A stretch of 64,000 nt of DNA, from NCBI GenBank assembly GCA_028819005.1, contig JAPPMP010000009.1, positions 7,347-71,346 of the forward strand. Reading direction: 5' to 3'. Below, one piece after another: positions 1-64,000 of this stretch. Each line of letters opens with the position of its first letter. Within the stretch, counting starts at the first letter, position 1. A program made the translations under genes and the position numbers. Under the pieces are notes generated by a model, which made no database searches, was not told the origin of the DNA, and saw only the letters and a list, made by a program, of their open reading frames with translations. Source of the stretch: Acidimicrobiaceae bacterium (GTDB lineage Bacteria; Actinomycetota; Acidimicrobiia; Acidimicrobiales; Aldehydirespiratoraceae).

Positions 1-239
1 CTGGGCACCTCCGACAGGTCACCGGCCGCTCGGACGCAAGCGGGCCACCCGATCCGGGTGCAGGACGGCGACTCGCTGCCGTCACCGGCCGCTCGGGCGC
101 ATGCGGGCCGCTCGGGCCACGGCCCCGCAAATCAAGCCGTTCGCACGCAGAAATCCTCTGCCTGTTCGCGGGGCCCCTAAGGTTTGGGGTCGATTGCTGC
201 CAACATGGGCGACTCAGTCGATGAGCGAGGAGCGGAGCA
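1..239. repeat. Intergenic region with a 29-bp imperfect direct repeat
   Basis: No gene is supported here. A 29-bp sequence starting GTCACCGGCCGCTCGG occurs at about 19 and again at about 81, with two mismatches and about 33 unrelated bases between the copies. A partial third copy (CGGGCCGCTCGG) follows. The ribosome-binding site of the next gene (GAGGAG at 227-232) is at the right edge. The repeat could trail a gene lying left of the window. Confidence 0.6.
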
Positions 240-1448
240 TTGCCAGGACCACTTGAGGGTGTGCGAATCGTCGAGCTTGGAGTGTGGGTCGCGGGCCCCG
301 CCGCGGGGGGAATCCTGGCGGACTGGGGCGCGGATGTGATCAAGATCGAGCCTCTCAGCGGCGACCCGGCCCGCACCTTCCAAACCATGCTCGGCGGTGA
401 CATGCCGACCAATCCGGTGTTCGAACTAGACAACCGTTCCAAGCGGAGCATCGCTTTGGACATATCAGACGACGAAGGCCTGGCGATCGCCAAGGAACTC
501 ATCGCGCAAGCCGATGTATTCGTCACGAACGTGCGCCTCGCCGGACTCGAACGTCTCGGCTTGGACCATGAGACTCTGCTCGCCGAACATCGGAGGCTGG
601 TGTACGCAGCGATCACCGGGTTCGGGCTCGAGGGGCCTGACAAGGACCGCGCGGCATACGACATCGCCGCTTTCTGGGCACGGTCCGGGATTGCCCACAT
701 GCTCACCCCGCCGGGAAGCGACCCGCCCTTTCAACGCGGCGGCATGGGCGATCACAACGCCGGTATGGCAGCCGCTGCTGCTGTTTGCGCCGCGCTGTAC
801 AGCCGCGAACGCACGGGCCGGGGCCAACTGTGCTCAACCTCATTGTTCCGCACCGGCATCTATACGATCAGCTTCGACCTGTCGGTGACGGTGGGTTGGG
901 GACTCACGCTGGGAGTGGGCAGCCGGGAGACCATGCACAACCCGACCACCAACAACTACGTGACCAGCGACAACAAACGCTTCTGGGTGGTCGGTCTCGA
1001 AGCAAACCGGCACTGGCCGCCACTGGCGCGAGCCGTGGGACGCCCAGAATGGATCACCGACGAACGATTCGCCACAGCTGCTGACAGGGCGAGGAACGGG
1101 CCTGAGTTGATCGGAGAGCTCGACAAAATCTTTGTGACAAGGACGCTGGCCGAGTGGGCGGAGATATTCGCCTCAGAGCCGGACTTCTTCTGGGCGCCGG
1201 TGCAATCGCCCGACGACCTCCTCGCCGATCCCCAGTTCCATGCCGCGGGGGCGCTCGTGGAGGTTCCCGACGAGTCCGCGACCACCTCGATGATCGCCAC
1301 GCCGGTCGATTTCGACGGCACTCCCTGGGCGCCCCGCTGCCTGGCGCCCAAACTCGGAGAGCACACCGTGGAGATACTCGACAGCTTGGGGCGTCTTGAC
1401 GATGTGGAATCTCTGGCTGCTCGTGGCGTGGTAGGCGTCCTCGCATGA
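240..1448 (+). CDS. CaiB/BaiF family (family III) CoA transferase
   Basis: A 402-residue protein that moves CoA between organic acids, as family III CoA transferases do (formyl-CoA, carnitine and methylacyl racemase relatives). The N-terminus PLEGVRIVELGVWVAGPAAG is the typical opening of the fold. ADVIKIEPLSGDPAR and LDISDDEG follow, and the family's long C-terminal part is complete. The start is TTG at 240, chosen because GAGGAG lies 7 bases upstream and no in-frame ATG precedes it. The next gene overlaps by 4 bp, so the two are probably co-transcribed. The substrate cannot be told from sequence. With the nearby thiolase and acyl-CoA dehydrogenase, acyl-CoA catabolism is the likely setting (inference). 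Confidence 0.88.
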   Translation: MPGPLEGVRIVELGVWVAGPAAGGILADWGADVIKIEPLSGDPARTFQTMLGGDMPTNPVFELDNRSKRSIALDISDDEGLAIAKELIAQADVFVTNVRLAGLERLGLDHETLLAEHRRLVYAAITGFGLEGPDKDRAAYDIAAFWARSGIAHMLTPPGSDPPFQRGGMGDHNAGMAAAAAVCAALYSRERTGRGQLCSTSLFRTGIYTISFDLSVTVGWGLTLGVGSRETMHNPTTNNYVTSDNKRFWVVGLEANRHWPPLARAVGRPEWITDERFATAADRARNGPELIGELDKIFVTRTLAEWAEIFASEPDFFWAPVQSPDDLLADPQFHAAGALVEVPDESATTSMIATPVDFDGTPWAPRCLAPKLGEHTVEILDSLGRLDDVESLAARGVVGVLA

Positions 1449-2620
1449 CCTGTGGGCGGGCAATGGGCCCATTTCTTGCGGTTCTGTGCCTCTGTTGTCT
1501 GACAGCTTCGGCCTGTAGCAGCCCCGCGGACGATCTCCGGATCGACGCGGCGGCCACGACGACAACGAACACAGCGCACACGCCCACAAGCGCTGCGGAC
1601 TCCGAGGTCGAGACAACGCTCGGCGCGATCGCCGACCACGCCGAAACGGCCGAGAACACCGGTCTGGATACCAGCCCCGGCAGCAGTACCAGCACGACCC
1701 TGGTGAGCACCGGCGACAACACCAGCACAACCCTGGTGAGCCCCGGCGACAACACCAGTACCACGACCGCCGGTGGCGACGCCAACACCACGACCGCCAG
1801 CCCGAGCACCACGACCGCCGGTGGCGACGCCAACACCACGACCACATCTGCATCTACAACCACTGCCGCGCCTGTTGAGGCAGTTGTCTCACCCTGGCCA
1901 CAGGACCCGCGAGCAACTGACGATCGCGAATGGACGGTGAGGATCGAAACCTCTTGGAGCCACGACACCGACGCCTTCACACAAGGGCTTGAGACCCGCG
2001 ACGGGATCACCTACGAGAGCACGGGGCTCTACGGCGAGTCGCGGCTGCGCGCACTCGACGGCGCCGAGGAATTGCGCTCGGTTGCGATCGACTCCAACCT
2101 GTTCGGCGAAGGTCTGACTCTGGTCGGCGAGGAGATCATCCAGCTCAGCTGGCGCGAGGGGCGGGCATTGCGCTGGGACCGTGGGACCTTCGAGCCGCTC
2201 GGCGAGTTCCGCTACGAGGGCGAGGGTTGGGGTATCTGCTGGGACCAGGTTGGTTCACGCCTGCTTATGAGTGACGGCACGGCCACGCTGACACACCGGA
2301 ACCATGACGACTTCAGAGTTGTGGCCACGACGACGGTCGTCCGCGACGGCGAACCGGTCCGCCGAATCAACGAACTCGAGTGCGTAGAGGGGCTGGTGGT
2401 CGCCAACATCTGGATGACCGACGAGATCATCGTCTTCGATCCCGATTCAGGCGACGTGCTCGTGTCGATCGACGCTGCGCCGCTCGCTGCCGAAGCCGGC
2501 ATTTCAGCCGATGAGACCCATGCGGTGCTCAACGGAGTGGCATACCGGGGGGACGGCAAGTGGATTCTCGGCGGCAAGAACTGGCCCTTGCAGTTCCTGG
2601 TCACGCTCACCGTCGACTGA
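1445..2620 (+). CDS. Lipoprotein with plant-type glutaminyl-peptide cyclotransferase domain
   Basis: A 391-residue predicted lipoprotein. The hydrophobic signal MGPFLAVLCLCCLTASAC ends in a lipobox-like Cys. Residues about 35-140 are a low-complexity Thr/Ser/Gly linker built from short in-frame DNA repeats (DNTSTT, AGGDANTTT). From about residue 165 a glutamine cyclotransferase domain follows: HDTDAFTQGLE, YESTGLYGESRLR and the closing LNGVAYRGDGKWILGGKNWP are hallmarks of the beta-propeller QC family, which cyclises N-terminal Gln to pyroglutamate. It is expected outside the membrane, anchored by lipid with the linker as a stalk. It overlaps the CoA transferase by 4 bp (ATGA). The biological substrate is unknown. 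Confidence 0.85.
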   Translation: MTCGRAMGPFLAVLCLCCLTASACSSPADDLRIDAAATTTTNTAHTPTSAADSEVETTLGAIADHAETAENTGLDTSPGSSTSTTLVSTGDNTSTTLVSPGDNTSTTTAGGDANTTTASPSTTTAGGDANTTTTSASTTTAAPVEAVVSPWPQDPRATDDREWTVRIETSWSHDTDAFTQGLETRDGITYESTGLYGESRLRALDGAEELRSVAIDSNLFGEGLTLVGEEIIQLSWREGRALRWDRGTFEPLGEFRYEGEGWGICWDQVGSRLLMSDGTATLTHRNHDDFRVVATTTVVRDGEPVRRINELECVEGLVVANIWMTDEIIVFDPDSGDVLVSIDAAPLAAEAGISADETHAVLNGVAYRGDGKWILGGKNWPLQFLVTLTVD

Positions 2621-3074
2621 AGTCGTCGCTTCAATGGGGCTATCAGTCGTCGCTGTCGATCGGCTCGTAACCAGCCACGTCGTGGTGGGGAGTGTCCCAG
2701 TCATAGCGCAGTGTCGGGGCAGTCGGGGCAGTCGGAGGCAACGGCCCGCCATAGCCGAGCGCAGCGCAGCTCTGCTGTCCGTACAACCGAAAAGGCCCAG
2801 TCCGGTGACTATCTCGGAGATCTCGATGCGGACAGCAGCCATTGCAGGCGCCTCTGAACCTCAACGGGTTTGCCGTCAAGGTTCTGGTGTGCGCCCGCGC
2901 TGAGGGACGTGGAAGCGCTGTGTTTGCAGCTATCGGACAACTGAACTCCCGTGCCAGGCGAATCTTAGGCGCCGGTGCTGCGACTTCAGCAGTGTCACAC
3001 ACCCTGATCATGATTGGGTTCCCTCGCGATCCGGGTTGGGCCGCCATCACCACCGACATCAATCGGAGACCAAG
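2621..3074. other. Intergenic region, possible decayed small minus-strand gene
   Basis: About 450 bp without a convincing gene. A 10-bp unit (GGGGCAGTCG) is tandemly repeated near 2712-2735. On the minus strand a possible start at 2842 has AGAGG 8 bases upstream and opens MAAVRIEISEIV. The coding-like C-terminus (LRYDWDTPHHDVAGYEP, ending at 2643) lies in a different frame. This could be one small gene broken by a frameshift near 2760, or chance. Confidence 0.35.
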
Positions 3075-3845
3075 ATGGCTCAATCCGTATCCACCTCATC
3101 TCTCGGCCGTCGAGCGCTCTCGCTCAACTGCGGCGTTGCCGCCTTGGCCGATGAGATTGTCGCCATTCCCCCGCCGCCTGGCATCAACCCGAACCCCTAC
3201 GGGCCTCTGGTGGGCGTGCGCTGCGGTCCTGCAGTGCAAGCTGTCGCTTACCCCCTCGCAGCGCGATTGGTCGACTGCGACCCCGGCGACACTCGGATAG
3301 CCATCGTCGTCAGCCGAACTGAGGCGCCACAGATCGTTGATCCCCTCAGAGGCCGACCGATGACCATCGAGGTGGAACTCGGCCCCGCAGTCGACGTCGG
3401 GCGACGAGTGCTGGGAATGGAGACGCCGAACGAGCCGACCTCCCCGACCGACGTGCTCGACGTGTACTGGCTTGACGGGATTATCAGTTCGGCGCTGCGA
3501 TCAGGGCCGGAGAAACCGCACAGCTGGGCGTCGGTCTCGGTGCTTCACCCTCTGACGGACCAGATGATTGAACCCTGGCGACTCCGCAATCGACGATTGA
3601 GGCTTCCCCTGGGTTGGGACGCCTTTCGCCATCGTGCCTCCAACACCAGCTCACCGTGGCCTGGAATGGACCCGTCGATCGCGGGATGGCTCGACGATGG
3701 ATCGTTCGCCCGATGGTGTCTCGCCGACCTGCCCGACAAGGACGCCATTCTCGACGATCTTCGCGACCTCTTGGAGCCTTCGGTGATGGCTTGCATCGAT
3801 GAAGCTCTGGCTCCTCCCGGCGAGTGGATCAGGCGATGGCTCTGA
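3075..3845 (+). CDS. Hypothetical protein, 256 aa
   Basis: I do not recognise this family. The ORF opens at 3036, but ATG 3075 has GGAG 7 bases upstream and gives a more coding-like N-terminus (MAQSVSTSSLGRRAL). There are no signal peptide, membrane segments or cysteine motifs. The protein has Pro-rich stretches (IPPPPGINPNPYGP), a central YWLDGIISSALRSG region and a Trp-rich C-terminus ending GEWIRRWL. It stands alone between the QC lipoprotein and carD, on the same strand as both. Codon use resembles the surrounding genes, which is the main reason to think it real. Confidence 0.6.
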   Translation: MAQSVSTSSLGRRALSLNCGVAALADEIVAIPPPPGINPNPYGPLVGVRCGPAVQAVAYPLAARLVDCDPGDTRIAIVVSRTEAPQIVDPLRGRPMTIEVELGPAVDVGRRVLGMETPNEPTSPTDVLDVYWLDGIISSALRSGPEKPHSWASVSVLHPLTDQMIEPWRLRNRRLRLPLGWDAFRHRASNTSSPWPGMDPSIAGWLDDGSFARWCLADLPDKDAILDDLRDLLEPSVMACIDEALAPPGEWIRRWL

Positions 3846-3936
3846 GCGGCGTTGGACAAACCGAGCGTGAAGCGTTGCGAACAGCGGTTGTTCTGGCATC
3901 CTTGAGCACGGTGTTTCGCTACCTTCGAGGACTTCT

Positions 3937-4416
3937 GTGAGCTACAAGCCCGGCGACCGCGTCGTCTACCCGCACCATGGCGCAGCCGTTATCGAGAAGA
4001 AGGAGAAGCGCACCGCTTTCGGCGAGGAGCGGGACTATCTGGTACTCCGTATGGCGCACGGCGATCTCGTCCTGTCGGTACCTGTCGACAAGGTCGAACA
4101 GGTCGGAATGCGTTGGCCCATTTCGACCGAGGACGTCGAAGATCTATTCGAGGTGCTGGCCAAGCGCGACGTAAGAGAACCGGCCAACTGGTCACGGCGC
4201 TTCAAGAATCACCAAGAGAAGCTGAAGTCCGGCGACGTTTACCAGGTCGCCGAGGTGGTTCGCAACCTTGCGCTGCGCGATCACGCGAAGGGGCTGTCGG
4301 CGGGCGAGAAGTCGCTCTACACGAAGGCCCGCACAGTGCTCATTTCGGAATTGGCCTTCGCCCTTGACGTTGACGAGGAAGTCGCCACGACCCGCGTCGA
4401 CAACGCCCTCGTCTGA
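3937..4416 (+). CDS. carD: CarD-family RNA polymerase-binding transcription regulator
   Basis: A 159-residue protein matching CarD along its whole length. The N-terminal Tudor-like RNA polymerase beta-binding domain shows KPGDRVVYPHHGAAVIE and the strand DYLVLRMAHGDLVLSVPVDKV. The helical DNA-binding C-terminal domain contains NWSRRFKNHQEKLKSGD, LALRDHAKGLSAGEKSLYTKAR and the conserved acidic-hydrophobic end. In actinobacteria CarD stabilises the open promoter complex, notably at rRNA promoters. The start is GTG at 3937 with CGAGG 6 bases upstream. A 16-bp tandem repeat tract starts right after the stop codon. Confidence 0.95.
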   Translation: MSYKPGDRVVYPHHGAAVIEKKEKRTAFGEERDYLVLRMAHGDLVLSVPVDKVEQVGMRWPISTEDVEDLFEVLAKRDVREPANWSRRFKNHQEKLKSGDVYQVAEVVRNLALRDHAKGLSAGEKSLYTKARTVLISELAFALDVDEEVATTRVDNALV

Positions 4417-4419
4417 TCA

Positions 4420-4550
4420 CGACCGCAGCCGCGATCTGCCGCAACCGCGATCAACCGCAGCCGCGATCTGCCGCAGCCGCGATCTGCCGCAGCCGCGATC
4501 AACCGCAGCCGCGATCTGCCGCGACCGGGGCCTCGATCAACCGCGGCGGC
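4420..4550. repeat. 16-bp tandem repeat tract after carD
   Basis: About seven units of CGCAGCCGCGATCTGC, alternating with the variant ending CAAC, run from just after the carD stop to about 4545. The tract lies between the convergent carD and LLM genes. It contains no coding signal. The last units are degenerate (CGCGACCGGGGCCTCG). Confidence 0.85.
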
Positions 4551-4573
4551 GCTTTCCCTTTCAGCGCGAGCGG

Positions 4574-5536
4574 CTAGGCGCTGCTGTGCAGCGTCGCCAT
4601 TCTATGACCGAGCCTCGGCAAGAACTCTTCAGTGTGGCACCGCAGCTGCTGGTCTACCATCGCCGGTTCGAGCCCACTCACGTGGATTCGCACGTTGACG
4701 GTGTCGCAATCGGCTGCGGTCAAGAAATCGGCGAGCATGTCAGCGGCTTCTTCGCCGTTGGAGGCGGCGATCAATTGATCGCCGTCCCAGTTCTTCATTG
4801 CACGATCGGGCGCATAGCTGCGGTAATGCGCCATCTGTTCGGCCATCTGTTCAGTGGGAGGATCGCCGATCCAGACCCGTCGAATGGCGATCCGCGGGCC
4901 TGAACCTCCGGCTTCGCGGTAGATGTCGCCAAGCCGGGCCGTGACCTCGGCGGTCTGCAGGCTGTCGTAGAGAACACCGAGGTTGAGCGCTGCGGCCCGA
5001 CGCACCGCGGCCGGGCTCTGGGCGGCGACAACCATGGGCAGCGGATTGTCGGCCGTGCGAGCGACGGCCCGGTCCGCTCCCAAGGGCGAAGCGTCCTGAC
5101 CGCGAAGGGCATTCACGACCCTCGGCAGAGCTTGTTTGAACCGTTCGACGATTTCGTCGAACGGCACCTCGGCAAGTTCAAAGTCGACCCGGAGCGCACC
5201 CGCCGCGAACCCGGCGCCGACTCGACCCGGATACGCGGCGTCGAGCCATGCCAACTCCTCGGCAATGAGCGCATAGGGCCGCATCGGCAACAGCAACGGA
5301 CAGGGTGCCGCCCAGCCGCTCGGCATCGACCCGAGCAGCAACCCCGCAAGCTGAATCGGGTTGGGCAGATAGCCAGGGAAGTTGGCGTGGTGCTCGCTCA
5401 CCATCACCCCGTCGTAGCCGGCCGAGACAGCCGCCTCCGCCTGACTGCGAATCAACTCGACCTGCTCGCAAGGCGCGACGTCGTGCGGGTACAGCCGCAG
5501 CGACACCGACCCCGAGGCAAGTGGCTCAGAGAGCAT
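4574..5536 (-). CDS. LLM-class flavin-dependent oxidoreductase
   Basis: A 320-residue member of the bacterial luciferase-like (F420 or FMN) TIM-barrel family. VSAGYDGVMVSEHHANFPGY carries the conserved EHH near the N-terminus, WLDAAYPGRVGAGFAAG is the glycine-rich strand, and GDIYREAGG and the C-terminal helix region are complete. The ORF could start at 5656, but that would run 49 bp into the thiolase gene. ATG 5536 has GGGTGG 6 bases upstream and begins near the first conserved strand, so I use it. Downstream of and co-directional with the thiolase. The cofactor (F420 or FMN) and substrate cannot be assigned. Short 17-bp repeats (GGCCACCCGTA) lie just upstream. Confidence 0.85.
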   Translation of the reverse strand: MLSEPLASGSVSLRLYPHDVAPCEQVELIRSQAEAAVSAGYDGVMVSEHHANFPGYLPNPIQLAGLLLGSMPSGWAAPCPLLLPMRPYALIAEELAWLDAAYPGRVGAGFAAGALRVDFELAEVPFDEIVERFKQALPRVVNALRGQDASPLGADRAVARTADNPLPMVVAAQSPAAVRRAAALNLGVLYDSLQTAEVTARLGDIYREAGGSGPRIAIRRVWIGDPPTEQMAEQMAHYRSYAPDRAMKNWDGDQLIAASNGEEAADMLADFLTAADCDTVNVRIHVSGLEPAMVDQQLRCHTEEFLPRLGHRMATLHSSA

Positions 5537-5607
5537 TTCTGCCACCCGTAACTTGGCCACCCGTATATTGATCACCCATTTTTGCCATTGTCCGGTTTGT
5601 CGGACCT

Positions 5608-6759
5608 TCAGAGCCGTTCGATGATCGTTACGTTGGCTTGCCCCCCGCCTTCGCACATCGTCTGGAGTCCATAGCGGCCACCGGTGCGTTCGAGTTCGTG
5701 CAGCAAGGTGGTCATGAGCTTTGCTCCGGTGGCGCCGAGCGGATGGCCCAGCGCAATCGCCCCACCATTGACATTGACCCGTTCATGGGGGATGTCGTGC
5801 TCGACCATCCAAGCCATCGGCACACACGCGAAAGCCTCATTGCATTCGAACAGGTCAATGTCCGACACCAACATCTGAGTCTTCTCCAGGGCGTGGGCGG
5901 TCGCCGGGATGGGTCCGGTGAGCATGAGGACGGGGTCGTCGCCGCGCACGCTCATGTGGTGAATTCGGGCCCGGGGAGTGAGATTGTGGTCGTCAACGGC
6001 CCGTTGCGAGGCGATCAAAAGCGAGGCGGACGCGTCGCTGATCTGGCTGGAGACCGCGGCAGTCAAGCGTCCGCCCCCCACAAGCGGCTGAAGTTGAGCC
6101 ATCTTCTCGATACTGCCGCCACGACGAGGACCCTCATCGGTGACGCAGTCCCCAAGCGGCACAATCTCGGCGTCGAAGCGCCCCTCGTCAATGGCCCGAA
6201 TCGCACGCTCGTGGCTCTCAAGGGAGAACTCTTCCATTTCCGCGCGGGATATGTCCCATTTCTCGGCGATCAGCTCGGCCCCGCGGAACTGCGAGATTTT
6301 CTGGGTGCCGTACCGTTGGACCCAGCCGGTGGATCCGCTGAAGGGATCGTCGAAACCGAGCTCGGCGGCCAGTGTCATCGCCGACCCGATCGGGATCTGC
6401 GACATTTGCTGGACGCCGCCGGCGACAACAAGATCGGCGACGCCGGCCATCACCATCGTCGCCGCAAACGCCACCGCCTGTTGCCCCGAGCCGCACTGGC
6501 GGTCGACGGTGGTCCCCGGCACGTGGGTGGGAAGTCCCGCAGCGAGCCACGAGGTCCGGGCGATGTCACCGGCTTGCCCTCCAACCGAATCAACGTTGCC
6601 GAAGATGACATCCTCGACTGCCTCGGGATCGATCCCGGTCCGCTCGATCAGGGCGCTGATCGACGCCGCCCCCAGATCGGCCGGGTGGATGTGGGACAGT
6701 CCGCCGCCTCTTTTGCCGGTGGGCGTTCGAACAGCATCAACTATGTAGGCCTCTGACAT
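5608..6759 (-). CDS. Thiolase (acetyl-CoA C-acyltransferase)
   Basis: A 383-residue thiolase. [11 protein letters not shown] holds the nucleophilic Cys, CNEAFA the NEAFA motif, [15 protein letters not shown] the catalytic His, and [15 protein letters not shown] the second catalytic Cys near the C-terminus. It cleaves or forms beta-ketoacyl-CoA, so beta-oxidation with the nearby acyl-CoA dehydrogenase is likely. ATG 6759 is chosen because AGGA lies 7 bases upstream and the length is then normal. The upstream in-frame extension would read through a repeat tract. The LLM gene lies 71 bp downstream on the same strand. Confidence 0.93.
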
Positions 6760-6780
6760 GCCTACATCCTGCCCCATCAG

Positions 6781-6960
6781 GGTTTGATCTCCACATTCGC
6801 CCGCAAGAGTCGGCCGACAATCACGGGATCGAGCCCAGAGAGGTTTGATCCCCACATTCGCCGCAAGAGACCCCAGAAGAGGGACAACACCTCGCGCTCG
6901 GCCAGCGGGATCCGTCTCATCTCCACATTCGCCCGCAAGAGACGCCCAGAAGAGGAACTC
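6781..6960. repeat. Three interspersed copies of a 28-37 bp repeat
   Basis: A sequence reading TTTGATCTCCACATTCGCCC then GCAAGAG occurs at 6783, with variants at 6844 and 6915 (periods 61 and 71 bp). Copies 2 and 3 also share the following ACSCCCAGAAGAGG. The bases between copies are unrelated. The tract fills the gap between the thiolase start and the methyltransferase stop. The layout resembles the gene-end repeats described in the findings but is more degenerate. Confidence 0.7.
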
Positions 6961-7003
6961 GGAGCTCGACGGCGCTCACTCGGCGGCAGCCGTCCCGCAG
7001 CGG

Positions 7004-7804
7004 CTAGGTGGGCTTGCGGCCCAAGGTTGCGATCGAAGCGGGACTCATCATCACAAATCCCTCCGCACGGACCTGTTCCAGCGCCAATCGGCCGTCAGCT
7101 TCGTTTACAACTCCTGCGGTGACCATGTACGGGATCGCCCTCTCAAGTGCCAGGAACCACCACTCGCCGCTCGGCTCGTGTGGGCGCATGGCCCAGACAT
7201 CGCCCACAACGTCAAGGTCAACGAGACCGACGGCGCGCATCCGGTCAAGGGCCTGAAGCCCGAAGTTCGGATCGCGCCATTCGTCGAGGCTCCCCGCCGA
7301 CATGATCTGGTGGATCGTCTTGTACGGCTCAGGCAGTCCCTGTTCGCCGAAACCCAGAAAAGTGCCGTCCTCGATTACAAGCCAGCCGCCGGGCTTGAGC
7401 GCTTCGACGAGTTTGCCCACCACTTCGTCCCGACTCGGCACATGTTGGAGCACCGCGCGGGCATGGACGACGTCGAAATGCCCGCGAGGAAGTGAGTCGT
7501 TCTCGATGTCGTGTTCGCGGACGATCACGTTGGCGGGCATCTCCGCGTGAAACTGGAGATCGACGTCAGTCGACATCACCCGACCTGTGGAGCCCACCTT
7601 GTCTGCCATCCAAGCGCTGACGGATCCGGATCCGGCGCCGACTTCAAGGCAGTGCATGCCCTCGGCTATCCCGACCTGGTCCAGCAGCACGAAAGTCTTG
7701 GGGTCTCTGGCTTCGGCGAGCATCGACAGGCGGAGCCTTTCGATATCGACCTGGTCGTCTCTGGTTCGGTAACGCTTCTCAGGTTCGTAATCGTCTTCGG
7801 TCAT
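7004..7804 (-). CDS. Class I SAM-dependent methyltransferase
   Basis: A 266-residue methyltransferase. Motif I is CLEVGAGSGSVSAWMADKVG, the motif II acidic residue is in VMSTDVDLQF, and the post-motif region FDVVHARAVLQHVPSRDEVV and LKPGGWLVIEDG complete the Rossmann core. It resembles UbiE/Methyltransf_25 type enzymes, and the acceptor is unknown. ATG 7804 is preceded by GGAAGGAAA with good spacing. It is divergent from the acyl-CoA dehydrogenase, with an 11-bp tandem repeat tract between them. Confidence 0.88.
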   Translation of the reverse strand: MTEDDYEPEKRYRTRDDQVDIERLRLSMLAEARDPKTFVLLDQVGIAEGMHCLEVGAGSGSVSAWMADKVGSTGRVMSTDVDLQFHAEMPANVIVREHDIENDSLPRGHFDVVHARAVLQHVPSRDEVVGKLVEALKPGGWLVIEDGTFLGFGEQGLPEPYKTIHQIMSAGSLDEWRDPNFGLQALDRMRAVGLVDLDVVGDVWAMRPHEPSGEWWFLALERAIPYMVTAGVVNEADGRLALEQVRAEGFVMMSPASIATLGRKPT

Positions 7805-7849
7805 CGCGGTTTCCTTCCTTCGGCGACGGGGCGCATGGTCCCTGCCTAG

Positions 7850-8012
7850 TCCTTGCTTGCTTCACGCCTGGTCCCTGCTCGGCCCCGGCCTAGTCCCTGC
7901 CTAGTCTTTGCTCGGTCTCTGCCTGGTCCCTGCCTAGTCCCTGCCTAGTCCCTGCCTAGTCTTTGCTCGGTCTCTGCCTGGTCCCTGCCTAGTCCTTGCT
8001 TGCTTCTCGACC
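7850..8012. repeat. 11-bp tandem repeat with 55-bp higher-order unit
   Basis: Many copies of an 11-bp unit (CCTAGTCCCTG and variants CCTGGTCCCTG, CTCGGTCTCTG) fill the divergent gap between the methyltransferase and the acyl-CoA dehydrogenase. A 33-bp variant block starting CCTAGTCTTTGCTCGG recurs at about 7900 and 7955, showing a 55-bp (5 x 11) higher-order duplication. The tract must sit in or next to both promoters. The 11-bp period is close to one DNA turn. Confidence 0.85.
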
Positions 8013-8112
8013 GGCTATTTTGCTCTTGCCTGATCCTTGTCGTATCTGCTCCTTGAGGCTGCGCAGGCTGCTGGGTTGGCGTAGACCTCAAGCACAAGGA
8101 AAGCTCTTGGCC

Positions 8113-9354
8113 ATGACCGCCGCAAACCACAACGCCGATAGGCCGACTGGACATGCGGCTGAGCAAGCCGCTTATCGGTCCGAAGTTCGGGCCTGGTACG
8201 ACGCAAACGCGACTCCCAAAGGTGAGGATTCGCCTTGGGAAACCAACGTTCATCGGGACCCGCGGGCCGCCCGTGAAAACTTCGAAGCGTCCAAGGCCTG
8301 GCAGGGTCGCTTGTTCGAGGCGGGTTATGCGGGGATCGCTTGGCCCGCAGAGTACGGAGGCGGAGGGGGCGAGTCCTGGATGACCCGAGTCGAGCGTGAA
8401 ATCTCGCTCGACTACGAGGAATGGGTCGGATTTGCGGGTGCCACCATTGCCATGCTCGGGCCGACATTGCTCCGCCACGGCAGCGAAGAGCAGAAGCGGG
8501 AGTTCCTTCCCAAACTGCTGTCCGCGGAGCTGACGTTCTGCCAACTCTTCAGCGAGCCCGGTGCCGGCAGCGACCTGGCCGCGCTCGCCACACGGGCCGA
8601 ACGGGACGGCGACGAGTTCATCGTCAACGGACAGAAGGTGTGGAACAGTTCCGCGCAGTTCTGCGACTGGGCATTCGCCCTGGTGCGCACAGACCCCGAC
8701 GCTCCCAAGCACAAGGGCATCACCTTCTTGTTGGTGGACATGTCGACGCCGGGAATCGAGGTTCGGCCGCTCGTGCAGATCAACCGGTCGGCGCACTTCA
8801 ATGAGGTTTTTCTGTCTGATGTCCGGGTGCCGGTCGCCAATGTCATCGGTGAAATCAATGAGGGCTGGCAGCCGGCTCGCACGGTGCTGTCCAACGAGTC
8901 CGCTTTCATTGCGGGTGCGCGCATCCCGACCCGCGCGAAGCTGATTGAACTGGCTGCTGACAAGGGCCGCCTCAGCGATCCCGTGACGCGTCAGGACCTC
9001 GCCGACTACTGGTGCCGAGAGATGATCTCAACTTGGATGGGAGAGCAGGTCCAGTACGCAATCCGACGCGGCGAGTCGCCGCCGCTGGACCCTGGGCTCA
9101 TCAAGTTGATGGCTTCGAGCAACAGGCGGCTGTCAGGTGACCTCGCCAGTCGGATCATGGGCGCGGAACTGGACGCGGGCAGCGGCGAGAGGGTCTTCTG
9201 GGCACAGATGGAACTGCTGGGCCGCTATTCGATCTCCATCGGTGGCGGCACCGACGAGGTTCTCAGGAACAACATCGGCGAGCGCTCATTGCAATTGCCC
9301 CGAGAACCCGGTTATGACAAGAATCAGCCATGGCGTGAAATCCCTCGCTCCTAG
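8113..9354 (+). CDS. Acyl-CoA dehydrogenase family protein
   Basis: A 413-residue acyl-CoA dehydrogenase. It shows GYAGIAWPAEYGGGG, LFSEPGAGSDLAALATRAER (the FAD and substrate loop), VNGQKVWNSSAQFCDWAFALVRTD, the VLSNE segment and the C-terminal GGTDEVLRNNIGERSLQLPRE. It oxidises an acyl-CoA to the enoyl-CoA with FAD, passing electrons to ETF. The catalytic Glu position is not certain from the motifs. The ORF extends to a TTG at 7996 inside the repeat tract. ATG 8113 with AAGGAAAG upstream is the credible start. The next gene (epimerase) follows after a 93-bp gap with small repeats. Confidence 0.92.
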   Translation: MTAANHNADRPTGHAAEQAAYRSEVRAWYDANATPKGEDSPWETNVHRDPRAARENFEASKAWQGRLFEAGYAGIAWPAEYGGGGGESWMTRVEREISLDYEEWVGFAGATIAMLGPTLLRHGSEEQKREFLPKLLSAELTFCQLFSEPGAGSDLAALATRAERDGDEFIVNGQKVWNSSAQFCDWAFALVRTDPDAPKHKGITFLLVDMSTPGIEVRPLVQINRSAHFNEVFLSDVRVPVANVIGEINEGWQPARTVLSNESAFIAGARIPTRAKLIELAADKGRLSDPVTRQDLADYWCREMISTWMGEQVQYAIRRGESPPLDPGLIKLMASSNRRLSGDLASRIMGAELDAGSGERVFWAQMELLGRYSISIGGGTDEVLRNNIGERSLQLPREPGYDKNQPWREIPRS

Positions 9355-9380
9355 CCGAGCCGCGAGCCGACTGCCAGGAC

Positions 9381-9434
9381 CAACTCAAGAACCCGGCTCT
9401 AGAACCCAATTCAAGAACCAGTTCAAGAACCAAC
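9381..9434. repeat. Short TTCAAGAACC tandem repeat
   Basis: Four to five copies of a roughly 11-bp unit ([A/T]TTCAAGAACCA) lie between the acyl-CoA dehydrogenase stop and the epimerase ribosome-binding site (AAGGA). No coding content is visible. Confidence 0.75.
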
Positions 9435-9447
9435 CAAGGACTCCAGC

Positions 9448-10356
9448 GTGACTTCCCTCGAGAATCGAAGAATTGTGGTTGCCGGTTGCACCGGTCAGGT
9501 GGGCGAGCCGGTCGCAACAGCGTTGGCGGCATCGGGCAACGAAGTCCACGGGATTGCCCGCTTCAAGGATCCAGCCGCGCGCCGACGCATGGAGGCGGCC
9601 GGGGTGGTCTGCCACGCGGTCGACCTCACCGATCCCGACCTTGGGTCCGTGCCTGCCGAGGTCGACTATCTGCTCAACTTTGCGGTCGCCAAGACCGGCA
9701 GGTGGGACAAGGACCTCGCGGCCAACGCGGAAGCTGCCGGCCATCTGATGAGTCATCTGCGCAACGCGAGCGCCGTGTTGCACTGCTCCACCACCGCTGT
9801 CTACGCGCCGACCGGCGGTGAGCCGATGAGTGAGGACTCGGCGCTGGGCCGCGATCACCACCAGAACCTCCTGCCGACCTATTCGACGGCAAAGACCGCC
9901 GCCGAAGCGGTCGCTCGTTTCGCTGCTCGCGAGTTCTCTCTGCCGACAACCATCGCCCGGTTGTGCGTGCCCTATGGCGATGAGGGCGGCTGGCCGGCCT
10001 TTCACTTGATGATGGCCCTGGCGTCCCAGGCGATCCCCGTGCATCCCGACGGCTCGCGTTACAACCCGATCCATCACGACGACGTCATCGCGCAGGTTCC
10101 AGCCCTGCTCGACGCCGCGACCCTCGATACCACAACTCTCAACTGGGGCAGCGACGAGGTTGTGTCGGTCGAGGAGTGGACTCGCTACATCTGCGAGGTC
10201 GCCGCTGCGCCCGAGCCGGATTTCGAAGTGAGCGAGTTCACGATTCCGAGCGCGGTGATCGACGCCGACGCGGTTCGCAATGTCGTTGGTCCGTGCTCCG
10301 TTTCCTGGAAAGAGGGTTTCCGGCGACTCGCCGAGCGCACGGCAGCACACACCTAG
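9448..10356 (+). CDS. NAD(P)-dependent epimerase/dehydratase (extended SDR)
   Basis: A 302-residue extended short-chain dehydrogenase. The nucleotide-binding motif is VAGCTGQVGEPVA near residue 11, the SDR Ser region is LHCSTTAVYAPTGG, and the catalytic Tyr-Lys pair is in YSTAKTAAEA. RLCVPYGDEGGWP and the HHDDV segment are typical of NAD-dependent epimerases acting on sugar nucleotides or related compounds. GTG 9448 is preceded by AAGGA 7 bases upstream. The substrate is unknown. It is co-directional with the acyl-CoA dehydrogenase before it and the helicase after it. Confidence 0.88.
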   Translation: MTSLENRRIVVAGCTGQVGEPVATALAASGNEVHGIARFKDPAARRRMEAAGVVCHAVDLTDPDLGSVPAEVDYLLNFAVAKTGRWDKDLAANAEAAGHLMSHLRNASAVLHCSTTAVYAPTGGEPMSEDSALGRDHHQNLLPTYSTAKTAAEAVARFAAREFSLPTTIARLCVPYGDEGGWPAFHLMMALASQAIPVHPDGSRYNPIHHDDVIAQVPALLDAATLDTTTLNWGSDEVVSVEEWTRYICEVAAAPEPDFEVSEFTIPSAVIDADAVRNVVGPCSVSWKEGFRRLAERTAAHT

Positions 10357-10696
10357 ACGCTCCGAAGCAGTCGCCGGACTTACAGAAACGGCCGCCGGAA
10401 GATCTTGTTTGCGCGCTCTGTTCGCCGCGCTCCACATCCCGCTCTTGTTCGCCGCGCTCACCGGGCCGCTCGAACCACGGGCAGGACGCTCAGACCACGG
10501 GCGGACGCTCAGACCACGGCCTCGCGTTGCGAGCATGGGGATCTGCGGCCTATTCACTCGGCGTCTGAGCAGCAGTCCCGCGAGTGGCTGCCGGCGCCGT
10601 GTCTCAACCGCGCGGCGCAGCGATAGCCTGTTAACGCACCGGGCCATGTGGACGACACGGACGTTGGACACCATCCCCGCTGCCGGAGCACTCCCG
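10357..10696. repeat. Intergenic region with nested short repeats
   Basis: About 340 bp lie between the epimerase stop and the helicase start. TGTTCGCCGCGCTC occurs twice about 30 bp apart, and GGACGCTCAGACCACGGC-type units are tandemly repeated (18-bp period) near 10488-10522. The element TTGTTCGCCGCGCTCACCGG is almost identical to one at 63209 near recG, so this is a dispersed repeat family. The helicase promoter probably lies near 10620. No gene is supported. Confidence 0.65.
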
Positions 10697-12010
10697 ATGA
10701 TCCCCACGTTCGCCGATCTCGGCGTATCCGATTCAATTGTCGCGGTCTTGGAACGGCGTGGCATCACGTCCCCGTCTGAGATCCAAACCGCCACGATCCC
10801 AGACCTGCTGAGGGGCCGTGACGTTGTCGGACGCGCCCCCACCGGCTCGGGCAAGACTCTTGCCTTCGGGATTCCGCTGCTGACACGGGTCCGGCGAGCC
10901 GAACCGAAGCTCCCGACCGCGTTGATCCTCGCGCCGACGCGGGAGCTGGCAGAACAGATCGCGGCCGAACTCCGACCCTTGGCCGACGCCGTGGCACGCC
11001 GCATCGCAGCGGTGTATGGAGGAGTCGGCCTTGAGCCCCAGATCAAGAAGCTGCGACGGGGCGTTGACGTGCTCGTGGCCACACCCGGCCGTCTTGAGGA
11101 CCTCATTGAACGCCGTGACGTCCGTCTCGGCAGGGTCGCCACCGTCGTGGTCGACGAGGCCGATCGCATGGCCGACATGGGTTTCATGCCCGCGGTGCGC
11201 CGCATTCTCGACAAAACGGCCGAGCATCGTCACACGATGCTGTTCTCGGCGACGCTTGAAGGTGACGTCGGCAAGCTCATCAAGCAGTACCAGACCGATC
11301 CGGTACGCCATGCGGTGGGATCCCCGACACCGGACATGAGGGCTGCAAAACACTATTTTTGGGAGATCCCCAGGCCCGAGCGAATCAGCCTGTGCGCTTC
11401 GGTGATAGCCACTTTCGGCTCCACAATCGTGTTCACACGAACTCGCCACGGTGCTGATCGAGCGGCCCGACAACTCAATCGGGTGGGAATCCCCGCGGCC
11501 GCCATCCACGGCAACCGCTCACAAGCGCAGCGTTCCAGAGCGCTTCGTGAGTTCGCCTCGGGGAAGGCCCTTGCGTTGGTCGCAACCGATGTGGCGGCCC
11601 GCGGCATTCACGTCGACGGCGTCGAGTGCGTCGTTCACTACGACCCGGTCGATGAGGACTCCGCCTATATTCACCGTTCGGGAAGAACCGCGCGCGCCGG
11701 AGCTGTCGGCCAGGTGGTGTCGTTCGTGGACCCCTCCCAGATCAGGCTGGTCAATGCCATGAAACGGAGGCTTGAGCTGTCACAGGAAATCTCCGCGCCT
11801 CCTCCCCTCGACGGCCCGGCTGTGACTGTCCCCTCAAAGGCTGCCCCATCAAGGAACGGGCGCTCCAAGCCCCAGCCCGAACAGCTGGACAAACCGAACC
11901 CGAACAAGAAACGGCACAAGCCCGAACACCGCGGCCGAAAACACGTGTCCAATGGCGCCGCGCGACAACACAAGAGCGCCGCAGGTCACGGTCGGCGACG
12001 CTCTCGTTGA
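10697..12010 (+). CDS. DEAD/DEAH-box RNA helicase
   Basis: A 437-residue DEAD-box helicase. The Q motif region is FADLGVSDSIVAVLERRGIT, motif I APTGSGKT, Ia PTRELAEQI, Ib ATPGRLEDLI, motif II DEAD in VVVDEADRMADMGF, and motif III FSAT. Helicase domain 2 has IVFTRTRHGADR, VATDVAARGIHVDGV and HRSGRTARAG (motif VI). The C-terminal 90 residues are basic and disordered (NKKRHKPEHRGRKHV), typical of RNA-binding tails. It unwinds RNA in ribosome assembly or mRNA decay. The ORF is open to 10280, but ATG 10697 has GGAG upstream and starts just before the Q motif, while 10646 is a possible alternative. The last codons lie inside a 36-bp direct repeat. Confidence 0.93.
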   Translation: MIPTFADLGVSDSIVAVLERRGITSPSEIQTATIPDLLRGRDVVGRAPTGSGKTLAFGIPLLTRVRRAEPKLPTALILAPTRELAEQIAAELRPLADAVARRIAAVYGGVGLEPQIKKLRRGVDVLVATPGRLEDLIERRDVRLGRVATVVVDEADRMADMGFMPAVRRILDKTAEHRHTMLFSATLEGDVGKLIKQYQTDPVRHAVGSPTPDMRAAKHYFWEIPRPERISLCASVIATFGSTIVFTRTRHGADRAARQLNRVGIPAAAIHGNRSQAQRSRALREFASGKALALVATDVAARGIHVDGVECVVHYDPVDEDSAYIHRSGRTARAGAVGQVVSFVDPSQIRLVNAMKRRLELSQEISAPPPLDGPAVTVPSKAAPSRNGRSKPQPEQLDKPNPNKKRHKPEHRGRKHVSNGAARQHKSAAGHGRRRSR

Positions 12011-12095
12011 CAGGTCGCGCGCCCCCGCAGCCGCCGCGGACGCGCGAGGGTCAGGGACGACGGTCGGCGACGCTCTCGTTGACAGGTCGCGCGCC
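11988..12095. repeat. 36-bp direct repeat flanking a 36-bp segment at the helicase 3' end
   Basis: ACGGTCGGCGACGCTCTCGT continuing TGACAGGTCGCGCGCC occurs at 11988-12023 and again, identically, at 12060-12095. Copy 1 contains the last helicase codons and stop. The 36 bases between (12024-12059) and the bases after copy 2 are not similar, so this is not a simple 72-bp tandem duplication. See the finding on CRISPR-like geometry. Confidence 0.9.
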
Positions 12096-12115
12096 GGCGG
12101 CCGAGAAAGGCTCGC

Positions 12116-12304
12116 CTACTCGAGCAGAAACTCCCGGGTCACCGTTAGAGACCTGGGATCCTGCAGCATGAATACGTGGCCTCCCTCGAAGACTTCAAGC
12201 CTCGCATCAGCGACGCCGGCAACGATCGCTTCATCGATGAATGGCATGTGGCTCAGCTCTCCTGATCTGGCGTTCTGGTCTGGCGTTCTGATCTGGCGTT
12301 GCAC
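12116..12304 (-). pseudogene. Remnant of an alpha/beta-hydrolase C-terminus
   Basis: The minus-strand ORF ends in ADARLEVFEGGHVFMLQDPR followed by a short helix (TREFLLE). This matches the end of alpha/beta hydrolases, where GGH carries the catalytic His. Only about 40 residues look homologous. The nucleophile and acid parts are absent, and the bases upstream are short repeats (CTGGCGTTCTGRT, three copies near 12268-12300). It is best read as the leftover of a deleted gene downstream of the methyltransferase. Confidence 0.65.
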
Positions 12305-12318
12305 AGGGCAGAACCAGG

Positions 12319-13386
12319 TCAGATTCGCACTTCGTAATAGCGGTTCAGCGGATCGATTTCGAATTCGCGGACCTCGACACTGCCGAATCCCGCCTCGAAA
12401 GCCAGTTGCTCGAACACTTCAACGGTGAGCCCCAGAGTGCCCAGACCGGCGCCGTCGGGCTCCGACATCGCCGAAGACATGCAGTAGAGGACCGACATGG
12501 CGTACATGAGCGGCAGCACAGGAATGCTGCGATTCTCTTCAAGGCCCCCTCTGGTCTTGACGTCGGCGACCATCCACACACCGTCACCGGCCAGACAGGA
12601 CCTGGCCGCGGCGACTGCCGCTTGTGGATTGGGAAGGTCGTGGAGCACATCGAGGGTGACCAGAAGGTCGACTTCGCTCAGATCCGCCAGATCATCAAAG
12701 GTGCCGGAAACAAACGACAAGTTGGAGAGGCCCTCCGCCGCGGCCCGCTGGTTAGCCGACTCGATCGCGTGGGCCGACGGGTCGATGCCGAGCACAGTCG
12801 ATTGCGGATAGGCGCCGGCGATGGCCGCCGCGGCCACGCCCGAACCGCAGCCCGCGTCGACAACTGTCGCCCCTGCCGTCAACCGCTCAGTCATCTGCTC
12901 AATGGAGTCGAGGATCACCGGCACGAGCCAGGCCCGCTGACCTGAAGCGCTCATTGCGGCCTGGAAGTGACAGGCATGGACTCCGTGTTCGCCCCAGGTC
13001 ATGCCCAATCCGGTTTCAAACGCCTCGGCCGTGCGATTGATCTCGTGATGGGTGATGGGGGGTCCGAACACACCAGCGGTCGCCGCGGGATGATCCGGTT
13101 CACACAGCGTCGCTGAGGCCTCCGGCGTCAGGTTGAACCGGCCGTCCGCGTGCTCGGCCAAGCCCGCGGCCGCGACCGCGCAGAGCCATTCACGGATCCA
13201 TCGCTCATGCAGGCCGGTCGCGCCTGCGAGTTCAACCGAAGTCGATTCCGGTGCCGCATCGAGGGCGTCGAACAGTCCGAGGCGCACTCCCAGATGGACG
13301 ATGGCGCTCATGGCCTCACCCTGCTTGATGCGGTACAGATCCTGGATCGTCTGTCCGAGGAGTTCCGGGTCGACTTCAGTGCGCAT
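12319..13386 (-). CDS. Winged-helix class I SAM methyltransferase (Rv2258c-like)
   Basis: A 355-residue protein. The N-terminal ~120 residues form a helical dimerisation and winged-helix module (HLGVRLGLFDALD, GLHERWIREWLCAVAAAGL). The catalytic domain has motif I VVDAGCGSGVAAAAIAGAYP, IDPS after strand 2, and DLLVTLDVLHDLPNPQAAV. This layout is shared with plant-type O-methyltransferases and the mycobacterial Rv2258c group. The substrate is unknown. ATG 13386 has AAGGA 7 bases upstream, so the 27-residue ORF extension is rejected. It lies just downstream of cinA on the same strand. Confidence 0.85.
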   Translation of the reverse strand: MRTEVDPELLGQTIQDLYRIKQGEAMSAIVHLGVRLGLFDALDAAPESTSVELAGATGLHERWIREWLCAVAAAGLAEHADGRFNLTPEASATLCEPDHPAATAGVFGPPITHHEINRTAEAFETGLGMTWGEHGVHACHFQAAMSASGQRAWLVPVILDSIEQMTERLTAGATVVDAGCGSGVAAAAIAGAYPQSTVLGIDPSAHAIESANQRAAAEGLSNLSFVSGTFDDLADLSEVDLLVTLDVLHDLPNPQAAVAAARSCLAGDGVWMVADVKTRGGLEENRSIPVLPLMYAMSVLYCMSSAMSEPDGAGLGTLGLTVEVFEQLAFEAGFGSVEVREFEIDPLNRYYEVRI

Positions 13387-13415
13387 GGGCTGGTCCTTGT
13401 GATCTGGTCCTTGAG

Positions 13416-14717
13416 CTAATCGAGATCGAGCAATCGGGTGCGAAGCATATTGAGCGCCATGATGCAACTGAACTGCCGGATGCGCTCACGATCGAACGGC
13501 AGATTGATCGTGGTCGCCTCAGAGAAGCCATTGCCAGCCGATCCTTCGCTGGCGCCGCCTCCAGTTCTTCCACGTATATGAACGCCTATGCAAACGACCC
13601 CGGCGTCGATGCCCTCGTGGGGCTCGGGTCCGGCGACGCCCGACAGCGCGAGGCCGGCGTCTGCGTCGAGAACGCGGCATGCGCCTTCGGCCATCTCGAT
13701 GACCATCTGTTCGCTGACCACGCTCATGTCGCCGATTTCGCCCGCACCGAGAAGCGATTGCTTTAGATCCCGGTGATACGGGACCACCCCTCCCCGAAAC
13801 ACGTCGCTGCAGCCGGGATTGCCGACGATCCGGTTCGAGATGAGCCCTCCAGTGAACGATTCGGCCAACGCCAGAGTCATCTGGCGGGCACGCAACAGGT
13901 CCAGAACGACTGACTCGATCGTGTCGTCGTCGGTTCCGAAGACTATGTCGCCGATCAGGCGCCGCACTCGGGCTTCCTCGTCATCAAGAACGGCGAGAGC
14001 TTCAGCTTCGCTGTGGGCTTTCGCCGTGATTCGCACCTTCAAACCTTCGAGACCGCTGGCAAGGAAGGCGATCGTTGCCGCGCCGGTTTCGTCGAGACGC
14101 CGGATCTCCTCGTCGAGTTGCTCGGCCAGGCCAGATTCAGACTGACCCCAGGTGCGCAGAACCCGGCTGCGTATCACAGCGGTGATGCCCGCCCGTTCCC
14201 GCAGATCCGGCAGGACGCCCTCCAACACCATCTCCTTCATCTCCCAGGGCACTCCCGGCACCGCGTAGATCACTTTGCCTTCTCTGGCGCCGCTGAGAGG
14301 GCAGATCAGGCCTGCCGCCGTTCCTGGCATCGCGGGATTCACGCGGGCGCCGACCGGCACGTCGGCCTGGCGCTTGTTGTTCTCGGGCATGTTGCGGCCG
14401 CGGCCCCCGAACATGGTTTCGATCTTGGCGATGATCTCTTCATCGCGAGCCAATTCCACGCCCATCACCGCTGCTATCGCCTCGCGGGTGATGTCGTCTT
14501 GGGTCGGGCCCAGACCGCCGCAGACGATCACTGCGTCGCTGCGACCAAGGGCTTGGTCGAGTACCGAGACCATGCGGTCCAGGTTGTCGCCGACCTTCGT
14601 CTGGTGATGGCTGTCGATACCCACGAGCGCAAGTTGTTCACCAATCCACGACGAGTTGGTGTCGACGATCTGTCCGAGCAGCAGTTCGGTCCCGACCGCC
14701 ACGACTTCACAGTTCAT
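13416..14717 (-). CDS. cinA: CinA-like protein (nicotinamide-nucleotide amidohydrolase)
   Basis: A 433-residue CinA. The N-terminal MoaB/MogA-like (COG1058) domain opens CEVVAVGTELLLGQIVDTNS and includes CGGLGPTQDDITREA and the YAVPGVPWEMKEM segment. The C-terminal PncC-type deamidase domain has ALAESFTGGLISNRI and LALSGVAGPE. The usual motif in this domain is AESCTGG, so Cys to Phe next to the active Ser is a departure. Known role: recycling NMN to nicotinate mononucleotide and clearing ADP-ribose derivatives. ATG 14717 has AAGGAGC 6 bases upstream, and the pgsA stop lies 14 bp before it. Confidence 0.92.
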   Translation of the reverse strand: MNCEVVAVGTELLLGQIVDTNSSWIGEQLALVGIDSHHQTKVGDNLDRMVSVLDQALGRSDAVIVCGGLGPTQDDITREAIAAVMGVELARDEEIIAKIETMFGGRGRNMPENNKRQADVPVGARVNPAMPGTAAGLICPLSGAREGKVIYAVPGVPWEMKEMVLEGVLPDLRERAGITAVIRSRVLRTWGQSESGLAEQLDEEIRRLDETGAATIAFLASGLEGLKVRITAKAHSEAEALAVLDDEEARVRRLIGDIVFGTDDDTIESVVLDLLRARQMTLALAESFTGGLISNRIVGNPGCSDVFRGGVVPYHRDLKQSLLGAGEIGDMSVVSEQMVIEMAEGACRVLDADAGLALSGVAGPEPHEGIDAGVVCIGVHIRGRTGGGASEGSAGNGFSEATTINLPFDRERIRQFSCIMALNMLRTRLLDLD

Positions 14718-14731
14718 CGGTGCTCCTTGGA

Positions 14732-15310
14732 TCACTCACCTGTGGAGCTCAGCGCATTCTGGCCGTCGATGAGGTATTGAACCCCCGACACAAGGGTCCA
14801 CACAACCGCGATCCACAGCATCGCGTCGATCAGCGTGTCCTGGTCCTCAAGAGTCGGCATCACCGCCATGGCCAATGCAACTCCCTGCACGAAAGTCTTG
14901 TACTTGGCTGAACGCCGGGCCGGCAGGGCCAGTCCATGACGCGCCCAACGGCTCCGCCACGCGGTGATCCCGAGCTCGCGCACGGCAATGAGCGTCACCG
15001 GAAGCCACCAATAGCGATCCACCGCAACCAGGCAGAATCCAGACCCGAGGATCACCACCTTGTCGGCCAGGGGATCCAGAAACGCGCCGCTGCGGCTGAC
15101 CACGTTTGCGCGACGGGCAACCTTGCCGTCGAAGAAGTCTGTGCTCGCCAACGCGACGCCGAGCCCGAAAGCTGCCCAAGAGGCTCCTCGCGTGTCCTGT
15201 GCTGAAAGAACGAACCAGAACAACAGCGGCGCGAACAGCAGGCGCATGATCGTCAACAGATTCGCCGGATGGGTTATCCCGGCGCTGCGCGGCACCGCCA
15301 GATCGCTCAC
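14732..15310 (-). CDS. pgsA: CDP-diacylglycerol--glycerol-3-phosphate 3-phosphatidyltransferase
   Basis: A 192-residue integral membrane enzyme. The complete CDP-alcohol phosphotransferase signature is visible (DFFDGKVARR, then GAFLDPLADK, matching D-x2-DG-x2-AR-x8-G-x3-D-x3-D). There are about four to five hydrophobic segments. It makes phosphatidylglycerol phosphate, the first step to phosphatidylglycerol and cardiolipin. The GTG start at 15310 overlaps the rimO stop by 4 bp (GTGA), and cinA follows closely. The order rimO-pgsA-cinA is common in actinobacteria. Confidence 0.93.
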   Translation of the reverse strand: MSDLAVPRSAGITHPANLLTIMRLLFAPLLFWFVLSAQDTRGASWAAFGLGVALASTDFFDGKVARRANVVSRSGAFLDPLADKVVILGSGFCLVAVDRYWWLPVTLIAVRELGITAWRSRWARHGLALPARRSAKYKTFVQGVALAMAVMPTLEDQDTLIDAMLWIAVVWTLVSGVQYLIDGQNALSSTGE

Positions 15311-16641
15311 AGCGCCTCCAGGTCCGGGCCGATCGCCGCGCTGACGGTCAGGGTCTGAATCGTTCCCACCCCAAGAGTTTGGGGCACGGAAATGATCCCG
15401 TCGATTTCAGGCGCCTCTCTGTAGCTGCGTCCGACCCCGGGTTCATCCACAAGAACTTCGACCTCGCTGCCTATCAATTCGTCGCGTTTGGTGGCCGTAA
15501 TCGTGTCTTGCGCCTCGGACAACTCCGCGAGGCGGTCCGCGATGAGCTCAGGGGCAACCTTGTGGTCCAGAGTCGCAGCGTGGGTTCCCGCCTCTTCGGA
15601 ATAGGCAAAGAAACCGCACCAGTCGAGCCTTGCTCGTTCGATGAACTCCAACAGCTGATCGTGGTCCGCCTCGGTTTCGCCCGGGTAGCCGACGATGAAG
15701 TTGGAGCGGAACGCCGCACGGGGTTCTGAGTTGCGGATCTCCTCGATCCGATCCAGGAACTTCTCGCCATTGCCCCAGCGACGCATACTCCGCAACAACC
15801 GAGGCGATACATGCTGAAGCGACAGATCGAAGTAGGGAACACCCGTGCCGCAGATTGCGTCGATCAGAACATCGGACAGGTCTGAGGGGTAGAGATAGAG
15901 CAGTCTGACCCTCTCGACCTCGGCGGACACGGCTCGCACCAACTCGACGATCGACCGCTTGCCGCCCCCTTGATCGGATCCATAGGCCGCCAAGTCTTGA
16001 GCCACCAGGACTATTTCTCGAGCCGCGAGCTCTTCGACCTCAAACATGATCTGTTCGATTGAGCGACTGCGTTGCGGGCCCCTGAACGACGGGATGGCGC
16101 AGAAACCACAGGCCCGATCACACCCTTCGGCGATCTTCACATAGGCCCAGGGCCGTCGTGAGGAGGGTCGCGGCAAGTTGAGCAGGTCGAAGTCAGGGAC
16201 GCGTCGAGGCGAGCCGCGGGTCGGTCCGAGCACAACAGGAACAGCCGCGGGCTCAACCTTTCGGCCCTCAGAATCTCGACCCGAGGCTCCCGCAACCGCC
16301 GGCGCCAGCGACATTCCAAACGGCGCCAGATGATCAATCTCTGGCAACTCGGCGGTCAGTTCATCGCCGTACCGCTCCGCCATGCAGCCGGTCACCACGA
16401 GCCGGGCGCCGGCCCGGCGTCGCTGCGCAACCGTCAGGATCGTCTCCACCGACTCCTCGCGGGCTTCCTCGATGAACGTGCAGGTGTTGACAACGACCAC
16501 ATCGGCGGTTTCGACATCGGCGGCAGCCACCATGCCGGTCGTTGCCAGGGTCCCCTCCAATTTGTCGGAATCGACCTGATTCTTGGGACATCCAAGCGTC
16601 ACAATCGCATATGACTCGGCTGATGAGTTGGTTGATGACAT
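15307..16641 (-). CDS. rimO: Ribosomal protein S12 methylthiotransferase RimO
   Basis: A 444-residue radical-SAM enzyme. The UPF0004 domain has VTLGCPKNQVDSDKLEG, NTCTFIEEAREES and VVTGCMAERYG (three Cys for the auxiliary cluster). The radical SAM domain has EGCDRACGFCAIPSFRGPQR (CxxxCxxC), and a C-terminal TRAM domain follows. It adds a methylthio group to an Asp of ribosomal protein S12. ATG 16641 lies 17 bp after the antiporter stop. The longer ORF start at 16695 would overlap that gene. RimO rather than MiaB is supported by LGCPKNQVD. Confidence 0.95.
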   Translation of the reverse strand: MSSTNSSAESYAIVTLGCPKNQVDSDKLEGTLATTGMVAAADVETADVVVVNTCTFIEEAREESVETILTVAQRRRAGARLVVTGCMAERYGDELTAELPEIDHLAPFGMSLAPAVAGASGRDSEGRKVEPAAVPVVLGPTRGSPRRVPDFDLLNLPRPSSRRPWAYVKIAEGCDRACGFCAIPSFRGPQRSRSIEQIMFEVEELAAREIVLVAQDLAAYGSDQGGGKRSIVELVRAVSAEVERVRLLYLYPSDLSDVLIDAICGTGVPYFDLSLQHVSPRLLRSMRRWGNGEKFLDRIEEIRNSEPRAAFRSNFIVGYPGETEADHDQLLEFIERARLDWCGFFAYSEEAGTHAATLDHKVAPELIADRLAELSEAQDTITATKRDELIGSEVEVLVDEPGVGRSYREAPEIDGIISVPQTLGVGTIQTLTVSAAIGPDLEAL

Positions 16642-16658
16642 CGTGAATCGGCCCCGGT

Positions 16659-17696
16659 CTAAATCGTCGCCAGGACCACTACCGAACCCACCCACATGGC
16701 AAGCAGGACGATCCCCTCTGCGCGGCTGACCTTCAATTTGGTGATCATCATCAACGCGCTCACGACAACGATGGCGACCATCATCGTCGAACCCCCAACA
16801 GACAGGTTGGATTCGAGAACTCGCCCAGGGCCCGCGAGCGCAATAACGCCACCCACCGCGAAGCTGTTGAACATGTTGGAGCCAAGCAGATTTCCAATCA
16901 GTAGCTCGATCTCGCCCCGGCGCGCGGCGGCAACGGCCGTGAAGAGTTCAGGAGCCGAGGTGCCGATCGCCACCAACGTGAAGCCGATGAAACCTCCCGT
17001 GAGATCGAGCTCGTCGGCAATCCGTTCGGCCCCTTCGACGACGAACCAGGCCGAACCCGCCACGAGGGCCAACCCGACGATGGTACGGATCGATTCTGTG
17101 GTCCCGGAAGGCGCTGCGTCGCCGACCAACTCTCCCAACTCTCCGGGAAGCGCTCCGAGTTCGGCGTCGGCTGAGGTTTCCGGTCCTGCGGGTTCTGTCG
17201 GCGCAGCCGCTGAGCGTTCGCTTGGGAGCGATTGCGGGGTTCCTGCCGGGTGCCGGGGCGAGGAGCGCAGGATGAAGGCCAACGCTCCCAGCAGCAGCAA
17301 CAGCAGAACAATGCCCTCCAATCGTGTGATGTCTCCCTGAATCAACGCCGCGAAGACGACAACCGACGCAACAGATATCGGAACCTCGCGACGCAGTATC
17401 GAAGGCTTCACGGGCACCGCGGCCATCAGCGTCGCGCAGCCGAGCACCAACGAGATGTTGGCGACGTTGGAACCGATGACGTTGCCGACGCCGATGTCCA
17501 GATTCCCCTCCGCAGCTGCGATTCCAGACACGACCATCTCCGGGGCGCTGGTGCCGAAACCCACAATCACCGACCCGACGATCACCGGCGCAATGCGCAT
17601 CACGACCGCCAATCGGACCGCTCCCTTAACGAACTGATCCGAGGCCGCAGCAAGCACCAGCAGTCCGCCGACCGCGTAGACAAGGCCGATAATCAT
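16659..17696 (-). CDS. Calcium/sodium antiporter (CaCA family, YrbG-like)
   Basis: A 345-residue membrane protein with two inverted halves, each with the alpha-repeat signature: VGFGTSAPEMVVSGIAAAEG and IGNVIGSN in the first, AIGTSAPELFTAVAAARRG and GNLLGSNMFN in the second. About ten hydrophobic helices are visible, with an acidic cytoplasmic loop of about 60 residues (ETSADAELGALPGELGEL) between halves. It exchanges Ca2+ (or another cation) for Na+ or H+. It begins 19 bp after the ftsK stop on the same strand. Confidence 0.92.
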   Translation of the reverse strand: MIIGLVYAVGGLLVLAAASDQFVKGAVRLAVVMRIAPVIVGSVIVGFGTSAPEMVVSGIAAAEGNLDIGVGNVIGSNVANISLVLGCATLMAAVPVKPSILRREVPISVASVVVFAALIQGDITRLEGIVLLLLLLGALAFILRSSPRHPAGTPQSLPSERSAAAPTEPAGPETSADAELGALPGELGELVGDAAPSGTTESIRTIVGLALVAGSAWFVVEGAERIADELDLTGGFIGFTLVAIGTSAPELFTAVAAARRGEIELLIGNLLGSNMFNSFAVGGVIALAGPGRVLESNLSVGGSTMMVAIVVVSALMMITKLKVSRAEGIVLLAMWVGSVVVLATI

Positions 17697-17715
17697 TGAT
17701 TTCCAAACCTACCGA

Positions 17716-20325
17716 TCAAAAATCGATATCGGGCCCATCGCCGTCGGACACAGTGCCATCGGACACAGTGCGGAACCCGCCAGTGCCGGTTCCGTGAACC
17801 TCTGCTTCAGCGGATCCCGACCCGTCACCGCGATGAATGCCTGAGGTTGCACCGGTCTGACGACGCTGTTCGAGCTCTTCGCTGCTGATCAGGACTTCTC
17901 TAGCCTTGGACCCCGTCGACGGCCCGACAACGCCCTGCTGCTCCAAGAGGTCCATGATGCGGCCCGCTCGAGCGAACCCGACCCGGAGCTTGCGCTGCAG
18001 CATTGAGGTTGAGCCGAGTTGGGTCCCAACGACCAGTTCCATCGCCGCGCTGAGAAGTTCATCGCCGTCTTCGGCGGTTTCGGCTGGGGTCGCAGTTATC
18101 GATTCGAGCGGCGTGTCGGTGATCCCGTCAGCGGCAGTCTGCGAAGAGGCAGAACCTGCGGACGCGTCCGCATCGCCGGACTCCGATGTCGCTGCCGGGT
18201 CGGCTTTGAGCTTCTTCGCCTGATCACGCCAATGGCGCACAATGTCTCGAACCTCGGACTCCTCAACCCAGCAGCCCTGTATTCGATGCAGCGCTGAAGA
18301 CGAAGTGCCCAGCATCAAAAGGTCCCCGCCTCCCACTAGGCGCTCCGCTCCCGCCTGGTCGAGAATGACTCTGGAATCCGTGAGGCTCGATACCGCGAAG
18401 GCCCATCGGCTCGGGATGTTGGCCTTGATGACGCCGGTGATGACATTGACCGACGGGCGTTGTGTGGCGATCACCAGATGAATTCCGACGGCCCGCGCCA
18501 TTTGAGCGATCCGCGCGATCGACTCCTCCACATCGCGCGCTGCCACCATCATCAAGTCGGCCAACTCGTCGACCACCACTAGGACGAAGGGCAGCCGACT
18601 GTAGGCGAGCGGCTCGCCGTCGTCGTCGAGCACTCCGAGGCGAGGCTTCAAGGTACCGCTGTCGACAGCCTGGTTGTAGCCGGTGATATCGCGCACACCC
18701 GCGTCTGCCAGGAGGTCGTATCGGCGATCCATCTCGCGCACCGCCCAAGCCAGGGCATTGGCGGCCTTTCGGGGGTCGGTGACCGGCGCGGTGAGCAGAT
18801 GCGGGATCTTGTCGTACTGCCCCATCTCAACCCGCTTCGGATCGACGAGGATCATCCGCACCTGGTCCGGCGTTGAGCGCATGAGGATCGAGGACAGCAA
18901 CGAGTTGAGACACGACGACTTCCCCGAACCGGTGGCGCCCGCGATCAGCACATGGGGCATGGTGGCGATGTTCACCACCACGTTGTGGCCGTTTATGTCA
19001 CGGCCGACTGCAACCTCGAGGGGGTGGGTGGCCTGCTTTGCCTCTTTTGACGCCAGGATGTCGCCGATCGTGACGATCTCGCGTTTGTTGTTGGGCACCT
19101 CTACGCCGATCGCGCGTTGCCCGGGGATCGGGGCGAGGATGCGCACATCCGGCGACGCCATGGCGTAGGCCATGTCCTTGCGCAGACTCTCGAACTTCGT
19201 GACCTTCACTCCCTCGCCCAACGTCAACACATAACGGGTGACGGTCGGACCGACTATCGGTTCCAACAAGGTGGTTTCCACACCGAACTGGGAGAGTGTG
19301 GCCTGCAGCCGCTTGCCGCGCTCCGCCACATCGACCGTGTCGATCTCCTGTTTGCGGCTGCGAGACAGCAGCGACACGGACGGCAGCGTCCACTGGCTCA
19401 TCTCGAGCGGCAGCTTCTGTTCGGTGACCAACCCAGGCTCGAGTTTCGGTCTGCGTGTCCGCCGCTTCGTCGGCTCTGGTTCGGCTGCGGCTGCGGTTCC
19501 TTCGACCTCGGCCTCGGGTAGGCCGGCCGTGTCGGCTGCATCCGCGTCGGATCCGCCGGCGAGAGCATTCTCAGCAAAGGCGCTCCCACCGACGGGTTCC
19601 GCAGCATCGACGACAACGCCGAACTCATGTCCGTCGGAAACCTCGACCCGCGTCTGGGTGGCTTCGGGTTTGGACAAATCGCTGAACAACGCTTGAACCT
19701 GCCCCTTCAGCCAATTCAGGGGCGGGCGTACGATCATGAGAAGACCCCGGCCCAGCGCGCCCGCGGAACTGCCGGTCAGCACGATCAGTCCAACAACGCC
19801 CAACAAGCCAAGTATCAAGACGCTCCCGGTGACCGCCGCTGCGGCATGGAGCGCGCCACCGACGCCGATCCCGAGCATGCCGCCGGCTGCTCCCAGGTCA
19901 TCGACCGTGTCGCCGATCCCGGGGCGGCCGGAGACGACATGCAAAAGCCCGCTCAGCGACACCAGCAGCAGGATCCCGCCGACGGCGACGCGCGCGGGCC
20001 ATTCGGACTCGCCTTCGCCCCCCGTTCCGCGAATGAGCGCAACGCCTAGGGCAACCAGACCGAGCGGCACAACAAAGCGAATCAGGCCGACCGCCGCCGC
20101 GAGCCCATCGTCGACCGCAGCCCCCACAACGCCTGCGGCGTCGAACCACAGACTGGCCGCGCTCAACAGGCCCGCCAGGATTGCTCCCAGTCCCCAGAGG
20201 TCGCTTCGATGGCCCGACAACACGCGAAAAACCGAGCGCCGTGAGACGGCCGACTTCACAGAGGCGCGCTTTGAGTCTTTCTTTGAGTCTTTCTTGGAGT
20301 TTGCGGTGTCTGCTTTCCCGGCCAC
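17716..20325 (-). CDS. ftsK: DNA translocase FtsK/SpoIIIE
   Basis: An 869-residue translocase. The N-terminus is a Lys/Ser repeat (KKDSKKDSK) followed by four membrane helices (to about residue 190), then a linker to about 310. The alpha-beta motor follows: TRYVLTLGEGVKVTKFESL, GVEVPNNKREIV, Walker A GATGSGKSSCLNS, Walker B VLVVVDELADLMM, and RIAQMARAVGIHLVIATQRP. The gamma winged helix ends it (STSMLQRKLRVGFARAGRIM) and reads KOPS-like sites. It pumps chromosomes through the division septum. The start is GTG with a weak ribosome-binding site. The last codons carry a small tandem repeat (TVSDGTVSDGD). Confidence 0.95.
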   Translation of the reverse strand: MAGKADTANSKKDSKKDSKRASVKSAVSRRSVFRVLSGHRSDLWGLGAILAGLLSAASLWFDAAGVVGAAVDDGLAAAVGLIRFVVPLGLVALGVALIRGTGGEGESEWPARVAVGGILLLVSLSGLLHVVSGRPGIGDTVDDLGAAGGMLGIGVGGALHAAAAVTGSVLILGLLGVVGLIVLTGSSAGALGRGLLMIVRPPLNWLKGQVQALFSDLSKPEATQTRVEVSDGHEFGVVVDAAEPVGGSAFAENALAGGSDADAADTAGLPEAEVEGTAAAAEPEPTKRRTRRPKLEPGLVTEQKLPLEMSQWTLPSVSLLSRSRKQEIDTVDVAERGKRLQATLSQFGVETTLLEPIVGPTVTRYVLTLGEGVKVTKFESLRKDMAYAMASPDVRILAPIPGQRAIGVEVPNNKREIVTIGDILASKEAKQATHPLEVAVGRDINGHNVVVNIATMPHVLIAGATGSGKSSCLNSLLSSILMRSTPDQVRMILVDPKRVEMGQYDKIPHLLTAPVTDPRKAANALAWAVREMDRRYDLLADAGVRDITGYNQAVDSGTLKPRLGVLDDDGEPLAYSRLPFVLVVVDELADLMMVAARDVEESIARIAQMARAVGIHLVIATQRPSVNVITGVIKANIPSRWAFAVSSLTDSRVILDQAGAERLVGGGDLLMLGTSSSALHRIQGCWVEESEVRDIVRHWRDQAKKLKADPAATSESGDADASAGSASSQTAADGITDTPLESITATPAETAEDGDELLSAAMELVVGTQLGSTSMLQRKLRVGFARAGRIMDLLEQQGVVGPSTGSKAREVLISSEELEQRRQTGATSGIHRGDGSGSAEAEVHGTGTGGFRTVSDGTVSDGDGPDIDF

Positions 20326-20414
20326 GATACCGAAACGCTACCAGCGGGGCAGGTCGGCCTCATGTACCCCGCGGGAGCCCCTGTCCGGGAGAACCTTCAC
20401 GGGGCTCGCGGAGA

Positions 20415-22076
20415 TCAACCGTCGCGGACCATCGGCACGATCATCGGGCGGCGCCTGGTCCTCTCCGAGACAACGCCACCGGCGGTTCGCCGCACGATCT
20501 GCGAAAGGCGGGCCAGATCATCGACATCGTCGTCGAGCGCCCGCATCACCGCTCGTTCGACCGCGTCGACAACGGCTGTCTCGTGGGCACTCAGCGCAGG
20601 CTGTTCCACCCAACCGCGCGAAACCACATCGGGACCGGCCGACAACTCCCGCCGCTCGACGTCGACATGCACTATCACCGCCACGAAACCATCGTCGCCC
20701 AGCACCCGCCGGTCGCCGAGCACAGCGTTGCCCAGATCGCCGACGGTGCCGTCCACATAGAGGTGATCACCACCGACCGACCCGAGATGCACCAGCCCGG
20801 CGTCGGACAGCTCCAACTGATCGCCGTCTTCAGCCAGGACCACATGATCGTCGTCCATTCCCATCCCCAAGGCCAGGTCGCGATGCGCCACGAGGTGGGC
20901 GTATTCGCCGTGTACCGGCACGAAGAACTCGGGCACTGCCACAGAATGCAATGTCTGGAGTTCGGCCTGTTTGCCGTGTCCGCTGGTGTGAACGTCCACC
21001 TGCCCGCTGTGGATGACCTTCGCTCCGAGGCGGGCGAGCCCGTTGCGGACCGCGGCCACCGCGGTCTCGTTCCCGGGAATCGGGTGCGCCGAGAATATGA
21101 CGGTGTCGTTCTCGTCGAGGGCCAGCCAGCGGCTCTCTCCCCTCGCCATTTGGGTGAGCGCCGCTCGAGGCTCACCCTGGGAGCCGGTGCACACGACACA
21201 GACTCGTGCGGGGTCGAGGTCGTCGATGTCTTCGGCGTCTTTGATCGCATGGTCGGGGATGCGGAGAATCCCGACATCGCGCGCGAGCTTGACATTGCGG
21301 CGCATCGACAGTCCCACCGGCACGACGACCCGGTTGGTGGCTGTCGCAGCATCGGCCACCTGCTGCAGCCGATGGATATGGCTGGCGAAAGAGGCGACCA
21401 CCACGCGCCGCTCGTCATTGGCGCGCAGCAGCCCCGTGAGGACCGCGCCGATCTCTTTCTCTGAGCGGGATGCACCTGGACTGTCGGCGTTGGTCGAGTC
21501 GGCGAGCATCAGTCGAACGCCGGGATCGTTGGCCAGCGCGCCGATCCGCGACAGGTCCGTGCGACGACCATCGACGGGGGTCAGATCCAGCTTGAAGTCG
21601 CTCGAGTGAAGGATCACCCCTTGCTCGGTGTGGAAGGCAGTGATGTTTCCCGAAGGAATGGAGTGGGTCACCGGCAGGAATTCGCAGTCGAACGGGCCGA
21701 TCATCATCCGGTCGCCGTCGCGGACTCGGCGCAGATCGGCTCTGTTGTTCAGGCCGGCCTCGCGAAGCTTGTGCTTGATCATGCCGAGTGTGAATTCTGA
21801 CCCGTATATGGGCAGCGCCATATGGCGGAGCAGGTAGGGCAGCGCGCCGATGTGGTCTTCGTGGGCGTGTGTGGCGATCACCGCGTCGACTCGATCGGTG
21901 TTGGCGATCAGCCAGTCGAGGTCGGGCAGAACTGCGTCCACTCCCGGCAGATCATCCCCGGCGAACATCTGGCCGCAGTCGAGCACCACGATTCGGCCCT
22001 CGGTTTCAATCGCCGCGCAGTTGCGTCCGATCTCCCCGAGCCCGCCAAGAAAGGTGATGCATACAGGTTCTGCCAT
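20415..22076 (-). CDS. rnj: Ribonuclease J
   Basis: A 553-residue metallo-beta-lactamase/beta-CASP RNase. ITFLGGLGEIGRNCAAIE opens the protein, THAHEDHIGALPYLL is the zinc motif, and LPVTHSIPSGN, LMLADSTNAD, SGQVDVHTSGHG and FFVPVHGEYAHL are RNase J motifs. The C-terminal domain is of normal length. It combines 5' exonuclease and endonuclease activity in mRNA decay and rRNA maturation, and fits with the nearby pnp. It starts 17 bp after dapA. The dapA stop and this start lie inside a 17-bp direct repeat (CATGTCAGGASCGGCC). Confidence 0.95.
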   Translation of the reverse strand: MAEPVCITFLGGLGEIGRNCAAIETEGRIVVLDCGQMFAGDDLPGVDAVLPDLDWLIANTDRVDAVIATHAHEDHIGALPYLLRHMALPIYGSEFTLGMIKHKLREAGLNNRADLRRVRDGDRMMIGPFDCEFLPVTHSIPSGNITAFHTEQGVILHSSDFKLDLTPVDGRRTDLSRIGALANDPGVRLMLADSTNADSPGASRSEKEIGAVLTGLLRANDERRVVVASFASHIHRLQQVADAATATNRVVVPVGLSMRRNVKLARDVGILRIPDHAIKDAEDIDDLDPARVCVVCTGSQGEPRAALTQMARGESRWLALDENDTVIFSAHPIPGNETAVAAVRNGLARLGAKVIHSGQVDVHTSGHGKQAELQTLHSVAVPEFFVPVHGEYAHLVAHRDLALGMGMDDDHVVLAEDGDQLELSDAGLVHLGSVGGDHLYVDGTVGDLGNAVLGDRRVLGDDGFVAVIVHVDVERRELSAGPDVVSRGWVEQPALSAHETAVVDAVERAVMRALDDDVDDLARLSQIVRRTAGGVVSERTRRRPMIVPMVRDG

Positions 22077-22093
22077 GTCAGGACCGGCCCATG

Positions 22094-23029
22094 TCAGGAG
22101 CGGCCCAGCGCTGCGAGCACCGTCCGGGCCTCTGCCACGAGGCCCTCCGGTTCAGGCCCCATGGGCAGGCGTGTAGGCCCGCCGGGCAGGCCCATGGCCC
22201 GCAGCATCGCCTTGGTCGGGACGGGGTTGGGGGCGTCGTCGCCCGTCTCGAACTGATAGGACGGGATCAGCCTGCGGTTGATCTCAGCGGCGCAGTGAAC
22301 GTCGCCGGAGAAGAACGCCTCCATCATCTCAGCCACTTCGGAGCCGATCCAGTGAGTGGCCACGCCGATGGTGCCGACCGCGCCGATCGCCAGCAATGCC
22401 AGGGTGAGCCCGTCATCGCCGCTGTAGACCTCTGTGCCTTCGGGGGAGATCGCAAGCAGCCTCGCAGTCTCGGCGGGGTTTGCGGATGCATCTTTCACCC
22501 CGATGATGTTGGGAGCGTCGGCGAACAGCTCCGCCATGGTCTCAGTGGTGATCTTGCGGCCCGTGCGCGTGGGGATGTCGTAGAGCAGGATCGGCAGATC
22601 AGTGGACTGCGCGCAAGCACGGAAGTGCTCGCTCAGTCCTGCCTGGCTCGGACGGTTGTAGTACCCCGCAACATGCAAGAGCCCTGTCGCGCCCGCTTGA
22701 GTGGCGCGTTCGCTCAGTTCCACCGCGGCACGGGTGTCGTTGCTGCCTGCGCCCGCAACCACCGGTTTGTCGACGGCTTGCACCACCGCAGCGATCAGAT
22801 CGATCTGTTCGTCGTGTGTGAGAGTCGGACTCTCGCCCGTGGTGCCCGCTACGACCAGGCCGTCGCTGCCGCCTTCGGTGGTGAGGTGGCGGGCCAGCCG
22901 TTGAGCTCCGTCGAGATCGAGCGATCCGTCGGCGTTGAACGGCGTGACCATGGCGGTCAGCACACGCCCGAAGCGTGCTTCCACAGGACTTGCCTGCATC
23001 TGGTTGGCCTGCATCTGGTTAGCCTGCAT
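22094..23029 (-). CDS. dapA: 4-hydroxy-tetrahydrodipicolinate synthase
   Basis: A 311-residue TIM-barrel aldolase. GTTGESPTLTHDE, the catalytic Tyr in LHVAGYYNRPS, YDIPTRTG and the Schiff-base Lys in IIGVKDASAN are all present. It condenses pyruvate and aspartate semialdehyde in lysine and diaminopimelate synthesis. The N-terminus is a 15-bp tandem repeat encoding MQANQMQANQMQAS, which gives three possible ATG starts (23029, 23014, 22999). None has a clear ribosome-binding site, so the start is uncertain. dapB lies two genes upstream with SURF1 between. Confidence 0.95.
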   Translation of the reverse strand: MQANQMQANQMQASPVEARFGRVLTAMVTPFNADGSLDLDGAQRLARHLTTEGGSDGLVVAGTTGESPTLTHDEQIDLIAAVVQAVDKPVVAGAGSNDTRAAVELSERATQAGATGLLHVAGYYNRPSQAGLSEHFRACAQSTDLPILLYDIPTRTGRKITTETMAELFADAPNIIGVKDASANPAETARLLAISPEGTEVYSGDDGLTLALLAIGAVGTIGVATHWIGSEVAEMMEAFFSGDVHCAAEINRRLIPSYQFETGDDAPNPVPTKAMLRAMGLPGGPTRLPMGPEPEGLVAEARTVLAALGRS

Positions 23030-23148
23030 CTGGTTATCGTGCCACGCCGAAGCAGGAACTGGCTGCCAATTCTAATCTTTGTGTCCTGCTGATCTTTTTG
23101 CCGTGCTTGTGCTCATGGCTTTGAGCACGGGCCCAGGCGCATGGCAGC

Positions 23149-23964
23149 TCAGCGCAGCGGCTCACGGTGTCGCCTGCGCAGGATCAACCCGTAGACGACG
23201 ACGGCGCCCGCGGAGAAGAAGAACCATTGAAACGCATACGAGAGATGCGGACCGTCGTCGAGGCTCTCCGGGGGCACGGGTATGGGCAGTGACGCGCCCC
23301 GGGGTTGCTGCGTTTCTGGCTGCTGTCTGTCCAGTTGCACCCACAGGTCCGCTGCGGCGAGACCGGTGAGCTCTCTGACCCGGTCAAGGTCCAGTCGATT
23401 CAGTTCGGTCAGGATGGCAATGTCATCGCTGCCGATGCTCCCGCCGCCGACGCTTTTGAACGCTCTGCCGACGACCACGACCTCGCCATCGGGGGCGCTG
23501 AGATCCTGGTCATGCACCCCCGCAGCCCACAGACGGGGAACCCAGCCCCGACTTATGACCACAACTTTCCCGTCTCGCAGTTCCATGGGAGTCACAAGCC
23601 AGTTTCCCGGTTCGGCGTCGTAGGTCCGGTTGGCAACCAGAAAGGAATGCTCATCGAGGTACCGGCCGACGACGAGCGCCGGCGTGTGGTCCGGCGGCAA
23701 GGTGGGCAACGCCAGCAACGTCTCGATCTCCCGCGGCTCCGCCTCGGCGATCGCGGAGATTTCGCTGTTTCGCCCCTGTCGTTCCTCGAGGCGCTGTATC
23801 TGCCAGAAGCCCAGGTTGACCATGGTGACGACCATCGCCAGCACGAACAGGTGCGAGAGAACCCAGCGAGTCGAGAACGCCCAGCCCTGCGACGATGCAG
23901 GGCGCATGTCTGGCCGCTCAACCGATCGAGGGGAATTCTCTGGCTCAGAGATCGAGGAAGGCAT
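23149..23964 (-). CDS. SURF1 family cytochrome oxidase biogenesis protein
   Basis: A 271-residue membrane protein. The N-terminal helix runs LSHLFVLAMVVTMVNLGFWQ and is followed by the SURF1 signature LGFWQIQRLEER. A soluble extracytoplasmic domain contains VVISRGWVP, and the C-terminus has HLSYAFQWFFFSAGAVVVY then basic residues, the second SURF1 hallmark. It assists haem or copper insertion in cytochrome c oxidase. The ATG used overlaps the dapB 3' end by 20 bp. An internal Met at 23907 would avoid the overlap but has no better ribosome-binding site. Confidence 0.92.
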   Translation of the reverse strand: MPSSISEPENSPRSVERPDMRPASSQGWAFSTRWVLSHLFVLAMVVTMVNLGFWQIQRLEERQGRNSEISAIAEAEPREIETLLALPTLPPDHTPALVVGRYLDEHSFLVANRTYDAEPGNWLVTPMELRDGKVVVISRGWVPRLWAAGVHDQDLSAPDGEVVVVGRAFKSVGGGSIGSDDIAILTELNRLDLDRVRELTGLAAADLWVQLDRQQPETQQPRGASLPIPVPPESLDDGPHLSYAFQWFFFSAGAVVVYGLILRRRHREPLR

Positions 23965-24709
23965 CTAGGCCGAGGGTCAACCCCTCGAAGTCGGCGATCC
24001 GCTTGCAGCCGAGCAGTACGCCGGGCATGAACGACGTGCGATCAACCGTGTCGTGGCGTATCGACAGGGTCTGCCCGGTCGTGCCCATGAGCACTTCCTG
24101 ATTGGCGACGACCCCTCGCATCCTCACAGAATGAACTCTCACCCCGCCGGGGCCTTGACTCCCTCTTGCCCCTGGGAGCACCTCGTGTCGGGTGGGGTCA
24201 TCGCCCCATTCAGCCGACGCCGCCGCAATCCTGTCGGCCGTGTGAATCGCGGTACCTGAGGGAGCGTCTACTTTGGCGTCGTGGTGATACTCGATCACCT
24301 CAACCGTTGAGAAATGGGGAGCTGCCAGTTCGGCGAAACGCATCATCAGCACCGCTCCGATGGCGAAATTGGGCGCTATCAGGCAATTGCTCTCGGTGAA
24401 GGCGTCAGCGAACACCGCCAAGTCCTCATCGGTGAACCCGGTCGTGCCGACCACCGCGTGAATTCCGTTGGCGGCTAGGAATCTGAGCGTTTGACGAGCG
24501 GCCGAAGCGACCGTGAAATCAACGACCACCTCGCAGCGGCTCTCAAGCAGGATTGCAAGGAAGTCATCGGGCGGGTGATCAGGCAGGGCATCAGGCGAGT
24601 CTTTTATGTCGATCGCAGCCACCAGGTCGAGCGCGGGGTCGTCTTGAACCGCGCTGCAGACTGCCTGTCCCATCCGCCCCTGGGCCCCGACGACTCCCAC
24701 GCGCGTCAT
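23945..24709 (-). CDS. dapB: 4-hydroxy-tetrahydrodipicolinate reductase
   Basis: A 254-residue reductase. The NAD(P) motif is VGVVGAQGRMGQAV at the N-terminus, VVGTTGFTDEDL and APNFAIGAVLMMRF follow, and the substrate-binding motif EYHHDAKVDAPSGTA is complete. It acts directly after DapA in the lysine/diaminopimelate pathway. Seven bases separate its ATG from the stop of the rhomboid-like gene. Confidence 0.96.
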   Translation of the reverse strand: MTRVGVVGAQGRMGQAVCSAVQDDPALDLVAAIDIKDSPDALPDHPPDDFLAILLESRCEVVVDFTVASAARQTLRFLAANGIHAVVGTTGFTDEDLAVFADAFTESNCLIAPNFAIGAVLMMRFAELAAPHFSTVEVIEYHHDAKVDAPSGTAIHTADRIAAASAEWGDDPTRHEVLPGARGSQGPGGVRVHSVRMRGVVANQEVLMGTTGQTLSIRHDTVDRTSFMPGVLLGCKRIADFEGLTLGLDAFLDL

Positions 24710-24716
24710 GAGCGAT

Positions 24717-25634
24717 TCAATCTCGGTCTCGCTTGTCGCGCAGACGCTTGGAGAGGTCTTCTAGGGAACGGCGTTCGGCCTCTGTCAAGCTCTCCAATCC
24801 GTGCTCCCCCATCTTGTCCAACAGCGCATCGATCTTCGCCTGGGCAGCCACTTCACCTGGTGGCGGGGGTGGCGGTGGCGGTTTGACTGATGTGAGGTGA
24901 GTGCTGCGTTGACGGGTTTGGGGGCGCCTGCGCTGCCTGTGCGGGGGGCGACGGTAGGATCTGCCCCCGAGTCTGGCCGGCAGTGGGAACTTGGGTATCC
25001 ACTCGTGTTGTTCGGCGTGGCCCAGGGCCCGCAACAGCAAAGGCGCCAACACGGCCATTATCACCGTGAGGATGAAGTCGTATTCCTCTCGGACGCTTAT
25101 CGCTTGGAGCATCGCCATCCCGACGATGACCCCCGCGAGTCCCCACGCTGGGATACCGGGCCAGAAGCGGATGCTCGAGTAGTGGGTGGCGAACGCGACC
25201 AGAACTCCCAGTTCAACGTAACGGAGGCCGAAGGCGCCGCCGTAGACGCCGACGAGTTCCAGCGCCGTCATTATCAGCGCCGGCACAACGGTCAGGATCA
25301 GCAGGAAGAACGTGTAGCGCAGGCGCCCCATGAGCGCTTCGAGTTGTGACCCCAACATCCAGAACACCGCAATCAACAGCAAAGGCCACAGGCCCGGATT
25401 CGTCGGCAGCGGCCAGGTCACGAGCCTCCAGATCTCGCCTTCGCCCACAGACCCGAACCGAGAGTTTGAGGCGAGTATGAGTTTCTGTGTGATCGGCCGC
25501 TCGAAACCCTCCAACGCCCACACAAACATGTAGGCCACGCTCATCGCCGAAACAATGACGGTGGTGGTGGCGGCGAGCTGACCGACGCGGAACCACGGAT
25601 CGTCGCTCTCACCGAAACTGCGGAACGGCTGCAT
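24717..25634 (-). CDS. Rhomboid-like membrane protein, probable pseudoprotease
   Basis: A 305-residue protein with about six hydrophobic helices (residues 17-205), then a basic region (RRPPHRQRRRPQTRQR), a run of eight prolines and a C-terminal acidic helix. The layout GEIWRLVTWPL and LIAVFWMLGSQLEALMGRLR matches the rhomboid fold. The catalytic GxSG is replaced by GGAFGLRY, with no Ser, so protease activity is unlikely. The tail AKIDALLDKMGEHGLESLTE resembles the small domain often attached to bacterial rhomboids. Role unknown, perhaps a membrane scaffold (inference). Confidence 0.75.
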   Translation of the reverse strand: MQPFRSFGESDDPWFRVGQLAATTTVIVSAMSVAYMFVWALEGFERPITQKLILASNSRFGSVGEGEIWRLVTWPLPTNPGLWPLLLIAVFWMLGSQLEALMGRLRYTFFLLILTVVPALIMTALELVGVYGGAFGLRYVELGVLVAFATHYSSIRFWPGIPAWGLAGVIVGMAMLQAISVREEYDFILTVIMAVLAPLLLRALGHAEQHEWIPKFPLPARLGGRSYRRPPHRQRRRPQTRQRSTHLTSVKPPPPPPPPGEVAAQAKIDALLDKMGEHGLESLTEAERRSLEDLSKRLRDKRDRD

Positions 25635-25680
25635 ACCCCTACAACAGTACAGCCGTCGGCCGCCGCGGGTGCATCAGCGC

Positions 25681-25791
25681 TCGTTCATCGGGGGGTCGCC
25701 GGGGGTCAGCGACAACCGCATCGCGATGCACGCGACACGGCAACGCCCCGCGTCGTTCATCGGGTGGTCGCCGGGGGTCAGCGACGACCGC
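25681..25791. repeat. 39-bp direct repeat flanking 33 bp at the pnp 3' end
   Basis: TCGTTCATCGGGTGGTCGCC plus 19 further bases at 25753-25791 cover the last pnp codons, stop and downstream bases. The same 39 bp recur with two mismatches at 25681-25719. The 33 bases between are unrelated to the flanks. The period is 72 bp, the same as at the helicase 3' end. Confidence 0.88.
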
Positions 25792-28189
25792 GTCCGCCAG
25801 AGCCGTAACCTCGTCCACGCGCCGGGGCATCAGGTCCTAGATTGTCGAACTGCTCGGACAGCTCTGCATCGAATGCGTCCTCGAAAGAGACCGACTGGCG
25901 TTTGCTGTTGGCCGACGCCTCAGATCCGTGGTCGTTGCGATCGTCGCGATCGCGGTTCGCTCCGCCACGATCACCGCGGTCACGATCACGATTGCGGCCT
26001 CCGCGATCACGGCCCGTGTCGGCTGCGCCCTCGGGTTTCAGAGAGATCTTGCCGTTGGGATCCACGTCTTCGACCACCACCACTACTTCGTCGCCCAATG
26101 ACAGCACATCCTCGACACGGTCGATTCGCTTGCCGCTGCCGATCTTGGAGATGTGGAGCAAGCCGTCACGTCCGGGAAGAATGTTGACGAAGGCGCCGAA
26201 CTTGGTGATGTTCACAACTCGGCCCGGATAGGTGGCGCCAACCTCGGCGGTGGGTGGATCAAGGATCAGCTTGATCTGGCGTTCAGCTTCGACGACCTTG
26301 GCGTTGTCGACCGAGGCGATCGACACGACGCCGACCATGCCGTCGTCATCAACCGAGATGTCCGCACCGGTCTCGGCCTGGATGGCATTGATGACCTTGC
26401 CCTTGGGGCCGATGATCTCACCGATCTTGTCGACCGGGATCTCAAAGGTGGTGATCTTCGGCGCGGTGTCGCGCACATCTTCGCGGGGTTCGGCAATGGC
26501 TTCGGCCATGACGTCGAGAATGTCGAGACGCGCCTCTCTGGCCTGCGAGAGCGCGTTCGCCAGCACATTTGCGGGGATGCCCGCGATCTTTGTGTCGAGT
26601 TGCAGAGCAGTAACGAAATCGGTTGTGCCTGCGACCTTGAAGTCCATGTCGCCGAAGGCGTCTTCTGCCCCCAGAATGTCTGTGAGAGTGACGTAGGCAC
26701 CCTCAGCGTGAACGAGTCCCATGGCAATACCCGCCACCGGAGCCTTGATCGGCACTCCGGCGTCCATCAGCGAGAGCGTCGATCCGCACACCGAGCCCAT
26801 CGAACTCGAACCGTTGGACGCCATCACCTCAGACACTGTTCGCACCGTGTAGGGCCACTCCTCGAAGGAGGGGATCACCGGGAACACGGCACGCTCGGCC
26901 AGAGCCCCGTGTCCGATCTCGCGTCGCTTGGGACCCCGCATGAAACCGGTCTCGCCAGTTGAGAACGGCGGGAAGTTGTAATGGTGGAAGTAGCGCTTCT
27001 TGTCGGTCGGCGAGATGTCGTCAACCATCATGTCGCTTCGACCCATCCCGAGCGTCGTGAAGTTGAGCACCTGCGTCTCCCCGCGTTGGAAGAGCCCGGA
27101 ACCGTGCGCTGTGGGGATCACCTCGACTTCGCTGGTGACTTTGCGGAGCTCGTCGGTTCTGCGTCCGTCGATGCGGACGCCTTCTTCGACGATCCGCTTG
27201 CGGACTATCTGTTTGGAGAGTGCCCGGATGGCGTTCTTGATCTGTTTCGCGGCGTTCGGATCTCTTTCGGCGAAGTCTGCGAGCTCCGCTGCTACGGCCG
27301 CGCCGAGTTCCGCTTCTGCTGTCTGGCGCTCGCTCTTGTCGGCGATCTTCTGGGTGTCGGCGATGCGATCAAAAGCCGCTGTCTGGACTGCCGCGAAGAT
27401 CTCTTCGCTGTAGTCGACGCTGAGCGGGGGCTCCATCTTGGCGATGTCGCCGGCCGCGTCGATGGCCTGCTGTTGCAGCTCGATCATCTCGCGAATCCAA
27501 GTTTTGCTCGCTTCGAGGCCTCCGGCCAGCACATCCTCGTCGACCTTGGGCGTGCCCGACTCGTAGAGAGTCCATGAGTTTCCGGTGCCTCCCGCTTCAA
27601 CCATCATCACGGCAACGTCGTTGTCGCTGAGGCGTCCGGCCACGACCATCTCGAAGGCCGATTCGGAGGACTCCTGATAAGTCGGGAAGGGAATCCACTC
27701 GCCCTCGGGGGACCAACTCATGCGGACGGCGCCGATGGGACCGTTGAACGGGATCGGCGAAAGGCTCAGCGCCAGCGAGGCAGCGTTGAGAGCCAGTACG
27801 TCATAGGGGTTCTTCTGATCCGCTCCTAGCACAGTGCCAACCACATGGACTTCGTTGCGGAAGCCGTCGGGGAAGGCGGGGCGCAGCGGCCGATCGATGA
27901 GGCGACAGGTGAGAATCGCTTGTTCGCCTGCTCGGGCTTCACGCCGGAAGAAGGAGCCGGGGATTTTGCCGGCGGCATACATCCGCTCCTCGATATCGAC
28001 CGTCAGCGGGAAGAAGTCGGCGCCTTCTCGGGGCATGGCTGCCCCGGTTGCGGTGACCAGCACGACGGTGTCGCCGATGCCGGCAGTCACTGAGCCACCG
28101 GCGAGGGGGGCGAACTTGCCAACCTCGAAGGTGGCGTCTTTGCCTTCACCGCGCGTGAACGATCCAGTGAAGGATTGGGGATTAGTCAT
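25778..28189 (-). CDS. pnp: Polyribonucleotide nucleotidyltransferase (PNPase)
   Basis: An 803-residue PNPase. There are two RNase PH domains (first with REGADFFPLTVDIEERMYAAG and RLIDRPLRPAFPDG, second with GSGLFQRGETQVLNFTTLG and GGDFPYT-like MASNGSSSMGSVCGSTLSL), then KH (IGPKGKVINAIQAETGADIS) and S1 (GRVVNITKFGAFVNILPGRDGLLHIS). The tail is long and Arg/Gly/Asp-rich (RDRGGRNRDRDRGDRGG), probably disordered and RNA-binding. It degrades RNA 3' to 5' with phosphate. ATG 28189 is used because AGGAGC lies 9 bases upstream. The ORF start at 28210 would contain that site. It follows rpsO with a leader hairpin and a terminator between. Confidence 0.96.
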   Translation of the reverse strand: MTNPQSFTGSFTRGEGKDATFEVGKFAPLAGGSVTAGIGDTVVLVTATGAAMPREGADFFPLTVDIEERMYAAGKIPGSFFRREARAGEQAILTCRLIDRPLRPAFPDGFRNEVHVVGTVLGADQKNPYDVLALNAASLALSLSPIPFNGPIGAVRMSWSPEGEWIPFPTYQESSESAFEMVVAGRLSDNDVAVMMVEAGGTGNSWTLYESGTPKVDEDVLAGGLEASKTWIREMIELQQQAIDAAGDIAKMEPPLSVDYSEEIFAAVQTAAFDRIADTQKIADKSERQTAEAELGAAVAAELADFAERDPNAAKQIKNAIRALSKQIVRKRIVEEGVRIDGRRTDELRKVTSEVEVIPTAHGSGLFQRGETQVLNFTTLGMGRSDMMVDDISPTDKKRYFHHYNFPPFSTGETGFMRGPKRREIGHGALAERAVFPVIPSFEEWPYTVRTVSEVMASNGSSSMGSVCGSTLSLMDAGVPIKAPVAGIAMGLVHAEGAYVTLTDILGAEDAFGDMDFKVAGTTDFVTALQLDTKIAGIPANVLANALSQAREARLDILDVMAEAIAEPREDVRDTAPKITTFEIPVDKIGEIIGPKGKVINAIQAETGADISVDDDGMVGVVSIASVDNAKVVEAERQIKLILDPPTAEVGATYPGRVVNITKFGAFVNILPGRDGLLHISKIGSGKRIDRVEDVLSLGDEVVVVVEDVDPNGKISLKPEGAADTGRDRGGRNRDRDRGDRGGANRDRDDRNDHGSEASANSKRQSVSFEDAFDAELSEQFDNLGPDAPARGRGYGSGGRGRR

Positions 28190-28226
28190 GTTTTCGTTGC
28201 TCCTGAACACATGACTGCCAGTTCCC

Positions 28227-28313
28227 AGTCGAAAATCGCTGATCTTGCCTGGACCCTGCCTGGATCGTGCTTGGCCTCTTTGGGGAGGACCGGCAATTCA
28301 GAGATTTTCGACT
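28227..28313 (-). promoter_or_regulatory. Long inverted repeat in the pnp leader, possible RNase III target
   Basis: An 11-bp perfect inverted repeat (AGTCGAAAATC at 28227, GATTTTCGACT at 28303) continues inward through CTGA/TCAG and TTGCC/GGCAA, giving about 20 pairs with small internal loops. It sits 38 bases before the pnp ATG. In Escherichia coli the pnp leader carries a long hairpin cut by RNase III for PNPase autoregulation. Placement and size match, but function here is inferred. Confidence 0.6.
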
Positions 28314-28405
28314 AGCACCAACGGTCTTGTGTTCTTTACTTGCTGGACCTTCCAGCTACTGGGATTTCGTCGGGTGGGCTCCGGGTGCTGACCTGGAGTC
28401 AACCG

Positions 28406-28431
28406 AAAAGAGCGGCCCCGAAGGACCGCCC
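28406..28431 (-). terminator. Intrinsic terminator after rpsO
   Basis: Reading the minus strand, a 9-bp stem GGGCGGTCC / GGGCCGCTC (two G-U pairs) with a TTCG tetraloop is followed by TTTT. It starts 10 bases after the rpsO stop. It should end or attenuate the rpsO transcript before pnp. Confidence 0.82.
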
Positions 28432-28440
28432 GGACTTAGT

Positions 28441-28722
28441 TCAGCGACGCAACCCAAGATGGGTGATCACTGCTCTATAGCGTTCGACATCGTTGTCTCG
28501 GACATAGTCGAGAAGACGACGGCGGCGGCCAACCAGCATCTGCAGACCTCGCCGAGTGTGATGGTCCTTCTTGTGGACCTTCATGTGTTCGGTGAGATGG
28601 TCGATACGCGCCGACAGCAGAGCGATTTGAATTTCGGGTGAACCGGTATCGCTCTCGGCGAGATCGAAAGCTCTCGCCATATCGGCGATCGTTTCAGATT
28701 TGGGGCGCAGGTTAGTGGCCAT
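28441..28722 (-). CDS. rpsO: 30S ribosomal protein S15
   Basis: A 93-residue protein of normal S15 length. [40 protein letters not shown] and RRRLLDYVR are the conserved helices that bind the 16S rRNA three-way junction. It lies upstream of pnp, the classical rpsO-pnp arrangement. A terminator follows immediately. Confidence 0.97.
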
Positions 28723-28865
28723 TAGTTGTGTTTCCTTTTTGGGTCTTGCCCATTGGGTTCCTTACCCAGCTGCACACCCCGCATTGCGCGGGCGGCAGCT
28801 ACCAATCGGTTGCCTGCAAGGCTACCAAGGTCAAGAAACAATCGGCACGGGCGACCGCAACCCGG

Positions 28866-29350
28866 TCAGATGGGGGGTTTGAGGCGGTATTTGCGGGTTC
28901 TGGGGTCTCGGTCGACCTGCCACCGGTGGTCGTGGATCTTGTGAGACCCGCCGACGCCGGCGAGTTCCAAAATCAACTCGGCGAGAGCGTCGGCCAGCCG
29001 CTGGGCGGGCGTGGGCCGCGCCTTGGAGTCTTCGTTGTGCCATATCTGCCGTTGCCTGGCGGTCAACGCCGTGGCGATGCACGCTCCGGTGATCTGGTCG
29101 AACTCGCGCTCCCGACCGATCAGACGGGCGGGCGCAAGGGGGCTGTGGCGATGCGCGCTCCGGTGATCTGGTCGAACTCGCCCGACAGCACGAACATGCC
29201 GGACTCGGGAGACTCGAAGATCCGCGCTCTGCGATTCTTGCGTTGACGATCCAGCAGCGACTGTCCGTCGTCACCTGCGACGTCTTGTTGATGGCGTCTC
29301 ACGGTTCGGGCGAAGTCGTCGAACTGCTGCTCGTTGGGCTGCGCCTGCAA
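28866..29350 (-). pseudogene. Broken DUF222/HNH endonuclease (13E12 family)
   Basis: Two minus-strand pieces (29350-29120 and 29066-28866) belong to one gene. The first carries RARIFESPESGMFVLSGEFD, the core of DUF222. The second resumes TARQRQIWHNEDSKARPTPAQ in another frame and ends HDHRWQVDRDPRTRKYR, like the last strand of HNH endonucleases. Removing the 74-bp unit at 29108-29181 joins ITGACIATALTARQRQIW in frame. The N-terminal part and the HNH core are also missing, so the gene has further deletions. Confidence 0.75.
29071..29181. repeat. 37-bp direct repeat flanking 37 bp, interrupting the DUF222/HNH gene
   Basis: GTGGCGATGCACGCTCCGGT followed by GATCTGGTCGAACTCGC occurs at 29071-29107 and at 29145-29181, differing at one base. 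The 37 bases between are unrelated to the gene. Both copies encode the same protein segment (FDQITGA[C/R]IAT), so the insert duplicated its target. The 74-bp gain shifts the reading frame. Confidence 0.92.
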
Positions 29351-29383
29351 GCAATCCCTCGTCGATATTTCAATACTCTTGAA

Positions 29384-29803
29384 TCACAGAACAATTAGTC
29401 CTTCAAGTTCCGCTGCTTCTGATTGGCGACGGTCCAAACTCAAGAACACGAGAGGGCCGCTGATTTGATCCTGCACGAGGGTTGCCGCTCCAAGCTGGCC
29501 TGCGTCGGCCGCTCGAAGCGGGTAGCGCGCCAACAGCCGACGAGCCCTTTCCCGGACCGTCAGGAGTTCGCAAACCTCATCCCAGGTATCTGCAAATTCG
29601 TCCAGTCGAGCCAGGGCCTCACGTCGTTGCAGCCGCTCCAATCGCTGTTCGCGAGTCAGCCGTTCTATCGCGCTGACGATCTCGACTCTCGTCCATCCCC
29701 AGGTGACTATCTGGTCGTCGTCGGCCAGCCACGAGCGGGCCTGCTCAGTTCCAGACTCGGCCACGACCAGAGGCACCAGCGCCGATGCATCCCAGTACCT
29801 CAC
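29384..29803 (-). CDS. PIN-domain ribonuclease toxin (VapC-like)
   Basis: A 139-residue PIN-domain protein. RYWDASALVPLVV supplies the first acidic residue, TRVEIVSAIERL the conserved Glu, LRAADAGQLGAA the third acidic residue, and VFLSLDRRQSEAAELEGL the last. These four acidic positions form the metal site of the RNase. The GTG start at 29803 overlaps the antitoxin stop (GTGA), so the pair is translationally coupled. It is a type II toxin cleaving RNA, and the target is unknown. Confidence 0.9.
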   Translation of the reverse strand: MRYWDASALVPLVVAESGTEQARSWLADDDQIVTWGWTRVEIVSAIERLTREQRLERLQRREALARLDEFADTWDEVCELLTVRERARRLLARYPLRAADAGQLGAATLVQDQISGPLVFLSLDRRQSEAAELEGLIVL

Positions 29804-30078
29804 AGACGGTCGGCTCGGTCCTGGTCGAGCGCCTCGACAAGACTGGCAGGCAACGCCAAAGGGTCTTCTTCAAGAACCGACCTCGCGTTCCCATGACCCG
29901 GACGCAGCAAACCAGACTTGATCAGCAGTTCACGCGTTTGGTCGCCGGCTTCCCGTTCGGGGACCAGACGAGCGACAGGACTCCCCCGGTCGAGGACTTG
30001 GATCTCGCCTCCACGGCGCACCTCGCGAAGATACCGAGACAAGTTGGCCTTCAATTCCGACACCGATACCGAAGTCAT
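29800..30078 (-). CDS. Phd/YefM-family antitoxin
   Basis: A 92-residue antitoxin. SVSVSELKANLSRYLREVRRGGEIQVLDRGSPVARLVP is the Phd/YefM DNA-binding fold in full. The C-terminal half (residues 55-92, acidic and Leu-rich) should wrap the PIN toxin. It starts at ATG 30078, directly at a palindromic operator and apparently without a 5' leader. It lies between the toxin gene and the trailer end of the CRISPR array. Confidence 0.9.
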   Translation of the reverse strand: MTSVSVSELKANLSRYLREVRRGGEIQVLDRGSPVARLVPEREAGDQTRELLIKSGLLRPGHGNARSVLEEDPLALPASLVEALDQDRADRL

Positions 30079-30079
30079 A

Positions 30080-30113
30080 TGACTAGATTAGTCACATTGG
30101 TTTGACTCTACAA
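30080..30113 (-). promoter_or_regulatory. Leaderless toxin-antitoxin promoter with palindromic operator
   Basis: On the minus strand, TTGTAG (30113-30108) and TAATCT (30090-30085) are spaced by 17 bp, and the antitoxin ATG begins 6 bases after the -10 box, so transcription probably starts at the A of ATG. TGACTA-GAT-TAGTCA (30080-30094) is a perfect inverted repeat overlapping the -10 box and start, as expected for Phd-type autorepression. Confidence 0.7.
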
Positions 30114-30182
30114 GTCAGAACCTGTTACCAGGAGGATCGGGCAAACATCTTGGGGGCTTGGATTCATGATCCCCTTGTCCGA

Positions 30183-33100
30183 CCTTCAATGGAGGCCCGA
30201 ACCTAGGTTCGGGCGAACGACAGAGCCGCCGACCTCATCGACCGGCTCCCGACCCCTTCAATGGAGGCCCGAACCTAGGTTCGGGCGAACCTCGCAGCGG
30301 TCATCTGGCCGCCACGCCGAGCGCGAGGCGAATGGCTCCGCCAGGACGCCCTTCAATGGAGGCCCGAACCTAGGTTCGGGCGAACGCATGGGTCCCGTAG
30401 GCGTGGACGTCAGCATTAGGCCTTCAATGGAGGCCCGAACCTAGGTTCGGGCGAACCTACTCGCTGAGCGACGTCACGTGCAACCGCACGCACCTTCAAT
30501 GGAGGCCCGAACCTAGGTTCGGGCGAACAACGCGTGCGGCCCCCGCTCGATGTCGGGGGATGTCCCTTCAATGGAGGCCCGAACCTAGGTTCGGGCGAAC
30601 ACTCTATAAGTAGGCTAGCCCACCCCGCAGCTTCCGCCTTCAATGGAGGCCCGAACCTAGGTTCGGGCGAACAGGCTCTGACATGGAAACCAGCCAGGAG
30701 GACATCGGCCTTCAATGGAGGCCCGAACCTAGGTTCGGGCGAACCTCAAGGGCAGGCCGGACAATCGCAGGATCATCGCCGTCCTTCAATGGAGGCCCGA
30801 ACCTAGGTTCGGGCGAACGACACAGAGAAAGGGCATATTATGTCCAAGAAGCCAAACCTTCAATGGAGGCCCGAACCTAGGTTCGGGCGAACGACCTTCG
30901 TCGAGGTCACGGCGTGGGGAACCCTCGCGCACCTTCAATGGAGGCCCGAACCTAGGTTCGGGCGAACTCGTCGATGGTGAAGTTGACGTTGCCGTCGGCC
31001 ACCCGCCTTCAATGGAGGCCCGAACCTAGGTTCGGGCGAACCTCGGTCGGCACCGGGAGGCCGAAATACTGGAGCTTCCTTCAATGGAGGCCCGAACCTA
31101 GGTTCGGGCGAACGCACCCCACCCCGAGCACCATCGGGCATGACGCCACGCCTTCAATGGAGGCCCGAACCTAGGTTCGGGCGAACGTGAATACGACGCT
31201 GGCACCGCCGTCGCCGTCGTCGTCCTTCAATGGAGGCCCGAACCTAGGTTCGGGCGAACCTTTTTTTCAATAGAAACACGAAAACAGAGTGGCGGACCTT
31301 CAATGGAGGCCCGAACCTAGGTTCGGGCGAACGCCTGACGACGACGACGCCGTCTCCGACTATCTCACCCTTCAATGGAGGCCCGAACCTAGGTTCGGGC
31401 GAACCTGGTTGAGGTCGACGATCAGCGCCGCCGCCTCCAGCCTTCAATGGAGGCCCGAACCTAGGTTCGGGCGAACAAGTGAACAACTACAGGAAACGCC
31501 TGCGGATGAGGGCCCTTCAATGGAGGCCCGAACCTAGGTTCGGGCGAACGCCAGAGCCTGCCGTCGGCGGAGCGGGTCGAGTAGGTCCTTCAATGGAGGC
31601 CCGAACCTAGGTTCGGGCGAACCGGCGATCCCGGCGACGGCGGAGTCCTCGTCGAGGCCCCTTCAATGGAGGCCCGAACCTAGGTTCGGGCGAACCATCC
31701 TCCATCACGCCCGCGGGTATTGAGGTATAACCGCCTTCAATGGAGGCCCGAACCTAGGTTCGGGCGAACCCGGCTCCCCTGCCCGCAGCGCCAGACGGCG
31801 GAACTCCCTTCAATGGAGGCCCGAACCTAGGTTCGGGCGAACCCCTACCCTCGTTCGTGAGCCGCAGCATGCCGAGCACCTTCAATGGAGGCCCGAACCT
31901 AGGTTCGGGCGAACGAGCATCATCACTGCGTCCCCGATGTCCAGGGCGTACCTTCAATGGAGGCCCGAACCTAGGTTCGGGCGAACACGAAGGCTGGCGT
32001 CCCGACCGCCGAGGCGATGACGCCTTCAATGGAGGCCCGAACCTAGGTTCGGGCGAACTCTCGTCGACGTCGATCTGCGACCCGTCAGCCGCGGCCCTTC
32101 AATGGAGGCCCGAACCTAGGTTCGGGCGAACCCGCTACGACGACGGGCGGGAACCGTCGCCGTGGAGCCTTCAATGGAGGCCCGAACCTAGGTTCGGGCG
32201 AACCTGGCCACCGGCGACAGCATACCACGGGTTAGTAACCTTCAATGGAGGCCCGAACCTAGGTTCGGGCGAACACCGCGACGGTGTGGGGCGTGACCGG
32301 CACGTTGTGCCTTCAATGGAGGCCCGAACCTAGGTTCGGGCGAACGGTGCTCCCCGCGGCGATGGTCCACATCATCACCAACCCTTCAATGGAGGCCCGA
32401 ACCTAGGTTCGGGCGAACCGGTAGGTGTCCGGGCCGACCAGCAGCGCCAAATCGCCTTCAATGGAGGCCCGAACCTAGGTTCGGGCGAACCTGCCGCGCC
32501 GGCATGTACATGGGGAAAGCAGAGATCCTTCAATGGAGGCCCGAACCTAGGTTCGGGCGAACGATGTCGCGGTCGCTCAAGCAGGCCGAGGGCGGTCTCC
32601 TTCAATGGAGGCCCGAACCTAGGTTCGGGCGAACTTGGCCGTGCCGTGTCTGGTCGGAGGATGCACACACCCTTCAATGGAGGCCCGAACCTAGGTTCGG
32701 GCGAACGCCCCCGTCGTGGATCTGGTGGCCGATGCGGAAGAGCGCCTTCAATGGAGGCCCGAACCTAGGTTCGGGCGAACCCCAGTCGCCCAGCTCGGGA
32801 TAGTGCGGCAGCAGTTGCCTTCAATGGAGGCCCGAACCTAGGTTCGGGCGAACGGGGTGGGTGTGGTGGTCATGCCCCCTACTGTACACGTCCTTCAATG
32901 GAGGCCCGAACCTAGGTTCGGGCGAACCAGCGCGACGTTCTGGAAATGCTGATTCCGCTGCTCAACCTTCAATGGAGGCCCGAACCTAGGTTCGGGCGAA
33001 CGGTGCGACCCCGAGCGCATCCCAGCAGTGACCGACGCCTTCAATGGAGGCCCGAACCTAGGTTCGGGCGAACCTCCGTATCGGAACGTCTCGCGGCGTG

Positions 33101-33217
33101 AGCGGACGTCCTTCAATGGAGGCCCGAACCTAGGTTCGGGCGAACCACCGAGTTGATGCGGGCTGTGAGCCTGGTGCCCCACCTTCAATGGAGGCCCGAA
33201 CCTAGGTTCGGGCGAAC
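30183..33217 (-). CRISPR. CRISPR array, 42 repeats and 41 spacers (type I-G)
   Basis: Forty-two 36-bp repeats, identical as far as I can read. On the plus strand each begins CCTTCAATGGAG and ends CGGGCGAAC, around the perfect 20-bp palindrome GCCCGAACCTAGGTTCGGGC. The palindrome folds in RNA as an 8-bp stem with a CUAG loop. Spacers are 35-39 nt (19 of them 36) except one of 59 nt (30291-30349). On the minus strand the repeat starts GTTCGCCC and ends ATTGAAGG, resembling common 5'-handle sequences. That orientation and the adjacent cas2 put the leader at the right (33218 onward), transcription leftward, and the newest spacer at 33146-33181. No repeat is degenerate at either end. Confidence 0.99.
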
Positions 33218-33386
33218 CGCTCGCACTATTCGTAGTAATTTACCTGCGGTTTAGGCAGGGCTTTGCGAACGGTGTTGGAAGCAAAGGCTTCGAAGGCATT
33301 CAATTCAGTTGTCAAGTTACGCAAAACAGTACCTGAGCAGGCTTCGAGCGCTCCCCGAGAATCGAGAGTCCGACCGAGCGCTCGCA
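33218..33386 (-). promoter_or_regulatory. Probable CRISPR leader between cas2 and the array
   Basis: A 169-bp non-coding segment, AT-richer next to the array (GTAATTTACC; TTTGCGAACGG). On the minus strand it contains TTGACA at 33315-33310. A good -10 box at the right spacing is not clear. It abuts the first repeat in the inferred transcription direction. Its role in adaptation and pre-crRNA transcription is inferred from position. Confidence 0.65.
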
Positions 33387-33686
33387 TCAGATGACCGTAG
33401 GCCCAGACGTCGGCAACGCCGACCTCAACCCCATGAATTCAAAACAGTCGCGACCGCGGTTTGCGGGAGGGCCGAGATCGACGAAGGCCACGGAGTCCTT
33501 CCCGTGATGGATAATCGAACTCAATTCTTGTTTCAACATCACCATCTCAACAGCGTCCAGGTCACAGATGAAAACACTGTACTGCATGGGCCAGCCGTAG
33601 TTCTTCACGCTCTTGTGCACCAGCCTCAATCGCTTGGCATCACTGATGTCGTAACTCACAAGAAAGCGGTTTCTACCCGATGCCAC
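33387..33686 (-). CDS. cas2: CRISPR-associated endonuclease Cas2
   Basis: A 99-residue Cas2. RNRFLVSYDISDAKRLRLVH is the ferredoxin-like beta-1 with the conserved Asp, YGWPMQYSVFICDL the second strand, and the Leu-rich helix MVMLKQELSSII the core. It bridges two Cas1 dimers in spacer integration. The GTG start at 33686 lies 4 bases after the cas4-cas1 stop. It is the last gene of the operon, just before the leader. Confidence 0.95.
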   Translation of the reverse strand: MASGRNRFLVSYDISDAKRLRLVHKSVKNYGWPMQYSVFICDLDAVEMVMLKQELSSIIHHGKDSVAFVDLGPPANRGRDCFEFMGLRSALPTSGPTVI

Positions 33687-33690
33687 AGCG

Positions 33691-35328
33691 CTACCTCGTC
33701 ATGAAGGGCGTGTATTCGGGGATCTCACCGAGCAGGTGCGCTGCAAGAACACGAGCCTGCACCTCAAGCACGCGCCGGTAAGTGATCTTGTAACCGTAGG
33801 TGGGATGCGTTACCTGAGTGTCGAGCCGTCGTTCATAAGCGGATAGCACAGATCGCCGGCCCTTCTGCGTGAGCGAGACTCCACCGGCACGAAACTCGAA
33901 GTCCTTTGCGCTGACCTCGCCGTTGTTGATCGCGTTGATCACGACGGACTCCGCAACCAAGGGTCGGAACTCCTCAGCCAGGTCCAACGAGAGAGCAGGG
34001 CGACCGAAGCGAGGGCGGTGAAACACGCCCAAGTACGGGTCGAGGCCGACAGCGATTGCCGTTGCGGTCAAGTCCTTGGTCAACAGCGCATACACATACG
34101 ACAGCAGACAGTTGACGGGATCTCTTGGCGGTCTTCGGTTGCGTCCGTTGAAGTCGAAGGCCCCGAGACTCTCATCACGGATCATCGACGCGAACTGTGA
34201 GAAGTACAGCCGCGCTCCCGTGCCTTCCATGCCCAGCAAACTCTCGATCGACTCGCTCCGATGGATACCCTCTGCGAGCGATTTGAGTTGTTCCACCTCG
34301 CGCTGGACGTCGGTGCGTGCGTTTCTCCTCAAGAATGTCCGCGAGTTGCGCAACTTTCCTTCGATCATCGCCTGAGCGATCGGCAGACCAGCTTGTGCAG
34401 CTATCGCGACTTGGCGCCGACGAAGGTCGACGTGCTTGGAGGGAAGCCCCTCTGCGATTCCTTGGAACCATCCACCATAGGAGAACCAGCAGACAGGGAT
34501 TTCCTCTCGAAACGCCGCCCGCATCATCTGGCTGCTGACCTGAACGTTGCCGTATATGGCTATCTGCGACACGTCGATGAGGCGAAGTTGCTGGATTTCG
34601 TCACGGCCCTTGCTGACCACGACCCGCCCGGAACGGATACCGATCCTGGCGCCTTGCTCGGTCACATAGAGAGGTCTCGCTGCTGAGTCGCGCGGCGTGA
34701 GGCGGCGGGGAGCGGTTGTGCTGCGTTTCGTGTGGAGGTTTGTCTCGTCTGGCAGACAAATGCCGACCAGCGAGCATCTTGGGCACTTCGGACTATCGAT
34801 GAGTGGCGGCGGTGCCTCAGGTTGAGCCGCGACTTCGCGCAGTTTCGCGACCAGAGTCAACGTGTGGTCGATCAACGGTTGATCAAACGGAACGGTCGTG
34901 CGCTTGCGAGTCTCGGCAAAATAGAACTGGCCTTCGGTGCATTCGTAGCCGTTGTCTTGCAGCAGCAAACCGATCGTGCATATCTGCACCTGTTCGGGCA
35001 TCCAGGCCGGACCGTGTTTGGGTGGCCGCCCGCGTTTCACCTCCACGGGCACGACACTGCCGTTGCGCTGCTCAATGACGTCGGCCTTGGCGATCAGGCC
35101 GAGCCGGTGGGAACTCAACTCGACAGACTTGGCTTTCTTGAACGGTGGATCCTCAACTGTGCCCATACGACCACCACCAGCGTCAACCACCCGGTGGACG
35201 TAGAGACCCTCGACGGTGTCCCGATTGTGCTCGAAACGCGACTGCACCCACTCCAGATAAAACAGCCTCGGGCAATACTCGAACTCATTGATCATCCGAG
35301 CCGGCACAAGATCAGGAACTTCACTCAC
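33691..35328 (-). CDS. cas1: Cas4-Cas1 fusion protein
   Basis: A 545-residue fusion. Residues about 1-205 are Cas4: MINEFEYCPRLFYLEWVQ gives the first cluster Cys, VVPVEVKRGRPP the nuclease DEK core, and CPRCSLVGIC the last three Cys of the Fe-S cluster. Residues about 215-545 are Cas1: LYVTEQGARIGIRSGRVVV opens the beta domain, and GMEGTGARLYF (Glu), YLGVFHRPRFGRPALSLDLAEEFRP (His, Asp) supply the metal ligands. Cas4 trims prespacers and selects the PAM side, and Cas1 integrates them. The fusion is typical of type I-G. The GTG start overlaps the previous gene by 8 bp (GTGAGTGA). Confidence 0.97.
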   Translation of the reverse strand: MSEVPDLVPARMINEFEYCPRLFYLEWVQSRFEHNRDTVEGLYVHRVVDAGGGRMGTVEDPPFKKAKSVELSSHRLGLIAKADVIEQRNGSVVPVEVKRGRPPKHGPAWMPEQVQICTIGLLLQDNGYECTEGQFYFAETRKRTTVPFDQPLIDHTLTLVAKLREVAAQPEAPPPLIDSPKCPRCSLVGICLPDETNLHTKRSTTAPRRLTPRDSAARPLYVTEQGARIGIRSGRVVVSKGRDEIQQLRLIDVSQIAIYGNVQVSSQMMRAAFREEIPVCWFSYGGWFQGIAEGLPSKHVDLRRRQVAIAAQAGLPIAQAMIEGKLRNSRTFLRRNARTDVQREVEQLKSLAEGIHRSESIESLLGMEGTGARLYFSQFASMIRDESLGAFDFNGRNRRPPRDPVNCLLSYVYALLTKDLTATAIAVGLDPYLGVFHRPRFGRPALSLDLAEEFRPLVAESVVINAINNGEVSAKDFEFRAGGVSLTQKGRRSVLSAYERRLDTQVTHPTYGYKITYRRVLEVQARVLAAHLLGEIPEYTPFMTR

Positions 35329-36232
35329 GCTGCCAAATTACGCGAGGCGGACCGAACGTTCCGTATCCACCTTGATCACTTCGCCGAATCTGTGACTGGA
35401 GGACGCGATTTATTCCCCACGCCCTGTACCACTTCAGACGATGGTGTTCACCCTCATTTCCTTCTGGAGCGACATGGCCCAGCAAGGACCCCACCGTCCT
35501 GGAGGAGGCAGGCACTCCCCAGAGAGGCCAAGTGAACGCTCCGCTCTTCCAAGACCCCGAGCAGCCCTGCGTGCGGGTGCGGTTCTTGGATTTGAAACTA
35601 GGGAATCTGACCAAACCCAATACAGCGAGGGCTTCAGCGCCTGGATTCGTGGGTTTCTTGGACTTCGAGGGATCCGAGGCGCTAAGGGCATGGTCTCGGT
35701 CGTCGACCGTGTCCCACATCAGCGAATCACGAGCGCCTTCATAGCTCCACTGCGATCCAAGGTCCGCAACGATCTCGTCCTCGGTTACTTCGCCGAGACT
35801 GGTACGAGCAATCGAGAGGAACTTCTGCTGTCCCGCCGTGAAATAGAAGTCCGACGGCTTCGCGATCTGGCTCCGGTCCAAGCTGTCTTCGGCCAGAAGG
35901 CATGCTGCAAGCAGTCCCGACGCTCCCGCATCGCGCCCCTGTTCCAAATACTTCCGAATTTCCGGAGACTTCAGTTTCAATTTGGGGTCGATCGACTCGT
36001 CTAGAGCGGGCCCGTCAAGCCAGCGCGCTGCGACAAAGAGAACCGCTTCAGCGATCTCGTCAAGGTCGACCGCTGGTTCGAGGACGGGCTGTGGGATCGG
36101 TTGATCGGTCCAGAACAGCGCGCACTTTTGACCTCGCCAATCCAAAGCTACCTGTACACCCAGCGCCGCTAGGAATCCAAGCGGATTGGTTCCAGGTAGA
36201 CCTGACAACAAGGTTCCACCCGATTCAGTCAT
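35321..36232 (-). CDS. Probable type I-G Cas8/Csb3-like effector subunit
   Basis: A 303-residue protein in the operon slot between cas3 and cas4-cas1. The opening LLSGLPGTNPLGFLAALGV resembles the start of Csx17/Csb3-type large-subunit proteins (a Leu-Gly-rich strand-turn-helix). The rest is divergent: WYRAWGINRVLQSQIRRSDQ near the C-terminus, and no nuclease motif. By position and this motif it should be the effector's Cas8-like subunit, but it is much shorter than Csx17. ATG 36232 has AGAGGAGA upstream and overlaps the cas3 stop by 8 bp (ATGACTGA). The family name is less certain than for its neighbours. Confidence 0.75.
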   Translation of the reverse strand: MTESGGTLLSGLPGTNPLGFLAALGVQVALDWRGQKCALFWTDQPIPQPVLEPAVDLDEIAEAVLFVAARWLDGPALDESIDPKLKLKSPEIRKYLEQGRDAGASGLLAACLLAEDSLDRSQIAKPSDFYFTAGQQKFLSIARTSLGEVTEDEIVADLGSQWSYEGARDSLMWDTVDDRDHALSASDPSKSKKPTNPGAEALAVLGLVRFPSFKSKNRTRTQGCSGSWKSGAFTWPLWGVPASSRTVGSLLGHVAPEGNEGEHHRLKWYRAWGINRVLQSQIRRSDQGGYGTFGPPRVIWQRE

Positions 36233-39203
36233 TGGCTGTCTCCTCTGCACTCCGTTGTTGATCCGCTAACCGAAGAATCGCTTCCAGCCAGGCGAGTCCG
36301 TGATGTCCGTACTTCGCCTGCAAGCGCCAGAATCGGTCTGCCATCTCCAACGCGAGGGGCGTCTCGGCAAGGTCTGAACGCGTGCTCAGTTCGAATGTCC
36401 CGTCGGCTTCCCGCTGTTCTCGCAGTCCATTGTCGGGAGTGACGCGGAATCTTCCGTCGACGAACTCGCCTGAGATCGCCAGGGTTTGCGACTCCGGATC
36501 CTCCTTGATCGCCGGGAGCGGTCGGCTGTAACCATGATGCGAACCCACGAGGTGCAGAACCAAGTCTGGATCATGCGCCTGAACGAGCAACTCCGGCACG
36601 CTCTGCACGAGGGCGACGCTGCTGAACTCATGGCGTACCGGCGGCCACTCGTGTCGTCGCGTCCGGGCACCTCGCAGCGACTTTGCCAACGGCTCGTCCA
36701 TCGACGCGAGCCTCACGGAGTCGTGGCCGTGCATCTGCGCTTGGAACCTCGGGTCGACTTTGCCGAGATCGTGCAACTGGGCCGCCAATCGCAGGTCGCC
36801 GACCATCTCGTTCGGAAGGCCCAGGTTCTGAGCAAACTCCTCCACCTTGGCTCCCACCCCGACCAAGTGTTCTCGCAGCGTGGTCTTAGTTCCAGTCAGA
36901 GACGGCTTGTCATCGAAACCGTCCAGGGCCGCGGGATCGACCGAGTCCTGAACCAGCACGTAGTAGTTCGCGGCCCCCTCCCCGTTGACGATTTCGATCT
37001 CCGGGGCGGCGCCAACGAACTTCTCGACGACCTCGGACATCCAGACCGGAATCCCCGAGGACGGCGAAGACTCGCTCACTTCCACCAACCAGTCCTGAAT
37101 CACCTTATCGGGGGACCTTTCGGCATCGCGTTCCTGTGCGGGCTTAGGCGGCGACGGGCAAGCGAACCCCTCGAACAAGCGCTCGTCGAGGCGGAGTGTC
37201 GCACGTCTCCCATACGCGACCTGCGCCTCGTCGCCGAGGTCAAACGCTGCTCCGGGTTCGTTCGTCACCTCACCTGGATCGACCCGTTGCGCCGGGCGAT
37301 AGCCCGGATCCCAGGCGCCATTCCGAATCCCGCCGAGACGCGGCTCCACGATGAGCACGTCTCCGGGTTCGACCTGTTCGGCCCGCAACAACCGTTCGAC
37401 CCCAGGGTCGCGCCGCGTCCACCGGACCACACCAGTCAACTCCCGCTCCTGCGTCCTTGATCGACCCGAGTTCTCAGTGGGGTTCTCAATGGCAACGTCG
37501 CTCACCACCGATTCCTCAGCGCCGCGAAGCCAATCCTTGGCCGCAGAGATCGGTACCGCCAGAAACTCGGCGGGCCGCGGCGGTACCAGAGAGATTGCCT
37601 GTTCCGAGTGGTCGTGGCGCCAGACGACAGATACTTCAGGCTCGACTTGGCGCTCCTTGCCGTGCAGAAACTCCGCTATCGAAGGATCGATGACTGGTCT
37701 GGGACTCGTCTGCGACCAAGCGTCGATGTGTGTCGGAAGCAGCAGGGGCGCCTCGGACTTGTCGGCCTGCGCCTCGCCACCGATACGGGCGAGCAGTCCG
37801 GCCGCCGGACCGACATCGATCTCGCTGCCTTCTGCGGCTTGCTGCAGGCCATCCCAAGCGATCCTCGCTCTGTCGCCGTAGACCGGGTCCGGCTTCTTCG
37901 GATTGAGCGCCGAAGCAACGCCTAGGATCCAACACCGAGCTGCAACTTCGTGGCTCGATTCCTCAGACTCAGCTCCGCCCGTCGGGTTGCCTTTCCGCCT
38001 CTGAGCGGCAAGGCTGCCGCGACGGTCGAGCCGACCGAGGCGCTGCTGCAGACTGTCGATCGGCGCCGCCTCGGTGATGAGGACGTCGAAGCTGAAATCG
38101 GCGCCCACCTCGATCGCTTGGGTCGCAACCACCACAGTCGGTTCCGCGATCGCCTTGCCACGCTCGGGATCAACGCAATCGCTGATCTCCTGCATCACGG
38201 CCACCTTGTCGAGCGGGCGCATTCGGCCAATCACCAGATGGGCGGCGATTCCTTTGTCCCGAAGGGCCGCGTGAACCTCGCGAGCGGTGCGCACGCGGTT
38301 CACGATCACTCCGACACTCCGCTCGTCCGGTCGAAGGTTCCTGCAGCCTGCGCCGAGCAGACTCAGGACCTTCGACGGCACGGTCTCGTCCGCGGGCCGG
38401 GTTCCAGGCACTTCCACGAGCGTGGCTCGCTTGGGAGCCTCAGCGATCTGCTTCAACCTGCCTGAGGACTCAAGGTCATCAGGCTCAAGCCGGAACCGCT
38501 CCTCCGAATCAGTGGTCGGCGTGGCCGACATCTCCACGACCTCGAATCGGCGGGGAAGCCCTCCGCCGATTGAACGGATTCCGGGGATCTCGCCATCGGA
38601 GGAAACGTCGCTCAGGGTGCATGCGAACGCATGGCTCAGATGGACCTCGTCGAGGATGACCAAGCAGTCGTTGCCAGCCAGGCCCGCATGTACCGGCCCC
38701 ATCCGCTCGCTCACACCATAACCCCTGAACAGCAGGCGCGATCCAAACTGATCGACCGTCGAGACCAACACCCAAGGCTGCTCGGGCCGACTGACCCAGT
38801 CACCGTCGATGGGGATTCCACCCCTTAGAGCCGCGACACCCAGCACCTCATCCGCCTGGGACAGGGCGCGGAGACGCTCTCGCGCCATGGCGAGCACCCC
38901 GCCGTTCGCGTCGCGGACCGCGTCGCGGATCTTCCGAGCGCGCTCCACCACTTGGTCCACGACTATGCGTCGGTCGATGACGAAGACGACTCGCCGCGGG
39001 AACAGATCAGGACGGGCCGCCAACGTGAACACGGCGGTGTCGAGGACCGACGTCTTCCCCGTGCCCGTGGGAAGGTCGATCACTCTCGGCCACCGGCCCT
39101 CCGCGAGCACTCGCCGCGTCAAGCGACTCTGCCAGGGGTAGGGCGGATGATCGTGGACGGCCTCGAAGTAGGCGTCAAACTCGGAGACCAGCAGGTCATC
39201 CAT
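36225..39203 (-). CDS. cas3: Type I-G Cas3 helicase-nuclease with C-terminal HD domain
   Basis: A 992-residue Cas3. The N-terminal helicase has YPWQSRLTRRVL, Walker A DLPTGTGKTSVLD, VVFVIDRRIVVDQV, box II LVILDEVHLSHAF, VEMSATP (motif III), VIVNRVRTAREVH, VATQAIEVGADF and QRLGRLDRRGS (motif VI). The HD nuclease is at the C-terminus (from about residue 790): AAQLHDLGKVDPRFQAQMHG, RHEFSSVALV, LVGSHHGYSRPLP and LRLADQQRS. This order (helicase then HD) is the reverse of most type I systems and is characteristic of I-U/I-G. It degrades target DNA after Cascade binding. It overlaps csb2 by 8 bp (ATGGATGA). Confidence 0.96.
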   Translation of the reverse strand: MDDLLVSEFDAYFEAVHDHPPYPWQSRLTRRVLAEGRWPRVIDLPTGTGKTSVLDTAVFTLAARPDLFPRRVVFVIDRRIVVDQVVERARKIRDAVRDANGGVLAMARERLRALSQADEVLGVAALRGGIPIDGDWVSRPEQPWVLVSTVDQFGSRLLFRGYGVSERMGPVHAGLAGNDCLVILDEVHLSHAFACTLSDVSSDGEIPGIRSIGGGLPRRFEVVEMSATPTTDSEERFRLEPDDLESSGRLKQIAEAPKRATLVEVPGTRPADETVPSKVLSLLGAGCRNLRPDERSVGVIVNRVRTAREVHAALRDKGIAAHLVIGRMRPLDKVAVMQEISDCVDPERGKAIAEPTVVVATQAIEVGADFSFDVLITEAAPIDSLQQRLGRLDRRGSLAAQRRKGNPTGGAESEESSHEVAARCWILGVASALNPKKPDPVYGDRARIAWDGLQQAAEGSEIDVGPAAGLLARIGGEAQADKSEAPLLLPTHIDAWSQTSPRPVIDPSIAEFLHGKERQVEPEVSVVWRHDHSEQAISLVPPRPAEFLAVPISAAKDWLRGAEESVVSDVAIENPTENSGRSRTQERELTGVVRWTRRDPGVERLLRAEQVEPGDVLIVEPRLGGIRNGAWDPGYRPAQRVDPGEVTNEPGAAFDLGDEAQVAYGRRATLRLDERLFEGFACPSPPKPAQERDAERSPDKVIQDWLVEVSESSPSSGIPVWMSEVVEKFVGAAPEIEIVNGEGAANYYVLVQDSVDPAALDGFDDKPSLTGTKTTLREHLVGVGAKVEEFAQNLGLPNEMVGDLRLAAQLHDLGKVDPRFQAQMHGHDSVRLASMDEPLAKSLRGARTRRHEWPPVRHEFSSVALVQSVPELLVQAHDPDLVLHLVGSHHGYSRPLPAIKEDPESQTLAISGEFVDGRFRVTPDNGLREQREADGTFELSTRSDLAETPLALEMADRFWRLQAKYGHHGLAWLEAILRLADQQRSAEETAND

Positions 39204-40914
39204 CGCCCCTACCCTCCCCGTCGCTCGCCTCGCGTTGAGAGCGGTCGTCCATCGGCCGCATCAGGCCGAGTCCGAGGAAGCGACCGCTTCCGAGCACCAG
39301 CGGGCCGCTCACATCCTCGGGGAACTCGACTGACACATGAACCAACCTTCGCTGGATACCGCCACCCTTGCGGCCCTGCTTGAACGCCGGGAAGTCACGC
39401 GCCGGACGCGTGCCTACAAGGTCCGAAACGAACGACACTCTCACATCGACGGGACGCGGAAGACCGATGTGCGCACAGGACTTGGCGACGGACTCCTCGG
39501 CACGTGCCCATGCCTTCGCCCGCGCCGCTGGCGTTCCGCTGACAAGGTTTCCGGGGTGAGTGGGCAAGGCAACCGGAGTCGCGGACGCCCACCATCGAGA
39601 CCTCCGTTCCCAGACCCGAGGGTTCAAGGATGTCAAGCTGAAAGGCGGTTGCCTCCTTTGCATCCAGGCGTCCCCGTTGGGACCCATAGTGAGCTGCAGC
39701 CGCCTGTCTTCGCGCCGATCTTCCCAAGTACCGATTCCGCGCAGTGTCGCGCGGCGCGCAGCCTCGTCAAGGTTGTGCGGGAGAGAAACAGCGAGACCCA
39801 TGATCCGGCCGTCAGCGCGTTCGTGACCGACATTGGGCAGCGCTAGGAACGAGAGGTGCGGCACCTCCGTCGGCCTGCCGTCTGCGACATGCCCGCTCAC
39901 GCCCTCCGGAATCGGGTCTTCAACAAGGCTGAGCACTGCCTCGCGCAGAACCCTCGCAAGCTCAACGGCCCTTGTAACAGGCATTCGCCTGTGGCTCGGG
40001 TCTAATTCGAAGACGATCCAGTCGCCGGCGGTCGTCGGAATCAGCACCTTGTCCGGGACACCTTCGGTCGCGTCCACCTCACGGTAAGGGACAGCTTGGA
40101 ACGGGAGGCTGCGCGGCTTGATCGCCTTGTGCTGAGCGTGTTCAGCCTCGAGCGCGGCGAGCTGCCCTGATTTCACCCAGCGCAGCATCTGGGTTCCCGC
40201 GCCAGGAGTGTGGGTGGCTGGAGGCGCCTCATCGATCAACCGGCACGAGATCAGGGACGACGAGTGGCCCAGTCGCGTGACCCGGCTCAACAGGCTGTCA
40301 AGCGCTTTGGTCACATCAGGGGTTGGACTGTCATCCCACGCATACGTCACCGAACTGACGGGGGGTAAAACCACAGTCGACTCCGCACCTTCCGAGGGGA
40401 GCAGGGTAACCGAAGGGAAATGACGCTCCTTTTTGCCGCGGTGCTCGGGAAGCAGGGCAACAGCAGTGGCGACGTTGGTAGTCCCAGCGCGCCCCACCAT
40501 CGACTCCACATCCAGTTTCTTGTCGATCTTGTTCTGCAAGCGGCGAGCCTTGGCGGTCAGCTCGCCGCCTGACGACTCGACCTCGTCTTCGAACTGCCCC
40601 AGCAAGTCCGCGACGTCCTCGACACGTTTGTCGTACGAAGCACCGGCAATGACCCTGGTGTCGTTGACTGGAACGAAGTGGCTCACCGCCCTTCTCGCAA
40701 CAGCCCCTGGCGCGTTGATCCGAGGGGGCGGCTGGGTCTCCAACCATTCGAGTGCGGTCCGTTCGGTCTCGTCGGGCGGATCCGCGTCCGCCCAGGCTGC
40801 GACTATCGCCGAGAACAACCGCGCAGCATGGGGCGGCCACTCGTGTGCCGACCGGTCGTGGTGCGCTGTCGCCGTGTAGCGGCCCGTGAGAAAGCTGACC
40901 TCAATGGCGATCAT
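39196..40914 (-). CDS. csb2: Csb2, type I-G Cas5-Cas6 fusion protein
   Basis: A 572-residue member of the GSU0054/Csb2 family. The start MIAIEVSFLTGRYTATAHHD and SAHEWPPHAARLFSAIVAAW are typical, with RINAPGAVARRAVSHFVPVND after them. The C-terminal part has MRPMDDRSQRE and VSFVSDLVGTRPARDFPAFK, a Cas6-like region with a Gly-rich loop (GRKGGGIQRR). It should process pre-crRNA at the repeat hairpin and cap the crRNA 5' handle in the effector. ATG 40914 shares one base with the csb1 stop (TGATG). Confidence 0.93.
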   Translation of the reverse strand: MIAIEVSFLTGRYTATAHHDRSAHEWPPHAARLFSAIVAAWADADPPDETERTALEWLETQPPPRINAPGAVARRAVSHFVPVNDTRVIAGASYDKRVEDVADLLGQFEDEVESSGGELTAKARRLQNKIDKKLDVESMVGRAGTTNVATAVALLPEHRGKKERHFPSVTLLPSEGAESTVVLPPVSSVTYAWDDSPTPDVTKALDSLLSRVTRLGHSSSLISCRLIDEAPPATHTPGAGTQMLRWVKSGQLAALEAEHAQHKAIKPRSLPFQAVPYREVDATEGVPDKVLIPTTAGDWIVFELDPSHRRMPVTRAVELARVLREAVLSLVEDPIPEGVSGHVADGRPTEVPHLSFLALPNVGHERADGRIMGLAVSLPHNLDEAARRATLRGIGTWEDRREDRRLQLTMGPNGDAWMQRRQPPFSLTSLNPRVWERRSRWWASATPVALPTHPGNLVSGTPAARAKAWARAEESVAKSCAHIGLPRPVDVRVSFVSDLVGTRPARDFPAFKQGRKGGGIQRRLVHVSVEFPEDVSGPLVLGSGRFLGLGLMRPMDDRSQREASDGEGRGDG

Positions 40915-42134
40915 CAGTCGCTCTCCGCCGGTTCGCGCGCCGACACTTCGCGGCTGCGCTTGAGCAACTCGACCAGCTTCGGAGCGGGGACCAGGGATAT
41001 CGGACCTTCTTCCCAGCCGACTCCCACTCCGGCAGCAGCGCGGGATGCCTCGGACAACAACCGGGCGGCCGATTCGCGATCGACCTCGACGGCTTCGGGC
41101 GTCGAACCGTCACGGGCGATGAGTTCCAGGCGGGGCGCGTGCTCGGGAACGAGCAGACAACGCGACCGAAGGTCAAGATCGTTCTCGTACCCGTAGGCGA
41201 TCGCTGCGACTCCAAGCGCAGCCACCGCGGTGCGCGCCGCGACCTCAGCGTCTCGACTCAGACCGGCGAACCGCAGGCGCCTCAAGGCAGCCAACGAGAT
41301 TACCGTCGTCTGACGCGCCCCCGAGATGGTCACGCCACCCGACTGCGCGTCGATCCCGGGAGCGATGTTCCCGTGGTTGATCTCTGAGGGGCGGCCGTCC
41401 GATCCGGCGGTCTTCGGCTTCCCCTTGTTGTCACGCGCAGCCTCGGACTCTTCGAGGGTCCAAACCTGCTCAGGGTCGGCATGCTCGTACGCGACCGCCG
41501 CGGCCTTCTCGATCTGCAGAGGATCGATCCGGCTGCCGACCTTGCGCCCGACTTGGGCGTCGAGGCCGACGATCTCCGAGACGTACGCTCGCTGGAACTT
41601 CGAGCCGAGGCCACCCTTGGGACCGGTCGAATCCCACTGGCCGAACAGCAGCGCCGTCGGGGCGTAGCGGAACATCGCCGTCGCGTCCTGGGGCCGAGCC
41701 TCGGTGATGGCCCGCCCCACGTCACTCAACCGGAACAAGGTCCCTTCGAGGAGGCTGTCACGAAAGATGGCGTCCGCGAACCGGTGGGGCGCATCGAGCA
41801 CGGTGATCCTCCCGAGGTCATCAACATCGGCCTCGTCGGTGAAGTCCACGAAGGGCACTGGGAAATGGAGTTCGCCTTCCTCCCAACCCTCTTTCAGTGC
41901 CATTTCCGCGCGGTTCGCCTGGGACGCGACTGAGTCGAGTAGCACGGTTGTCACAACCTTGTCGCCTACCTGCCTCTCCTCAACGGCGTACTTGTGGTCC
42001 GCGTTGACCGCGTAGGTCGGCGGAAAGACCTTGCCACCGGGACCGTCCACAGGTTGCAGTCGCATGATGGAGCGAAGCGCTACCGCCCCGCCTCTGACGG
42101 CATCGTGCAGTAAATCAATCGTTAGTTCAGCCAC
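40914..42134 (-). CDS. csb1: Csb1, type I-G Cas7 backbone protein
   Basis: A 406-residue member of the GSU0053/Csb1 (Cas7) family. VRGGAVALRSIMRLQPVDGPGG, KVFPPTYAV, LDSVASQANRAE, APHRFADAIFRDS and TALLFGQWDSTGPKGGLGSK are conserved segments. RIDPLQIEKAAAVAYEHADP and the Gly-rich SEINHGNIAPG complete the fold. Multiple copies line the crRNA. The ORF extends to 42323, but GTG 42134 has AAGGAG 5 bases upstream and gives normal length. It is the first gene of the cas operon. Confidence 0.95.
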   Translation of the reverse strand: MAELTIDLLHDAVRGGAVALRSIMRLQPVDGPGGKVFPPTYAVNADHKYAVEERQVGDKVVTTVLLDSVASQANRAEMALKEGWEEGELHFPVPFVDFTDEADVDDLGRITVLDAPHRFADAIFRDSLLEGTLFRLSDVGRAITEARPQDATAMFRYAPTALLFGQWDSTGPKGGLGSKFQRAYVSEIVGLDAQVGRKVGSRIDPLQIEKAAAVAYEHADPEQVWTLEESEAARDNKGKPKTAGSDGRPSEINHGNIAPGIDAQSGGVTISGARQTTVISLAALRRLRFAGLSRDAEVAARTAVAALGVAAIAYGYENDLDLRSRCLLVPEHAPRLELIARDGSTPEAVEVDRESAARLLSEASRAAAGVGVGWEEGPISLVPAPKLVELLKRSREVSAREPAESD

Positions 42135-42992
42135 TTGGGCTCCTTTCGTTCGGGTCCTAGCATCCTGCCAGAACCAACTCGGTTGAGTATCGCGCGAGGG
42201 TGTGACAGCACTCCCTTTGCGACATCGGAGTCGAACAGTTCCCCATGGCAACGTCTCCTCCACTAGGGGTCTCGCCAAGAACTTCGTGGCCACGCACGTC
42301 GAACACCTCCTGTCGCCCTTCAACCGTCGTCGCTCGACGCTGGTCGAAACCCGATTGGGTTCTTCCGAGACTGGTTTGTCGGAATATCAGAAGCTCTGGG
42401 GGCAGACATCGGGGTGCTAGTGTTTGCGCTTGATGGCATGGCGGTTTGCTCACTCTCGCTACCTGATTCACACATGTCACGAACAAGATCGATCCCGTGG
42501 TCGATTCCATGCCTGCGCCAGTGAATCGACCAGCGCGTCGTTCTTTGTCGGAAGCGCTTGCGACGTTGGGAGCCGAGACCTTGGAATATGATCATGTTAT
42601 ATTCATTAGTAGTTTGCGTAGCGGTGAAAACTCAGGGTATCATGGTTCTTGGAGATATCCACCATGAGACCGTACCGACGAGTCACCGAACCTCAACCCA
42701 CGGACCCAGAATTTCCAAGTTTCGCCGTAGTTCGCGGATCTTGCTTCATTGCAGATAGTCGTCAGTTGTTTGAGACGCGGTGTATCCACCAACTCCAGGG
42801 AGACTCGTTCTCCCTCTGCTTTACGGCCTCACCGAACGTGCGGATGCACTCGATATCCACGACACCAAAACGACAGAGACCACCCCCGACAGGCGGTCTC
42901 GAGCCCACCGCCGAAGAGACACGGACCGTGGCTGAAACACACCAGCGGCTCGTCACCGCGTCAACCCGATTTTGTGATCGCCACTCCCCACC
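42135..42992. other. Long non-coding region upstream of the cas operon
   Basis: About 860 bp between csb1 and the NYN gene. GC is lower near 42420-42760, including TGATCATGTTATATTCATTA around 42588-42607. Short ORFs on both strands have no family features. It must hold the cas promoter. A terminator for the NYN gene lies at 42866-42900. No CRISPR repeat or spacer copy was recognised. Confidence 0.6.
42866..42900 (-). terminator. Intrinsic terminator after the NYN gene
   Basis: On the minus strand GAGACCGCC pairs with GGTGGTCTC (9 bp, one G-U) around a 7-base loop and is followed by TGTCGTTTTGG. It lies about 93 bases after the NYN stop and insulates the cas operon from it. Confidence 0.7.
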
Positions 42993-43622
42993 TCACCACC
43001 CGGCTGGTTTGGAGATGGTCCCGAACTCGTCAGTCAACGAGTCACGAAACTGGCTTCGCTTCAGATGGCTGCGCCAGAGCCGTCGTTCGTAGGTGGCAGA
43101 ACCCTTGAGTTGTTCCGGGCTGGCATTGTTGGAATCAGGATTGACAAGCACCACGCGCAACCCCAAGCCGTCACGCACGTAGCACATGGCCCCGGCGAAA
43201 TCTGCGTCGTTAGACATCACGACCGCCTGCTCGTGCTCGGCATTGAACCCTTCGACTAGGAGGCGGGTTGCCAGGTTCACATCCGATCCCTTCTCCTCGG
43301 AGTTCCTCACCAAGACATGAGACGGCAAGCCTGGCAACGGTTTCGCAAGCGGACGCCGCTTGACACCGGACCTGAAGTATCCGTAGTGGATCCTCACATC
43401 CGGCAACGTAGAGAGAGCCCTGAGGTAGATGAGTTGCCGCTGGGCCTGCCCGAGATTCCCAGCTCGGCTCTCGAGGCGCGCCGTGAAGTAGTTGACGCTA
43501 CGGATCGTGTCGTCGGGAAACAGAGTGACAGCCAGTTTGTGCAGATCCAGCCACCGGAACGGGGTGTCCTTGAGCGCGCGGTAGTAGAGGTTGAAGCCGT
43601 CGATGTAGAGATTCGTGATCAA
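42993..43622 (-). CDS. NYN-domain (LabA-like PIN nuclease) protein
   Basis: A 209-residue NYN-domain protein. ITNLYIDGFNLYYRALKD has the first catalytic Asp and Asn, SEEKGSDVNLATRLL the central acidic residues, and AVVMSNDADFAGAMCYV the last. This PIN-like fold cleaves RNA. The ORF reaches 43733, but its first 37 codons run through a terminator hairpin. TTG 43622 has GGAGG 8 bases upstream and begins at the first conserved strand, so I take it as the start. It is the nearest gene upstream of the cas operon, but a terminator separates them. Confidence 0.85.
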   Translation of the reverse strand: MITNLYIDGFNLYYRALKDTPFRWLDLHKLAVTLFPDDTIRSVNYFTARLESRAGNLGQAQRQLIYLRALSTLPDVRIHYGYFRSGVKRRPLAKPLPGLPSHVLVRNSEEKGSDVNLATRLLVEGFNAEHEQAVVMSNDADFAGAMCYVRDGLGLRVVLVNPDSNNASPEQLKGSATYERRLWRSHLKRSQFRDSLTDEFGTISKPAGW

Positions 43623-43650
43623 AACCGCCGCCTCCGCCAAGATGTCCGCC

Positions 43651-43682
43651 GAAAGACAGAGACCGCCCCGAAGGACGGCCTC
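43651..43682 (-). terminator. Intrinsic terminator upstream of the NYN gene
   Basis: On the minus strand GAGGCCGTCC pairs with GGGCGGTCTC (10 bp, two G-U pairs) around a TTCG loop, followed by TGTCTTTC. It should end the ferredoxin-reductase transcript. Its stem is nearly the same as that of the rpsO terminator. Confidence 0.72.
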
Positions 43683-43851
43683 GACCCTACCGTCGAATCG
43701 ATAGGGGTGGTGAATGAAACCTACCCCCGACACGCCGCCGCGTCAACTGCAGCGCGTTCTGGAGATCAACTGTCGCGCGTTCTGCAAACGAAGCGCAGCG
43801 CGCTTTGGAATATCGCAGCGCTTCTACCCGAGCCCGGCAACCCCCTGAACC

Positions 43852-45081
43852 TCAGAACTCCGCGGCGATTGCGTCGCTGAAAGAAGCGCCCTCCTCGATG
43901 AGCATCCTGTAGCGCATCACATGGCGGGGACGGTTGAAGCCCAACACACCGACAAGGCGATCGGCGCGGCCGTAGACCGCGGCGAAGCGCCTCTCAGCGA
44001 GGCTCCCCGTCACAACACGCATCTCATCGTCGGGACCGATGCGGCCGGCCATCTGGATCTTGCGGTCGTACTGATCGGACCAGAACCAGGGAACCGGCAC
44101 AAAAGACTCTGCCTCGGAGTCTTCAACCAGCAAACGCCTCGCCGCGTGCGCGCCCTGCGCCACAGCGTTGTCCCAATGCTCGACGCGCATGACTTCGCCG
44201 AACCGCTCATTGGGCCAGCGGGCGACATCCCCGGCAGCAGTGACCCCGGGCGCGGCCAGACAGGTGGCGTCGCACACCACACCGTTGTCTATCGTCAACC
44301 CTGAGCCCTCGAGCCACTCAGCGTTGGGGATCACGCCGATCCCGACCACAACGACGTCAGCCTCGATCACCGAACCGTCGCTCAGGCGAACCCGCTCAAC
44401 ACGTCCGTCGCCTTCGATTGCCTCAACACCGACACCGGTGCGGAGGTCAACCCCATGTTCGCGGTGCACCTCAGCGCAGACCCCTCCCATCTCGTCGCCG
44501 AGCACCCGGCTCAAAGGCTGAGGCAGCGACTCGACCATAGCCACCTCAAGGCCCAGCCCCCTCGCCGTGGCAGCCACCTCAGCTCCGATGAATCCGGCGC
44601 CGACGACGACCACCCGAGCAGGCCCCGCCAAGAAGGCCGCGCGGATCGCCAGCGAATCGTCGAGGCTGCGCAACACGAAAACCCCATCGAGTCCTTCGGT
44701 GCCGCCCAACGTCCGACAGCGGGCGCCCGTGGCGATCAGCAGTCCGTCGACGATGAGTTCGTCTGTGCTCTGGTCTTCCAGGTCGACCAGCCCGAGCCGC
44801 CGGGACGGCAGGTCGAAGCTCGTGGCCCGCACACCCAGGCGGAGATCAAGATCAAGATCGTCGAGCTTGTCGGGCTGTGTCAACGCCAGCCGATCCGTGC
44901 CCCAGTCGCCGGCGAGGAACTGCTTGGACAGGGGCGGGCGATCATAAGGAGCGTGCAGCTCGTCGCCGATCAGCGTGATCGGGCCTTCGAAGCCTTGGCG
45001 CCGAAGCGACTCAGCCGCGCGGATGCCTGCCAGAGAAGCTCCGACGATCGTTATGGAGCGCCGCGTCACGGAGGCTCCCAT
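43852..45081 (-). CDS. FAD/NAD(P)-dependent ferredoxin reductase
   Basis: A 409-residue flavoprotein of the ferredoxin/rubredoxin reductase type. It has the FAD motif ITIVGASLAGIRAAESLRR, YDRPPLSKQFLAG, LLIATGARCR, the NAD(P) motif VVVVGAGFIGAEVAATARG, and PGVTAAGDVARWPNE for the second FAD site. The C-terminal reductase domain has PWFWSDQYDRKIQMAGR. It transfers electrons from NAD(P)H to the ferredoxin encoded 39 bp upstream. GTG 45069 with GGGAG 5 bases upstream is an alternative start that would drop four residues. Confidence 0.92.
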   Translation of the reverse strand: MGASVTRRSITIVGASLAGIRAAESLRRQGFEGPITLIGDELHAPYDRPPLSKQFLAGDWGTDRLALTQPDKLDDLDLDLRLGVRATSFDLPSRRLGLVDLEDQSTDELIVDGLLIATGARCRTLGGTEGLDGVFVLRSLDDSLAIRAAFLAGPARVVVVGAGFIGAEVAATARGLGLEVAMVESLPQPLSRVLGDEMGGVCAEVHREHGVDLRTGVGVEAIEGDGRVERVRLSDGSVIEADVVVVGIGVIPNAEWLEGSGLTIDNGVVCDATCLAAPGVTAAGDVARWPNERFGEVMRVEHWDNAVAQGAHAARRLLVEDSEAESFVPVPWFWSDQYDRKIQMAGRIGPDDEMRVVTGSLAERRFAAVYGRADRLVGVLGFNRPRHVMRYRMLIEEGASFSDAIAAEF

Positions 45082-45119
45082 TCATCGAGCCGTTCAACCC
45101 TGCCCTTCGACCCCGGAGA

Positions 45120-45311
45120 TCAACCCTGTACCGAGATGGCCTGCTTGGGGCAGCGCTGAACGCACTCGTCGACGCGGGCACGATCCTCCTCACCGGGCTC
45201 TTCGTCGAGCACGTACAGGAAATCGTCGTCACGCACTTCAAAGATGTCCGGGGCAATCTGCATGCAGATGGCGTTGCTCTCACAGAGGTCGAAGTCAACC
45301 ACAATCTTCAT
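45120..45311 (-). CDS. 3Fe-4S ferredoxin
   Basis: A 63-residue ferredoxin. DLCESNAICMQIAPDIFEV has two cluster Cys with Asn/Ala in place of the second Cys of the usual CxxCxxC, and CVQRCPKQAI supplies the third before Pro. This is the 3Fe-4S type that serves P450s and Rieske oxygenases. GGAAAGGTGA precedes the ATG. It is paired with the reductase downstream and sits after the MttB gene, so it may also accept electrons in the amine pathway (inference). Confidence 0.93.
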   Translation of the reverse strand: MKIVVDFDLCESNAICMQIAPDIFEVRDDDFLYVLDEEPGEEDRARVDECVQRCPKQAISVQG

Positions 45312-45418
45312 GGCGTCACCTTTCCTATCAGGTCCAATTGGGTAGCTGTCCGTTCAGGTCGCTGTCCATCATGCCCCACCGAAGCCGCCGGCGTGAACAT
45401 CAGCGTCAACTCGCTCCG

Positions 45419-46969
45419 TCAAGCAGGGCCGCTGCGATCGACCACGATGCCGTAGCGCTCGCGGGCCGCGGCATCAGCAACGGGATCGACGTGGGTGGGA
45501 ATATGGGAAGCTAGGATCTCTTGGGCGTATGCATGGGCGACTCGCAGAGCGTCCTTGCCGCCGGCGTCGAGCCAGTCATCGGGCGTGTCCCGATCCCCGA
45601 TGAGCGGATAGATGTACTCCTTCTGCATCAGTTCGAGGGTCTGCGGCGAGCCGAGGAAATGACCAGGCCCGTTCACGACCTCTTCGATCAGATCCGCCGC
45701 CAGTGTCTCCTCGTTGACCTCGATGCCGCGAACCGTGCGGTTTATCGAGCCCAACATGTCGTTGTCGATCACCAGCGCCTCCAGCGAGCAGCTCAGCAGA
45801 CTCCCGAGCATCCCCGCGCTCTCATAGACGAGGTTGGCGCCGGCCTGGCCCGCGAGTGTGACATTGATCCCCTTCTCATAACCGGCCTGATTGTCCGGGA
45901 CTTTCGAATCGGTCATTCCCGCAGCCACACCCGACGGGAGTCCAATCCAGTTCACGAGTTGCGCGCCGGCCGCGTTGAGCACTCCCTCCTCGCCGCTTCC
46001 CCCGCTCATCGCCCCCGTGCGAAGGTCTGAAACGAAGGGCCACATCCCCATCACGCAGGGATGACCAGGGCGCATCAAGTTGACAGCGGTCAGCGCAGCA
46101 AGGCACTCCGCGAGCGCCTGGGCCAGCGAACCCGCCAACGCTGCCGGCGAAGTCGCCCCGGCCTGGCCCGCCGACAACAGGTTGACGGGCATTCCCATCT
46201 CCACCTGCGCGACCATGCAGTTGGTGGACTCCTCGGCGAAGCGCAGCGGCGGCACCACGAAAGTGTTGTTGGCGACCACAAAAGGCCGCTTGCGGAACGA
46301 CCCTTCGCCGCCCGCCATCAGGTCGTACATCTCGACGGTCTCATAGACATGCTCCCGCTCGAACCACGATGTGCCGACAGGCTTGCCGGTGCCGACCGTG
46401 GCCGCATAGGCGGTGTTCAGGTCCAGTTCCCGTGAGTCTTCTCGATCCCGTGCCACAACGGTGCGAACGAAGAAATGGATGTTGTCGAGCCGGTCGACCA
46501 GGCGAGCACAGTCGTAGACGTCCTGTGCAGTGCTGTGCCGGAACGTGTTGGTCTGGTAGTCGTACATCAGCACCGCCGCGCCGGCGGTGCCGAAATGCAC
46601 CCGGTCTCCTCCGACCTCGATCGACTTGTCATCGTCGAAGCCGTGCCAAGTCCACTCTTTGGCAGCCTTGGCTATGGCGCTCTCAACCAGTCCTCTGGGG
46701 TACAGAAGTCGCCCGGAGTCGTCGAGGCCGCCGCCCGCGTCCACCACCACTTGCACGAACTCGGGAACGGGAGAACCCATTCCCACGCGTTCCAAAAGGC
46801 CGAGGGCGGTGTCGTAGACCTGCTGCATCTCGGCTTCGGTCAGCGGTTTGTATTTTCCGCCGGGAAGTCCCGGCCGAACCGGGCGCTCGTCTGCCTGCAA
46901 CGGAGCAGCACGTTCGGCGATGCGCCCGGCACGTCCGCCCGACCTTCTGCGACGGGGATCTTGGCTCAC
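45419..46969 (-). CDS. MttB-like (non-pyrrolysine) methyltransferase
   Basis: A 516-residue protein of the trimethylamine methyltransferase superfamily. Conserved segments are RRRRSGGRAGRI, KPLTEAEMQQVYDTALGLLE, FGTAGAAVLMYD, PFVVANNTFVVPPLRFAEES, VNLLSAGQAGATSPA, and YESAGMLGSLLSCSLEALVI. There is no in-frame TAG, so it is the non-pyrrolysine group, some of whose members demethylate glycine betaine or proline betaine onto a corrinoid protein. No corrinoid protein is encoded nearby. GTG 46969 is the start used. The ORF extension is low-complexity repeat. It follows two dimethylglycine-dehydrogenase-like genes on the same strand. Confidence 0.88.
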   Translation of the reverse strand: MSQDPRRRRSGGRAGRIAERAAPLQADERPVRPGLPGGKYKPLTEAEMQQVYDTALGLLERVGMGSPVPEFVQVVVDAGGGLDDSGRLLYPRGLVESAIAKAAKEWTWHGFDDDKSIEVGGDRVHFGTAGAAVLMYDYQTNTFRHSTAQDVYDCARLVDRLDNIHFFVRTVVARDREDSRELDLNTAYAATVGTGKPVGTSWFEREHVYETVEMYDLMAGGEGSFRKRPFVVANNTFVVPPLRFAEESTNCMVAQVEMGMPVNLLSAGQAGATSPAALAGSLAQALAECLAALTAVNLMRPGHPCVMGMWPFVSDLRTGAMSGGSGEEGVLNAAGAQLVNWIGLPSGVAAGMTDSKVPDNQAGYEKGINVTLAGQAGANLVYESAGMLGSLLSCSLEALVIDNDMLGSINRTVRGIEVNEETLAADLIEEVVNGPGHFLGSPQTLELMQKEYIYPLIGDRDTPDDWLDAGGKDALRVAHAYAQEILASHIPTHVDPVADAAARERYGIVVDRSGPA

Positions 46970-47000
46970 GGTGCGGTCACAGTTCCTCCCGTGCGACTGC

Positions 47001-47055
47001 GAAACAATGTGGCTGAAAAGAATGTGGCTGAAAAAACAGTGTGGCTGAGAAACAG
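47001..47055. repeat. Short tandem repeat before the MttB gene
   Basis: Three copies of a roughly 15-18 bp unit (AATGTGGCTGAAAA and variants) lie between the stop of the upstream dehydrogenase and the MttB start. The ribosome-binding site candidate (GGGAGG) is just beyond it. Confidence 0.75.
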
Positions 47056-47072
47056 TAACGCATAGTGAACGG

Positions 47073-49496
47073 CTAGGCGCGCAGCACCGAGTTGGTCGGG
47101 TCATAAGCAGGGCCCGAGAGCACAGTCGCTGTTCTCATCTCGCCGAGGAGTTCCAACTCGAAAGTCGAACCAGGCGCTTCGTAAGCCGGGTCGACATAGA
47201 CGAAGGCCAGGCTCTTGCCGACGGTGTGACCCCAGGCGCCGCTCGTGGCGATCCCCATGACCTGCCCGTCTCGGCCGTATGCACCCTCGTTGCCTCTCAC
47301 GTCGTTGTCGGTTGCGTCCACTTCGCAATACACGAGCACCATGGAGAGCGGTTCGGTCTGGTCTCGCCGAGCAGCGGTGGCGTCCTTGCCGATGAAATCA
47401 CCGGCGAAGTCGACGAAGCGCTCGAGACGGGCCTCGATCGGGGTTATCTCGGTTGTGAGCTCGCTCCCCCATGCCTTGTAACCCTTCTCGACGCGCATGA
47501 CGTTCATCGCATATGCGCCGAAGTGGGCCATTCCGTGGGGTTCTCCCGCGGCGACGAGCGCGTCGTAGAGTTCGGCCATCTCGTCGATCGGACAATGCAA
47601 TTCCCAGCCGAGTTCACCCACGTACGACACCCGCAGTGCTTTGCAGGAGACGCCCGCCACTTCGATCTCCCGGGCTGTCAACCAGCGAAATGACTCGTTG
47701 CTGAGGTCGGCGCCGGTGAGCGGGGCCAGCACTTCTCTGGCGCGGGGCCCGGTAACGGCCAACAAGCCGAGAGAATCGGTGACGTCGGTGACGGTCACGT
47801 CTTCGCCTGATTCGATATGGTCGTTGAGCCAGTCAAGGTCGTGGGCGGTGCCCATGACTGCTGAGTTGAGATAGAAGCGGTCGGCGGCCAGACGGGTGAT
47901 GGTCATCTCGCACTCGATGCCGCCGAGCGGCGTCAGCATGTGGACCAGGCGGATGCCGCCGTCTCGAACTGGGATCTTGTTGGCGGACACCCGATCAAGC
48001 AGCGCGGCCGCATCCGCGCCGGCTACTTCGAACTTGGCGAACGCCGTGAGGTCGGCGATCCCGACCCGTTGCCGAGTGCCTTGAACTTCCTCAGCGACGA
48101 AGTCGAACGCATTGGAGCGTCGGAAAGAGTGCTGTTCGGGTTCCCCGAAGTACTGCGGGCGCTCCCAGCCGTAAACCTCCTGCCATTGCGCTCCCAGGGC
48201 GTCGAGCCGGCCATAGATCGGGTTGACCTTCTGGCCTCGCGCCACCGGTCGTTGCTCTCCGGGCAGACGGACTTGGTACATCTCGTGGTATTCGTCGATC
48301 GCCTTTTCGATGGCGAACACCGATTTGGGGCCGGTGTGGTCTCCGAACCGGCGCGGGTCCATTCCCCGGACATTGATCTCGGTCTGACCATGGACGATCC
48401 ACTGAGCCAGATATTTGCCCGCTCCGGGGCCCTGGGTGATTCCGATCGAGGCTCCGTTGCAATGCCAATAGTTGCGAAATCCCGGCGCCGGCCCCATGAG
48501 ATAGCCGGAGTCGGGGGTATGGGTGATCGGGCCCGACACGATCTTCTTGATTCCCGCTTCGGACCACGAGGGGATGCGCAGCATGGCCAGTTCGAGGCAT
48601 TCAGCGATGTTGTCGACGTCCGGCGGCGTCAGATAGAAGTCGAGCCCCCAGTCGATCCCGTCGACGCCGTAGATCTGGGCGTTGGACATCTCGTAGGGCC
48701 CGATCAGCAGCCCGTCGATCTCGCGGCGGTAGTAGCAGCTAGAGCGGGGATCGCGCGTCACCGGCGGCTCGAAGTCGAGGTTCGTCATCGATTCGAGCGG
48801 TTCTGTGATGACGTATTGGTGGATGACCGAGACGATCGGCACGTCGAGGCCGATCATCGCACCCAACTGAGGGGCGTAGTGGCCCGCCGCGTTGACCACG
48901 TGCTCGCAGGTGATGGCGCCTTTCTCGGTGACAACCTGCCAGCGTCCGTCTGCCAGCAGCGACATGTCGACGACCCGGTTGTGGCGCTGGATCTCACAGC
49001 CGAGTTGACGGGCGCCTTTGGCCATCGCGTTGGTGCAACCCGTGGGATCGGTCCAGCCGTCGTGAGGGGTGTAGAAACCCGTCTTCACGTCGGAGACGTC
49101 TTCGAGCAGCGGGTTGAGTCGTTGGACCTCGGCAGGCCCGACGATGTGGGACTCGACGCCGATCTGGTTGAGCATGGCGTGCACGTAGCGGTGCCAGTCG
49201 ACCTCCTCATCGGTGCGCGCCAGTCGTATGGCCCCGCACCCGTGCCAGCCCGCTGAAAGGCCGGTCTCCTCCTCGATGTCGGGATAGAGGGCGATGGCGT
49301 CCTGATGCACTTTCGCCATGTTCAGGTCACCGATAAAGTTGGGGACCAGCCCGGCCGCGTGCCAGGTGGATCCCGAGGTCAGTTCACCTTTCTCGACGAG
49401 GATTGTGTCGGTCCAGCCCTCATGGGCGAGGTGATATAGCAATCCCACGCCCATGGCCCCGCCCCCGACGATGACACAGCGCACCTCTTTGTTCAT
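47073..49496 (-). CDS. FAD-dependent dehydrogenase fused to GcvT domain (dimethylglycine/sarcosine dehydrogenase family)
   Basis: An 807-residue two-domain flavoprotein. The N-terminal DAO domain has VIVGGGAMGVGLLYHL and LTSGSTWHAAGLV, whose His is the covalent FAD attachment site in dimethylglycine dehydrogenase. A middle FAO_M region leads to a C-terminal glycine-cleavage T fold (from about residue 430: VGIADLTAFAKFEVAG, RVEKGYKAWGSELTTEITP). It demethylates an N-methyl amine and passes formaldehyde to tetrahydrofolate. The exact substrate is unknown. It is 66 bp downstream of a paralogue and upstream of MttB. Confidence 0.92.
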   Translation of the reverse strand: MNKEVRCVIVGGGAMGVGLLYHLAHEGWTDTILVEKGELTSGSTWHAAGLVPNFIGDLNMAKVHQDAIALYPDIEEETGLSAGWHGCGAIRLARTDEEVDWHRYVHAMLNQIGVESHIVGPAEVQRLNPLLEDVSDVKTGFYTPHDGWTDPTGCTNAMAKGARQLGCEIQRHNRVVDMSLLADGRWQVVTEKGAITCEHVVNAAGHYAPQLGAMIGLDVPIVSVIHQYVITEPLESMTNLDFEPPVTRDPRSSCYYRREIDGLLIGPYEMSNAQIYGVDGIDWGLDFYLTPPDVDNIAECLELAMLRIPSWSEAGIKKIVSGPITHTPDSGYLMGPAPGFRNYWHCNGASIGITQGPGAGKYLAQWIVHGQTEINVRGMDPRRFGDHTGPKSVFAIEKAIDEYHEMYQVRLPGEQRPVARGQKVNPIYGRLDALGAQWQEVYGWERPQYFGEPEQHSFRRSNAFDFVAEEVQGTRQRVGIADLTAFAKFEVAGADAAALLDRVSANKIPVRDGGIRLVHMLTPLGGIECEMTITRLAADRFYLNSAVMGTAHDLDWLNDHIESGEDVTVTDVTDSLGLLAVTGPRAREVLAPLTGADLSNESFRWLTAREIEVAGVSCKALRVSYVGELGWELHCPIDEMAELYDALVAAGEPHGMAHFGAYAMNVMRVEKGYKAWGSELTTEITPIEARLERFVDFAGDFIGKDATAARRDQTEPLSMVLVYCEVDATDNDVRGNEGAYGRDGQVMGIATSGAWGHTVGKSLAFVYVDPAYEAPGSTFELELLGEMRTATVLSGPAYDPTNSVLRA

Positions 49497-49562
49497 GCCA
49501 TGTCTCCCTGGTCCACTGAGCCTCTCTGGTTCACTGACGTCTCCTTGGTCTGCCGGTTGGAC

Positions 49563-52031
49563 TCACTGCTTCGGTCGTTGGTTGGCGGGGTCGAACCAAC
49601 TGCGGATCGACGTGCTGACAGGCACGCGCCGCGAGGCGATGTTGGTCTCCCATGAACCGCTGTCGAGCCATTCTTTGGTGACCGCTTCATGATGTTCGAC
49701 ATAACCCATGGCACAGCAGCGGTTCTGGGTGGCGCTCCACATCGACGATGATATTCGACCCACGACCAAACCATCGCGGTACAGAGGCTCGTCGTGGTAG
49801 GTCAACAGGTCCGGATCTTCGATGCGCAGCTGAATGAGCCGTTTCGTGCGGGGCTGTCGGCGCTGAGCCTCAAGTGCGCTCCGTCCGTTGAAGTCGACCG
49901 TTTTGTCCCAGGCGACCGTGAACCCGAGTCCCGCCTCCAGCGGGGTGTCCTCGTCGGTGATGTCATGCCCCCAGTGCCGCATGCCGGCTTCCAAACGGAG
50001 CGAGTTCATTGCGTGGTAGCCCGCGTGAACCAGCCCGCGGGGCCTCCCCTCCTCGATCAGCGCGTCGTAGACGCCGCCTGCGTCGGCATTCGCCGCGTAC
50101 AGCTCCCAGCCCAGGTCCCCCACGTAACTCATCCGCAGCGCGAACACGTCGAACCCGGCGAGATCGATGGTTCGACCCGTGCCGAACTCGAATCCATCGT
50201 TGGAAAGATCTGCGTCGGTCAACTTCGACAGCACGGCTCGGCTCTGAGGTCCCATCAGGCCGATCATCGCCTGCTCATGGGTGATGTTGGCGAGCGTCAC
50301 CTGCTTGCCTCGACAGGCCCTGCGCAGCCAGGCCCAATCTCGGGCCTCCGACGCCGCGGCGGTGACAACGAAGAACTCGTCGTCGCCCAAGCGGTTCACG
50401 GTCAGGTCTGCTTCGATTCCCCCCGCCTGGTTGCACCACTGCGTGTAGACCGCTTTGCCGATCGGTGCATCTATATCGGCGACGCTGACGGTGTTGAGCA
50501 CGGCCAGCGCATCCGGTCCGCTGACCGTGAATTTGGCGAACGACGTCTGGTCGAAAAGGCCGACTGCCTCCCGCACGCCGAGGCATTCGGCGACCATGTT
50601 GTCGTGCCAGTTCTGCTTGCCGTAGGAGTACTCGTACTCGCGGGCCTGGCCGTCGCGGGCGTACCAGTTGGGCCGTTCCCAGCCAGCGGTTTCGCCGAAC
50701 ACCGCTCCCGCGGCCGCTATCCGGTCATGCAGCGGCGAAAGGCGTATGCCGCGGGCGCTCTCGTACTGCCGGAACGGCCAGTGCATGGCGTAGAGCAGGC
50801 CGAGGCTCTCTGAAATCCTGTCCTGGAGGTAGTCGGTCTCTGCCTGGAACGGCAGAGCCCGGCGAATGTCGACGGAGTTGAGGTCCATGGGTGGGCGCCG
50901 GTCTGCTATCCAGTCGGCCAAGGCCCAACCGACGCCGCCCGCCGACTGGATCCCGACGGAGTTGAAGCCCGCAGCGACGAAACAGCCGTCTACCTCGGGC
51001 GCTTCTCCCATGTAGTACACGCCGTCGGGAGTGAACGATTCAGGGCCGTTGAAGAAGAGCTGCAGTCCGCATTCGCCCAAGGCCGGAACGCGATGAATGG
51101 CACGTTCAAAGATCGGTCCGAGGTGTTCCCAGTCCTCGTCGAGAGTCCCGAAGGAGAAGTCGCGCGGGATCTGATCGGTTCGCCAGACCTTGCCGCGGGG
51201 CTCGAAGAACCCGGCCATGAGCTTCCCCGTCTCTTCTTTGAAGTAGGTGTAGTTGCCTGGATCTCGCAGCGTCGGGGTGCCGATCTCCATTCCGTCGAGG
51301 GGTTCGGTGACGATATAGAAGTGCTCGCATGCCTGAAGCGGGACGTTGACCCCGATCCGGGCGGCGAGGTGACGGGTCCACATGCCGGTGGCGAGCACGA
51401 CCGTCTCGGTCTCGATCTCACCCTGCTCGGTGACCACGCCGGCGACTTTGCCGTCGGCAACTCTCAGGTCCGTTGCCGAAACGCCTTCGATGATTCTGGC
51501 ACCGCGGGACTTGGCCCCTTTGGCCAAGGCCATTGTGGTGTCCACAGGGGAGGTCTGTCCGTCTCTAGGTATGTAGAGCGCCCCGACGAGGTCATCGGTG
51601 CGCATCAGCGGCCACAGTTCAATCGCCTCGTCGAGGTCGATCACCCGGGTTTCAACACCGACCCCTTCTGCCATCGTCGCGCCGCGCAGGATCTCCTCCC
51701 AGCGTTGTTCGTTGTCGGCGACCGATATCGATCCCGGGGTGCGATACCCGGTCGCTTGACCGGTCTCGTCCTCCAACTCCTCGAACAAGCGGGCAGAGTA
51801 GGTCGCCAGTCTGGTCAACGAATGAGTCGATTTGAGCTGCGACACCAGACCGGCGGCATGCCAGGTGGTCCCGCAGGTCAGGGTGCCCTGTTCGAGCAGC
51901 ACGACATCGCTGACGCCGCGGCGCGTCAGATGGTAGGCGATCGAGCAACCGACGATGCCCCCGCCGATCACAACGACTTCAGCTCGATCCGGGAGCGCCG
52001 GACCCAGAGGCAGCAAACCAGCCATCGGCAC
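49563..52031 (-). CDS. FAD-dependent dehydrogenase fused to GcvT domain, second paralogue
   Basis: An 822-residue protein with the same architecture: VVVIGGGIVGCSIAYHLTRR, LTCGTTWHAAGLVSQL (covalent-FAD His), VGIQSAGGVGWALADWI, then the GcvT fold (VGLFDQTSFAKFTVSG, NSLRLEAGMRHWGHDITDED). The two copies are clearly diverged, so they probably act on different steps, such as dimethylglycine then sarcosine. The GTG at 52031 or ATG 52025 could start it, and neither has a strong ribosome-binding site. It is the first gene of the five-gene amine cluster and divergent from the phosphotransferase. Confidence 0.92.
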   Translation of the reverse strand: MPMAGLLPLGPALPDRAEVVVIGGGIVGCSIAYHLTRRGVSDVVLLEQGTLTCGTTWHAAGLVSQLKSTHSLTRLATYSARLFEELEDETGQATGYRTPGSISVADNEQRWEEILRGATMAEGVGVETRVIDLDEAIELWPLMRTDDLVGALYIPRDGQTSPVDTTMALAKGAKSRGARIIEGVSATDLRVADGKVAGVVTEQGEIETETVVLATGMWTRHLAARIGVNVPLQACEHFYIVTEPLDGMEIGTPTLRDPGNYTYFKEETGKLMAGFFEPRGKVWRTDQIPRDFSFGTLDEDWEHLGPIFERAIHRVPALGECGLQLFFNGPESFTPDGVYYMGEAPEVDGCFVAAGFNSVGIQSAGGVGWALADWIADRRPPMDLNSVDIRRALPFQAETDYLQDRISESLGLLYAMHWPFRQYESARGIRLSPLHDRIAAAGAVFGETAGWERPNWYARDGQAREYEYSYGKQNWHDNMVAECLGVREAVGLFDQTSFAKFTVSGPDALAVLNTVSVADIDAPIGKAVYTQWCNQAGGIEADLTVNRLGDDEFFVVTAAASEARDWAWLRRACRGKQVTLANITHEQAMIGLMGPQSRAVLSKLTDADLSNDGFEFGTGRTIDLAGFDVFALRMSYVGDLGWELYAANADAGGVYDALIEEGRPRGLVHAGYHAMNSLRLEAGMRHWGHDITDEDTPLEAGLGFTVAWDKTVDFNGRSALEAQRRQPRTKRLIQLRIEDPDLLTYHDEPLYRDGLVVGRISSSMWSATQNRCCAMGYVEHHEAVTKEWLDSGSWETNIASRRVPVSTSIRSWFDPANQRPKQ

Positions 52032-52082
52032 AAGAGGCTAGCGAATTCGAAGAGCGCAAGTGCGTGTCGTATTGTCGAAAAA

Positions 52083-53276
52083 ATGAGCGAAAGTATCGAA
52101 CGCGGATCCTCCGACCCAGACACCGCCGGCGGCCATGGATCCGAGGCGCCTCCGGACCTCAGCAGCGCGCCGAAATTCCACACGGATCGCAGCCATTACG
52201 GACCTGCTTTCGAGCAATGGATCACCAGAAGGTACCCGAACCGGTTCGGTGCATCGGTCACCAACATCGACATCCCGGTGTCGACGGGGTTCTCCAACGA
52301 GACGGTCTTCTTCGACGCCTCCTGGACCGAGGAGGGAACGGAATGCTCGGACCGTTTCGTCGCCCGGATCGAACCTGCCGCAGGCGCGTTGTTCCCGGCC
52401 CAGAGCGACCACTGCGGCGTTTCGGTCGAGGTTCAGTACCGAGCCATGGAGGCGGTCGGACGCAACTGCGGCGCTCCGGTTCCCGAACTGCTCGGCTATG
52501 AGCCAGACCCGGCGATCATCGGTCAACCGTTCTTTGTGATGGGGTTCACCGAGGGCCGGGTGCCGGCTGATCAACCCCGTTACTCCGAGGAGGGTTTCCT
52601 GGTCGACGAGGCGACGCCTGCTGAGCGCCATCGCATGGTTGCCACAGGCCTGCAGACAATGGCCGAGATCCACTCGATCGACTGGCGGGCTGCCGGGTTG
52701 GAATGGCTTGACACGAGCGGCACAGGACAACCCAGCACGCGAGTGCAGTTGGATCTTTACCGGTCGTCCACTACCCGCGAACTCGCCGGCCGGGATCATC
52801 CGGTGCTTGCCGCGGCGTTCGACTGGCTCATCGCCAACGATCCCGGCGATGACCGTGTCGGTCTGTCGTGGGGCGACAGCCGGCTGGGGAACATCTTGTG
52901 GCAGGACTACCGCCCGGCAGCGGTCCTCGACTGGGAGGCTTGCGCTCTGTCGCCGACCGAGGCCGACGTCGGCTGGTGGCTGATGTTCGACCGGATGTCG
53001 TTCGATGACGTGGGGGCTGCCCGGATGGAGGGTTTCCCGACCCGATCCGAGATGATCGATCTCTACGAGCAGGCCTCAGGCCGTGAAGTCCGAGCGCCGC
53101 ACTATTGGGAAGTCTTCGGTGCGATGCGATTCTGCGCGATCTTCATCGGACTCGGCGACCGCATGACGAACAGCGGCCTGCTTCCCCCGGAGATGAACCC
53201 GGCGGTACACAACATGGTCACGCAAGCTCTTGCCGACCTGCTCGACATCGACAATCCGACACCGTCAGTTATTTAG
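52083..53276 (+). CDS. Aminoglycoside phosphotransferase-like kinase family protein
   Basis: A 397-residue protein. A kinase-like fold is seen in IDIPVSTGFSNETVFFDASW (nucleotide loop), the catalytic loop GLSWGDSRLGNILWQD and the metal motif AVLDWEACALSPTEADVGWW. The usual HGD of the catalytic loop is WGD here, while Asp and Asn are kept. Such proteins are often acyl-CoA or small-molecule kinases rather than resistance enzymes. The ORF is open far upstream as an antisense shadow, and ATG 52083 is the start. TATTGT ends 7 bases before the ATG, suggesting a leaderless transcript. Confidence 0.85.
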   Translation: MSESIERGSSDPDTAGGHGSEAPPDLSSAPKFHTDRSHYGPAFEQWITRRYPNRFGASVTNIDIPVSTGFSNETVFFDASWTEEGTECSDRFVARIEPAAGALFPAQSDHCGVSVEVQYRAMEAVGRNCGAPVPELLGYEPDPAIIGQPFFVMGFTEGRVPADQPRYSEEGFLVDEATPAERHRMVATGLQTMAEIHSIDWRAAGLEWLDTSGTGQPSTRVQLDLYRSSTTRELAGRDHPVLAAAFDWLIANDPGDDRVGLSWGDSRLGNILWQDYRPAAVLDWEACALSPTEADVGWWLMFDRMSFDDVGAARMEGFPTRSEMIDLYEQASGREVRAPHYWEVFGAMRFCAIFIGLGDRMTNSGLLPPEMNPAVHNMVTQALADLLDIDNPTPSVI

Positions 53277-53570
53277 CCCCCGACTCAAAGCCCGACGTAT
53301 CTCATCCCGTTTTCTGATTGCGACTATCAGCGCAATCATCGGGACTGGCATGAGGGCATATTCAATAGGCTTCCACAGCCCGGACAGAAGTTGAGCCAAC
53401 AGAAAATAACCAGCGATCAACAAACCCCATCTCATCGGTACTAAGTATGGTCGCAATTCGGTGAGTGAAAGGGGTTTGCTGTCTGGAAAAAACCGGCGGA
53501 TCAACGCCCCTGTCAACAAGAACAATACGACGACAAAACCTAATTCATAGACAAGTCCAGAGCGCAACAT
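53265..53570 (-). CDS. Small integral membrane protein, 101 aa
   Basis: An unrecognised 101-residue protein. Hydrophobic segments at about 8-26 (LGFVVVLFLLTGALI), 46-62 (MRWGLLIAGYFLLAQLL) and 70-84 (YALMPVPMIALIVAI), then a basic end (RKRDEIRRALSRG). It starts 6 bases after the stop of the 57-residue gene and its 3' end overlaps the convergent kinase gene by 12 bp. The DNA is visibly AT-richer than its neighbours. Confidence 0.65.
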   Translation of the reverse strand: MLRSGLVYELGFVVVLFLLTGALIRRFFPDSKPLSLTELRPYLVPMRWGLLIAGYFLLAQLLSGLWKPIEYALMPVPMIALIVAIRKRDEIRRALSRGLNN

Positions 53571-53576
53571 TTCGTG

Positions 53577-53750
53577 TCACCAAGTGCAATATCCACCGGA
53601 ATAATGCAGAACCGCTCCTGTGGATTTTGCCTTGATACATTTACCCAAAAGCCTAGCGCTGCAGGAATACACGAATATCGCCAAAGATAGAAACAGCACT
53701 GCGGCAACAACCGCTAGCGCTGTGATGACTGTAATTTTCCGAAGCAACAT
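53577..53750 (-). CDS. Small hydrophobic protein, 57 aa
   Basis: An unrecognised short protein. MLLRKITVITALAVVAAVLF is a basic-hydrophobic helix that could be a signal anchor, followed by four Cys over the rest (SCSARLLGKC, YCTW). ATG 53750 is preferred over GTG 53759. It lies in the same AT-richer block as the next gene and reads into it with 6 bases between. Real expression is uncertain. Confidence 0.5.
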   Translation of the reverse strand: MLLRKITVITALAVVAAVLFLSLAIFVYSCSARLLGKCIKAKSTGAVLHYSGGYCTW

Positions 53751-53789
53751 GACGAACACTTTTCTCAGAACTTAGGCTACTCAAGAACG

Positions 53790-56700
53790 TCAGGCGACGT
53801 CAATGGTCGCGGTGGCGGCTTTTTCGCTGACGACGGTGCTGGAGCCGCCGGGTTTCATCGAGACGCCGTAGAGGCAGTCCGCGATCTCCATCGTGCGTTT
53901 CTGGTGGCTCACCAGGACCAACTGCGCATCAGCGCGGAACTCGTCGATCAGATTCAAGAAGCGATGAAGGTTGACGTCGTCGAGGGCCACCTCGACTTCG
54001 TCCAGCACGTAGAACGGCGAAGGGCGGCTCATGAACACAGCGAAGAGGAACGCCAATGCGGTCAAGGTCCGCTCACCACCCGACAACAGCGACAGCTTGC
54101 GAACGTTCTTGCCGCCGGGCTTGGCAGAGACGTCGATTCCTGTGTTGAGCAGATCGTCGGGAGCGCTCAGCTGTATCGATCCGCTCCCGCCTGGGAAGAG
54201 CGTCTCGAACAGCTTCTCAAAATTGAGCGAGACGTCGGCGAAGGCGTTCGCGAAGATCGTCACAATGTCGTCGTCGATCGAGGCGATGACCTTCGTCAAT
54301 TCACGACGTGTGGCAGCGATGTCGGCGAGTTGAGCTTGCAGAAACTCGTGGCGCTCCTGCAACGCCTGGCATTCCTCCAAAGCCAATGGATTGATCGGAC
54401 CCATGATCTCAAGTTCGTTCTGCAACTGCTCTATCCGCCGCGGCGGGTCGACTCCCTCGGGCAGCGGCGGGCACGGCGCCGACACGGCGACGTCGGGAGC
54501 AACCCTGTGCTCGGCGCGCACGCTCTCGACAACGGTTTGGAGTCTGGTCCGGAGTTCGGCTCGCTCGATCGCCGCGCCGGCAGCCCGTTCCCGGAGATCC
54601 TCGAACTGTTGATTGAGGGCCACACGCTCATTTCGGAGGTCGGTGAGCTGGCGCACGATCCGCCGGGCGGTTTCGGACTGCTCTTCATGGGCCGTGCGCG
54701 CCTTGCTGAGATGGGATTCGATTGTCGCCGACCGTGAATCGAGCGCCACCGTCAGCTTGTCGAGCACAGCTGCGCGGCGGTCCAGCAATTCTCGTTGCCG
54801 ACCCGCGGTGGACCGCTCCGAGGCGTCGCGTTCGAGTCTGGCCTCGATCTCCGCGATGCGGGTGCGCAGCCCGTTCTCCCGTTCGTTGATGGCAGCGGCT
54901 CGAACTTCGACGTCGGTGCGCAGCGCGGCCGCCTCCTGAGCCCGCTGGTCGATCTGCGCTCTTGCCACCGCAATCCGGAGAGCCTCTTCTCGTTGCTCGG
55001 ATTCCTCAGCTTCCAGCACCAAGTGAGAGCTTTCGAGTTCGCCGAACCTCCCCTGCTCGCTGACCAGGCGCGCCTCAAGCTCTTCGAGACCGGTCCGCAA
55101 CGCATCGGATTCGGTGGCGCACTCACGGAACTGCACTTCAAGCTGTCGGCATTCGTTCGCCGCGACCTCTAGTTTCGATTCGACCTGCGCGAGGCGCTCT
55201 GAGGCTTTCGCGGCGGCATCGACGCACGCGGCGAGTTCCGAACGGGCCGCGGCGACCCGGTCGGAGGCTTGCTGACAATCGGCGCCGGCTACGACGGCCT
55301 GTTCGCTCGCCTCGGTGAGCGCCGCGGCGGTCGCAGTCGAGCCGCTGTTCGCCAAACGCCAGCCGTCCGGTCCGATGAACTCCCCGGTGGAGGTGACGAA
55401 GGAGCGCATCGGCTCGTCCAATGCTCGGTCCACCGCAGTCCGCCAATCGCCGTCGACTATCTCGACGTCGCCGATCAGCGCATCCAGCAGCGCATCAACG
55501 CCCTTCTTGGCGCCTCGCACCCGCTCGCGAAGAAGGTTGGCCGGACCGCCGGAGTCCGAGGACAACCAGCCGCGCAGCCTCGAGCCTTCCTTGGCGGTTC
55601 TGTCAGAACGGTGCTTGGGCAACGCCCCGAGAGCCAGTATCGCCCCCGACGACCCGCTTGCACGCAGGACCTCGAAAGCGCCGCGAGCCGCATCGGGGTC
55701 GCGCACGATGATCGCGTTCAACCCGGAGCCGACAGCAGACTCGAACGCAGCCTCGAATCCCTCATCGACGGCAACCAGATCGAGCAGCGTGCCCAGCACG
55801 CCTTTGACGTGTGCCACTCTGTCGGCGCCGGCTGCCGAGCGAGCCTCGTGCAGCGCCAGCGTGAGCGCTTCGGCTCGAGCCAGCCATCGTTGCCGGGCCG
55901 CGTCAGCCTCTGCGTGAGCGGCGATTTCGGTGTTGAGGGTCGCTTCGGCGCCTTGTTGGAGTGCATCGGCTGCTTTTGACTCAGCAACCAGCTGCTCGTG
56001 TTCATTCTCAACCTTCTCCAAGTCTGAGCGCTGCCGGCTCAAGCGCGAGTCGAGGGTCAGCTGCCGCTCGACCACCGAGTCCAGGCGTGACTGGGAACGC
56101 TGTCGCTCTTCGCGTCCCGCTTCAATGCTCACACGAAGAGCCGCGAGCTCACCGCGGGCCTCGGCAGCCTTGTTGCCGGGCTCCGATTCACCTTGAGCCG
56201 TCTGTTCGTCGAGCGCCGCTCGATCACTCGCCAGTTGCTGCTCGTTCGCTTCCAGGGTCACTGAGCCGCTCCTCAGGGCCGCAGCTTCGGCTTCGGCTTC
56301 GGCGAGGGCCAGACGCAGACGCGTGGCCTCGGCCTCAAGGTTGGCGATGACCCCCCGGTCCGTGAACGCCGAGCGATCACGGTCTATGCCGCGCCTGCGT
56401 TCAGTGACGAGCGCAGCGAGTCCCCTCGCCCGTTCTCGCATGGATTCGAGCCGTCGGAGCGTGTCGCCGAGGTCGTCTTCGGAGCGGTCCGAGAGCTCGC
56501 TCTCGAAGGCCGCGATGTCCTCGTCGAGATCAGCCAGGCGAGCTTTCGCAGACTGTTCGAGAGCGTGGATCGGTTGTTCGCCTATGGCTTGCAATTGACC
56601 GCGGAGCTCGGCGATCTGTCTGCCCGCAAGGTGCAGCCGCTGAGCCGCCAGTTCTTCGACGAGATCACTGTGGAGGCGGGCGGCTTCGGCTTGCTTCTCG

Positions 56701-57314
56701 AGCGGGCGCAGCTGGCGCCTGACTTCGCGGATGACGTCTTTCGCCCGGGTGAGGTCGCTGTCCGAGGTCGCCAGACGGCGTTCAGCGCGTTCCTTGCGCT
56801 TGCGGTACTTCAAGACGCCTGCGGCTTCTTCGATGATCGCCCGCCGATCAGTGGGGCGAGAGGTCAGCACCGCGTCGATCTGCCCCTGCGAGACGATCAC
56901 ATGCTGCTGCCGCCCGACGCCACCGTCGCTCAACAACTCGGCGACGTCGATCAGCCGACAGGGCACCCCGTTGATCGCGTACTCGGAGTCGCCGCTGCGG
57001 AAGAGCGTGCGGCTGATCCGCACCTCGTTGAAATCGATGGGGAGCGTGCCCGAATGATTGTCGATCGTCAGCGAAACCTCGGCTCGGCCCAGGGCGAGCT
57101 TCTCGCTGGTCCCGGCGAAGATCACGTCGTCCATCTTGGTCGACCGCAGCGCATTCGGCGCCTGTGATCCGAGCACCCAGGCCATGGCGTCCACAACGTT
57201 GGACTTGCCGCTGCCGTTGGGGCCGACGATTACCGTGACGCCCGGTTCAAGATCAATCGAAGTCGTATCTGCGAACGACTTGAATCCCTTCAATGTGAGG
57301 TTCTTCAGATACAT
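53790..57314 (-). CDS. smc: Chromosome segregation protein SMC
   Basis: A 1174-residue SMC. It has the N-terminal ATPase half with FKSFADTTSIDLEPG and Walker A VGPNGSGKSNVVDAMAWVLG, a coiled coil, a hinge (VKGVLGTLLDLVAVDEGFEA), a second coiled coil, and the C-terminal half with signature LSLLSGGERTLTALAFLFA and Walker B FYVLDEVEVALDD. It compacts and segregates chromosomes as a dimer with ScpAB. ATG 57314 gives MYLKNLTLKGFKSF, and a TTG three codons upstream is the other option. It follows the mutM-like gene on the same strand. Confidence 0.96.
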   Translation of the reverse strand: MYLKNLTLKGFKSFADTTSIDLEPGVTVIVGPNGSGKSNVVDAMAWVLGSQAPNALRSTKMDDVIFAGTSEKLALGRAEVSLTIDNHSGTLPIDFNEVRISRTLFRSGDSEYAINGVPCRLIDVAELLSDGGVGRQQHVIVSQGQIDAVLTSRPTDRRAIIEEAAGVLKYRKRKERAERRLATSDSDLTRAKDVIREVRRQLRPLEKQAEAARLHSDLVEELAAQRLHLAGRQIAELRGQLQAIGEQPIHALEQSAKARLADLDEDIAAFESELSDRSEDDLGDTLRRLESMRERARGLAALVTERRRGIDRDRSAFTDRGVIANLEAEATRLRLALAEAEAEAAALRSGSVTLEANEQQLASDRAALDEQTAQGESEPGNKAAEARGELAALRVSIEAGREERQRSQSRLDSVVERQLTLDSRLSRQRSDLEKVENEHEQLVAESKAADALQQGAEATLNTEIAAHAEADAARQRWLARAEALTLALHEARSAAGADRVAHVKGVLGTLLDLVAVDEGFEAAFESAVGSGLNAIIVRDPDAARGAFEVLRASGSSGAILALGALPKHRSDRTAKEGSRLRGWLSSDSGGPANLLRERVRGAKKGVDALLDALIGDVEIVDGDWRTAVDRALDEPMRSFVTSTGEFIGPDGWRLANSGSTATAAALTEASEQAVVAGADCQQASDRVAAARSELAACVDAAAKASERLAQVESKLEVAANECRQLEVQFRECATESDALRTGLEELEARLVSEQGRFGELESSHLVLEAEESEQREEALRIAVARAQIDQRAQEAAALRTDVEVRAAAINERENGLRTRIAEIEARLERDASERSTAGRQRELLDRRAAVLDKLTVALDSRSATIESHLSKARTAHEEQSETARRIVRQLTDLRNERVALNQQFEDLRERAAGAAIERAELRTRLQTVVESVRAEHRVAPDVAVSAPCPPLPEGVDPPRRIEQLQNELEIMGPINPLALEECQALQERHEFLQAQLADIAATRRELTKVIASIDDDIVTIFANAFADVSLNFEKLFETLFPGGSGSIQLSAPDDLLNTGIDVSAKPGGKNVRKLSLLSGGERTLTALAFLFAVFMSRPSPFYVLDEVEVALDDVNLHRFLNLIDEFRADAQLVLVSHQKRTMEIADCLYGVSMKPGGSSTVVSEKAATATIDVA

Positions 57315-57354
57315 CCCACTCAAATGTATCAGGCCAAATTACATTGATGAGACT

Positions 57355-58188
57355 TCAGACCTGTGTTTGGCAGAAGTACGTCCAAGTGCCGCGGAACTTG
57401 ACCCGTTGTATCGGCAGACGGGACCTGGCACTGAGTTCACCATGCCGCCCCCAGACCATCAGGTGGCTGCCGTACTCGCCCGGGTTGCCCGCAGGATCAA
57501 TGAACTCCCGTTCGGGGATCGACGTGCCGCGATGCTTGATGGCGTCGTGGAGCGTTCCAACCAGCGCCCGGTGGAGCCGTCTGATCTCCTGGCTCGTCAG
57601 GGAGTCGCTCATCCGATTGTGGCGCAGACCGGCGTGGAACAGGATCTCATCGGCGTAGATGTCACCGATCCCGACGACGAACGAAGGATCAGCCAGCAGC
57701 GTCTTCAACCTGACTCGGCGCTGCAGCAGACTCCGCCCGAACACAGTCCAGGTGACGGGCTCGGAGACCGGGTCGAGCCCGAGATCGGTGAGTTCTGGCA
57801 GCTCATCGAACATCGAGTCGTCATCGACCACGAACATCTCAGAAGTGCCCTCGGCGTCCAGCAGCCGCAACTGGCCATGCTGGGTGAAGGTGATGACCAC
57901 TTCAGTGCTGGGATCGACCGTCTCCTTGTTGGCAGTGCGTCGCAACGACCCGCTCGAACCCAGATCGATCACCAGCTTGGACTCATTGCTGAACGCGATC
58001 GTGATGTGCAGCCCGAGGCGCTGAACCGCCGTGACCTTGTTGCCGGCCAGGCGAGAGACGAAGGCGTTGCGGGTTCGATACCGCCGCAGAACCTTCATGC
58101 TCACAGCCTCAGCACTCTTGATTTTCTTGCCGACGATGTCTCGCTCGAGATCGCGGCGAACCGTTTCGACTTCGGGCAACTCAAACAT
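57355..58188 (-). CDS. mutM: Fpg/Nei-family DNA glycosylase homologue lacking key catalytic residues
   Basis: A 277-residue MutM-fold protein. FELPEVETVRRDLERDIVGK, VVGIGDIYADEILFHAGL and RGTSIPEREFIDPAG show the family. The enzyme normally begins MPELPEVE with Pro as nucleophile, whereas this begins MFELPEVE. The GK pair of the conserved RRxGKYL segment reads GL (QRLGLHITI), GIGNIYADE reads GIGDIYADE, and the CxxC-CxxC zinc finger is reduced to a single Cys (TYFCQTQV). ATG 58188 has GGAG 6 bases upstream and overlaps rnc by 8 bp (ATGTTTGA). Gene position between rnc and smc is the usual mutM site. It probably binds DNA but may not cleave bases. Confidence 0.8.
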   Translation of the reverse strand: MFELPEVETVRRDLERDIVGKKIKSAEAVSMKVLRRYRTRNAFVSRLAGNKVTAVQRLGLHITIAFSNESKLVIDLGSSGSLRRTANKETVDPSTEVVITFTQHGQLRLLDAEGTSEMFVVDDDSMFDELPELTDLGLDPVSEPVTWTVFGRSLLQRRVRLKTLLADPSFVVGIGDIYADEILFHAGLRHNRMSDSLTSQEIRRLHRALVGTLHDAIKHRGTSIPEREFIDPAGNPGEYGSHLMVWGRHGELSARSRLPIQRVKFRGTWTYFCQTQV

Positions 58189-58882
58189 CGAGTGCTCCAT
58201 CGGCGCCGGAGCGGGCCTGGTATGCGACGCGGGCGGCTCGTCGTTGTGCTTGCTTTATCGTGCTGCCTTCCCCGGTTCCGCGGGCTTCGCCGCCGATCCT
58301 CACCACCGCGCGAAACAGCCTGTTGTGGTGGGGCCCCGTCTGCGAAACGTCGTAGGTGGGCGAAGCCAGGCCATCGCGGGCCGCAGCTTCCTGCAGAAGC
58401 GTCTTGTAGTCACGCGCACCCGGTCGACTGGCCGCTCCGTCGATTCGGTCGCCAAGCTGGGCTAGGACGAAGTCGCGCGCCGACTCGAACCCGCCATCGA
58501 GGTACACCGCGCCGATGACTGCTTCGAGCGCGTCCGAGACGATGGAGGCCTTGGTGCGTCCGCCGGAGCGGTCCTCGCCCTTTCCCAAGCGAAGGTGCCC
58601 GCCGAGGTCCATGCCCACCGCAAGGTCGGTGAGCGTGGAGGCGTTCACGACCGCAGCCCGCGTCTTGGCCATCTGGCCCTCGGGCAGGTCCGGGAATCGG
58701 CGATAGAGAAGATCAGCGACGACCAGGCTGAGGACTGCGTCACCGAGGAACTCGAGTCGTTCGTTGCTGGGTCCGCCGTCATGCTCGGCGCACCAGGAAC
58801 GGTGCGTGACCGCCAATTCGAGTTGACCGGGTTCGTCGAAACGATATCCGAGCCGGTTCTCGAGGGCAGATAGCGAACGCAG
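58181..58882 (-). CDS. rnc: Ribonuclease III, probable CTG start
   Basis: A 233-residue RNase III if started at CTG 58882. The N-terminal LSALENRLGYRFDEPGQLEL matches the family's first helix, followed by AVTHRSW, the signature NERLEFLGDAVL, and EAVIGAVYLDGG. The dsRNA-binding domain is at the C-terminus (DYKTLLQEAAARDG, GEGSTIKQAQRRAARVA). No ATG, GTG or TTG lies in frame upstream of the TTG at 58816, which would cut off the first helix. An in-frame TGA at 58888 bounds the gene, and GAGG lies 9 bases before the CTG. It processes rRNA and structured mRNA, possibly the pnp leader. Confidence 0.85.
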   Translation of the reverse strand: MRSLSALENRLGYRFDEPGQLELAVTHRSWCAEHDGGPSNERLEFLGDAVLSLVVADLLYRRFPDLPEGQMAKTRAAVVNASTLTDLAVGMDLGGHLRLGKGEDRSGGRTKASIVSDALEAVIGAVYLDGGFESARDFVLAQLGDRIDGAASRPGARDYKTLLQEAAARDGLASPTYDVSQTGPHHNRLFRAVVRIGGEARGTGEGSTIKQAQRRAARVAYQARSGADGALDV

Positions 58883-58893
58883 GGCTCAGCGCC

Positions 58894-59184
58894 TCAGCCC
58901 AGCTTTGCGACGACGTAATCGACGGCGTCGCGAACGGTTCGGAGATCTTCAAGGTCTTCGTCCTCGATCCGAAAACCCGCTGAACGTTCAGCCAGCTCCT
59001 CTTCGAGAGCTTCCACGAGTTCGATGAGAGCCAGCGAGTCTGCTTCGAGATCATCGGCGAATGCGTCGCCCTCGTTGATCGACAGCGGCTCAACCTCAAG
59101 AATGTCGGCAAGTTGGTCCCTGACGAGAGCGAGGATCTCCTCACGACTCATGGGAGCCTGTTCCACATGCGTTTCTGCGGGCAA
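58894..59184 (-). CDS. acpP: Acyl carrier protein
   Basis: A 96-residue acyl carrier protein. FADDLEADSLALIELVEALE holds the Ser that takes phosphopantetheine. Helices are MSREEILALVRDQLADIL and DLRTVRDAVDYVVAKL. TTG 59184 has a perfect AGGAGG 6 bases upstream, so I prefer it to the ATG at 59151 that gives the usual ACP length. It lies between plsX and rnc, a standard fatty-acid gene neighbourhood. Confidence 0.92.
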   Translation of the reverse strand: MPAETHVEQAPMSREEILALVRDQLADILEVEPLSINEGDAFADDLEADSLALIELVEALEEELAERSAGFRIEDEDLEDLRTVRDAVDYVVAKLG

Positions 59185-59282
59185 CTGCACCCTCCTAGAC
59201 ACCAGGACGGTCCGATGTTATCGGAACTCTGGCCGCTCTCCTCCGTCTAGAAGTGAAACAACATTGAATATATCAAAATCCG

Positions 59283-60272
59283 TCAATCCTGGCGCACCGC
59301 CGCGGACAGGTGATCGACCATTCCAACATCGACCATCTCCGCGGCGATACGGATGGCATTGGCCATCGCATCAGCGGAACTCGAGCCGTGGGAGATGACG
59401 CACACGCCCTTCACCCCCAGCAGCAGCGCCCCGCCGGTGGAGTCGGGATGCAGTTCAGCCAGCATCGAATCGAGCGGCGCCGACAGCATCTCCCCCGCCC
59501 GCCTGGTCTCATCGTCGGTGTCTATCGCGGTGAGCAACCGGCCTAGAAGTGCCGACATGGCGCCCTCCAGCGTCTTGAGGGTCACGTTGCCGGTGAACCC
59601 GTCGGTCACGACGACATCGACCTCGTCGGTCATGACGTCTCGACCTTCAACGTTGCCGATCCACTCAGCGCCGCTCGCTTGCGCCCAGGCGCCGTCGCCG
59701 AGCAGTTCGAAGCAGTCCTTCACGAACTTGTTGCCCTTGCCGGCCTCCTCCCCGATCGAGAGCAGCCCGACCTTGGGACGTTCAATTCGGAAGCGGTCAC
59801 GGGCATAGACACAACCCATCTGAGCGAACTCGACGAGCCATTCGGGGCGACACTCCGCGTTGGCTCCCGCATCGAGCAGAGTCGTGGGCGTGCTCTGGGG
59901 CACCGGTACGGGTATGGCGATCGCAGGCCGATTGATCCCCCGTATCCGGCCCATGCGCAACAACGCGGAAGCCATGGTCGCGCCGGTGTTCCCCGCCGAC
60001 ACCATTGCCGAGGCACGACCATCGCGGACCGCTGTGGCAGCACGCACCAACGACGAGTCCCTCATGCGGCGAACGCTCGAGCCTGGCTCGGCATCCATGG
60101 CGATCACCTCGCTGGCCTCAATGACCTCCAGACCCCCGGCGTCGACGAGGTCCTCCGGTCTTCCCACCAACGCGACCGGGATTCCCATTTCGGTTGCGGC
60201 GCGCCTGGCGCCGGCCACGATTGCCGCAGGGGCGTTGTCCCCGCCCATGGCGTCAACCGCGATGGGCAGCAT
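59283..60272 (-). CDS. plsX: Phosphate acyltransferase PlsX
   Basis: A 329-residue PlsX. It opens MLPIAVDAMGGDNAPAAIVAG and continues VSAGNTGATMASALLRMG, RPAIAIPVPV, LLSIGEEAGKGN, DVVVTDGFTGNVTLKT and GVCVISHGSSSADAM. It converts acyl-ACP to acyl phosphate for phospholipid synthesis. Only 3 bp follow the rpmF stop before its ATG, and acpP lies downstream. Confidence 0.96.
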   Translation of the reverse strand: MLPIAVDAMGGDNAPAAIVAGARRAATEMGIPVALVGRPEDLVDAGGLEVIEASEVIAMDAEPGSSVRRMRDSSLVRAATAVRDGRASAMVSAGNTGATMASALLRMGRIRGINRPAIAIPVPVPQSTPTTLLDAGANAECRPEWLVEFAQMGCVYARDRFRIERPKVGLLSIGEEAGKGNKFVKDCFELLGDGAWAQASGAEWIGNVEGRDVMTDEVDVVVTDGFTGNVTLKTLEGAMSALLGRLLTAIDTDDETRRAGEMLSAPLDSMLAELHPDSTGGALLLGVKGVCVISHGSSSADAMANAIRIAAEMVDVGMVDHLSAAVRQD

Positions 60273-60275
60273 CGA

Positions 60276-60455
60276 TCAGCTGACGTCTATGGCTTGGCGG
60301 CCGCCGTACCACCCACAGTTGCCGCAAGCCCGGTGCGGCCGTTTGGTGGCGTCGCAACGCGGGCAGGCGCTACGAGGCGACGCCCCGAGGCGCCAAGCCG
60401 AAGCACGGCGGCTCCGAGTCTTCGATTTCGACGTCTTTTTCTTCGGGACGGCCAT
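60276..60455 (-). CDS. rpmF: 50S ribosomal protein L32
   Basis: A 59-residue L32 of the zinc-binding type. MAVPKKKTSKSKTRSRRASAW is the conserved start, and ACPRCDATKRPHRACGNCGWY carries two CxxC pairs. The ORF track begins 19 residues earlier without family support. The order DUF177-rpmF-plsX is standard. Confidence 0.96.
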   Translation of the reverse strand: MAVPKKKTSKSKTRSRRASAWRLGASPRSACPRCDATKRPHRACGNCGWYGGRQAIDVS

Positions 60456-60549
60456 CGCGAACCTGTTTCTTGCGGATTCCCACGGGCCGAAAGTGACCGG
60501 CCCGAGCAACAAAGGCTATCGACGCCCCACGGCGACGCCACCGTGGTTG

Positions 60550-60818
60550 CATCGATATCACGCGTCGAAGGCCAACTCGTCGAGGGCCGACCGGACCGCC
60601 GCGGTCACGCTGCGGGGCGTGCCGGTCGCATCGATATCACGCGTCGAAGGCCAACTCGCCGCTCCTGGACCGCCGCGGTCACGCTGCGGGGCGTGCCGGT
60701 CGCATCGATATCACGCGTCGAAGGCCAACTCGCCGAGGGCGCCCGACCGCAACCACGGCTGCGGAGGATCGCTGGCATCGATATCACGCGTCGAAGGTCA
60801 ACTCGTCGAGGGCCGACC
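60550..60818. repeat. Four-copy tract of the DUF177 gene 3' end
   Basis: A 30-bp sequence beginning CATCGATATCACGCGTCGAA occurs at 60550, 60629, 60703 and 60776 (periods 79, 74, 73 bp). The copy at 60776 contains the DUF177 stop codon and last codons. Between copies 1-2 and 2-3 another 36-bp block (GGACCGCCGCGGTCACGCTG and 16 more) is also shared. The tract separates DUF177 from rpmF. Confidence 0.9.
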
Positions 60819-61362
60819 AGCGGGGGTCCACCGGCAAGTCCCCGCCGAGTGGCGGGCCGGTCGGGAATCTGTCCGGCGCCGGACCCTCGCATTCGACGCC
60901 GCAGAGCGGGGCGAGCGGCAAACAGACCAGGGCGACCTCACGCAGCATGGGTCCCAGGTCAAGGCCGTCGCCTTGCAGTGCTTCTCGCAGCGCCCACGTC
61001 TCTCCCTCGGTCGGATCCACCTCGAACAGCTCCTGAATCTCAACTACGAGATCCCCCTCCATGGGTTCCAAACAGCGACGACAGGGCACGGACCAGATTC
61101 CACGGGCCGTACCGCTGACCAGCACACTGTCGGCGCCGGCTCGTCGGGAAACGTCCTCGAGGGCGTCGGCCGTGTCGGGGTAGGAGCCGGTGCGCTCCAA
61201 CACGAGATCCAGCGACAGGCGACCGTCGACCACCGTTGAACGCATTCCAGAATCGGACAACTCCAAGTCGGCGAGCTTCGCCTCTGTTCTAAGGGGCAAC
61301 CGATCCTCGGCCTGGCCGAAGAGCCCAGTTGTGTCCACCACGAATTGAGCGCTCTGGGTCAC
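60784..61362 (-). CDS. DUF177/YceD family protein
   Basis: A 192-residue member of the YceD/DUF177 family encoded before rpmF, as in most bacteria. SVPCRRCLEPMEGDLVVEI carries the conserved CxxC, with QELFEVDP and CLPLAPLCGVECEGP after. The family is linked to 23S rRNA accumulation and ribosome assembly. GTG 61362 has AGGA 6 bases upstream and overlaps the preceding stop by 4 bp (GTGA). Its 3' end is part of a four-copy repeat tract. Confidence 0.9.
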   Translation of the reverse strand: MTQSAQFVVDTTGLFGQAEDRLPLRTEAKLADLELSDSGMRSTVVDGRLSLDLVLERTGSYPDTADALEDVSRRAGADSVLVSGTARGIWSVPCRRCLEPMEGDLVVEIQELFEVDPTEGETWALREALQGDGLDLGPMLREVALVCLPLAPLCGVECEGPAPDRFPTGPPLGGDLPVDPRWSALDELTFDA

Positions 61363-61934
61363 TCGCGATCCTGGTCGAAGAACTCGTCTCCGCGCTGGGA
61401 GGGAAGTTCGGGGCTCGACTCCTGGGATTGCGCAGCGCCCTGCATCCGCGACCTGCCGAACGCGACCGAGCGGGAAATACGGTCGAGCACCACTTCGAGG
61501 CGTCCGAGTTCCTGATCGCACCAGTCCTCGGTCTTCAAGCGAAGGTCCCTGGCTTCCTGTTCCGCCTCCGAGACGACTCGTCGAGCGTGGTCGTTCGCCT
61601 CTTTCGCCAGTTCAGTGCGCTGAACCATGCGCTGGGCGGTATCGCGGGCCCGCGCGATCAGCAGATCTCCCTCTCCTTGGACACGCGCCAGGAAATCATC
61701 GCGTTCTTTGAGGAGCCAGCGAGCCGCTCGAAACTCCTCCGGGAGGCTCTGCACCGCCGCATTCAACAATTCCAGAACCTCGTTCTTGTTGATTATCGAC
61801 GAGGCGGACATCGGCATCGGGCGAGCCCTCTCGATCAGATCAATAGCCGCCCTGAGGATGTCTTCGGACTCCAAGGGCCGGTACGCCGAAGGCGGCGCTT
61901 CAGAGAGAGCGTCTCCGGTGTTCTGATCGGTCAT
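61359..61934 (-). CDS. Coiled-coil protein, DivIVA/SepIVA-like
   Basis: A 191-residue mostly helical protein. NKNEVLELLNAAVQSLPEEF leads into a charged coiled coil from about residue 65 to 155 (ARARDTAQRMVQRTELAKEA, VVSEAEQEARDLRLKTEDW). Position next to DUF177, rnc and smc matches the mycobacterial Rv2927c/SepIVA gene, a septation factor. It overlaps both neighbours by 4 bp. The assignment is by synteny and coiled-coil pattern, not by catalytic motifs. Confidence 0.75.
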   Translation of the reverse strand: MTDQNTGDALSEAPPSAYRPLESEDILRAAIDLIERARPMPMSASSIINKNEVLELLNAAVQSLPEEFRAARWLLKERDDFLARVQGEGDLLIARARDTAQRMVQRTELAKEANDHARRVVSEAEQEARDLRLKTEDWCDQELGRLEVVLDRISRSVAFGRSRMQGAAQSQESSPELPSQRGDEFFDQDRE

Positions 61935-62404
61935 ACGTATCGCTCTCTCAATCGACGAGCCACGCTTTCCGGAACCATTTTAGATATGTCACCGCCGAAT
62001 CTGGTGAAGTCGCGGATGAACTTCGATGCCAGGAACGAACTGCTCGACGCCGATGGGATGAACAGCGTGTGGATGCCTGAGGCAGCGTTGTTCATCTGAG
62101 CCATCTGCAACTCGTTCTCGAAATCGGACACGGCCCTCAGGCCTTTCAGAATGAAGTCGGCTTCCATCTCCGAAGCAAGATCGACGACCAGGCCTGCGAA
62201 CATCCGCACTGTGACGTTGGGCAGGTGCTCAGTGGCCTCGCGGAGCATGGCCTCACGGTCGTTGAGATCGAAGACGCCGTCCTTGGTGGTGTTGACCATA
62301 GTGGCCACGACAACCTCGTCGAACAGCTTCGCCGCCGTCTCGATGATCTCAAGATGCCCGTTGTGAACTGGATCGAACGAACCGGGATACAGGACTCGGG
62401 TCAC
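61931..62404 (-). CDS. coaD: Phosphopantetheine adenylyltransferase
   Basis: A 157-residue CoaD. VLYPGSFDPVHNGHLEIIET holds the nucleotidyltransferase HxGH, KGLRAVSDFENELQMAQMN and FIPSASSSSFLASKFIRDF are the other signatures. It makes dephospho-CoA. GTG 62404 overlaps the rsmD stop by 4 bp (GTGA), and the longer ORF is rejected. Confidence 0.96.
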   Translation of the reverse strand: MTRVLYPGSFDPVHNGHLEIIETAAKLFDEVVVATMVNTTKDGVFDLNDREAMLREATEHLPNVTVRMFAGLVVDLASEMEADFILKGLRAVSDFENELQMAQMNNAASGIHTLFIPSASSSSFLASKFIRDFTRFGGDISKMVPESVARRLRERYV

Positions 62405-62940
62405 GGGACTTGGGTCTTTCGAGCGGCGGGGGAAAAGGCGAGCGTCACCACAGTACCTCCGTAACGGCGCACCCGATGAGTATCCCACGTTTTGGGCAGG
62501 TCGATCTCACGATCCGATTCGATGGCGACCACCGCGTCTTTCGCGTGGACGAGCAGATCCGGCCAACGATCAAACGAATACGGGGGATCCAACAACAAGA
62601 GGTCGTAGGGCTCGGCGTGGGCCAGGAACGCCGACGCGTCGGCGGGCACTACCGTCGCTTTGCCGGTCAACCCCAAGGAGTCGAGGTTCTCGCGCAGCAC
62701 CGCCAAGGCCTGCCGATCATTCTCGACGAACACCGCGCTCGCCGCTCCACGCGACAAGGCTTCGATTCCCAGCGCGCCAGATCCGGCGAACAGGTCGAGC
62801 ACGGCCGCGTCGGTGATGGCGCCGAGCGAGTACAGCGAGTTGAACATCGCCTCGCGCACGCGATCGGCGGTCGGGCGTATGGTCTCGGAGTCCCCGGCAT
62901 TGATTCGCCGTCCACCGAGCGTTCCGGCTACGACACGCAT
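62401..62940 (-). CDS. rsmD: 16S rRNA (guanine966-N2)-methyltransferase
   Basis: A 179-residue RsmD. It has MRVVAGTLGGRRI at the start, RPTADRVREAMFNSL, motif I VLDLFAGSGALGIEALSRGA and the catalytic DPPY in LLLLDPPYSFD. ATG 62940 gives the usual N-terminus, and the GTG two codons upstream is also possible. It is coupled to coaD. Confidence 0.95.
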   Translation of the reverse strand: MRVVAGTLGGRRINAGDSETIRPTADRVREAMFNSLYSLGAITDAAVLDLFAGSGALGIEALSRGAASAVFVENDRQALAVLRENLDSLGLTGKATVVPADASAFLAHAEPYDLLLLDPPYSFDRWPDLLVHAKDAVVAIESDREIDLPKTWDTHRVRRYGGTVVTLAFSPAARKTQVP

Positions 62941-63032
62941 GCGCACCAGTGTGGCCCGTGACGAGGTGCAACTGGCAGGCGGCGCGGCATTTCATCTCTG
63001 CTGTGTTGCGGAAATGAAGGTACGGTCACCTC

Positions 63033-63197
63033 ATGGGCGCACCCGAAACCATCGTTTGCGTTGATTGCGGCGGTGTTTGCCGGCTCATCTCCTACGCTCC
63101 GGACGAGGGGTTCGAGCCTGGCGACATCGTCGCTTACCGCTGCGCCGACTGCGGCGACCGCTGGGACGTCGAGTTGGCCGTCGACGACCTCGACTGA
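63033..63197 (+). CDS. Small zinc-ribbon protein, 54 aa
   Basis: This gene is too short for the ORF track. ATG 63033 to TGA 63197 encodes 54 residues with VCVDCGGVC near the start and YRCADCGDRWDVE near the end, two CxxC pairs separated by about 30 residues, which is a zinc-ribbon fold. The acidic tail is ELAVDDLD. It is divergent from rsmD and convergent with recG. Function unknown. Confidence 0.75.
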   Translation: MGAPETIVCVDCGGVCRLISYAPDEGFEPGDIVAYRCADCGDRWDVELAVDDLD

Positions 63198-63208
63198 GAT
63201 CCGCTCTT

Positions 63209-63384
63209 TGTTCGCTGCGCTCGCCGGGCCGCTGGCGCTGGGCCGGGAGAAGAGGCACCGGGTCAAGGAGGTGTTGCTCACCCTGCGCTCGCCGGGCCGC
63301 TGGACAAGATGTTCTCCACATCCTCGCCGACGTATCCCTCACCCTGCGCTCGCCGGGCCGCTGGCGCTGGGCCGGGAGAGCCGC
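63209..63384. repeat. Three-copy interspersed repeat before recG
   Basis: CTGCGCTCGCCGGGCCGCTGG occurs at 63215, 63283 and 63344 (periods 68 and 61 bp). Copies 1 and 3 extend identically to 36 bp through CGCTGGGCCGGGAGA. Copies 2 and 3 share the upstream TCACC. The unit is related to the one at 10447. No gene is present. Confidence 0.85.
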
Positions 63385-63399
63385 CTTTGTGAGCGCAGC

Positions 63400-64000
63400 T
63401 CAGCTTTTCATCAGGAACTCGGCTTCGTTGTCGCCGAGCATCAGATCAACCTCCGCGCCCAGCTCAAAGTGGTCGGCCAGTTCCGGGTCGTCGGCAATGA
63501 TCCCGATCGCAACCTCGCGGGCGAGCGACACCCACTCCTTGTCTCTTCGCAACGATGCCAGACGGAGGTCGTTGCGCCCCTTCTGACGCTCCCCCATGAT
63601 CGTGCCCTCGCCCCGGATTTCAAGGTCGACTTCGGCCAACTCGAACCCGTCGGTGCTCGCCACCAGAGCCTCGATGCGGGCTTTTCCGTCGTTGGTGCCG
63701 GGGTCGCCGAGCAGATAACAGAGCCCCTGGTGCTCGCCGCGGCCGACCCTCCCGCGGAGTTGATGCAGCTGCGCTATCCCGAACCGGTCGGCGTCGAAGA
63801 CGACCATGACCGTGGCATTGGGGACGTCGACTCCCACTTCGACCACGGTCGTCGCCACGAGCACATCGATAGAACCCTCCCGAAAGTGCGCCATCGTCGC
63901 TTCTTTCTCCGCGGGCGAGACCCGCCCGTGCAACAGGCCCACACGCAGGCCCGACAGCTCGCCGTTCTGCAGCTCCACGAAGGCGTCTTCAACACTGCGG
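63400..64000 (-). CDS. recG: ATP-dependent DNA helicase RecG (C-terminal part)
   Basis: The gene runs off the window's right edge, so only about 200 C-terminal residues are visible. RVGLLHGRVSPAEKEATMAHF, VLVATTVVEVGVDVPNATVM, QLHQLRGRVGRGEHQGLCYL (motif VI) and DLEIRGEGTIMGERQKGRND are typical of RecG. It remodels stalled replication forks. The frame continues upstream beyond 63978 without a stop. The order recG-rsmD-coaD is normal in actinobacteria. Confidence 0.93.
   Translation of the reverse strand, partial: RSVEDAFVELQNGELSGLRVGLLHGRVSPAEKEATMAHFREGSIDVLVATTVVEVGVDVPNATVMVVFDADRFGIAQLHQLRGRVGRGEHQGLCYLLGDPGTNDGKARIEALVASTDGFELAEVDLEIRGEGTIMGERQKGRNDLRLASLRRDKEWVSLAREVAIGIIADDPELADHFELGAEVDLMLGDNEAEFLMKS

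Follow-up and report, generated by a model that had tools for sequence, protein, structure and literature searches.

The DUF222-HNH gene remnant and its insertion

The window, by which we mean the whole stretch of 64,000 nucleotides that was analysed, contains a decayed gene for a DUF222-HNH protein that is interrupted by a short insertion. The features at this site are as follows.

28866..29380 (ends approximate), minus strand: DUF222-HNH gene remnant, delimited by alignment to the intact orthologues L044 and L045
29071..29107, unstranded: target copy A, carrying a single later mutation (sequence comparison and congener alignment)
29108..29144, unstranded: insert of 37 bp, absent in the congeners G001 and G003
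29145..29181, unstranded: target copy B, keeping the ancestral base

The two copies, 37 bp each, differ only at position 11 (A/G), where comparison with the orthologues in G001 and G003 identifies the base of copy B as ancestral and that of copy A as a later change; the 37-bp insert is unrelated in sequence to the copies that flank it. Both the sequence comparison and the congener alignment thereby bear out the sequence-only reading, which had described two 37-bp copies with one mismatch around a foreign segment of 37 bp. Its further statement that deletion of 74 bp restores the DUF222 frame was also found to be correct, as the frame joins to read ...MFVLSGEFDQITGACIATALTARQRQIWHNEDSKARPT... 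once these nucleotides are taken out. The duplication of 37 bp is the maximal one: had 36 bp been duplicated around an insert of 38 bp, a single base matching by chance would give the identical 37/37 arrangement.

An intact DUF222-HNH gene is found at the same place, with the adjoining gene pair rpsO-pnp, in both G003 (C35, L044) and G001 (C4, L045). These syntenic orthologues contain one copy and no insert, which leaves a clean 74-bp gap in the alignment. The empty site, for which a search of close relatives had been suggested, is thus present in two congeners, and the event in the window can be regarded as a precise insertion. With regard to the gene itself, the comparison with the orthologues revealed that the N-terminal part is lost (junction near 29380), that a +1 frameshift lies near the remaining start and that the HNH region has lost about 360 bp. 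The earlier proposal that the insert disrupts the gene therefore holds for the 74-bp insertion, but not in the sense of the insert being the sole damage, since three further lesions are present. These other lesions imply that the insertion hit, or preceded, the general decay of an expendable gene.

The neighbouring type I-G CRISPR-Cas locus

Next to the insertion lies a CRISPR-Cas locus with the following features.

30183..33217, minus strand: native CRISPR array of type I-G with 42 exact copies of a 36-bp repeat; most spacers measure 35-39 bp
33387..33686, minus strand: cas2 (TIGR01573)
33691..35328, minus strand: cas4-cas1 fusion, Cas4g/Cas1g (NF049935, E 1e-228)
35321..36250, minus strand: type I-G Cas3-extension protein (NF049934)
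36225..39203, minus strand: cas3g (TIGR02621)
39196..40914, minus strand: csb2, Cas5/Cas6-type protein of type I-G (TIGR02165)

The Cas4/1 fusion, Cas3g and Csb2 identify the locus as type I-G, and the Cas4g/Cas1g protein encoded at 33691..35328 is the sole Cas1 in the assembly. The orientation of the array was deduced from ATTGAAGG as the end of the repeat and from the side on which cas2 lies. With the array starting 1.0 kb from the insertion, cas2 at 4.2 kb and cas4-cas1 at 4.5 kb, the complete Cas1-Cas2 system that had been noted about 4 kb away is indeed there. By name, the close relatives of the Cas4/1 protein belong to Acidimicrobiaceae and Acidimicrobiia MAGs, a kind of MAG obtained from marine sponges. 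One interval of the native array (window 30291-30349) measures 59 bp instead of the usual 35-39 bp, and in G001, a close relative, the array (L253 12110) shows only two repeats and one spacer, compared with 42 repeats in the window.

In view of this locus, the dimensions of the insertion are informative. Its duplication of 37 bp (36 being possible) compares with a native repeat of 36 bp and is thus of repeat length, and the 37-bp insert falls inside the native spacer range of 35-39 bp, that is, it is of spacer length. The fact that the maximal duplication is 37 and not 36 bp counts against an integration by Cas1-Cas2.

The same applies to the search for a source of the insert. No other copy with at most 3 mismatches was found in the own genome or in five congeners, the comparison with phage and plasmid collections gave weak matches only (best E 0.4), and viral contigs yielded nothing convincing. 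The suggested search against phage, plasmid and own-genome sequences thus revealed no convincing source, a further point against Cas1-Cas2. Two local origins were also considered and dropped: for an origin in a DUF222 paralogue the best score lay at or below that of shuffled inserts, and for an origin in the deleted N-terminal part of the DUF222-HNH gene there was a 12-bp match only, which is not convincing.

Further insertions and candidates in the window

Four additional places in the window have a related structure.

11988..12095, unstranded: second insertion, 36 bp inserted between two target copies of 36 bp; G001 and G003 have the empty site
25681..25785, unstranded: third candidate, 39 bp inserted between two 33-bp copies that differ at one base, at the pnp 3' end
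60549..60813, unstranded: candidate mini-array built from four copies of a 3' gene end (gene at 60784-61521)
63215..63364, unstranded: candidate, three copies of CTGCGCTCGCCGGGCCGCTGG, spacings 68 and 61

The insert at 11988..12095 is unique in the genome. The candidate at 25681..25785 is absent in G001, the G001 alignment being poor at this place. Judged from its sequence, the region 60549-60813 looks like a young mini-array, with four copies of about 36 bp at CRISPR-like spacings (79, 74 and 73); its spacers 1 and 2 have 35 bp in common, and spacer 3 is different.

Genome-wide population and size classes

The window and further stretches, together 1.54 Mb or about half of the genome, were scanned for inserts flanked by direct repeats with a minimum length of 20 bp. 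Once tandem repeats had been removed, solitary pairs were counted if their copies measured 24 bp or more and their inserts 20-60 bp; L083 13182 and L069 1940 were left out as tandem-repeat artefacts. This yielded 51 solitary pairs, 40 of which lie inside three size boxes.

Class a (about 28/33): 14 pairs, duplication 24-31, insert 30-37, spacing 58-61 (9/14 exactly 61)
Class b (about 36/30): 6 pairs, duplication 35-38, insert 28-30, spacing 64-66 (4/6 exactly 66)
Class c (about 36/36): 20 pairs, duplication 33-41, insert 33-39, spacing 71-76 (9/20 exactly 72)

The modes of the three classes are 61, 66 and 72 for the spacing and 28 and 36-37 for the duplication. Targets and inserts are different at every locus, and 13 of the 1,344 bp compared between target copies are mismatched. 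Of the length plane examined, 16% lies inside the boxes, which gives a binomial p of about 1e-22 for boxes that were drawn post hoc, with the data already seen. All events come from one assembly, and the boxes were compared against three control genomes (0.8 Mb: 400 kb of G005, a genus-mate with type I-G, and 400 kb of the family-mates G007 and G012, which have no Cas1). These controls contained three pairs, of which a single one falls in a box, corresponding to 1.25 per Mb compared with 26 per Mb in the query genome. That G005 has the same type I-G system and almost no events speaks against an integration by Cas1-Cas2. Relatives, too, have single events of type I-G size close to their type I-G loci (L253 14930, L258 12602 and L264 250), the first of them, in G001, beside the same DUF222 gene. 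Apart from the three boxes, four pairs (L118 1663, L244 2680, L108 15208 and L080 3350) combine duplications of 25-27 bp with inserts of 37-39 bp at spacings of 63-64 and possibly form a fourth size class.

With queries built by joining many sites into one, 28 further sites were compared with G001 and G003. At 15 of them (six of class c, six of class a, two of class b and one of size 27/37) the flanks meet and overlap exactly by one copy, the insert being absent. This exact overlap identifies the 15 sites as precise insertions and brings the number of sites with an empty counterpart in a congener, the one described above included, to 16.

Relation of the size classes to CRISPR types

A duplication and insert of 28/33 corresponds to the geometry of type I-E and 36/30 to that of type II, and the window's own type I-G array shows a geometry of 36/35-39. 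Within the genus, each of these three geometries has a matching system: G002 encodes Cas9, a type II Cas1 and Cas2, type II being known there from cas genes alone, and G004 has type I-E genes together with an array of period 61 and the repeat GTGCTCCCCGCACCTGCGGGGGTAAGCC. In the query assembly itself, a Cas1-Cas2 matching the insertion size is present for the I-G-sized class only, those for the I-E- and II-sized classes being found in congeners. No Cas1 of type I-E or II was found in the query assembly, yet 20 of the 40 events carry those geometries, which is another point against Cas1-Cas2. These two classes were presumably made by systems that were later lost or are absent from the assembly.

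As for the target sequences, class-a targets share on average 13.1 matches with the type I-E repeat of G004, compared with 10.9 +/- 0.5 for random genome segments; the repeat itself is absent from the query genome. Class-c targets have no overall likeness to the type I-G repeat, again an observation against Cas1-Cas2, and their junction sequence is less random than that of controls. The hairpin content of the targets showed no excess over random. A dispersed palindrome-like repeat (CGCTTCGCTC...GGGCCGCTCGGGCC) was noticed at L071 7833; similar stretches are numerous in G001 and G003, the repeat is common in the genus, and it harbours at least one I-E-sized insertion.

Inserts copied from the chromosome and mini-arrays

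Six inserts match, over their full or nearly full length, chromosomal DNA from elsewhere in the genome, and the match runs past the insert by no more than a few bases that agree by chance.

L109 15275: source C19, 35/35
L110 5677: source C35, 35/35
L124 19193: source C30, 38/39
L108 19148: source C14, 33/36
L237 11217: source C12, 29/30
L242 19650: source C25, 30/30

An apparent self source of L070 7663 in L043 turned out to be one and the same place and was dropped. No common PAM is evident in the four I-G-sized self-derived inserts, which likewise counts against Cas1-Cas2, and a search of viral contigs for exact 24-mers of four inserts other than the one at 29108-29144 yielded no match. Self DNA that sits outside an array would be free of an autoimmunity cost, and this may explain the persistence of such events.

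Four sites contain three or four copies, with differing spacers and a separate repeat at each place.

L066 14818: three copies, spacings 61, 61
L084 10562: spacings 61, 61
L230 15313: four copies, spacings 61, 61, 59
L246 12359: spacings 64, 61

From their sequence organisation, these multi-copy sites look like candidate CRISPR arrays born from ordinary sequence.

Origin of the insertions

Taken together, we consider it highly probable that off-target spacer integration by Cas1-Cas2 explains both the insert in the window and the insertions found across the genome. This is in line with the sequence-only reading, which had taken the insert for a prespacer integrated by Cas1-Cas2 at a non-CRISPR site and which gained support from the empty site, from the failure of the refutations it had named and from the 40 solitary events. 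The argument is based on the sizes of these events, which are those of CRISPR integrases, on the 15 additional empty sites, on the identifiable sources of inserts and on the mini-arrays. Also in its favour are the native array with an intact cas4-cas1 and cas2 close by, the near absence of events in the controls, the type I-E and type II systems of congeners, the likeness of class-a targets to the I-E repeat of G004 and the I-G-sized events at the type I-G loci of relatives. The enzyme at work on the window site was probably the type I-G Cas4/1-Cas2 complex. It would have taken up a short piece of double-stranded DNA and joined it to the chromosome at a site outside CRISPR by two strand transfers staggered by about one repeat length; gap filling would then have duplicated the target, leaving target, 37-bp insert and target in the expendable DUF222-HNH gene. 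Some sites would subsequently have gained more spacers and become mini-arrays. In type I-G, Cas1 joins the two 3' ends of the prespacer to the two ends of the repeat in two transesterifications, and in vitro the correct site is used in only 60-70% of the spacer-side events (PMC10504553). Gap filling then leaves the repeat in two copies, and the same reaction at a non-repeat site would produce exactly the observed order of target, insert and target.

End joining without any integrase, in which staggered double-strand breaks are filled in and joined with a captured filler fragment, is known to yield filler insertions with flanking duplications and would also account for the six inserts copied from chromosomal DNA. 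We nevertheless regard this explanation as improbable. It is already disfavoured by the three discrete size classes, whose spacing modes of 61, 66 and 72 fit CRISPR geometries; moreover, two classes have an equal duplication of 36 but inserts of 30 and 36, respectively, the control genomes are nearly devoid of events, and a single site can be used repeatedly. Assembly artefacts might be suspected in a fragmented, metagenome-derived genome, given that the named relatives are MAGs, that the genome is in 52 contigs and that the evidence comes from the assembly alone. Such artefacts are very unlikely to have generated dozens of sites that are independent of each other and sort into three meaningful size classes, with single mutations between copies and inserts of identifiable source, and similar events occur in other assemblies. 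Replication slippage, in which the two copies would go back to one old 74-bp unit as its halves and the insert would be host sequence in diverged or original form, is hardly credible even in a genome where other kinds of tandem repeats are common, since the empty sites refute it for the window site and 15 others, the relatives having a single copy and neither the insert nor an ancestral tandem 74-bp perfect unit, and since the insert matches its surroundings no better than shuffled sequences do.

If the insertions do stem from Cas1-Cas2, a genome with tens of such events, many of them backed by empty sites, provides a natural data set for the target choice, duplication length, insert length and source of an integrase in a process hitherto thought rare in nature, and would also inform on the mutational cost of CRISPR adaptation and on the birth of new arrays. 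The size classes may in addition serve as fossils of CRISPR systems that a lineage has lost, and the finding of chromosomal copies among the off-array inserts suggests that self DNA is taken up and persists where autoimmunity cannot arise. Beyond this, we lean towards the broader view that in this lineage several CRISPR integrases (I-G, I-E and II) are general mutagens that place short fragments in the chromosome, leaving perhaps some 80 scars per genome, copying self and other DNA, disrupting genes and repeatedly seeding arrays.

Comparison with known systems

Casposons measure kilobases, carry terminal repeats and duplicate about 14-15 bp of their target. Their integration resembles the events described here in relying on a Cas1-type integrase and in duplicating the target. 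In contrast, the inserts reported here measure 30-39 bp, differ at each site and are flanked by duplications of about 28 or 36 bp; a transposon or casposon was rejected as their origin, as there is no recurring common element. Ectopic spacer acquisition, likewise an integration of spacers at an unusual position, takes place at repeats within a CRISPR array (e.g. PMC7999890; reviewed in PMC8047081), whereas the targets in the present genome are unrelated chromosomal sequences. Non-canonical (off-target) spacer integration by Cas1-Cas2 has been described by Nivala, Shipman and Church (2018; doi 10.1038/s41564-017-0097-z), as cited in passages of PMC9456107 and PMC11788318. It has in common with our observations an insert of spacer length, a duplication of repeat length and a chromosomal site outside arrays. 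In that work, E. coli Cas1-Cas2 was reportedly overexpressed, and few natural candidates are said to have been named. In contrast to this precedent, the present case concerns a genome from nature, half of which already yields at least 40 events, and it includes three geometries, self-derived inserts and mini-arrays. The insertions are thus best explained as a known kind of event, off-target integration as seen in E. coli and in a few suspected natural cases, here occurring at an unusual density.
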